From positions 1 through 35,513 of the forward strand of contig VHCM01000011.1 of the NCBI GenBank assembly GCA_016871685.1: 35,513 nucleotides of DNA. Direction: 5' to 3'. The translations under genes were made by a program, and so were the position numbers. The notes under the pieces are model-generated. The model was not told the origin of the DNA and made no database searches. It saw only the letters and a program-made list of their open reading frames with translations. Every line of letters begins with the position of its first letter. The first letter of the stretch is position 1. The DNA comes from Verrucomicrobiota bacterium (GTDB taxonomy: Bacteria; Verrucomicrobiota; Verrucomicrobiia; Verrucomicrobiales; Akkermansiaceae). Shown piece after piece: positions 1-35,513 of the stretch.

Positions 1-1
1 C

Positions 2-1375
2 CCGGGAGCCACGCTTTGCCGCGCACTGGAAGCGTCGGACGCGGCCGCCGTGCTCACCTGCGCGCAGGACATGCACTACGCCGACCTCGCGGCGCTCTAC
101 GAAGGGCTCGACGACGAACAGCGTGATTTGCTCCTCAAGACGATCGGCCCGGAATTGGCGACCGATGTCATCGCCGAGTTGCCCGATTCACTGATCGAGG
201 AGGCACTCAACCATTTCAAGCCCGCCCAATTGCGGGTGCTCCTCGGCAATCTCTCGGACGACGACCGGGTGGACGTCTTCCAAGTGGTGAGCGAGGAGAC
301 GCGGGTGCGCTACTTCAGCCTGCTGGGTCCGCGCGACAAGGAGCTGACCAAAAGCCTGCTCAAGTACGGCGAAGACACGGCTGGCGGGCGGATGACGACC
401 CATATCGGCCGGATCACGGCGGACATGACGGTCAAGCAGGCGATCGCCGTATTGAAGCGTGACCGCGACGATGCCGAGACACTCGCCCGGATTTTCGTGG
501 TCGATGAGCAAGGCCGCCTGGTCGGCAAGGTGCGCCTGCGGGATCTCGCATTCAGCACTTGGGACACGCCGGTGCGCGAGATCATGGAGGAGGCCGACGA
601 GTGCATCCTTGCCAGTGCCGACCAGGAACAGGCGGCGCGCACCTTGTCCAAGTATGATTTGGTGGTGCTGCCGGTGGTTGATGAATTTCATCATTTGCTC
701 GGCGTGATCACTTACGACGATGCGTTGGAGATCCTGCAGGAGGAGTCCACCGAGGACATTGAGAAACTCGCGGGCATCGGCGGCGAGGCATCCGAAATCT
801 CCTATCTCAACACCAGTGTCGCGGCCCAGTACCGCCGCCGGGTGTTGTGGCTCGTCGGACTGGCATTCGTCTCGATCGCCTCGGGCTACGTGATGTACCG
901 CTACAGCCAAGTGCTCGAAAAAGCCTTCGTGCTGTCGTTGTTCCTGCCGATGGTCGTCGCCGCAGGCGGCAATTCCGGCGGTCAGGCGGCGACGATGGTC
1001 ATCCGGGCCATGGCGCTGGGCGAGATCGGGGCAGGCAACGCGCTGCGGATCGCGTGGAAGGAGATGCGCACCGGGTTGTTTCTGGGATTGACTCTCGGCC
1101 TTGCAATTGCGGCGTTCATCGGTCTGCTGTTGCCGCAGCTGCAGGGTCGGCCTGATGCCGCTCTCGATTTCAACCACCTGGCGTTTGCGGTTGCGGCGGC
1201 GATCACCATGCAGGTCCTTTCCGCCACGGTGCTTGGCGCGCTGCTTCCGATCGCCGCACGATCGGTCCGTCTCGACCCGGCGGTGGTCTCCGCCCCGTCG
1301 CTTGCCTCGCTGGTGGATGTCTCCGGGATGTTGATCTACTTCACCACCGCCGCCACGATTCTCAACGTTGCATGA
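2..1375 (+). CDS. mgtE: Magnesium transporter MgtE (5' end outside window)
   Basis: Inner-membrane Mg2+ channel/transporter. The frame is open from the first bases of the window, and the residues before the GTG at 50 (LCRALEASDAAAVL) read like the start of the MgtE N-terminal helical domain, so the gene probably begins upstream. In order, the visible protein has the acidic N domain (about the first 130 residues), the EDTAGGRMTT linker into paired CBS domains, and five membrane segments near the C-terminus. The pore signature PMVVAAGGNSGGQAA lies in the second membrane segment. In this family the N and CBS domains sense cytosolic Mg2+ and gate the pore. The stop overlaps the trpA start (ATGA), which suggests co-transcription. 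The family call is firm; the true start is not visible. Confidence 0.93.
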   Translation, partial: PGATLCRALEASDAAAVLTCAQDMHYADLAALYEGLDDEQRDLLLKTIGPELATDVIAELPDSLIEEALNHFKPAQLRVLLGNLSDDDRVDVFQVVSEETRVRYFSLLGPRDKELTKSLLKYGEDTAGGRMTTHIGRITADMTVKQAIAVLKRDRDDAETLARIFVVDEQGRLVGKVRLRDLAFSTWDTPVREIMEEADECILASADQEQAARTLSKYDLVVLPVVDEFHHLLGVITYDDALEILQEESTEDIEKLAGIGGEASEISYLNTSVAAQYRRRVLWLVGLAFVSIASGYVMYRYSQVLEKAFVLSLFLPMVVAAGGNSGGQAATMVIRAMALGEIGAGNALRIAWKEMRTGLFLGLTLGLAIAAFIGLLLPQLQGRPDAALDFNHLAFAVAAAITMQVLSATVLGALLPIAARSVRLDPAVVSAPSLASLVDVSGMLIYFTTAATILNVA

Positions 1376-2193
1376 TTCCCATGGCAAACCGCATCGACCA
1401 CACCTTCGAATGCCTCCGCGCGAGCGACCGCAAGGCGTTCATCGCCTATGTCGCCGCCGGAGATCCATGCTTTGACGAATCGTTGCGCATTCTCAAAGCA
1501 CTCGACGACGCCGGCGCGGACATCATCGAGCTGGGCCTGCCGTTTTCCGATCCGCTGGCCGACGGCATTGTCAACCAGATGGCCGCCGAGCGCGCGCTCA
1601 AATCCGGCATGACGACCGCACGCGTGCTCGAGCTGGTGCGCGCATTCCGCGTGACGAGCGAGACTCCGCTGGTGTTGTTCACTTATCTCAACCCGGTGTT
1701 CACGTACGGTTTTGAGGCATTCCATCGCGATGCAGCGGCGGCCGGGGCCGACGGCGTCCTGCTGCTCGACCTACCACCGGACGAAGCGCTTGACCGCGAG
1801 ATGGCGGCGGGCGCGCACGGGCTCAGGCGGATTCGCCTGATCGCGCCGAACACGCCGCCGGAACGCATGGCCATGTTGGCGGACGCCTCGGAGGGATTCA
1901 TTTACGCACTGTCGAGGACCGGCGTCACCGGCGCGCATGGTGGACCGTCGGAACATCTTTCCGAAATGGTCGAGTCCATCCGCCGACACAGCCGCGTGCC
2001 GGTTTGCGTCGGCTTCGGCATCAGCACTCCGGAACAGGCCGGGATGGTCGCTGCCGCCGCCGACGGTGTCATCGTCGGATCGGCGATCGTCAAGCAGGTC
2101 GAACTTCATCCGGATGCACCTGCAGAGGCCGTGGGACGGTTCGTCCAACCCTTGATCGATGCGGTGAAGCAGGTCCGCGGCGCAGGTTCTTGA
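1372..2193 (+). CDS. trpA: Tryptophan synthase alpha chain
   Basis: Cleaves indole-3-glycerol phosphate to indole and glyceraldehyde 3-phosphate, passing indole to TrpB. It is a 273-residue TIM barrel of normal length. Catalytic residues are visible as Glu53 (IIELGLPFSDP) and Asp64 (LAD). The phosphate-binding end carries GFIYALSRTGVTGAHGG and VCVGFGIS. The start at 1372 overlaps the mgtE stop as ATGA; a second ATG at 1381 is equally possible. The loop after Asp64 reads DGIVNQ instead of the usual DGPVIQ-like sequence. No other trp gene lies nearby, so this is a stand-alone trpA or the end of a trp cluster interrupted by mgtE. Confidence 0.96.
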   Translation: MIPMANRIDHTFECLRASDRKAFIAYVAAGDPCFDESLRILKALDDAGADIIELGLPFSDPLADGIVNQMAAERALKSGMTTARVLELVRAFRVTSETPLVLFTYLNPVFTYGFEAFHRDAAAAGADGVLLLDLPPDEALDREMAAGAHGLRRIRLIAPNTPPERMAMLADASEGFIYALSRTGVTGAHGGPSEHLSEMVESIRRHSRVPVCVGFGISTPEQAGMVAAAADGVIVGSAIVKQVELHPDAPAEAVGRFVQPLIDAVKQVRGAGS

Positions 2194-2221
2194 CGAGTGA
2201 TCGGGCAGCGAGCGTCTGCTT

Positions 2222-2240
2222 GCCTCGTCCAGACCGAGGC
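2222..2240. terminator. Small hairpin between convergent trpA and amylase genes
   Basis: A 6-bp inverted repeat, GCCTCG/CGAGGC with a 7-nt loop, fills the short gap between two convergent stop codons. There is no T-run on either side. It is only a weak candidate for a bidirectional terminator. Confidence 0.3.
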
Positions 2241-4103
2241 CTAGGGATTGCCGATTTCGAGCAACAAGGCGGAGCATGGCGGGAGGTCGGGCATGGCAGC
2301 CCCCTCGCCCGCCAAGGCAGCCCGGGAGCTTGTGCCCGACCAACCGGAGCCCAGTTGATCGGTAAAACGCCAAGGATCCACAGACTCGCGAGTCAGCAAC
2401 GACTGGGCATCGTCCGGGATGCGGATGCGGACACCGCAGAGCGTTTCCTGGGGATGGAAATTCGCGACCACCAGGAATGCCCGGCACGACTTCGCGTCAT
2501 GGCGCAGGAACGCATACAACCAATGACCCGAAACCGATTCGCCGCCGACCCTCCCGAATGACGGGTTGGGTTTGTTGAAGTGATTGAGCCCGTAGAAATC
2601 GCCGCGGGTGAACGCCGGATCGTTCACCGCACCCATCAGCCTGCCGTACCATGCGCGCAGGTTTTTTTGTGCCTGTGACAGGCGGCCGCCGTCGTATCTG
2701 CCGCCGTTCACCCATTTCACGAATTCCGGCATCGATCCGTAATCGAAGATCGAGGTGCGGCCGTCATCGCCGCCAAACCCCTCTGCGCCGACCGCGGGCT
2801 CACCGACCTCTTGGCCGTGGTACAGCATCACCGGGCCGCGCCCCATCGCAAAGAGCACGGCAGACGCGGGAATGCCGACCTTCATGCCGTGGCCACCCCA
2901 GACCTTCGGATTCGCGAGGCGGACCTCGTCGTGATTCTCGGCGTAGCGCAACGACTTGTGGAAGCGGTCACCGGTAAAGGTCAGCGGATCAAGATCATTC
3001 GCCCACTTGCCGTCGTCGTAGATGCCTTCGAGGATGTCGTAGCTCGGATCGTCGTAAACCGAATCGAATCCCGCCTCGAGCAGCGCGTCGAGCACATGGC
3101 CGTCGGTGAGTTTCGCCGGATCGTTGTCGTATGCCTCGGCAGTGAAGAAGACCCCCGGGTTGCGGGAGCGGCAGCGGTTGACAACCCAGCGCCAGAATTC
3201 CATCGGCACCATGTGCGCCATGTCGACGCGGAAGCCGTCCACGCCCAGGTTCTGCCAATAGGCGAGCACCTCGTCCATCGTGCGCCAGGTGCGCGGGACA
3301 TCCTCGGGCGGCGCGCCGGAGCGCGGCAGGTGCGACGTGTCGCGTCCGCGGGTGAAATCGTGCCCGTAGTTGAGTTTCACCGTCTCGTACCAGTCGTGAA
3401 TCGATGGCGACCACGATACGACGTTGTTGCCGGTGACGCGGCCGACGGATGCCTCCGGATCAAATCGTCCGTCGCAGCCGGGTTTTCCATCGGTGGGCAG
3501 CCGGAGCGGCGGTCCGCCACCGGGATGATACGGCTGGAGATGGAAGAAGTGGTTGTCGCGATGAAAGAACACCGTCGTGTCGTCGTGGACACCGAAGGAA
3601 AGATCAGGCCGGACATCCGATGCGTAGGAGCGCGCGACATGGTTCGGCACGAAGTCGATGAGCACCTTGAGACCGAGGCGGCGGCAGCGCTCCAGCAACT
3701 GCTTGAACTCATCCAACCGCTTCGCAGGGTCGACCGCGTAATCCGGACAAACGTCGAAGTAATCCTTGATGGCATACGGGCTTCCGGCGATGCCTTTGAG
3801 GATATCGGGATCATCGGCGGGACGCCCCGGATGGCTGGTGCCGCTTGCCTGCTCGAGCACACCGGTGAGCCAGAGGTGGTTGAAGCCCATTTCCCTGAGC
3901 GATGACAGGACCGCGTCGTTGATGTCGGCGAAGCGGCCGCAGCCGTTTTCCGCCAGAGTGCCGTTGAACTTACGCGTTTCGTTGGCGTTGCCGAACGTGC
4001 GCACCATCAACTGATAGATCACCGGGCGCTGTGGTCTTTCAGCATGGGATTGAGCAGTCATTGCAGCCATGCATCCAAGGGTGAACCACAATCGTTGCAT
4101 CAT
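2241..4103 (-). CDS. Secreted alpha-amylase family (GH13) glycosidase
   Basis: Probably hydrolyses alpha-1,4-glucans (starch, glycogen or maltodextrins). The four GH13 regions are in order: LKVLIDFVPNHV, GVDGFRVDMAHM (nucleophile Asp about 294), FFTAEAYD (acid/base Glu about 323) and YAENHDE (Asp about 392). The N-terminus MMQRLWFTLGCMAAMTAQSHA looks like a Sec signal peptide, placing the enzyme in the periplasm or outside the cell. I chose the ATG at 4103 because it gives a compact signal peptide; a GTG at 4118 is also open. The protein is about 620 residues with a C-terminal beta domain. It lies 23 bp downstream of a sugar transporter gene, probably in one operon. The exact substrate cannot be told from sequence. 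Confidence 0.88.
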   Translation of the reverse strand: MMQRLWFTLGCMAAMTAQSHAERPQRPVIYQLMVRTFGNANETRKFNGTLAENGCGRFADINDAVLSSLREMGFNHLWLTGVLEQASGTSHPGRPADDPDILKGIAGSPYAIKDYFDVCPDYAVDPAKRLDEFKQLLERCRRLGLKVLIDFVPNHVARSYASDVRPDLSFGVHDDTTVFFHRDNHFFHLQPYHPGGGPPLRLPTDGKPGCDGRFDPEASVGRVTGNNVVSWSPSIHDWYETVKLNYGHDFTRGRDTSHLPRSGAPPEDVPRTWRTMDEVLAYWQNLGVDGFRVDMAHMVPMEFWRWVVNRCRSRNPGVFFTAEAYDNDPAKLTDGHVLDALLEAGFDSVYDDPSYDILEGIYDDGKWANDLDPLTFTGDRFHKSLRYAENHDEVRLANPKVWGGHGMKVGIPASAVLFAMGRGPVMLYHGQEVGEPAVGAEGFGGDDGRTSIFDYGSMPEFVKWVNGGRYDGGRLSQAQKNLRAWYGRLMGAVNDPAFTRGDFYGLNHFNKPNPSFGRVGGESVSGHWLYAFLRHDAKSCRAFLVVANFHPQETLCGVRIRIPDDAQSLLTRESVDPWRFTDQLGSGWSGTSSRAALAGEGAAMPDLPPCSALLLEIGNP

Positions 4104-4126
4104 GGATATCGGGATCACTGGGAATT

Positions 4127-5509
4127 TCAGTGGCCTGCGGCATGCAGCGGGACGGCATCTCCGGCTGAGCGGACCCGCGTCGTGGCCAGGGCGGCGACAA
4201 TCAAACTGGCACCGCTGATGATGAGAGCATAAATCGGACGATTTTCAAACAGCGCGCGCAAGGTTGGTCCCAGCATCGTCGCCGCGACAATCTGTGGAAT
4301 CACAATGAACATGTTGAAAATACCCATATAAACACCCATCTTACTCTCCTCGACGTAGCTGGCGAGTAGCGCGTATGGCATCGAAAGAATGCTGGCCCAG
4401 GCAACGCCTACTAAAGCAAACGAGCCGATTAACCAAATTGGCGCGGGCACTACAGCCATCGATAGGAAGCCCAAACCACCAAGCATGAGCGCGGTAAAGT
4501 GTACAAGCTTTCGGCGGACCGGTCGTCGTGCCGCATAAAACGCGAGCAGCAGCGCAACAACCATCGACGATAGTCCGTAGTTGCCCATATAGGAGCCGAC
4601 CAGATCGGACGCATTCTGGTATGCTTGGTTCGCACTGGCGAAGGCCTCGGCTTGCGCTGGAATAGCCATGTCAAAGGCATTCGGGTCTGGCGCAGGCGCT
4701 TTGAAAACGTGCTCGGTCAACGCCGGCGTTGCCATGCTCCACATGCTAAAGAACGCTAACCAGCTAAAGAACTGCACGACACCAATCTTCAACATCTGCC
4801 GCGGCATATGCGCGATGTTGCTCGCGATCTCGGCTAGAAAATTTCCACTGTGCTGGGTTTCAGCGCGGAAGGCGTCAAGGTCATCAGGCGGATATTCGCG
4901 GGTCGTGAATACCGTCACCAAGATAGTGGTAAGTAGCACGAATGCGCCGATTGCGAAGGCAATTTTTACCGACGGCGGTATCACGCCCGGGCCAGCTTCA
5001 TTTGGCACGCCCAGTTGAGTCACGAACCACGGCAGGTTGCTCGCAACCCATGTTCCAATGCCGATGATCAGGGTCTGTAGCACGAAGCCGTAGGAGCGCT
5101 GGCTTTCCGGCAACTTGTCAGCCACCAACGCGCGGAACGGCTCCATCGAAATGTTGATAGACGCATCCAGAAGCCACAACAGGCCGACGGCAATCCATAG
5201 CGTGGGTGAGTGAGGCATGAACACCAGCGCTATTGAGCTGAGGATCGCGCCAATTAGAAAATAAGGACGACGCCGACCGAGCAGTGGATGCCAAGTCCGG
5301 TCGCTGAGGTAGCCGATGATCGGCTGAACCAGAAGGCCGGTGAGTGGTGCAGCGATCCAGAGCAATGGCAGCTTGTCCTTTTCGGCACCAAGCGTCTGGA
5401 AGATGCGCGACATAAAGCCGCCTTGCAGCGCGAAGCCGAACTGGATGCCGAGGAAGCCGAAGGACATGTTCCAGATCTGCCAGAACGAGAGGCGGGGTTT
5501 GGTGGTCAT
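4127..5509 (-). CDS. MFS sugar (maltose/sucrose-like, SLC45-type) transporter
   Basis: A 460-residue inner-membrane transporter with about 12 membrane segments. It resembles the bacterial maltose/sucrose:H+ symporters of the GPH/SLC45-like group: SFWQIWNMSFGFLGIQFG at the N-terminus, the loop GYLSDRTWHPLLGRRRPYF (an extended MFS motif A) and DASINISMEPFRALVAD. It probably imports malto-oligosaccharides released by the amylase encoded just downstream on the same strand. By eye the gene is clearly less GC-rich than both neighbours, with more A/T in third positions, which suggests horizontal acquisition. It looks most like proteobacterial (Xanthomonas or Caulobacter type) maltose transporters. 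No regulator gene is adjacent. Confidence 0.86.
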   Translation of the reverse strand: MTTKPRLSFWQIWNMSFGFLGIQFGFALQGGFMSRIFQTLGAEKDKLPLLWIAAPLTGLLVQPIIGYLSDRTWHPLLGRRRPYFLIGAILSSIALVFMPHSPTLWIAVGLLWLLDASINISMEPFRALVADKLPESQRSYGFVLQTLIIGIGTWVASNLPWFVTQLGVPNEAGPGVIPPSVKIAFAIGAFVLLTTILVTVFTTREYPPDDLDAFRAETQHSGNFLAEIASNIAHMPRQMLKIGVVQFFSWLAFFSMWSMATPALTEHVFKAPAPDPNAFDMAIPAQAEAFASANQAYQNASDLVGSYMGNYGLSSMVVALLLAFYAARRPVRRKLVHFTALMLGGLGFLSMAVVPAPIWLIGSFALVGVAWASILSMPYALLASYVEESKMGVYMGIFNMFIVIPQIVAATMLGPTLRALFENRPIYALIISGASLIVAALATTRVRSAGDAVPLHAAGH

Positions 5510-5633
5510 GGGCGTGGGGTTTTCGAGTCGAACCGCCGGAGGCTAACACGCCCCACCCCCGGCCGGGCAACGCCAAAGGATCGTGATCCAGAAGTCGGCC
5601 GCAACGACCGGGTTTCCCCCAGGACGCCACTCC

Positions 5634-5912
5634 CTAAGGTCGGCGGCCCCGCTCTTCCCTGATCACGCAAAGCGCATCGAAGATCGCAAACATCAACAAC
5701 ACCAGAGTCCCAAGGCCGCAAAAACCCCACCAAGCGAGAAACCGGACGGCGCTTTGCATCAACCAGCCATCGATCCACCACAGTCCTGCGGCGAGCATGA
5801 GCAACGGCACGAGCGCGACGCGGAACATCCAAAGGCGACGCTCGGTGCGGTCCGCAAGGATCGCCCGGGCAAGATCCTTGCTTCGTCGCCAATGCCCGGA
5901 TGCGGAAACCAT
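5634..5912 (-). CDS. Small two-helix membrane protein, unknown function
   Basis: About 92 residues with a basic, polar N-terminus (HWRRSKDLARAILADR) followed by two clear membrane segments (ALVPLLMLAAGLWWIDGWL and WWGFCGLGTLVLLMFAIF) and a charged tail ending REERGRRP. The frame stays open upstream to 6194, but those residues come from repeat-like intergenic DNA and look non-coding. I favour the ATG at 5912; the ATG at 5945 is an alternative. I do not recognise a named family. It sits about 120 bp upstream of the sugar transporter on the same strand, with no evident functional link. Confidence 0.55.
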   Translation of the reverse strand: MVSASGHWRRSKDLARAILADRTERRLWMFRVALVPLLMLAAGLWWIDGWLMQSAVRFLAWWGFCGLGTLVLLMFAIFDALCVIREERGRRP

Positions 5913-6101
5913 GACCACTGAGTTCAGCCGATCCCTTGGAAGCATCCAAGTGCAAATCCTGCGGCCAAATAGAGGTGGAAAAGTTGAATGCTGGATTTTG
6001 AATGTTGGATGGGGACGGAGCGATCTCTTGGGAATTGCTTGCGCGTGCTCCCCTTTGCAATAGCACAGCCCGCTCTCTTGCCGGAGGACGGGCATCCTTG
6101 C

Positions 6102-6128
6102 CTGCCTGAAGCGCGACAGATCAGGCAG
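6102..6128. repeat. Hairpin module (8-bp stem)
   Basis: CTGCCTGA at 6102-6109 pairs with TCAGGCAG at 6121-6128 across an 11-nt loop. It follows a GGGCATCCTTGCC segment resembling the GGCATCCT core of the repeats at 17959 and 18101. It is one module of the mosaic described for this spacer. Confidence 0.5.
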
Positions 6129-6152
6129 ATCCGCGGCAGCGCATCCACATTC

Positions 6153-6181
6153 AAGGTAGGACTGGTCGGCCTCGACCGGCC
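6153..6181 (+). repeat. 29-nt direct repeat, copy 1
   Basis: Twenty-eight of 29 bases match 7700-7728 in the same orientation; the single difference is A versus G at the ninth base. The unit contains the small dyad GGTCG-gcct-CGACC. The two copies bracket the AAA ATPase gene. Confidence 0.8.
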
Positions 6182-6197
6182 GAATCTTTTTCAAGGC

Positions 6198-6246
6198 GCG
6201 TGGGCGTCTCGCCCACTTTGGTCGAATGTGGGCGAGACGCCCACGC
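6198..6246. repeat. Perfect 19-bp inverted repeat
   Basis: The left arm GCGTGGGCGTCTCGCCCAC (6198-6216) and its exact reverse complement (6228-6246) are separated by 11 nt. The transcript would form a very stable hairpin. A short TTCTTTAA follows the right arm, so it could stop transcription, but its GC-rich palindromic make-up and position among other modules fit a REP-like element better. Confidence 0.8.
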
Positions 6247-6323
6247 TTCTTTAAGCTCTACCTCACCAAATCCTTAGCATTTTATCCTTTACAAAAAGAT
6301 AAATAATACCAATTAATACCTCC

Positions 6324-7655
6324 ATGAAAGGACAAATTCAGGAAATCCTACAGAGCAAGCTGACCGAATCGCTCTCCGCCGCGTTGCCGCGCCTCACCCG
6401 GCGCGAGATCCGGCTGCCGCGGATCCCGAACAAGGCGATGGCGGTGATCGGCATGCGGCGCAGTGGCAAAACCTGCTTTCTCTGGCAATGCCTCGCCGAC
6501 CTCCTGGACTCCGGTGCGCCGCGCGAGTCGCTGGTGTTGCTCAACTTCGAGGACGACCGGCTCGCGGGCATCGATGCCTCGGATCTCTCCGCGCTGCTCG
6601 AAACGTACTACCGGATGCATCCGGAATTCCGCAGCCGCAGGGAAGTGACCTTCTTTCTCGACGAAATCCAATTGGTCAAGGGCTGGGAAACGTTCGCCCG
6701 CCGCATCCTCGACAGCGAAAAGGTCCGCCTCTTCGTCTCCGGTTCGTCCGCGGCCATGCTCAGTCGCGAGGTCCACACCAGCATGCGCGGCCGCGCCATG
6801 GAAATCACCGTGTTTCCCTTCAGCTTCCGGGAAGCCCTCGCCCACCGCGGACTCCTGCCGAAAAAAGACTGGCGCTTCCTTGCCAAGGCCGAACGCTCCA
6901 CCCTCGAAAAGGCCTTCCGCGACTACCTGACGGAAGGCGGCTTCCCCGATGCCCAGAACAGCGATCCGCGCGACCGCCGACAACTCCTCCAAGGCTATGT
7001 CGATGTCGCGATTCTCCGCGACGTCATCGAACGCCACCAAGTTTCCAATCCGGTCTCCCTGCGATGGCTGCAACGACACCTGCTCGGCAATCCCGCCGCC
7101 CCGTTCAGCATCCAGAAGTTTTACCACTCGCTGAAATCCCAGGGAATCCCGGTCTCCAAGGACACCCTGCACGCCTTCCTCGCCCATCTCGAAGACGCCT
7201 TCCTCATCCGAACCACCTCGCTGCTCGCCGCCTCGGAACGGCAACGCATGGTCAACCCGCGCAAAGCCTATCCCATCGACCCGGGACTCATCCCGGTCTA
7301 CGAACGGACCGGCCGAGAAAATCTCGGACACGCGTTCGAAACCGCCGTGTTCATCGAACTGCTGCGACGCGGCTGCGAAGTCCACTACTACCGCAGCCCG
7401 CAGGGACACGAAGCGGACTTCCATGCCGTCGACCCCTGCGGCAATCCAATGCTCGTCCAGGTTTGCGCCAACGCCGCCGACCCCGCCACGCTCGCTCGCG
7501 AACTGCGCCCGCTCGTCGAAGCCGGGACCTCGCAACCGGAAACCCGGAGCGTGCTGCTGGTCCTCGATCCGCTCCCGCCAAAAGCCGCTGTCCCCGACTT
7601 CGTCGAAGTGATCCACCCGGTACAATGGTTTCTCGATGCCGATGCAGGACAATGA
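6324..7655 (+). CDS. AAA-family ATPase with DUF4143 domain
   Basis: A 443-residue predicted cytoplasmic ATPase of the AAA_14/DUF4143 type. Walker A is GMRRSGKT (Lys49), Walker B is TFFLDEIQ (Asp113/Glu114), and a sensor-like strand LFVSGSSA follows. The C-terminal half (LTEGGFPDA, then FETAVFIELLRRG, GHEADFHA, LVQVC) has the layout of the DUF4143 region, whose E...EAD...QVC residues resemble a PD-(D/E)XK nuclease fold. The biological role of this widespread family is unknown. The gene stands alone between two repeat-filled spacers and is bracketed by a 29-nt direct repeat, consistent with a gene gained or moved as a unit. No partner gene is seen. Confidence 0.88.
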   Translation: MKGQIQEILQSKLTESLSAALPRLTRREIRLPRIPNKAMAVIGMRRSGKTCFLWQCLADLLDSGAPRESLVLLNFEDDRLAGIDASDLSALLETYYRMHPEFRSRREVTFFLDEIQLVKGWETFARRILDSEKVRLFVSGSSAAMLSREVHTSMRGRAMEITVFPFSFREALAHRGLLPKKDWRFLAKAERSTLEKAFRDYLTEGGFPDAQNSDPRDRRQLLQGYVDVAILRDVIERHQVSNPVSLRWLQRHLLGNPAAPFSIQKFYHSLKSQGIPVSKDTLHAFLAHLEDAFLIRTTSLLAASERQRMVNPRKAYPIDPGLIPVYERTGRENLGHAFETAVFIELLRRGCEVHYYRSPQGHEADFHAVDPCGNPMLVQVCANAADPATLARELRPLVEAGTSQPETRSVLLVLDPLPPKAAVPDFVEVIHPVQWFLDADAGQ

Positions 7656-7699
7656 TGCGGGACTTTTTGTCAAGATTTGCAGCCTGACCCCATTTGCCC

Positions 7700-7728
7700 A
7701 AGGTAGGGCTGGTCGGCCTCGACCGGCC
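7700..7728 (+). repeat. 29-nt direct repeat, copy 2
   Basis: Matches 6153-6181 at 28 of 29 bases in the same orientation. It lies 45 bp after the ATPase stop codon. Confidence 0.8.
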
Positions 7729-7764
7729 CACTCTCACGGCGCAGCCGGCGGGGTGGGATGTCAC

Positions 7765-7785
7765 GGACGAGCGGGCCGCTCGTCC
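7765..7785. repeat. Perfect palindrome, 10-bp arms
   Basis: GGACGAGCGG and CCGCTCGTCC meet around a single central G. It is one of several tandem hairpin modules in this spacer. Confidence 0.7.
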
Positions 7786-7839
7786 CTACCTTTTGGCGAT
7801 GGGGTGCTCCGCCTCGGCTCGTCTGCGTTGAAGAAAAGA

Positions 7840-7856
7840 ACGGGCGAGCCGCCCGT
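7840..7856. repeat. Hairpin module, 7-bp stem
   Basis: ACGGGCG and CGCCCGT flank a 3-nt loop AGC. It belongs to the same mosaic of modules. Confidence 0.6.
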
Positions 7857-7892
7857 ACCCCCCTTTGAAGAGCGCGGACCGCTCTCTTTCAA

Positions 7893-7964
7893 GGCGCGCT
7901 TCGATCCTCTTCCCCTCTTCCCTAATCACCAATCACCCATCTCCCTTCATCCACTTCTCACTCG
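7893..7964 (-). repeat. Dispersed repeat of about 70 nt, inverted copy of 18034-18097
   Basis: Read on the minus strand this starts CGAGTGAGAAGTGGATGAAG and ends in a GCGCGCC segment. It aligns along its whole length with 18034-18097, with a handful of substitutions and one extra 8-nt GGGAAGAG duplication. Neither copy lies within a gene. Confidence 0.8.
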
Positions 7965-7966
7965 CT

Positions 7967-8401
7967 TCACCGCGTCTTCAATCGCTCCACTGCCTCGACC
8001 AGTCGTTTGCGGGCTTCGGCGAGTTGCGATTCCAACTCGCGGATGCGGCGGTCGCGCGCGCGCACCGCATCCTCCCATTCCGCAAGCCGCGAGCGGGCGG
8101 TGTCGAGTTCGGCGCGCAGCGCGCCCACTTCGCCGTCGCGTTCGGCCAATCCGCGCGCCGATTCCTCGGCCGACCGCTGGGTCGAGCCGACCGCATCCTT
8201 GAGCACGGCGATGTCGCGCTCGAGCGCCGCACGGCGGGTCGCCTCGGCGTCGGCCAGCGCCCTTGCCTCGGCCAATCCGGCGCGCAGGCGGTCGGCCTGC
8301 AGATCGGCCTCGCGCTCGCGCAGCCACTGCACGACCACCCACGCGCCGAGCACGAGGCAGCCGACCGCATTGAGCATCGTGAGGAATCGCGGACTGTTCA
8401 T
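7967..8401 (-). CDS. Membrane-anchored coiled-coil protein of the TonB operon
   Basis: 144 residues: one N-terminal membrane segment (LNAVGCLVLGAWVVVQWL), then an Ala/Arg/Glu/Leu-rich stretch with heptad character to the C-terminus, predicted to be a long coiled coil. I see no catalytic motif. The start codon directly follows the exbD stop (TGA then ATG, no gap), so the two are almost certainly co-translated. It is the fifth and last gene of the receptor-tonB-exbB-exbD operon and may be a structural or scaffolding partner of the ExbBD motor. That role is inferred from position only. Confidence 0.75.
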   Translation of the reverse strand: MNSPRFLTMLNAVGCLVLGAWVVVQWLREREADLQADRLRAGLAEARALADAEATRRAALERDIAVLKDAVGSTQRSAEESARGLAERDGEVGALRAELDTARSRLAEWEDAVRARDRRIRELESQLAEARKRLVEAVERLKTR

Positions 8402-8815
8402 TCAATCCTCGGTTTCGAACTGGATCCGCGACACGCCGGCGGCGCGCACGGCGTTGAGCACGCCGAGCACCTGCTTGTGGCGCGCGTTTTCATCGGCGGA
8501 AATCATCACCCGGGTGGCGGCATCCGCACCGGCCGCCCGCAGGCGCGCGGTGATTTCCGACAGCGTGACCACCGCGCCCTCCCAGGTCGTGACGCCATTC
8601 GCATCGATCGCGATCTGGTACGGTGGCTCGCTGGTGTCGGCCACGGCGGTCGACGCCTCGGGCAAATCGAGCGGCACCCGCTTCATGTGCGTCATGCTCA
8701 GACTCACCAGCATGAACGCCGCGAGCAGGAAGAACATGATGTCGATGAGCGGGATGACCTCGATGCGGGCCTCGTCGCCTTCGTCGTCGGCAGGGCTGTG
8801 GAGATTGACGGGCAT
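8402..8815 (-). CDS. exbD: ExbD-like biopolymer transport protein
   Basis: 137 residues. The short cytoplasmic N-terminus is followed by the membrane helix IEVIPLIDIMFFLLAAFML, which contains the conserved proton-path Asp (PLIDIMFFLL), and then a periplasmic domain (IAIDANGVTTWEG, RVMISADENARHKQVLGVL). Together with ExbB it forms the proton-driven motor that energises TonB. I chose the ATG at 8815 (MPVNLHSP); a GTG at 8839 is in frame. It lies 76 bp after exbB and is directly coupled to the coiled-coil gene. Confidence 0.9.
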   Translation of the reverse strand: MPVNLHSPADDEGDEARIEVIPLIDIMFFLLAAFMLVSLSMTHMKRVPLDLPEASTAVADTSEPPYQIAIDANGVTTWEGAVVTLSEITARLRAAGADAATRVMISADENARHKQVLGVLNAVRAAGVSRIQFETED

Positions 8816-8891
8816 GAAGGAGGAAAAGAGGAAGTGCACAGGTCACGCGACCCGCATCCGGGACCATTCGATGAAAACGAGCCGCGTCATC

Positions 8892-9578
8892 TTACTCTTG
8901 CGTCTTGGGTCTTGAAGCGAAGCGTTCTTGCGTCTCCAGGGCAAACCCCTCGAGGTCGTGTCCGTGTTCCTTGGCGGATTTCACCAGCAGTTCGCTGTGG
9001 TTGATCCAGCGCTCGAACGATCCGCGCAGCACCGAGACGCGTTTGCGGAAGAAATTGTAGGGCAGCAGGCAGAGGATGGCGATGCCGATGCCCGCCGCGG
9101 TGGCGATCAGCGCCTCGGCGATCCCGCCGGAGACTTTTTCCGCGGCGAGCTGCTCGTCGCCGACAAATGAGAACGAGCCCATGATGCCGACCACCGTACC
9201 GAACAAGCCGAGCAGTGGTGCCAGGGTGATCATGGTGCTGATCACCCACATGCGTGCCTCGGATTTCTCGATCCACTGCATCGCGTGCAGCTGCATCGAG
9301 GCGAGCATCGAGGTGTGCGCGTGGCCGATGCCTGCGGCGAGATTGGCGAGGTAGGGATCGTCCGCATCGCGTGTGAGCTCCCATGCCCGGCGGAAATCGC
9401 CGGTTCCCAGCGCCTCCCTTGCCTGCTCCTGGTGCTCCGGTCGCATCCGCGAGCGCAGGCGCAGCCACCAGACCACGCGGTCGAGGATCACACACAAGGC
9501 AAGGAAGAAGGTGGCGAGAATGGGCCACATGACCCAACCGCCCTCGATGAAGGTGTCGACCACGATGTTGGCAAGCAT
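8892..9578 (-). CDS. exbB: ExbB/TolQ-like proton channel protein
   Basis: About 228 residues with three membrane segments: WVMWPILATFFLALCVILD near the N-terminus, then STMITLAPLLGLFGTVVGIM and ALIATAAGIGIAILCLLPY, the paired conserved MotA/TolQ/ExbB helices. I use the ATG at 9578 because the frame upstream lacks family character and overlaps the end of tonB. The operon context (tonB upstream, exbD downstream) favours ExbB over TolQ. Confidence 0.92.
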   Translation of the reverse strand: MLANIVVDTFIEGGWVMWPILATFFLALCVILDRVVWWLRLRSRMRPEHQEQAREALGTGDFRRAWELTRDADDPYLANLAAGIGHAHTSMLASMQLHAMQWIEKSEARMWVISTMITLAPLLGLFGTVVGIMGSFSFVGDEQLAAEKVSGGIAEALIATAAGIGIAILCLLPYNFFRKRVSVLRGSFERWINHSELLVKSAKEHGHDLEGFALETQERFASRPKTQE

Positions 9579-9628
9579 GAGGAACAGGGACAGATGTGGA
9601 TGAAGAGAACAAACCCCGCGCGATCGGA

Positions 9629-10420
9629 TCAGCGCAACTCGAAGACGATCGGCCGCTGCAGCTTCATGACCCCTCCGGGCGGAAATTTCCAGCGCCGAAC
9701 GGTTTTCACCGCTTCTTCGTTGAGCAAGGGCCACGGCGACGGCTGCTTTGCAAACGCCGAGACCACCCGGCCGTCCGTGTCGATCGTGAACTCGACGAGC
9801 ACCGTGCCCGTCTGACCGCCCCGCCGCGCCGCATCGGGATAGCGCGGGACCGGCATGCGGCCGGATGCGAGTCGCGCGGATGCATCGCCGCCGCCGCCAC
9901 CACGGCCAGCCCCGATCGAGGCACCGGTGGAGGCACCTGATCGTCCCGCGGGCGCGGATGACCTTGCGGCACTGGCCCGCGTCGTGGGCTTGGCAGCGGC
10001 AACGGGCTCCGCTGCCGCACGCGGCAGCGGCAACGACGGCACTTCGGGCAATGGCAACAATCCGGAGGCATCAGCCAACTCGGATGGAGACGACCAATCC
10101 TCGGTCGATGGCGATGCGGGCAGCCCTTCAGGCCGGACCACCTCACCCGCATCGCCTGATGGCGCATCCATCACGATGTCGGTGAGCACGATCGGAGGGG
10201 GCACCACCTCTGCAGCAGGGGCCGGCATGGCTTGCCACGGCTTGACCGTCTGCACCACCGCGCACACACCGGCAAGGCTGACCCATCCGGCCAGCGTGAC
10301 GATCTGGACCGCGTGCAAGGTTCCGCTCATCGCATCTGCGGTGCGCGAAGGATCTGCAGCCGCAGCACCAACGTGCATCGGAACCAGGGGAAACGCAATT
10401 GCCGGGTGCATGGTCGACAT
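9629..10420 (-). CDS. tonB: TonB-family energy transducer
   Basis: 263 residues: a cytoplasmic N-terminus, one membrane anchor at about residues 36-58 (VQIVTLAGWVSLAGVCAVVQ), a Pro/Ala/Ser-rich periplasmic linker containing a run of glycines, and a C-terminal TonB domain (PRYPDAARRGGQTGTVLVEF, TDGRVVSA, AVKTVRRWKFPPG). It transmits ExbBD motor force to outer-membrane receptors. The ATG at 10420 lies 3 nt after the receptor stop codon, so the two genes are translationally close. Confidence 0.93.
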   Translation of the reverse strand: MSTMHPAIAFPLVPMHVGAAAADPSRTADAMSGTLHAVQIVTLAGWVSLAGVCAVVQTVKPWQAMPAPAAEVVPPPIVLTDIVMDAPSGDAGEVVRPEGLPASPSTEDWSSPSELADASGLLPLPEVPSLPLPRAAAEPVAAAKPTTRASAARSSAPAGRSGASTGASIGAGRGGGGGDASARLASGRMPVPRYPDAARRGGQTGTVLVEFTIDTDGRVVSAFAKQPSPWPLLNEEAVKTVRRWKFPPGGVMKLQRPIVFELR

Positions 10421-10423
10421 CGT

Positions 10424-12697
10424 TCAGAATTCCAATTCGAAGCCCGCGAAGATCATGCGCGGCGCGTTGGCGCGCGCACCGAGCGGGGCACGGCTGATGA
10501 TTTTCCGGGTGTCGAAGACGTTTTGAACTCCCGCCACCAGCTTGAGATCCGACTTGAGCTGGTAGTGGCCCGTCAGATCCACTAGGAACAAGGAATCGAT
10601 CTCACCATCGATGGCGGTGGGATCGTCCGCGGTGCCGTCGTCCTTGAGCCGCGGATCCCCATTGTAACCCGTGCCCCAGGATGATGAAGCGAAGCTGGTG
10701 TCGAGATTCACGGACCACCGCTCCGCGTCGAGCGAAACCCCGGCGGCGAGCTTCCATTCCGGAATGTAGGGAATCTCATTGCCATCCACGGCACCCGCGA
10801 ACAAACCGGCGCCATTGCCCAACCTGCTGCCGCTCATGCCGACGAATTCGGCGTTGGTGTAGGTAGCGCTCAGATAGACCGGCAAACCATAGGTCCATCC
10901 CCGGGCATTGCCGAAATCGTACTCCACCATGCTTTCCAAACCCATGCTCTCCGCCGAGCCGCCGTTCTTGCTGGCGGTCAGCCCACCACCTCCCATGCCC
11001 ACTTCAGGCGCGATCAGGTTGTCGTAGTCGGTGAAGAACGCGACCCACTCGGAACGGAACGCCTCGTTCCGATAACGGTATCCCAATTCATAGCCGAGGC
11101 TTTCCTCGCTTTGGGTGCCGCCGAGGTATCCCGCGGGATTCGCGGGCGAGGCACCGAGATACACGCCGCCGAAGAGCGAGTGGGAAGCGTCGAAATCATA
11201 AGTCGCGCCCAGACCACCCATCACCAGATGCTCGTCGGCGGATCGGTGGACTCCCGTGCCGGTCGTGTTGCCGACATCGAGATGCTCGTAGCGCACCCCG
11301 GGGCGCAGGGTGAAGGCACCCATCTTCATTTCATCCTCAATATAAAGCGCCTTGGCAAAGGTCTCGCTCAGGCCGGCCGAAGTCTTCGCCTGCCGATCGG
11401 CCGCAGCGAAGGTGCCGTCACCATTCGACTTGTGGAAGATCTGCTGGTTGGTGCCGCCCGCGCGGTCGTAGTGCAGGCGCAAACCAACCGCGAGCTCATG
11501 CCCGATGCCGCGGGTTTCAAATCCGATGTTCGCCTGATTCTGCCAGCCATACGCTTCGTGATCGCGGAACGCATCGCGGCGGAAGATCCGCCCGGCGCCG
11601 AAGCCCTGCAGCACCGCGAGCGATGGCGCGTGCATCAGGGCCTGACCCACATTCGTGCGCAGTCCGGCACCGCTCAGCCCGTCGAGCTTGTCCCAGTTTC
11701 TCTTGAACGAATTGAAGTAGGCCGCCGACTCGAAACGCAGGGTGTCGCTGGGCGCGCCAACCCATTTCAGATACGTCCGCCATTGCTCGGCGTCGTGATG
11801 ATCGAATTGCGATGCCGCGTAGCGGCGGTCGGGATCGTCGCGCAAGTCCCGCACGGTGATGCCCGCATAGGATTCATTCGCCTCGAAATCCGTGTGGCCG
11901 ACCTTCAGCTCGAAGCGCTGATCGAGCACGGTTTCGGGCTGCCACGCCAGCTTGAGCATCGGCTCGACCAGATCGAAACCCGTGTCGGCAGAACTGCCGT
12001 CGATGTCGCGATAGCCGTCGCTGAACTGGCTGTGCATCTCCAACAGATAACCCACCGTGCCGGCATCGGTGGCGACCGTCCCACCATACGAGGTCTGGTT
12101 GAAGAAGGTGTTCCAACTGCCGTAGGTCGCGCGGGTGAAAAACCGCTTGTCGTCCTTGCCCGGAATCGGAGTCGACAAATAATTCACCACACCGCCGGTG
12201 GTGTGCGGACCATACCTCACCTGGCTCGACCCTTTCAAAAACTCGATCGCCGACATCCGCGCGGCCTTCGGCGAATAGTACGCCGCGGGCGCGGCATAGG
12301 TCGAGGGAGCCGTCAGGATGCCGTCCTCCATCAAGGTCACTTTCTCACTGCGGTTGCCATTCACCCCGCGCAGCGAAAGATTCGGGAAATTACCAAACCC
12401 ATCCTCGTCGCGCACAAAGACGGAGGGCACCTTCGCCGCAATCTGCGCGATGTTGGTGTAGCCGCGCTCGCGAAACTCCCCGGCCTCAATCACCGCCGCC
12501 GACCCCGGCAGCTCGACCACTTCCTCGCGAGCCCCCACCACCTTCATCGGCTCCAAGGTCCGATACACGTCTTGGGCCGATGCCACCACCGCCAAAGCAC
12601 CACCCAAACCCGCCCACAACCACCAGCCCCACCTCAAATTCATCACATCTCTCGGTGTCTTCATGATTCGTTTCGTCCCCTTCTTTTCAGGATTCAT
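10424..12697 (-). CDS. TonB-dependent outer-membrane receptor (FecA-like)
   Basis: About 757 residues. A signal peptide (WWLWAGLGGALAVVASAQ) precedes a TonB-box-like LEPMKVVG segment. The plug domain follows, with FecA-like signatures PSVFVRDEDGFGNFPNLSLRG and FLKGSSQVRYGPHTTGGVVN, and then a long 22-strand-type barrel ending in an aromatic-terminated strand (MIFAGFELEF). The family imports ferric siderophores or citrate, and sometimes other ligands. There is no FecR-interaction N-terminal extension. In-frame ATGs at 12697, 12664 and 12643 all keep the signal peptide; ribosome-site evidence does not separate them. A Fur-like dyad lies 16 bp upstream of the first. It heads the TonB operon, so iron-regulated uptake is the best reading. 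Confidence 0.93.
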   Translation of the reverse strand: MNPEKKGTKRIMKTPRDVMNLRWGWWLWAGLGGALAVVASAQDVYRTLEPMKVVGAREEVVELPGSAAVIEAGEFRERGYTNIAQIAAKVPSVFVRDEDGFGNFPNLSLRGVNGNRSEKVTLMEDGILTAPSTYAAPAAYYSPKAARMSAIEFLKGSSQVRYGPHTTGGVVNYLSTPIPGKDDKRFFTRATYGSWNTFFNQTSYGGTVATDAGTVGYLLEMHSQFSDGYRDIDGSSADTGFDLVEPMLKLAWQPETVLDQRFELKVGHTDFEANESYAGITVRDLRDDPDRRYAASQFDHHDAEQWRTYLKWVGAPSDTLRFESAAYFNSFKRNWDKLDGLSGAGLRTNVGQALMHAPSLAVLQGFGAGRIFRRDAFRDHEAYGWQNQANIGFETRGIGHELAVGLRLHYDRAGGTNQQIFHKSNGDGTFAAADRQAKTSAGLSETFAKALYIEDEMKMGAFTLRPGVRYEHLDVGNTTGTGVHRSADEHLVMGGLGATYDFDASHSLFGGVYLGASPANPAGYLGGTQSEESLGYELGYRYRNEAFRSEWVAFFTDYDNLIAPEVGMGGGGLTASKNGGSAESMGLESMVEYDFGNARGWTYGLPVYLSATYTNAEFVGMSGSRLGNGAGLFAGAVDGNEIPYIPEWKLAAGVSLDAERWSVNLDTSFASSSWGTGYNGDPRLKDDGTADDPTAIDGEIDSLFLVDLTGHYQLKSDLKLVAGVQNVFDTRKIISRAPLGARANAPRMIFAGFELEF

Positions 12698-12712
12698 GGC
12701 TTCTGCAAATTC

Positions 12713-12735
12713 TTGCTATTGAGACTCAGTCGCAG
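12713..12735 (-). promoter_or_regulatory. Candidate Fur box upstream of the TonB-dependent receptor
   Basis: An imperfect 23-bp dyad with arms TTGCTATTGAG (12713-12723) and CTCAGTCGCAG (12725-12735) around a central A; 8 of 11 positions are complementary. The core TTGAGACTCA closely resembles the GAGACTC-centred Fur sites known in proteobacteria. It lies just upstream of the receptor start on the minus strand, where Fe-Fur would block the promoter. Fur binding is inferred, not shown. Confidence 0.6.
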
Positions 12736-12874
12736 AAATGACGGGGGTGAAAACATCAGGTGGTACCGGGGGTGTCAACCCGAATTGACGCCATTTCATT
12801 AAAATGTGACCTGCCCTTGCCGATTTCCGCCCTTGCGCCCTTCCGCCCTTGGTCCGCACTCTGCGGCCTTCCCC

Positions 12875-14719
12875 TCACGCTCCGCCGGGCATTGGCCTGC
12901 GCCCGCTCAGTTCGATGGCGTTGGCGAATTTTCGCCAGACGTCGGCGAGCGCGGGATCGGCGGCGATTTGGCGCAGCGTCCAGGGCAAACGGAAGCTCCA
13001 GTTGTGCGGACCGCTGGTGCCCGGGTGATTGATGCGTTGGTCGAGACCGAAGAGCGAGGTGATCATCAGCGAGACGCGGCGGGAGCGGCAGTCGAGCAGG
13101 GCTTTGATCAGGCGCAGGCGGACGCCCTCGCTGAAGGGTGGCCAGCTGCCGACGCCGCGGATCGGGATGCCCGCGAATTCGGACAGCACGCGCAGCGCGT
13201 GTCTGGCGCCATCGGCCTGCCACCAACTCGACTCGTCGGGATGCTCTTCGTGTCGGCGGATCGTCGCGATGCAACCGCGCCAGATCGCGCACACCGGATC
13301 GTGGTCGTGGGTCGAGTACGCGGCGAACGAGAGCTCGGGAAAGCAGGAGCCCGGCGCGGGATGACCCTCCGCCCCGCAGTCCCAGTGCGGAATCCGGTAG
13401 CCGGCGATGCCGAGGCGCTCGAGATGGGGTCGGACGTAATCGGGCACCCAGCCGAGATCCTCGGCGATCACTTCGGCATCGCCGGCCGCGTCGAGCAGCG
13501 CGCGCAGGCGGCGATCGCCATCGGCGAGGTTGGCGGTGCGGTGTTCGTCGGTATCGTCGGGCCGGGGAAACCACTGCGGCAGACGGCCGCCGGTGATCGC
13601 CGCCGCCTGCCCGGCATCGAGCCCGACGAATTCGTGATTGCGTTCGGGCCGCCACGGAAAGGCATAGATCCGGTAAAATCCCAAGATGTGATCCAGGCGA
13701 AACAGGTGAAACCAGGTGGTGAGCCTCTCGATGCGCGATTTCCACCATTGGAAACCGTCCGCCTCCATCCGGTCCCAGCGGTAGAGCGGAATGCCCCAGT
13801 TCTGACCCCACTCGCGGAAAAACGGATCCTGCTGGCTGATGCCTTCCGACGGCGATCCGCCGCACCAGTCGAGATGGAACAAATCGCGATGAAAGAACAC
13901 GTCGCACGAATGCCAGCTCACCCCGATCGGCACATCGCCCATGAGCTTCACGCCGCGCTCGTCGGCGTGTCGGCGGAGCGCGTGCCATTCGCGAAAACAC
14001 AACCACTGGACGAAAGCGTAATAGCCGAGCCGGTAGTCGACCACCGCCGCATCCTCACGTCGCAGTTGCGCGAGATGCGAGCGCAGGCCATCCGGAGTGC
14101 GCGAATGCTCGGGCCATCGGTCCCACGGACAATCCTCGCCGTGCAGTTCCATCGAATAACGGAACATCGCGTAATCCTCGAGCCAGCCGCGCTCGGCATC
14201 GCGGAACCGCGCGAAGTCCGCGACCAGCTCTTGTGGTGCCTCGTCGAAGCGCGCCCACGCCAACTCGAGCAGGCGCCGCTTCACCGGACGCACCGCCGCG
14301 TAATCCACCGACGGCGCGTCGGCCGCACGGCCGAGCTGCACCCGCGCGCGATCGAAGTCCGCCAATCCCAACCACGGCAGCGTCTCGCGGTCGAGCGGCA
14401 GATGAATCGGATCGAGCGCATGCGAGGAAATCGCGCTGTACGGACTCTCGTCCGCGCCGTGCTCGTGGATCGGCAGCAACTGGATGAACCCGACGCCGTG
14501 ATCGGCCGACCAATCGATCCACTCGCGCAGGCCGCGCGTGTCGCCAATGCCGAAGTCGCCTTCGCGACGTGTGGAAAAAACGGGCAGCAGGATGCCGGCA
14601 GCACGCGCGGAACGGGATGACACGGACGTCAGCATGACAGCCGACGCGATGCCGACAACGCCGAAATCACGGAATGCCTCCGTGAAAGGCACGGGCCACC
14701 GGGAGCGATGAGCGGTCAT
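12875..14719 (-). CDS. malQ: 4-alpha-glucanotransferase (GH77, amylomaltase)
   Basis: Transfers glucan segments between malto-oligosaccharides, releasing glucose, in cytoplasmic maltodextrin metabolism. GH77 signatures are present: GILLPVFSTRREGDFGIGD near the N-terminus, ISSHALDPIHL, LMGDVPIGVSW, nucleophile Asp343 in LFRLDHILGF, acid/base Glu420 in VIAEDLG, and the third acidic residue in YSTHDHDP. The first ATG (14719) overlaps the sigma-factor stop as ATGA and gives 614 residues. The internal ATG at 14635 gives 586 residues starting right before the recognisable domain and may be the real start. The amylase and sugar transporter 9 kb away would supply its substrate. Confidence 0.92.
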   Translation of the reverse strand: MTAHRSRWPVPFTEAFRDFGVVGIASAVMLTSVSSRSARAAGILLPVFSTRREGDFGIGDTRGLREWIDWSADHGVGFIQLLPIHEHGADESPYSAISSHALDPIHLPLDRETLPWLGLADFDRARVQLGRAADAPSVDYAAVRPVKRRLLELAWARFDEAPQELVADFARFRDAERGWLEDYAMFRYSMELHGEDCPWDRWPEHSRTPDGLRSHLAQLRREDAAVVDYRLGYYAFVQWLCFREWHALRRHADERGVKLMGDVPIGVSWHSCDVFFHRDLFHLDWCGGSPSEGISQQDPFFREWGQNWGIPLYRWDRMEADGFQWWKSRIERLTTWFHLFRLDHILGFYRIYAFPWRPERNHEFVGLDAGQAAAITGGRLPQWFPRPDDTDEHRTANLADGDRRLRALLDAAGDAEVIAEDLGWVPDYVRPHLERLGIAGYRIPHWDCGAEGHPAPGSCFPELSFAAYSTHDHDPVCAIWRGCIATIRRHEEHPDESSWWQADGARHALRVLSEFAGIPIRGVGSWPPFSEGVRLRLIKALLDCRSRRVSLMITSLFGLDQRINHPGTSGPHNWSFRLPWTLRQIAADPALADVWRKFANAIELSGRRPMPGGA

Positions 14720-15300
14720 CCATCAAGATACGCCGCCAGCGACTCGCGCAGCGACGCGCGCGCGCGGAACAACAGGCTCTTCACCGCGGGCACCGACAAC
14801 TGCATCACCTTGCCGATCTCCTCGTACGACAGGTCGTCGTAGCGCCTCAGCACCACCGCCATGCGCTGCGCCTCGGGCAGCGCGGCAATCGCGGCATCCA
14901 CCGAACGCCGCAACTCGTCTTCCAGCACACCGGCGTCGGGCCGTCGGCGCGGGTCGTCCTCGATCTCACGCTGACGATGACCTTCTTTCTGATCATCGGC
15001 GGAAACCTCCCGTCTGCGCGCGCGGCGTCGCGTTTCGTTGAAGACGAGATTGCGCGTGATCGTGAGCAGCCAGGTCGTGAACTTCGCACCCGGCCGATAG
15101 GTCCGCGCATGACGCCAGACCCTCAGGAACACCTGTTGGGCGATGTCGTGGGCCTCATCGGCGTCGCCCAGCATCTTCGCTACCGTGCCCACCACCCGGT
15201 CTTGATGCCTCATCACGAGTTCGCGAAACGCCGACTCGTCACCACGGCCGATAAGCCGCATCAACTGGTGATCCGTCGCGTCGTCGGCCGCGTCAGGCAT
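14716..15300 (-). CDS. ECF-type RNA polymerase sigma factor
   Basis: 194 residues. Sigma region 2 (FRELVMRHQDRVVGTVAKML, AHDIAQQVFLRVWRHA, FTTWLLTITRNLVFNETRRR) and region 4 (ALPEAQRMAVVLRRYDDLSY, EEIGKVMQLSVPAVKSLLFR) are both clear, with nothing between but a charged linker, as in ECF (RpoE-like) factors. The start is well supported: AAGGAG at 15307-15312 lies 6 nt before the ATG, one of very few strong ribosome sites in the window. No anti-sigma gene is adjacent. Its stop overlaps the first possible malQ start. Confidence 0.9.
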   Translation of the reverse strand: MPDAADDATDHQLMRLIGRGDESAFRELVMRHQDRVVGTVAKMLGDADEAHDIAQQVFLRVWRHARTYRPGAKFTTWLLTITRNLVFNETRRRARRREVSADDQKEGHRQREIEDDPRRRPDAGVLEDELRRSVDAAIAALPEAQRMAVVLRRYDDLSYEEIGKVMQLSVPAVKSLLFRARASLRESLAAYLDG

Positions 15301-15526
15301 TTCCTGCTCCTTCATCGGATCCATGGCCGACCTGCCGCGCAGCCGGGGCCATGAGGATAGAACCCGCGCATCCGGCGAAAGTCGCGCCAAACCGGACGCT
15401 ATCGCATCGCGCCCCGGCCTGGGAATCCGGAATCCGCGCATCTCGAGGTCAGAGCATTCTTTTTTGCGAAACCGCTCTTGTCGATCCAGCGATCCCCGTC
15501 CTAGCCTCGCCCAACCTTCCTCTTGC

Positions 15527-17922
<2,396 letters not shown>

Positions 17923-17958
17923 AGGGCGCGCAACAAGCACCAGGAAATGCGCGAAGCG

Positions 17959-17985
17959 CCGGGGAGCGTTGGCATCCTTACCGGC
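17959..17985 (+). repeat. GGCATCCT-type hairpin repeat, copy 1
   Basis: Begins CCGGGGAGCGTTGGCATCCT and ends CCGGC, so its ends can pair (GCCGG/CCGGC). The first 20 bases match 18101-18120 with one substitution. Confidence 0.65.
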
Positions 17986-18028
17986 AACGCACCGTTTCCC
18001 GCGGGGCGGGTAAAAGAAACGCGAAAAA

Positions 18029-18046
18029 AGTGCCGAGTGAGAAGTG
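18029..18046 (+). repeat. 18-nt exact repeat, copy 1
   Basis: AGTGCCGAGTGAGAAGTG is identical to 18179-18196 in the same orientation. It overlaps the start of the longer dispersed unit. Confidence 0.7.
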
Positions 18047-18097
18047 GATGAAGAGAGATTGGTGATTGGTGATTAGGGAAGAGGATCGAGGCGCGCG
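18034..18097 (+). repeat. Dispersed repeat, partner of 7893-7964
   Basis: Starts CGAGTGAGAAGTGGATGAAG, continues through GGTGATTGGTGATTAGGG and ends GCGCGCG. It aligns in inverted orientation with 7893-7964, differing by a few substitutions and one 8-nt indel. Confidence 0.8.
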
Positions 18098-18100
18098 GAG

Positions 18101-18126
18101 CCGGGGAGCGTCGGCATCCTGCCGGC
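18101..18126 (+). repeat. GGCATCCT-type hairpin repeat, copy 2
   Basis: CCGGGGAGCGTCGGCATCCT then GCCGGC; near-identical to 17959-17985 with one substitution and a 1-nt length difference near the end. Confidence 0.65.
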
Positions 18127-18178
18127 CTCGCCGCGCGTCCCGCGTGGCGGTTGATGGGATCGTAAATGAAAATGAACA

Positions 18179-18196
18179 GTGCCGAGTGAGAAGTGA
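18179..18196 (+). repeat. 18-nt exact repeat, copy 2
   Basis: Identical to 18029-18046. The two sequences diverge immediately after the shared 18 bases. Confidence 0.7.
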
Positions 18197-18399
18197 AGAA
18201 GAAAGGAGATGAGTGAGTGGTCATCGGTCATCAGAGGACAAGGGACGCAGGCAGAGGGCAGAGGGCGAGTTCTTCCTCTTCTCTTGAAACTGACCACTTG
18301 AACCTTGAAACTCGGTCCTCTGATTTCACAGTTTCAGCGTTTCAGCATGTCAGCTTTTACTCTCCTCGCTCCTTGAGACGACCCACACGTTTCACCCGA

Positions 18400-20166
<1,767 letters not shown>

Positions 20167-20269
20167 GACAGGATGAATCCTGCCCACAGCGGGCGGCGGA
20201 CCACAAGACGCTTTTTCCCGATGGATTCGCTTCTTGCGCATCGGCACCGGAGTGCGATGGTGGTGCCCG

Positions 20270-20788
20270 ATGAATTCCATGTTCGCACGCATCACTTCCC
20301 TGCTTGCCGGTGGCACACTCGCTGCCGTGGCCGCGGAACCACTCGCACCGGGCGCAGCCGTCCCGGCGGTGACCCAGATCAACCACGATGGCAAGGCGGT
20401 GAAGCTGGCCGAAGTCGCTTCCTCCGGCTTCGTCCTCTTTTTCTTCTATCCGAAGGCCGACACGCCGGGCTGCACCAAACAAGCGTGCAGCCTGCGCGAC
20501 TCATGGGAAACCCTGCAAGCCAAGGGCGTCCGGATATTCGGCGTGAGCGCCGATGATGCCGAATCCCAGCAAGCCTTCCGCACCAAACACAAACTGCCCT
20601 ATGACTTGCTCGCCGACACAGACCGCCGCGTGATCGATGCGTTCGGCGTGCCCAGGATGCTCGGCTTTGCGAAGCGTCAGGCTTACCTGTTCAAGGATGG
20701 CAAACTCGTCTGGCGCTCGCTGGAAGCCTCGACCGAACGGCAGGCGGCCGATGTGCTCAAGGCACTCGAGTCGGAAGCGGCGAAGTGA
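20270..20788 (+). CDS. Secreted BCP/PrxQ-type peroxiredoxin
   Basis: Thiol peroxidase that reduces hydroperoxides. 172 residues with an N-terminal signal peptide (MFARITSLLAGGTLAAVAAE), so it probably acts in the periplasm. The active-site motif is FYPKADTPGCTKQACSLRD, with peroxidatic Cys68 and a resolving Cys73 five residues later as in BCP/PrxQ. The conserved downstream strand is FGVSADDAESQQAF. The start could be 20270 or the ATG at 20279. It converges on the chromate transporter gene with a 3-bp gap between stop codons. Confidence 0.9.
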   Translation: MNSMFARITSLLAGGTLAAVAAEPLAPGAAVPAVTQINHDGKAVKLAEVASSGFVLFFFYPKADTPGCTKQACSLRDSWETLQAKGVRIFGVSADDAESQQAFRTKHKLPYDLLADTDRRVIDAFGVPRMLGFAKRQAYLFKDGKLVWRSLEASTERQAADVLKALESEAAK

Positions 20789-20791
20789 GAC

Positions 20792-22090
20792 TCAGCCCGG
20801 CTGGAACAGCGCCAGTGCCACCCCGGTTGCGCCGCAAACCGCGAGTACCGGAACCACGCCGATGCGGAATCGATCCATCGCCAGCCAGGCCAGCAAGGCG
20901 GTGATGATCGCGAATCCATCGATGCCGCCGTCGCTGTCGCGCAAGACATGCGACCCGAATGCACAGGCAAGATCGAGGATCACTCCGGCGACCGCGGCCT
21001 GGATGCCGCGCAATGCCAGAGCCACCGCGCGATGACGCTGGATCGATTCGACAAAGGGAGCCGCCAACAGCACGATCAGCGAAGAGGGAAGAAACGTCGT
21101 CCACGTGGCGATGGCGGCACCGACCAGCGCGGACGCCGGGGGTGACCACACGCCAGGATGCTGCCAGGCACCGACGAAGCCGACGAACTGAAGCACCATC
21201 ACCAGCGGCCCGGGCGTGCTTTCCGCCAGCGCCAGTCCGGCCATCATCTGTGTCTGGTCCAGCCAGCCGTGGTGGCCGACCGCGATTTGCGAAACGTAGG
21301 GAAGCACCGCATAGGCACCGCCGAACGTCACCAGCGCGGCCTTGCTGAACAATAGCCCCATTTGGAAATGCACGCCATCCCGACCACCCAGCCAACCGGC
21401 CAACAACACAGGCATCCACCACAACGCCATGCCGACAACCAACAGCAGGGCCATGCGTCGATGCGACGGGATTCGGGCTGTCGGCATCAGGTCGTCTGCA
21501 TCGGCAGGGCATGCATGAGATCGCGCAAACCACCGGGACGATGCCAGTCCTGCGAGCGCGGCCGCGGCGACGATCGCAAGATAAGGTGCGTCGAAGAAAA
21601 AGAGCGCGACGAACGCGGCGAGCGCAAGCACACGCAGGAAGCCGTCGTCGAGCGCCTTGCCAGCGATCCGCTTCCATGCGGTGAACACAATCGCAAGCAC
21701 CGCCGGAGCCAGTCCGCGAAACAACCCCTGCACGCCGTCCATTCCCCCGCCGACCATGTAGAGCCACGACAATGCGAGAAGAATCAGCGCGGATGGCAGC
21801 ACGAACAGGGTCCCCGCGGCAATCGCGCCACGCATTCCATGCAAACGCCAACCGATCCACACCGCGAGCTGATGGGCTTCGGGCCCGGGCAGCATCGAGC
21901 AAAAATTGAGCGCGCGCAGAAACCCGCGCTCGGAGAGCCAGCCGCGCTTGGTGACCAGCTCGCGATGCATCAGCGCGATTTGTCCCGCGGGACCCCCGAA
22001 GCTGATCCAGCCGAACCGGAACCAGAAGACGGCCGCCTCGGCAAATCGCGGAGGCACGGCGCGCAACGTGGCTGGAGTCGCTGCGGACAT
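20792..22090 (-). CDS. chrA: Chromate (CHR) family transporter
   Basis: A 432-residue membrane protein made of two homologous CHR halves. The N-terminal half has RFGWISFGGPAGQIALMH and SMLPGPEAHQLAV; the C-terminal half has ALVTFGGAYAVLPYV and ESTPGPLVMVLQFVGF. Characterised members export chromate, but many homologues have an unknown anion substrate. The start codon shares one base with the stop of the amidase gene upstream (TGATG), so the two genes are probably co-transcribed, although their functions look unrelated. Confidence 0.93.
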   Translation of the reverse strand: MSAATPATLRAVPPRFAEAAVFWFRFGWISFGGPAGQIALMHRELVTKRGWLSERGFLRALNFCSMLPGPEAHQLAVWIGWRLHGMRGAIAAGTLFVLPSALILLALSWLYMVGGGMDGVQGLFRGLAPAVLAIVFTAWKRIAGKALDDGFLRVLALAAFVALFFFDAPYLAIVAAAALAGLASSRWFARSHACPADADDLMPTARIPSHRRMALLLVVGMALWWMPVLLAGWLGGRDGVHFQMGLLFSKAALVTFGGAYAVLPYVSQIAVGHHGWLDQTQMMAGLALAESTPGPLVMVLQFVGFVGAWQHPGVWSPPASALVGAAIATWTTFLPSSLIVLLAAPFVESIQRHRAVALALRGIQAAVAGVILDLACAFGSHVLRDSDGGIDGFAIITALLAWLAMDRFRIGVVPVLAVCGATGVALALFQPG

Positions 22091-23139
22091 CAGCGCACCG
22101 TGGTGGTGGCCGCCACTGGCTTGCGGGTGACCGCTGCGCGATATCTCGCGACGGCATCGACAATGCTGTTGGCCACCGCGGCGCGGTAAGCGTCGTTGGC
22201 GATCAGGCGGGCCTCGTGCGGATGACTCATGAATCCACCCTCGATCAGGATCGCCGGATGCCTCACCCCGGAGAGCACGGTGAACCGCGCGCGCTTGATG
22301 CCGCGGTCGATCGTCTTCGCATCACCACCGAGCCGCCGCTTGAGCGAACCATGGAACGCGGTGGCCAGCGCGATGTTGGCGGAGTCCTGGCGATTGCCGG
22401 TGCGTGCGGAAAAATCGCTTGCGAGCAAACCGCGACCGTAGTGCGACACACCGGTCGGCGAAAGCGTGAACGTCTCGATGCCTCGCGCATCGGCTCCTCC
22501 CGAATTGAAGTGGATGCTGATGAACACGGCATTGCCGAGCACCGCGTTGGCGAGATCCACCCGCTGCTGGAGCGTGAGGTAGCGGTCGGACTGGCGCGTC
22601 ATCACCACGCGGTAGTCCGACTTCTCGAGCATCGCCCGCGCCTTTTGACCGACCTGGAGATTGTAGGTCGCTTCGGTTCCAAGCGAGTTGATCGCGCCCG
22701 GATCGGATCCGCCATGACCGGGATCGAGAATCACCGTATTGAAATTTCCAGCGTCACGAATGTGGCTCGGCCGCAGCACCGGGTTGATGATTTTTTCCAA
22801 GTCGATGCGCGAGAGTTGCGGAGATCCCGCAAGCTCGGTCACGGGCTCGGTGAGGATGAACTTGAGTCCGTTCATCAGGCATTCTCGGCTGCCGATGGTG
22901 AACCGAACCTGCGTCTTCGCCGTGTTCATCACCAGGACTTTGCCGTCGCGCCGCAGCGGACCGAACCTGTACGCGACACGGACTTTCTCGATCGGCACGA
23001 GCGAGCGGCTGGCGGAAGAAAGCAACGCCCACTTGCCAAAGGACTCGTCGCGATGATCCTCCGTACCGGACGCGGCCGACAGCGCGATGAACATCACGCC
23101 GAGCACGAGCGAAACCGGTTTGGAAACATGGAAACGCAC
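22090..23139 (-). CDS. N-acetylmuramoyl-L-alanine amidase (Amidase_3)
   Basis: Cleaves the amide bond between MurNAc and the stem peptide during cell separation or wall turnover. About 349 residues with an N-terminal export signal (VSLVLGVMFIALSAASG), then a region of about 100 residues of unclear fold, then the zinc-dependent Amidase_3 domain. Zinc ligands are visible in ILDPGHGGSDPGA, the Glu of LGTEATYNLQV and VFISIHFNSGG; the catalytic Glu is in PAILIEGGFMSHP. No ATG start exists before the signal; GTG at 23139 or TTG at 23148 fits. It overlaps the chrA start. Confidence 0.92.
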   Translation of the reverse strand: MRFHVSKPVSLVLGVMFIALSAASGTEDHRDESFGKWALLSSASRSLVPIEKVRVAYRFGPLRRDGKVLVMNTAKTQVRFTIGSRECLMNGLKFILTEPVTELAGSPQLSRIDLEKIINPVLRPSHIRDAGNFNTVILDPGHGGSDPGAINSLGTEATYNLQVGQKARAMLEKSDYRVVMTRQSDRYLTLQQRVDLANAVLGNAVFISIHFNSGGADARGIETFTLSPTGVSHYGRGLLASDFSARTGNRQDSANIALATAFHGSLKRRLGGDAKTIDRGIKRARFTVLSGVRHPAILIEGGFMSHPHEARLIANDAYRAAVANSIVDAVARYRAAVTRKPVAATTTVR

Positions 23140-23203
23140 GGATGACAAATTGGTTCCGCGAGCGTATCACCGCGCCCGGAGCATGACAACCCCGGCCCGG
23201 CGC

Positions 23204-24022
23204 TCAGTAGCGAAGGAAATGTTCCTCGAACGGAGGATCGGCCGCAAGCGTGCGCTCGACCCGTAGCACCGGCTGGAGCACGCCGTTTTCCAGCGGATAC
23301 CCCATCGTTCCCGCCACTTTCACCCAGCCATTCTCGGGAAACACGGGCGGTGGCGCGCCGTATTCGAGCACGATCGGGATCGCACGGCTGTCGGCGGCGC
23401 AACAGGTGATGAACAGGCGGTACAGGCGCTTGCGCGTTCCCTGCGGATTGTTGGCCTTCTCGTCCACCCAGCGCCCTTCGGTCTCGATCTTCATTCCGTC
23501 GATGAGCGGCTGCACAGTCCGGTCGCCGATGGCGAAAAACAATTCGAGCAGGTTGAATTCATGGTAGCCGTCGGGCGTTTTGCGATGGCTCTTCTCGATG
23601 TCCTCGCGCACGAGTTGTGCCTGCATCATCATCGCGGGCAGCGGTGCTGCCGTGGGCGAGGGAGCGTCGTAGAGCCCTTTGCGCGCAAGCGCCGCCGCGG
23701 AGTACTCGTCCTTCGTCCAGGCAACCGAAAGCCCGACCGGCAACACCATCAGCAACAACGCGGTGACGGGATGCAGGTCGGTCGCCTCATGATCGTGCCC
23801 CGGATCGTCGGCCGCGTCATGACCGCACGAACCCGGCTCGCGCGCGGTGAGCAGGTTGAACAAGCCGACCACCGCCAGGCCAAGCCCGCCAACAAACAAA
23901 ATCGGCCGGAAATCCGGTGCGAGGTATTTTTGAATCCGGCCGCTCGAATGAAAGTACAGCATCACCGCGCTCCACAGCAGCAGCGCGAGCGAGAACAGAA
24001 CGCGGCGGACCGGAGCGCTCAT
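23204..24022 (-). CDS. YcgQ-like (DUF1980/TIGR03943) permease partner protein
   Basis: 272 residues. The N-terminal half has two to three membrane segments, with a His-rich loop (SCGHDAADDPGHDHEATDLH) between them. The soluble C-terminal domain contains RLFITCCAADSRAIPIVLEY and NGWVKVAGTM, as in the YcgQ family. The start overlaps the stop of the permease gene (ATGA), the conserved YcgR-YcgQ pairing. The family is often linked to metal homeostasis, and the His-rich loop supports metal contact, but the transported substrate is not established. Confidence 0.82.
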   Translation of the reverse strand: MSAPVRRVLFSLALLLWSAVMLYFHSSGRIQKYLAPDFRPILFVGGLGLAVVGLFNLLTAREPGSCGHDAADDPGHDHEATDLHPVTALLLMVLPVGLSVAWTKDEYSAAALARKGLYDAPSPTAAPLPAMMMQAQLVREDIEKSHRKTPDGYHEFNLLELFFAIGDRTVQPLIDGMKIETEGRWVDEKANNPQGTRKRLYRLFITCCAADSRAIPIVLEYGAPPPVFPENGWVKVAGTMGYPLENGVLQPVLRVERTLAADPPFEEHFLRY

Positions 24023-25050
24023 GGCATCGACGACAAATTCGGCCACAGTTGCTGCCAGACGATGGCCACCGATCCGATTGCGGCGAAGAGACCGGCCGCC
24101 AAGATCAGGATGAACCGCCGCCGCAGCACCGATTGGTAAAGGAAGACGAGTTTCACATCCATCATCGGCCCGAAAGTGAGGAACGCGAGCTTCGCCGACC
24201 ACGCGAACTTGTCGAGTGTCGCCGCGATGAAGGCGTCGGAGGTGCTGCACAGACTGAGAATGAAGGCGAGCACCATCAGCGCCATCGGCGCGAGAAAGCG
24301 GTCGCCCGCAAGCCCGTCGAGCCACTCGGCGCCGGGCGCGATGCCGGTGTTGAACAACGCGGTGATCGACACGCCGATCGCGAAGTAAACCCCGACGTCG
24401 ATGAAGTCCCTCATCGCTGAACGGAAGGCGGCGACCATGCGGCCACCGGGGACTTCGTCGTGCGCGTGACCGCAACCCGCTTCATGACAACACGTCTCGT
24501 CACGATGCGCAGGATCGTGGGCATGATCCTGCGGATCCCGCACATCGGATGGCGCAGCGTCATCGTGTCGGTCCAGCACCTTCGGCTTGAGCATCGACGC
24601 GGCAGGCAGTCTCGATGCCACCAGCCCGACCGCGACCGCCATCAGAAAACCGAGCAGCAGGCGGGATGCGGTCATCCACTCCGGGTACTGGCCTTGAAAG
24701 GCCTTCCAGGTGCTCAGCGCCGTCACTGGATTGACGATCGGCGCGGCGAGCATGTAGGTGAGCGCGCACGACACCGGCAGCCCTTTGCGCACGAGCCGAC
24801 GGATCACCGGCACCACCGCACACTCGCATACGGGAAACACCGCACCGAGCAATCCGGCGACAAGCACCGCGGGCACACGACGCCGCGGCAGAAACCGGTC
24901 CATCGCGCCGGACGGCAGATACACGTCGATGAAGCCGCTGATCAGCGTGCCAAGCAGAATGAACGGCGCCCCTTCGAAGAGGATGCTCAGGAACGCCAGC
25001 GCGAAATCCTGACGGGAATCGAACGACACGCGGCAAGCAAACCGCGCCAT
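24019..25050 (-). CDS. YcgR-like permease (DUF318/ArsP_1 family)
   Basis: 343 residues with about eight membrane segments. Family hallmarks are VFPVCECAVVPVIRRLVRKG (Cys75/Cys77), LAAPIVNPVTALST and SLCSTSDAFIAATL. The central cytoplasmic loop (about residues 160-195) is very rich in His, Asp and Cys (HAHDPAHRDETCCHEAGCGH), which looks like a metal-binding segment. The ATG at 25050 starts just before the conserved part; an ORF extension to 25170 looks non-coding. It pairs with the YcgQ-like gene through an ATGA overlap. Family members handle arsenicals or unknown substrates; the His-rich loop argues for a metal here. Confidence 0.85.
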   Translation of the reverse strand: MARFACRVSFDSRQDFALAFLSILFEGAPFILLGTLISGFIDVYLPSGAMDRFLPRRRVPAVLVAGLLGAVFPVCECAVVPVIRRLVRKGLPVSCALTYMLAAPIVNPVTALSTWKAFQGQYPEWMTASRLLLGFLMAVAVGLVASRLPAASMLKPKVLDRHDDAAPSDVRDPQDHAHDPAHRDETCCHEAGCGHAHDEVPGGRMVAAFRSAMRDFIDVGVYFAIGVSITALFNTGIAPGAEWLDGLAGDRFLAPMALMVLAFILSLCSTSDAFIAATLDKFAWSAKLAFLTFGPMMDVKLVFLYQSVLRRRFILILAAGLFAAIGSVAIVWQQLWPNLSSMP

Positions 25051-25140
25051 CCAACGGATGTAAATCCCGGATTTCCCGCACCTCGCACCGGTCCACCGCA
25101 ACACAGCGCCCGCACCACATGAAGGAATCCGCATGCACTG

Positions 25141-25163
25141 GATCCCGCTTGGCAAGCGGGATC
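25141..25163. promoter_or_regulatory. 23-bp near-perfect palindrome in a divergent promoter region
   Basis: GATCCCGCTTG (25141-25151) and its exact reverse complement (25153-25163) surround one G. It lies 27 bp before the ATP-grasp-like gene start and 90 bp before the permease start on the other strand. The one-base spacer and position favour an operator for a dimeric regulator over a hairpin terminator. The regulator is unknown. Confidence 0.5.
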
Positions 25164-25190
25164 GCCCCATGAAAGAATGCCGCGGCGATC

Positions 25191-26471
25191 ATGGGCATCG
25201 ATCTCGACGCATTGCGCCGGCAACTGCCGCAGCGAGGATTGTTCGGCGGCGGATCCTGGCGATGGTCGCCCGAGCCGCTCCGACTCACTCGCGGCGAGGC
25301 GCGGCGAATGATGGCGCTCGGTCATCCACTCGTGCGCTTCCAGCAAGCCTGCGACTCCATCTATCGCCGCAGCGCCGCCGGTGCGCTTCCCGGCTGGATC
25401 GCCGCGATGCTCGACGCCGGCAAGCCGCCGTGGTTGGTGCGCGAGCAACGCGCCGAGGGCGTTGACTGTGAGTTTCCGCGCGTGATCCGGCCCGACCTGA
25501 TCCTTGCCGACGACGGATTGCGCATGACCGAACTCGACAGCGTGCCGGGCGGCATCGGCGTGACGGCATGGCTCTCGCAGGTTTACGCAGCGGCGGGCTT
25601 CGACGTGCTCGGCGGAGCCGATGGAATGATCAAGGGCTTTCGCTCGCTCTTGCCCGACGGCGGTGTTGTGCTGGTTTCTCGCGAGGCGGCCGACTACCGA
25701 CCGGAGATGGAGTGGCTGGCGGACCAGCTCGGTGAAGCATGGAGCGTGGCCGACGCGGAATCCCACGCGCCCGACGGACGCGCGATGTACCGGTTTTTCG
25801 AGTTGTTCGACTGGCAGTCCGTCCCTTGCGCACAAACGGTGGCCGAGGCCGCGGCGGAACACCGCGCGCGAATCACCCCGCCATTCAAACCCCACCTTGA
25901 GGAAAAGCTCTGGCTCGCGCTGCTGTGGTCACCCGGATTGCGACAGGTGTGGGAGACTTCCCTGCGCGGCAGCCACCTGCGACGGCTGCGCGAACTCACT
26001 CCGTTCGGATGGGTGCTCGATCCCGCGCCATTGCCAGCCCATGCGTCGCTGCCCCGACTCGACGCGCACGATTGGAACGAAGTCGCCACGTTCAGCCAAC
26101 GCGAGCGACGCTTGGTGCTCAAGATCAGCGGATTCCACGAAACCGCTTGGGGGTCCCGCGGTGTGGTCATCGGTCACGACGAAGCACAGGACCGCTGGGC
26201 CACCCACCTCCGGCATGCGCTCGCACAAGCGCACACCCAGCCTTGGATCCTGCAGCAATTCCACGAAGGACGGATCGTTGAACACCCGGTCTTCCGCGAT
26301 GACGGCACGGTGGAACGGATGCGCGGCCGCGTCCGGCTCTGCCCGTATTTTTTCACCGACGACCAGGGCATCACCACCTTTGGCGGCTGCCTCGCAACCC
26401 TCGTGCCGGCCGACAAGAAAAAAATCCACGGCATGAGCGACGGCGCGCTGATGCCGTGCGTCGTGGAATGA
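25191..26471 (+). CDS. Circularly permuted ATP-grasp-like protein, function unknown
   Basis: 426 residues, no signal peptide or membrane segment. The middle segment RPDLILADDGLRMTELDSVP followed by GGIGVTAW resembles the RPD...DG...E-N-P-G segment of circularly permuted ATP-grasp or glutathionylspermidine-synthase-like proteins. The C-terminal part has the nucleotide-binding pattern: LVLKISGFHETAWGSRGVVI (ATP-contacting Lys), WILQQFHEGRIVEHPVF and a final GGCLATLV segment. Such enzymes ligate a carboxylate to an amine or thiol. No partner gene identifies the substrate. The family call is from pattern recognition only. Confidence 0.55.
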   Translation: MGIDLDALRRQLPQRGLFGGGSWRWSPEPLRLTRGEARRMMALGHPLVRFQQACDSIYRRSAAGALPGWIAAMLDAGKPPWLVREQRAEGVDCEFPRVIRPDLILADDGLRMTELDSVPGGIGVTAWLSQVYAAAGFDVLGGADGMIKGFRSLLPDGGVVLVSREAADYRPEMEWLADQLGEAWSVADAESHAPDGRAMYRFFELFDWQSVPCAQTVAEAAAEHRARITPPFKPHLEEKLWLALLWSPGLRQVWETSLRGSHLRRLRELTPFGWVLDPAPLPAHASLPRLDAHDWNEVATFSQRERRLVLKISGFHETAWGSRGVVIGHDEAQDRWATHLRHALAQAHTQPWILQQFHEGRIVEHPVFRDDGTVERMRGRVRLCPYFFTDDQGITTFGGCLATLVPADKKKIHGMSDGALMPCVVE

Positions 26472-26473
26472 GA

Positions 26474-26501
26474 CCGCCGCGTGAACAAACCGCTGCGGCG
26501 G
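26474..26501. terminator. Dyad between convergent stop codons (possible bidirectional terminator)
   Basis: CCGCCGC (26474-26480) and GCGGCGG (26495-26501) can pair across a 14-nt loop in the 45-bp gap between the ATP-grasp-like gene and rpmB. There is no T-run, so termination is uncertain. Confidence 0.35.
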
Positions 26502-26516
26502 GGGAATGTGCCGACC

Positions 26517-26780
26517 TCAGATCAAGCCCGCCTTCTTGAACGTATTGAGCGCACCGTTCTTGGTGATCGTCTTCAGCGCGCGGCAGCTCAGCTTGAGCTT
26601 CACGTAGCGACCGAATTCCGGCACCCAGATGCGCTTGGTCTGCAAGTTCGGCGAAATCGTGCGCTTGACGACCTTGGTGACGTGTCGACCGATGCCGCCC
26701 TTCTTCTTGGCCAGGCCGGAACGGTGGATTCTTCCGCCGACGCGGACTTGGGTTCCTCGGATGGTGCAGATACGGGCCAT
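26517..26780 (-). CDS. rpmB: Large ribosomal subunit protein bL28
   Basis: 87 residues from the ATG at 26780. The L28 signature ISPNLQTKRIWVPEFGRYVK is clear, followed by LKLSCRALKTITKNGALNTF. The N-terminus (MARICTIRGTQVRVGGRI) keeps only one of the Cys residues found in zinc-binding L28, and a basic stretch (HRSGLAKKKGGIGRH) lengthens the segment before SPNLQ compared with E. coli L28. Single gene, with no rpmG next to it. The frame upstream to 26840 is open but lacks family sequence. Confidence 0.95.
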   Translation of the reverse strand: MARICTIRGTQVRVGGRIHRSGLAKKKGGIGRHVTKVVKRTISPNLQTKRIWVPEFGRYVKLKLSCRALKTITKNGALNTFKKAGLI

Positions 26781-26836
26781 GGCGTGATCGGTTACGGGGT
26801 GCGGGGGCGCGAAGCATGCACGCCGGATCACCCGGG

Positions 26837-27838
26837 TCAAGTCGAATCGCGGCGGTTTTTCGCCGATTTTCCAAGCCTCCCGGCCCGCAGTTTCGCAATC
26901 CAGCGACGAACGTCCCGAAACACCGCCACGCGCCGCTCATCGTACATCAGCAAATGATACGCCTTGGGATAGTGCCGGTAAGTCGACGCAGCCTCCCGCG
27001 GCATTCTCGCGACAAACCCGCGCAAATCGGCATCGTTGTTGAAGTAGTCGCGACCGCCGTGAAGCACCAGCACCGGCACCCGGAACGTCGGCGCACATCC
27101 ATTCATGCCGTCGATCAACCGCGCCAGAGTGCCGATGAGCCGCAGCGTGTAGTGGTCGACATGATACGGATTGGCCTTCACCTGCTCGCCATGCACGGCG
27201 GATTGCGTGACCCGCACTTGCTGTCCACCCATCAGCGTTTCCAGCGAGACGCGCGCCAAAGGCAAGGTCGTCGCCGCCACCTGCACCAGTCCGGGCGTCC
27301 ACGCCGGAATGTCGTCGCGAAACCGCACGATCGGCGAGGAGAAGACCAACCCGTCGCACGGTGGATCAGCCGCCGGCGCCTCACGCCACGCATGCGCGGC
27401 AATCAAGGCACCCATGCTCTCGCCGTACCACACGACCTTCGCACCGTCATGTCGCGAGCGCACGAGCCGCGTGAACTCGAGCAGATCGCGGCACCACTCG
27501 CGGGCGCTGCCGATGTCGCCGCGCCGCTGGTGGATCGGATCGCTGCCTTGGCCGCGCAACTCATACGCGTACAACCCCGTGCGCGGCTGATGCTCAAGCA
27601 GGTGTTCACCGAGATTCGTGTAATCGACCGACGATCCGCAGAATCCGTGGATCCCGATGAGCATGACGTCAGGATCGGCGTGCGGATCCACCCACTTGCG
27701 GAAACCAAACGTCTCACCCTTCGCCCCCGCCGCCACCGGATTGAGCACCGGACGCATCCCCGGCGCGCAGCCAGCGGCTGCGGCGGCCCATGATGCCGCC
27801 AACGATGCGAGAAACCGACGCCTGCTGCACGGATCCAT
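26837..27838 (-). CDS. Exported alpha/beta hydrolase (monoacylglycerol lipase-like)
   Basis: 333 residues. The N-terminus combines a twin-arginine-like SRRRFLASLAASW with a lipobox-like AAAGC (Cys24), so it is probably exported and lipid-anchored. The serine hydrolase triad fits Ser141 in WYGESMGAL, an Asp in LHGGRDYF and a His in KAYHLLMYD; the oxyanion strand is IGIHGFCGSS. It resembles lysophospholipase/monoglyceride lipase (Hydrolase_4) proteins; the substrate is unknown. It is divergent from the oxidoreductase gene, with about 160 bp between starts. Confidence 0.85.
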   Translation of the reverse strand: MDPCSRRRFLASLAASWAAAAAGCAPGMRPVLNPVAAGAKGETFGFRKWVDPHADPDVMLIGIHGFCGSSVDYTNLGEHLLEHQPRTGLYAYELRGQGSDPIHQRRGDIGSAREWCRDLLEFTRLVRSRHDGAKVVWYGESMGALIAAHAWREAPAADPPCDGLVFSSPIVRFRDDIPAWTPGLVQVAATTLPLARVSLETLMGGQQVRVTQSAVHGEQVKANPYHVDHYTLRLIGTLARLIDGMNGCAPTFRVPVLVLHGGRDYFNNDADLRGFVARMPREAASTYRHYPKAYHLLMYDERRVAVFRDVRRWIAKLRAGRLGKSAKNRRDST

Positions 27839-27997
27839 TGCGGGACTCTCGCCGATCTGGCCCACACGCGCAATGCCGCGTTCCGGCTCGTTACGCGGCC
27901 ATCACGGAACTGGCTGCCGACGCGAGCCATCACGCGGATTTTCAGAGGATCCGCTTGATGACCGCGAATGCATCTCCATGATTCCGAAAGCCATCGC

Positions 27998-29344
27998 ATG
28001 AACTCTTCTCCACTCCATCCCCGCAGGGACGCGCTCAAACTCATCCTCGCCGGAGCCAGCGCGCCACTGGTTCTTCCAAGCCGCATTCTCGGCCAGGACG
28101 CACCGTCGAAGAAAATCACCATCGGCTGCATCGGCCTCGGCATGCAGGGCATCCTTGCCAACCTGCCGTCCTTCCTCGGCCAGGATGACTGCCGTGTTAT
28201 CGCCGTCTGCGACGTCGACCAGCGCGCCCTCGACAAGGGGGTTGCAATGGTCAACGAGAGATACGGCAACCAGGACTGCAAGGCATTCCGCGATTTCCGC
28301 GAACTCATCGCGCGGGACGACATCGATGCCGTCGCGATCTCGACTCCCGACCACTGGCACTCGATCATCGCGATGACCGCGGCTCTGGCCGGCAAGGACA
28401 TCTTCTGCGAAAAACCGCTTTCCCGCACGCTCAACGAGGGGATCGCGATGGTGCGCACCGTGCAAGCCAAGGAGCGTGTCTGGCAGACGGGATCGTGGCA
28501 GCGCAGCAATGCACGCTTCCGCTGGGCCGCCCAACTCGTGCAGAACGGCTATGCCGGAAAGATCCGCCGCGTCGAAGTCGGCCTGCCGAGCGGACACTTC
28601 GATTTCGGCCGCACCGGCAACGACAAACTCGACGGACCCGTGCCCGAAGGTGTCGACTACGACCTGTGGTGCGGACCGCGTCCGGTGATCCCGTTCAACA
28701 TCTGCCGCTTCCACCGCAACTGGCGCTGGAACTACCACTTCGGCGGCGGTCAGCTCATCGACTGGATCGGCCACCACTGCGACATCGCCCACTGGGGACT
28801 CGCCAATTCGGAATCCGGCGTGGGCCCCGACGACCGCATCGGCCCGCTCGAACTCACTGCCACCGCGGATTTCCCGCCCAAGGAAGCGGTATGGAACACC
28901 GCGACCAAATACCGCGTCGAATGCGTGTATCCCGGTGGTGTCGAGTTCGTCATCGCCGGCGGCCACGCCGACATCCAGCCCGGCGCGAAATGGATCGGCG
29001 CCGACGGCTGGGTCCACGTCGATCGCGATGTCTTTAAGGCCTCCGAGACCGAATGGCTGCGCGACATTCAGGAGCGCGACAAGAAGGGCGACCTCAAGGT
29101 GCCGCTTAACAAGAGCGAGAACCATTTCCGCAACTTCCTCGACTGCGTCAAATCCCGTCAGCGCACCATCACGCCGATCGAGACCGCCCATCGCTCGCAA
29201 ACCCCCGGCCACCTCGGCTACATCGCCTCGGTCACCGGGCGAAAAATCGTTTGGAACCCGGAGACCCAGCAAATCGCCGACGATGCCGAGGCCAGCGCGA
29301 TGATGGGCGAGGAAATGCGCGCGCCGTGGAAGCTGCCGGGCTGA
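27998..29344 (+). CDS. Tat-exported Gfo/Idh/MocA-family oxidoreductase
   Basis: 448 residues. The N-terminus PRRDALKLILAGASAPLVLP looks like a Tat signal. The Rossmann motif is IGCIGLGMQG, and the family catalytic motif is FCEKPLSRTL (Lys139), followed by WQTGSWQRS and HFGGGQLIDWIGHHCDIAHW. Members oxidise or reduce sugars and related substrates with tightly bound NAD(P), and Tat export allows folding with cofactor before secretion. Planctomycetes and Verrucomicrobia carry many such paralogues. The ATG at 27998 places the twin Arg near the N-terminus; an ATG at 27968 is also in frame. The substrate cannot be assigned. Confidence 0.9.
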   Translation: MNSSPLHPRRDALKLILAGASAPLVLPSRILGQDAPSKKITIGCIGLGMQGILANLPSFLGQDDCRVIAVCDVDQRALDKGVAMVNERYGNQDCKAFRDFRELIARDDIDAVAISTPDHWHSIIAMTAALAGKDIFCEKPLSRTLNEGIAMVRTVQAKERVWQTGSWQRSNARFRWAAQLVQNGYAGKIRRVEVGLPSGHFDFGRTGNDKLDGPVPEGVDYDLWCGPRPVIPFNICRFHRNWRWNYHFGGGQLIDWIGHHCDIAHWGLANSESGVGPDDRIGPLELTATADFPPKEAVWNTATKYRVECVYPGGVEFVIAGGHADIQPGAKWIGADGWVHVDRDVFKASETEWLRDIQERDKKGDLKVPLNKSENHFRNFLDCVKSRQRTITPIETAHRSQTPGHLGYIASVTGRKIVWNPETQQIADDAEASAMMGEEMRAPWKLPG

Positions 29345-29425
29345 CGTCGCCATCACCCCTGCTTCTCCTTGCCAAGGTGGCATCTGGCGGTGCATGTTCC
29401 GTTTTCCGCCGACACACACCACACT

Positions 29426-29500
29426 GGTCCCGTGGTCCAATGGATATGACGATGGCCTCCGAAGCCGTAGATGCAGGTTCGATTCCTGCCGGGACCGCCA
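29426..29500 (+). tRNA. tRNA-Arg (anticodon CCG)
   Basis: Folds into a full cloverleaf: acceptor GGTCCCG with CGGGACC, D-stem GTC/GAC, anticodon stem ATGGC/GCCGT around loop CTCCGAA (anticodon CCG, reads CGG), and T-stem GCAGG/CCTGC with loop TTCGATT. The discriminator is G and CCA is encoded. The intact 3' end is followed by the helicase remnant. Confidence 0.95.
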
Positions 29501-29635
29501 GCCTCAGAATCCAGGCGAAAACCCATCAAATATCGGATTTTTGCAAAAACTGAGGCTCGCCAAGAAGGCTGCCGGGTCGCACGCAGAGGCACAAAATGGC
29601 ATCCAACACTTCAACATCTGCTGCCGGGAAATGCC
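29501..29635. other. Spacer between the tRNA and the helicase remnant
   Basis: 135 bases with no gene. I found no direct repeat of the tRNA 3' end downstream within the next 700 bases, so no attachment-site pair is visible. Confidence 0.4.
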
Positions 29636-30196
29636 ATGGAGTTGAGAATCACGCCGCACGGCCATGTGGTGGCGGATGGAGGGAGGAAAAACCCGTTGGC
29701 ATTCCGTTTCGCGGAGCACGAAGCGGCGGGAATGGTGGCGCTGGCGGCGGGAGGCGTGCCGGAGTGTGGCGGTGCTTCGCTGGGATTCTGGCATGATGTG
29801 GCGGCGGCATTCCTGCGGGCAGTCTGCCATTTGCCGGAAGGGGTGGATTTTACCGTGGAGGAAATCGAGCGACCATCACCATCGCAGTGGGTCGAGTGGG
29901 TGCTCAATGCTCCACCGATGCCGGGCGGCGAGTATCTCGCGCCGGATGTGCTGGCGGCACAGTGGGAGCGGATGATCGAATGGACGGCCGCGCGGGTGGC
30001 GGAGTCGGGTGGGTTGGCGGCGTTTCTCGATGCCTATGCGCCACGCTGGGCGAGGGTCGGCCGGGTCACGCTGCACCTTGCCGAGAACCATGATAAAGGG
30101 ACAGACCCTTTATCAGAAACCGACGGTCAAATGCTCATGGAGGGAGGTACTATTCCACTTGCCCCCTGCGAGCCCCCTCCGAGCTTCACAGTCTGA
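29636..30196 (+). pseudogene. Truncated N-terminal remnant of an SNF2-type helicase
   Basis: 186 codons. Residues 1 to about 152 (from MELRITPHGHVVADGG through PPMPGGEYLAPDVLAAQW to RVGRVTLHLAEN) resemble the non-catalytic N-terminal region of the long SNF2-family DEAD/DEAH helicases of Verrucomicrobia. There the LHLAEN strand would be followed by a PFAFLATY-like segment and then the helicase domains. Here the similarity stops at once: the next codons form a perfect hairpin repeat (30091-30115) and an unrelated tail of about 28 residues. No Walker motifs remain. I infer truncation by a repeat insertion or rearrangement. If the helicase reading is wrong, it is a short orphan protein. Confidence 0.5.
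30091..30115. repeat. Perfect 10-bp hairpin repeat (REP-like)
   Basis: TGATAAAGGG and CCCTTTATCA enclose the loop ACAGA. The GGGACAGACCC core resembles REP-type hairpins associated with RAYT (REP-associated Y1 transposase) elements in many bacteria. It sits exactly where helicase similarity ends. No transposase is present. Confidence 0.75.
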
Positions 30197-30201
30197 GCGA
30201 T

Positions 30202-30693
30202 TCACTCCCCGACTGCCTGACTACCCGCATCCTCAACCTGCGCCACCGCCATGGCCGCGATGCCTTCGGAGCGGCCGACGAAGCCCATCCCCTCGTTCGT
30301 AGTCGCCTTGATCCCGACGCGCCGCGGCAGGATGCCCAGCGCCGCACCGATATTCGCCTGCATGGCCTCGCGGTAGGGCAGGACCTTGGGTGCCTCGGCG
30401 ATGAGCGTGGCATCCACATTGACAATGCGGACGCCCTCTGCGTCGGCCAGTTCCCGACAGCGCCTCAAAATGTCCAGAGACGGGATCCCCTTGCATGACG
30501 GCTCGCCCGGCGGGAAATAATGGCCGATGTCCGGCAAGCCCATCGCGCCGAGCACGGCATCGGCCACCGCGTGACAAAGCACATCGGCATCCGAATGGCC
30601 GTCGAGGCCAAGTGGATGGGGAATCGTCACGCCTCCCAGCACGAGCGGCCGATGCTCTACAAACCGGTGAACGTCGTAACCAATGCCGATCAC
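30202..30693 (-). CDS. ispF: 2-C-methyl-D-erythritol 2,4-cyclodiphosphate synthase
   Basis: MEP-pathway enzyme that forms the cyclodiphosphate on the way to isoprenoid precursors. 163 residues starting with GTG at 30693. Metal ligands are in IGYDVHRF and LGLDGHSDADVL; other conserved segments are LPDIGHYFPPG, VDATLIAEAPK and KATTNEGMGFVGR with EGIAAMAV. Length and motifs are normal. ispD is not adjacent. It ends 5 bp from the convergent helicase remnant and is separated from the upstream small ribosomal protein gene by a terminator-like hairpin, so it likely has its own promoter. Confidence 0.97.
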   Translation of the reverse strand: MIGIGYDVHRFVEHRPLVLGGVTIPHPLGLDGHSDADVLCHAVADAVLGAMGLPDIGHYFPPGEPSCKGIPSLDILRRCRELADAEGVRIVNVDATLIAEAPKVLPYREAMQANIGAALGILPRRVGIKATTNEGMGFVGRSEGIAAMAVAQVEDAGSQAVGE

Positions 30694-30791
30694 TGCGAAT
30701 ACTGTCCTGTTTCAACGGACTGGAATCAACCGGAAATCCTCGACAAGCGGATCGATGGCGAATTCCGCACCGGGGATCATCCATTCCATGC

Positions 30792-30825
30792 AAAACGCCG
30801 GACCCGTGTCCGGGCACCGGCGTTT
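30792..30825 (-). terminator. Intrinsic-type terminator after the bS22-like gene
   Basis: On the minus strand AAACGCCGG pairs with CCGGCGTTT (arms 30817-30825 and 30793-30801), with an inner CCCG/CGGG dyad in the loop, and the descending arm runs into TTTT. It lies 23 bp downstream of the small ribosomal gene and would end the hisG transcript. Confidence 0.65.
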
Positions 30826-30847
30826 GCGCGCGCGAGTCTGGCGCGGA

Positions 30848-30952
30848 TCAAGATTTGTAGCGCAGACGCCTCTTGTGGCGGTCCTGCGTCATGCGCTTCT
30901 TGCGCTTGTGCTTGTTGATCTTGGTTTTACGGCGTTTCTTGATGGAGCCCAT
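30848..30952 (-). CDS. bS22/mS38-like small ribosomal protein (AURKAIP1/COX24 domain)
   Basis: A 34-residue, extremely basic protein beginning MGSIKKRRKTKINKHKRKKR and ending RRLRYKS. Its MGS-(x)-KKRRK start, K-H-x-K core and RxHKRR tail match the AURKAIP1/COX24 domain family, which includes mycobacterial bS22 and mitochondrial mS38, small-subunit proteins near the decoding site. It lies 44 bp downstream of hisG on the same strand and is followed by a good terminator. It is too short for most gene callers. The coding call rests on conserved composition and motif order; ribosome association is inferred from the family. Confidence 0.85.
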   Translation of the reverse strand: MGSIKKRRKTKINKHKRKKRMTQDRHKRRLRYKS

Positions 30953-30996
30953 GGCGTCTGAGTCGGGGTTGTGGATCGGGGGGGGAAATCTTGGGA

Positions 30997-31881
30997 TCAG
31001 GGAACAATCTTGTTCAAGGGATATTCGATGATGCCCTCAGCTCCGAGGAGCTTGAGGGCGGGGATGATGTCGCGCACGATGGTTTCGTCAATCACCGTCT
31101 CGACGGCGACCCAGCCCGATTCCGACAGGCTGGCAACCGTGGGACGGCGCAGGGACGGCAGTGCCTGAAGCAGCTCCGGCAAGCGGTCCTGCGGCAAATT
31201 CATCTTCAGCCCCACCTTGCCCCGGGCCCCCAAAGCTGCTTTGAGCAGCAAAGAAATCCGCTCCATTTTTTCGCGCTTCCACGGATCAGTCGCGGCACCG
31301 GGGCTGGCATAAAAGTGGGGAAACGAGGCGAGCAACGTATCGACGATCCGCAGTCGGTTCGCCTTGATCGACGATCCGGTTTCGGTGACGTCGACGATCG
31401 CGTCGACGAGGTCGGGCACTTTGACCTCGGTGGCACCCCAGGAGAATTCGACCTCGGCCTCGATGCCCCGTGCCTTGAGGTAGCGGCGGGTGATGCCGAC
31501 CCCTTCGGTGGCGATGCGTTTGCCCTGCAAGTCCTCGGGCTTGCGGATTGGTGAATCTTCCGGAACGACGAGCACCCAGCGGGTCGGCCGCGTCGTGGCG
31601 CGCGAGTAGGGCAACTCGGCGAGATCGACGAGTTCCACATCATTTTCGTGCGCCCAATCGAGACCGGTGATGCCACAGTCGATGAATCCTTGGCCGATGT
31701 AGCGTCCGATCTCCTGGGCGCGGATCAGGTAGAGATCGAGTTCGGGATCGTTCGACGCCGGGCGGTAGCCGCGCGATGAGACATAGACCTCGTAGCCCGC
31801 CTTGGAGAGAAGCTCGAGGGTGGGCTCCTGGAGGCTGCCTTTGGGAATCGCAAATTTGAGCGTGCGTGCGGCGTCCGGCAT
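30997..31881 (-). CDS. hisG: ATP phosphoribosyltransferase, long form
   Basis: First step of histidine synthesis: ATP plus PRPP gives phosphoribosyl-ATP. 294 residues from the ATG at 31881. Conserved segments are LKFAIPKGSLQEPTLELL, DCGITGLDW, RIATEGVG, then the PRPP loop VDAIVDVTETGSSIKANRL. The last 75 or so residues form the regulatory HisG_C domain (LKMNLPQDRLPELLQALPSL), so it is the hexameric long form usually inhibited by histidine and needing no HisZ. Other his genes are not in the window. Confidence 0.97.
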   Translation of the reverse strand: MPDAARTLKFAIPKGSLQEPTLELLSKAGYEVYVSSRGYRPASNDPELDLYLIRAQEIGRYIGQGFIDCGITGLDWAHENDVELVDLAELPYSRATTRPTRWVLVVPEDSPIRKPEDLQGKRIATEGVGITRRYLKARGIEAEVEFSWGATEVKVPDLVDAIVDVTETGSSIKANRLRIVDTLLASFPHFYASPGAATDPWKREKMERISLLLKAALGARGKVGLKMNLPQDRLPELLQALPSLRRPTVASLSESGWVAVETVIDETIVRDIIPALKLLGAEGIIEYPLNKIVP

Positions 31882-32035
31882 GAGGGATGGGCGTTTTAGG
31901 GAGATGCGCGCGGGAATCAAGCCATGTTTGCGCGGAAATGGGCACGCCAGCTGTGGTCCAGCGTGCTGCTATACCCTGATTTTCCCGTGATTCTTGCCTT
32001 GCGGGTCAGATCCGCAGCGCTAGAAGCCGGGTGAA

Positions 32036-32416
32036 ATGAGCGACGAAGCACGTGCGGACAAATGGCTCTGGGCTGTGCGCTTGTTCCCAACGCGCGGGGC
32101 CGCGGCCGAGGCCTGCGCCGCCGGCAAGGTCAAACGTCGGGGCCACGCGCTCAAGGCCGCCTCCACCCTCCATCCCGGCGATGAACTCGAGGTCCCCTTT
32201 CCCGCAGGACCCGGACTGCGCATGGTGCGGGTCTTGCGGGTGATCGAGCGCCGCGTCGCGGCAGCTGAGGCACGGACGTGCCACGATGACCTCACGCCTG
32301 CCGGAGTGCATGCGCAACAGCTCGCATGGCATGAAGCCCGGCGCGATGCCCCAGCCGGGCGCCCGACCAAGAAACACCGCCGCGAAATCGAGCGCTTCCG
32401 CGGTTTTTTCCAGTGA
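32036..32416 (+). CDS. S4-domain RNA-binding protein (Hsp15-like)
   Basis: 126 residues. An N-terminal S4 domain (RADKWLWAVRLFPTRGAAAE, CAAGKVKRRGHALKAAS, LHPGDELEV) is followed by a basic C-terminal tail (RPTKKHRREIERFRGFF), the layout of Hsp15/HslR. In E. coli that protein rescues nascent-chain-carrying 50S subunits after heat shock. It is divergent from hisG and 99 bp upstream of the EIIA gene on the same strand. Confidence 0.9.
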   Translation: MSDEARADKWLWAVRLFPTRGAAAEACAAGKVKRRGHALKAASTLHPGDELEVPFPAGPGLRMVRVLRVIERRVAAAEARTCHDDLTPAGVHAQQLAWHEARRDAPAGRPTKKHRREIERFRGFFQ

Positions 32417-32515
32417 TCCGGCGCGGGCAAGTCCCGAAATCGGCTTGTCAGCCAGCGCCCCACGGGCTACCCACTACGCCCCGCGCGGTCGGTTGACAGC
32501 GGCCGTCCACACCGC

Positions 32516-32998
32516 ATGAAGCTGTCCAATTTGCTGAGCGCCGACCAGATCATCCTCGACCTCAAGGCCGAGGGTCATGGGTCGGTCATCGTCGAATTGG
32601 TCGACCATCTCGTGGACACCAGCCTGCTACCCGCCTCGTTGCGCGACGAGTCGCTGGCCGCGCTCAAGGCGCGCGAGGATCAGGTGAGCACCGGCATTGG
32701 ATCCGGCGTCGCGATCCCGCACGCGTTTTCCGATGAGCTGGACGAAGTCGTCGCTGTGTTCGGCCGTTCGATCACCGGCATCGATTTCGAGGCCATCGAC
32801 AACGCGCCGGTCCACTTCATCATCCTGTTCCTCGTGCCGCGCAAGCAGTACCAGCTGCATCTGCGCACCCTTGCGGCGATCGCCAAATTGTTCGCCAATT
32901 CCGAAGTGCGCCGCCAGCTCGCCGCCGCCGCCACCCGCGATGAAGTCCTCGCCATCCTCGAAGCGAGACCGTATCGCAACGGCACCAATGACGCCTGA
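32516..32998 (+). CDS. PTS EIIA (PtsN/fructose-type) protein
   Basis: 160 residues, a single cytoplasmic EIIA-type-2 domain. The phosphorylated His is His69 in IGSGVAIPHAFSDEL; LVPRKQYQLHLRTLAAIAKL and FANSEVRRQL are typical. With no EIIB or EIIC domain fused or adjacent, it is most likely a regulatory EIIA-Ntr-like protein that accepts phosphate through EI (ptsI at 18.4 kb) and HPr. It stands directly before argS, and the stop is close to or overlaps the argS start. Confidence 0.92.
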   Translation: MKLSNLLSADQIILDLKAEGHGSVIVELVDHLVDTSLLPASLRDESLAALKAREDQVSTGIGSGVAIPHAFSDELDEVVAVFGRSITGIDFEAIDNAPVHFIILFLVPRKQYQLHLRTLAAIAKLFANSEVRRQLAAAATRDEVLAILEARPYRNGTNDA

Positions 32999-33020
32999 TC
33001 CAGCCCACTTCCATCCCTTC

Positions 33021-34766
33021 ATGACCCTGCCCGAGGAACTCGAATCCCGCCTCACGGCCGCGCTGCGCGAAGTGCTCGGCAGAGAGACACGCGGCGACGT
33101 CACGGCCGCCGCCGACCTCCGCTTCGGCGACTACCAGAGCAACGCCGCCATGGTGCTCGCCAAGGTCGGTGGGCAAAATCCGCGGGAACTGGCAGCGCGC
33201 ATCGTCGACCATCTGGATCTCGACGGACTCGCCACCGCCGACATCGCCGGGCCGGGCTTCATCAATTTTCGCATCCTTCCCCAAGCGTATGCCGCGCGCT
33301 GCATGGCACTTCTGTCCGATCCGCAGCTCGGCGTGCCCGCCACCGGCACAGGACGCACGGTGGTGATCGATTTCTCCGCGCCCAACGTCGCCAAGCCGAT
33401 GCACGTCGGCCACATCCGTTCGACGATCCTCGGCGATGCGCTCTGCCGAATCGCACGCTTCCTTGGCTACCGCGTCATCGCGGACAACCACATCGGCGAC
33501 TGGGGCACACAGTTCGGCATGATCCTGCATGGATGGAAATCCGTGCTCGACCGCGACGCGCTCGAGGCCGATCCGATCGCCGAGCTGCTGCGCGTCTACC
33601 GCGAGGTGAATGCTGCCGCCAAGGCTGACCCGGCGGTCATGGACGCCTGCCGCGCCGAGCTGGTGAAACTCCAGTCCGGCAATGAGGACAACCTCGCAAT
33701 CTGGCGGCAATGCGTCAACCTGTCGAAACAAGGGTTGGGCGACATCTACGATCGACTCGACGTCCGCTTCGATCACTGGCTCGGCGAAAGTTCCTACAAC
33801 GACCGTCTCACCGGGCTGGTCGACGAATTTCTCGAGCGCGGCATCGCCCGCACCAGTGACGGCGCGGTGTGCGTCTTCTCCGACGGCTCGCGCCCGCCGG
33901 AGGACGACCCGTTCATGGTGCACAAGTCCGGCGGCTGGACGGACAACCCCGCAATCATCCGCAAGGCCGACGGAGGATTCCTCTACGCCACCACCGACCT
34001 CGCCACGATCGAACACCGGATCGACCAATGGAAGGCCGACCACGTCTGGTACGTCGTCGGCGTGCCTCAGACGCTGCATTTCCGCCAGGTGTTCGAGGCC
34101 GCGCGACGCTGGGGGAAATCCGGAGACTTCCGCCACGTCGCGTTCGGATCGATCCTCGGTGAGGACCGCAAGCTGATGAAGACGCGCACCGGCGACAACG
34201 TCCAGCTCGTCGACGTGCTCGACGAGGCGGTCGAACGCGCGGCAAAAGCAGTGGCCGAAAAAAATCCGGACCTGCAAGGCGACGAGGCCGCCGCCACTGC
34301 GCGCATCGTGGGCATTGGCGCGGTAAAATTCGCCGAGCTTTCGCAGAACCGCCTCACCGATTACGTCTTCGCCTGGGACCGCATGCTCGCATTGCAAGGA
34401 GACACCGCGCCCTACCTCCAGTACTCCAGCGTCCGCATCCGCTCGATCTTCCGCAAACTCGAAGCCTCCTTCGACGTCGCCGCCGCCCGCATCACACTCG
34501 GGACACCGGAGGAACTCCACCTCGCCCGACTCGTGCTGCGCTTCGGCGAAGTCGTCCCCGCCGTGATCGACGACTTCCGCCCGAACCTGCTCGCCAACCA
34601 CCTGCTCGAACTCGCCCGCGCGTTCCACTCATTCTTCGAAGCTTGCCCGGTCCTCGGTTCGCCGGAACCCGTGCGCTCCAGCCGCCTCGCACTGTGCGAT
34701 CTCACCTCACGGGTTCTCGTCACCGGCCTCGGCCTGCTCGGCATCCGCTGCCCGGATCGCATGTGA
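33021..34766 (+). CDS. argS: Arginyl-tRNA synthetase
   Basis: Charges tRNA-Arg. 581 residues: the N-terminal Add1 domain (GDYQSNAAMVLAKV), then the class I core with the HIGH motif as HVGH in APNVAKPMHVGHIRSTILGD, DNHIGDWGTQFGM, FLYATTDLATIEHR, VVGVPQTLHF and the KMSK region as LMKTRTGD, and finally the C-terminal DALR anticodon domain (APYLQYSSVRIRSIFRKL). I chose the ATG at 33021; an in-frame ATG at 32988 overlaps the EIIA stop. The tRNA-Arg(CCG) gene, one of its substrates, is 3.5 kb away. Confidence 0.97.
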   Translation: MTLPEELESRLTAALREVLGRETRGDVTAAADLRFGDYQSNAAMVLAKVGGQNPRELAARIVDHLDLDGLATADIAGPGFINFRILPQAYAARCMALLSDPQLGVPATGTGRTVVIDFSAPNVAKPMHVGHIRSTILGDALCRIARFLGYRVIADNHIGDWGTQFGMILHGWKSVLDRDALEADPIAELLRVYREVNAAAKADPAVMDACRAELVKLQSGNEDNLAIWRQCVNLSKQGLGDIYDRLDVRFDHWLGESSYNDRLTGLVDEFLERGIARTSDGAVCVFSDGSRPPEDDPFMVHKSGGWTDNPAIIRKADGGFLYATTDLATIEHRIDQWKADHVWYVVGVPQTLHFRQVFEAARRWGKSGDFRHVAFGSILGEDRKLMKTRTGDNVQLVDVLDEAVERAAKAVAEKNPDLQGDEAAATARIVGIGAVKFAELSQNRLTDYVFAWDRMLALQGDTAPYLQYSSVRIRSIFRKLEASFDVAAARITLGTPEELHLARLVLRFGEVVPAVIDDFRPNLLANHLLELARAFHSFFEACPVLGSPEPVRSSRLALCDLTSRVLVTGLGLLGIRCPDRM

Positions 34767-34860
34767 CCCGCACACGCCGGAATCACGCGATCGCGGCGCA
34801 CCGCCGACTTGTCCGACATTCCGCCCACCGACATCGATCCACCCCAGCCGGAGCCCCACC

Positions 34861-35513
34861 ATGTCGCCCTTCTACGTCATCGGTCACAAAAATCCCGACA
34901 CCGACGCGATCTGCTCGGCCATCGGCTACGCCGCACTGCTGCGCGCCACCGGTGAAACCCCCGAGGCGCTGCCCGCACGCTGCGGCGAGATCTCGCACCG
35001 CACGAAATGGGTGCTCGAACGCGCAGGCATCACCATGCCCCAGCTCGTCACCGACGTGCGCACTAACGCCGGCATGATCCTGCGCAGCAGCGTCATCAAA
35101 CTCACCGACTCCGACACGTTCCTCACCGCCTACCGCCGCATGCTCGAAGCCGAGGTGCGCTGCGTGCCGGTCGAAGACGCTCAGGGAACCCTCTGCGGCA
35201 TCCTCCGCTACATCGACCTGCTGCGTCTTCTATTGCCCAGCGACACCAGCGGCGTCGGCGTGCGCACCGTCCACGCGTCACTCTCGCACATCGCAACCAC
35301 CCTGCAGGCGGACCTGCCCAATGGCGGCAAACCGCCCGATGAAGAGGAAGACCTGCTGCTGCTCGTCGGCGCGTCGTCGATCGACACGGTCAGGCAACGA
35401 CTGCTCCAAGCCGAGCGCGAGGGCAGCATCCGACGCTTTCTCGTCATCTGCGGCGACCGGCCATCGATCCAGCAACTCGCGATCGAATCCGGCGTGCGTG
35501 CATTGCTCGTCAC
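34861..35513 (+). CDS. Manganese-dependent (family II) inorganic pyrophosphatase with CBS insert (3' end outside window)
   Basis: 217 codons are visible and the frame is open to the window edge. The N-terminal DHH-type motif YVIGHKNPDTDAICSAIGYA is typical of family II pyrophosphatases. It is followed by a CBS-like segment (SVIKLTDSDTFLTAYRRML, VRCVPVEDAQGTLCGILRY) and the start of what looks like a DRTGG-type insert (LLLLVGASSIDTVRQRLL). In this subgroup adenine nucleotides bind the CBS domains and tune hydrolysis of PPi. The second CBS, the DHH catalytic segment and DHHA2 should follow beyond the window. A CGGAG about 7 nt upstream may be the ribosome site. Confidence 0.88.
   Translation, partial: MSPFYVIGHKNPDTDAICSAIGYAALLRATGETPEALPARCGEISHRTKWVLERAGITMPQLVTDVRTNAGMILRSSVIKLTDSDTFLTAYRRMLEAEVRCVPVEDAQGTLCGILRYIDLLRLLLPSDTSGVGVRTVHASLSHIATTLQADLPNGGKPPDEEEDLLLLVGASSIDTVRQRLLQAEREGSIRRFLVICGDRPSIQQLAIESGVRALLV

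Follow-up and report, generated by a model that had tools for sequence, protein, structure and literature searches.

A TonB receptor and motor operon of an Akkermansiaceae genome with a candidate Fur-type operator and a coiled-coil partner of ExbB

How TonB reaches across the periplasm and is engaged by the stator is still debated. In Escherichia coli, a three-part TonB-ExbB-ExbD motor serves the receptor FecA. The Vibrio TonB2 system is described as comprising TtpB2, TtpC2, ExbB2, ExbD2, TonB2 and TtpD2; its extra proteins, one of which carries a leucine-zipper motif, are essential, the system serves siderophore receptors, and a putative Fur box precedes its operon (PMC6957404). The classical Fur box is given as GATAATGATAATCATTATC (PMC7536154), an inverted repeat around a central base.

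We analyzed a 35,513-nucleotide stretch of DNA (the window, contig C11) from a Verrucomicrobiota bacterium of the family Akkermansiaceae, whose genome assembly comprises 2.27 Mb in 189 contigs and is 95.6% complete. A first-pass annotation of the sequence had proposed a complete receptor-tonB-exbB-exbD-coiled-coil operon running in one direction, and we recovered all five genes in that order on the minus strand (12697-7967). The first gene (10424-12697) encodes a TonB-dependent receptor in which a Plug domain is followed by a beta-barrel (PF07715 and PF00593, both over the Pfam cut-off, with the barrel evident in the structure model); its true start codon likely lies further in, at about 12643. 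The next three genes are tonB (9629-10420), exbB (8892-9578) and exbD (8402-8839), with TonB_C, MotA_ExbB and ExbD domains, respectively, all over the Pfam cut-off. The true tonB start is likely at about 10330, the point where homologues begin, and that of exbD at about 8815. The exbD stop codon abuts the start codon of the last gene (7967-8401), which encodes a single-helix membrane coiled-coil protein of 144 amino acids. The same five-gene order occurs in a relative, Akkermansiaceae bacterium isolate Prado238 (L113), with a receptor that is 60% identical. Upstream of the operon and on the same strand lies malQ (14719-12875), which an ECF sigma gene adjoins in turn (also on this strand; contained in the ORF 15501-14716 and probably starting near 15300), and a convergent AAA/DUF4143 gene lies downstream. 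Beyond the end of the operon, at 7669-7691, the window also contains the 23-mer GTCAAGATTTGCAGCCTGACCCC, which recurs in 22 exact copies across the genome, several of them paired in inverted orientation at spacings of about 90-180 bp. One such pair flanks a Y1_Tnp (IS200-like) gene (L191), which suggests a REP-type mobile repeat.

The operon resembles the E. coli system in its three-part motor and in a receptor whose fold is nearest to FecA, but differs in placing receptor and motor in one operon and in adding a coiled-coil gene. It shares with Vibrio TonB2, as that system is described in PMC6957404, a TonB-ExbB-ExbD motor with an extra protein and a putative Fur box before the operon. Unlike in TonB2, the extra part is a single 144-residue membrane coiled coil encoded after exbD, and the five genes include no DUF3450 protein (TtpB), TtpC-like fusion or TPR protein (TtpD). 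Such a set is found elsewhere in this genome, at a second TonB locus (L021, G000:C53:1500-7500) encoding a DUF3450 protein, a TtpC-like MotA/ExbB fusion, ExbD, TonB and a TPR protein.

The genome holds two TonB genes and four receptors in total. The proposal that the window motor is dedicated to its receptor is supported only in part: the gene directly before the tonB-exbB-exbD-coiled-coil cassette of relatives is often a different receptor (L117 and L120, and by eye L122) or no receptor at all. Which motor accompanies a receptor orthologue also varies between lineages, because in a related genus (L074) the orthologue is directly followed by a Vibrio TonB2-like set.

We detected receptor orthologues (E ≤1e-60) in 34 of 145 family genomes. 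The description of the receptor as FecA-like holds by both sequence and fold: FecA is its best solved relative by sequence, and the fold superposes on FecA with Z 39.0 and an rmsd of 2.2 over 620 aligned residues at 23% identity (Foldseek E 2.5e-43). The suggested uptake of ferric citrate, however, runs against the details. The Plug begins at residue 61 with no other match before it, leaving no FecA-type signalling domain; the FecA equivalog score is 125 against a cut-off of 1100; and of seven residues that we take to be the citrate contacts of FecA (numbering presumed), none of the five alignable ones is kept and the other two fall beyond the alignment. Because the signalling domain is absent and none of these alignable contacts is kept, the receptor is probably FecA-like in fold and not a citrate receptor, and we rejected ferric citrate as the ligand. 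Another ferric chelate, a siderophore of whatever kind, is the likely substrate.

The same observations bear on control by a FecI/FecR-like system, in which the ECF sigma factor encoded upstream of malQ would direct ferric citrate import. The kinship to FecA and a sigma gene on the same strand speak for this arrangement, but besides the missing signalling domain and citrate contacts (the latter from the presumed residue list), no FecR or other anti-sigma gene was recognised among the neighbouring ORFs scanned, and malQ separates the sigma gene from the operon. We rejected FecI-type control on the last two grounds and consider ferric citrate import under such a system very improbable. The first-pass statement that a sigma/anti-sigma pair is lacking holds as far as the ORFs scanned go, although an ECF sigma gene does lie behind malQ.

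Immediately upstream of the receptor gene, we located the GAGACTC-centred dyad noted in the first-pass annotation. The full element is larger than this core. It spans 23 bp at 12713-12735, TTGCTATTGAGACTCAGTCGCAG, and forms an imperfect palindrome whose arms, by eye, pair at 8 of 11 positions on either side of a central A; we treat it as a candidate Fur-type operator with no strand assigned. Its presence is not a matter of chance, as a match with one mismatch occurs in the window against a mean of 0.01 in shuffled sequence. A check set beforehand was whether similar dyads occur at other iron genes of this genome. We scanned all 2.27 Mb with the pattern TTGCNANTGAGANTCANTNGCAA, allowing at most three mismatches and using the reversed pattern as a control, and obtained only two matches, the window site and a site at C27:1019-1041, with none for the control. 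Directly behind the C27 site lie a FeoA-domain gene and feoB, so the operon shares its putative operator with another set of iron genes of the same genome. In a scan with a scoring matrix, the window site reached 32.1 and the feoAB site 28.4. The dyad was absent from the stretches around the other three receptors of the genome and around its other ExbD and TonB loci, where the best scores ranged from -4.7 to 6.7. A sigma-70 promoter scan returned no site near the dyad at the strictness used. Separately, we noted that one of the receptor genes lacking the dyad lies behind a cobalamin riboswitch (L017 3599-3763, G000:C12), and because of this riboswitch it probably encodes a B12 receptor.

We next compared up to 600 bp upstream of 31 receptor genes, 30 from relatives plus the window (two stretches, L071 and L052, were under 600 bp). 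A dyad with at most four mismatches precedes 23 of the 31, counts that are not independent since the loci share ancestry; the reversed pattern matched at none of the 31 loci and dinucleotide shuffles matched once in 620. The remaining eight have no close dyad. When 15 genomes were scanned at two mismatches, eight gave a match, at 16 distinct places: seven before receptor orthologues, two before AraC-type genes, and one each before feoAB, ferritin and another receptor, with the last four having no clear iron gene behind them (two of these lie within coding sequence). Two genomes of genus g3 (G002 and G028) showed no dyad at two mismatches. As a side observation, the dyad precedes AraC-type regulator genes of relatives at L106, L110, L112, L137 and L143 (the assignment was checked with Pfam for L137 and L143 only), which are perhaps siderophore regulators.

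The dyad is also found in relatives before tonB cassettes that have no receptor. We examined the cassettes with a second matrix, whose training set consisted of just 14 receptor sites, all in genomes that lack the cassette; it scored the window site at 30.3 and the feoAB site at 29.6. At a threshold of 9, taken from the null distribution of a different matrix, 16 of the 30 cassette loci had a site upstream of exbB, compared with one of 30 on the downstream side. At five of the loci with no upstream match (L161, L162, L163, L165 and L166) a receptor gene precedes tonB and the dyad precedes that receptor, beyond the stretch scanned; other cassettes, among them those at L167-L170, yielded no dyad site.

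These sites recall the classical Fur box, as both are inverted repeats around a central base and both precede feoAB, ferritin and receptor genes. The dyad differs in its 23-bp length, its conserved outer TTGC/GCAA arms and a G in the core, and it follows the E. coli Fur consensus less closely: the window copy agrees at 12 of 19 positions and one relative's site at 15 of 19. In the titles and abstract openings of the papers listed on Verrucomicrobia and Akkermansia Fur, TonB and ExbB, we found no such operator described.

We identified three Fur-family genes in the genome, on contigs C4, C67 and C2. Among solved structures, the C4 protein most resembles Fur chains (6d57 and 4ets), and it retains the H-x-H-x-x-C-x-x-C-G-K-x-x-E-F stretch, making it, on sequence grounds, the natural candidate to bind the dyad; the stretch examined around its own gene contains no dyad. 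The nearest chains to the C67 protein are of the zinc type or are labelled "metal uptake regulation". The C2 gene, which by sequence sits directly before sufC (L004 1315-2661, G000:C2), has a match to the family model that ends after the first 94 of its 121 positions. With three family members encoded, the dyad might instead be bound by the Zur-like C67 protein or the suf-linked C2 protein, and the operon would then respond to zinc, oxidative or Fe-S stress and not to iron. Against this, the genes linked to the dyad are iron genes (feoAB, ferritin, and FecA-like and other receptors), and it is the C4 protein that stands nearest to solved Fur chains, so that we regard a response run by either of the other two as rather improbable. 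The prediction of iron-linked Fur-type control made in the first-pass annotation is instead well supported, by a dyad common to the operon and feoAB that in relatives precedes receptor orthologues, ferritin and another receptor.

While the operon is ordinary in kind, its constant coiled-coil partner is a less ordinary feature and belongs to a protein family without a name. The first-pass annotation listed the fifth gene simply as a coiled-coil gene, correctly as to its presence but missing its partnership with one ExbB subfamily. We found the coiled-coil protein in 35 of 141 family genomes and the window-type ExbB (E ≤1e-40) in 35 of 141, and the two sets are identical. At all 30 loci compared, the coiled-coil gene is no more than 1.5 kb away from exbB. 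In 19 of 20 coiled-coil loci it comes after exbB-exbD; the remaining locus is a second copy in one genome (L095, in G061) without an ExbD match. Its structure model is one helix spanning residues 4-143 (mean pLDDT 94.2). Across 17 homologues, N11, G14, C15, L18, Q25 and W26 are invariant in or at the end of the membrane helix, as are A112, R116, D117, R131, L134 and A137 near the C-terminus. We considered whether the NAxGC motif marks a lipoprotein and judged this unlikely, as the membrane helix runs on past the Cys and an Asn precedes it.

A phylum-wide profile search with the coiled coil matched 13 of 387 genomes, 10 of them within the family. Two of the three matches outside it (L157 and L159) have ExbB and ExbD encoded adjacent, and the third (L158) seems to be a coincidental match to a coiled coil within a long protein. 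We found no specific Pfam or NCBIfam family for the protein, only generic coiled-coil models below their curated cut-offs; a plasmid search gave no match; and the titles and abstract openings of the papers listed on ExbD and coiled coils describe no such protein.

The protein could in principle be an operon passenger with a separate role in the cell envelope. Coiled coils are generic and this one weakly matches many unrelated models, and the L095 locus has no ExbD match, both of which fit a passenger. That reading nonetheless appears unlikely. The protein has a distribution identical to that of the ExbB subfamily, its gene is adjacent to exbB at every one of the 30 loci, several residues of its membrane helix never vary, and in two genomes outside the family (L157 and L159) ExbB and ExbD are again encoded beside it. 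From this association, we infer that the coiled-coil protein is probably a fourth component of the motor. A stronger proposal stands at about even chances: the protein may be an obligate fourth subunit defining a distinct class of TonB-ExbB-ExbD system. Its conserved N-x-x-G-C membrane helix would fix it in the stator, and its rod would extend across much of the periplasm to position TonB or stabilise it, so that one small protein would do the work of Vibrio TtpB, TtpC and TtpD.

Overall, we consider it likely that this is an iron-repressed operon under Fur-family control, encoding a receptor for a ferric chelate and a motor with a coiled-coil fourth component. When iron is plentiful, an Fe2+-loaded Fur-family repressor would occupy the dyad at 12713-12735, over the promoter. 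When iron runs short, the repressor would leave, and the receptor, TonB, ExbB, ExbD and the coiled-coil protein would be made together. The receptor would bind a ferric chelate, probably a siderophore, and the ExbB-ExbD stator, powered by the proton gradient, would drive TonB to open the receptor plug. The membrane helix of the coiled-coil protein may pack against ExbB and ExbD, and the rod of the protein, about 170 Å if straight, would project into the periplasmic space and could there hold TonB or guide it.

The dyad is a predicted operator of iron genes in one bacterial group, probably the Akkermansiaceae, and may allow iron regulons there to be predicted. The coiled coil adds a protein family that goes with a single ExbB subfamily; if it is a dedicated rod protein, part of the question of how TonB and its stator work together would become testable.
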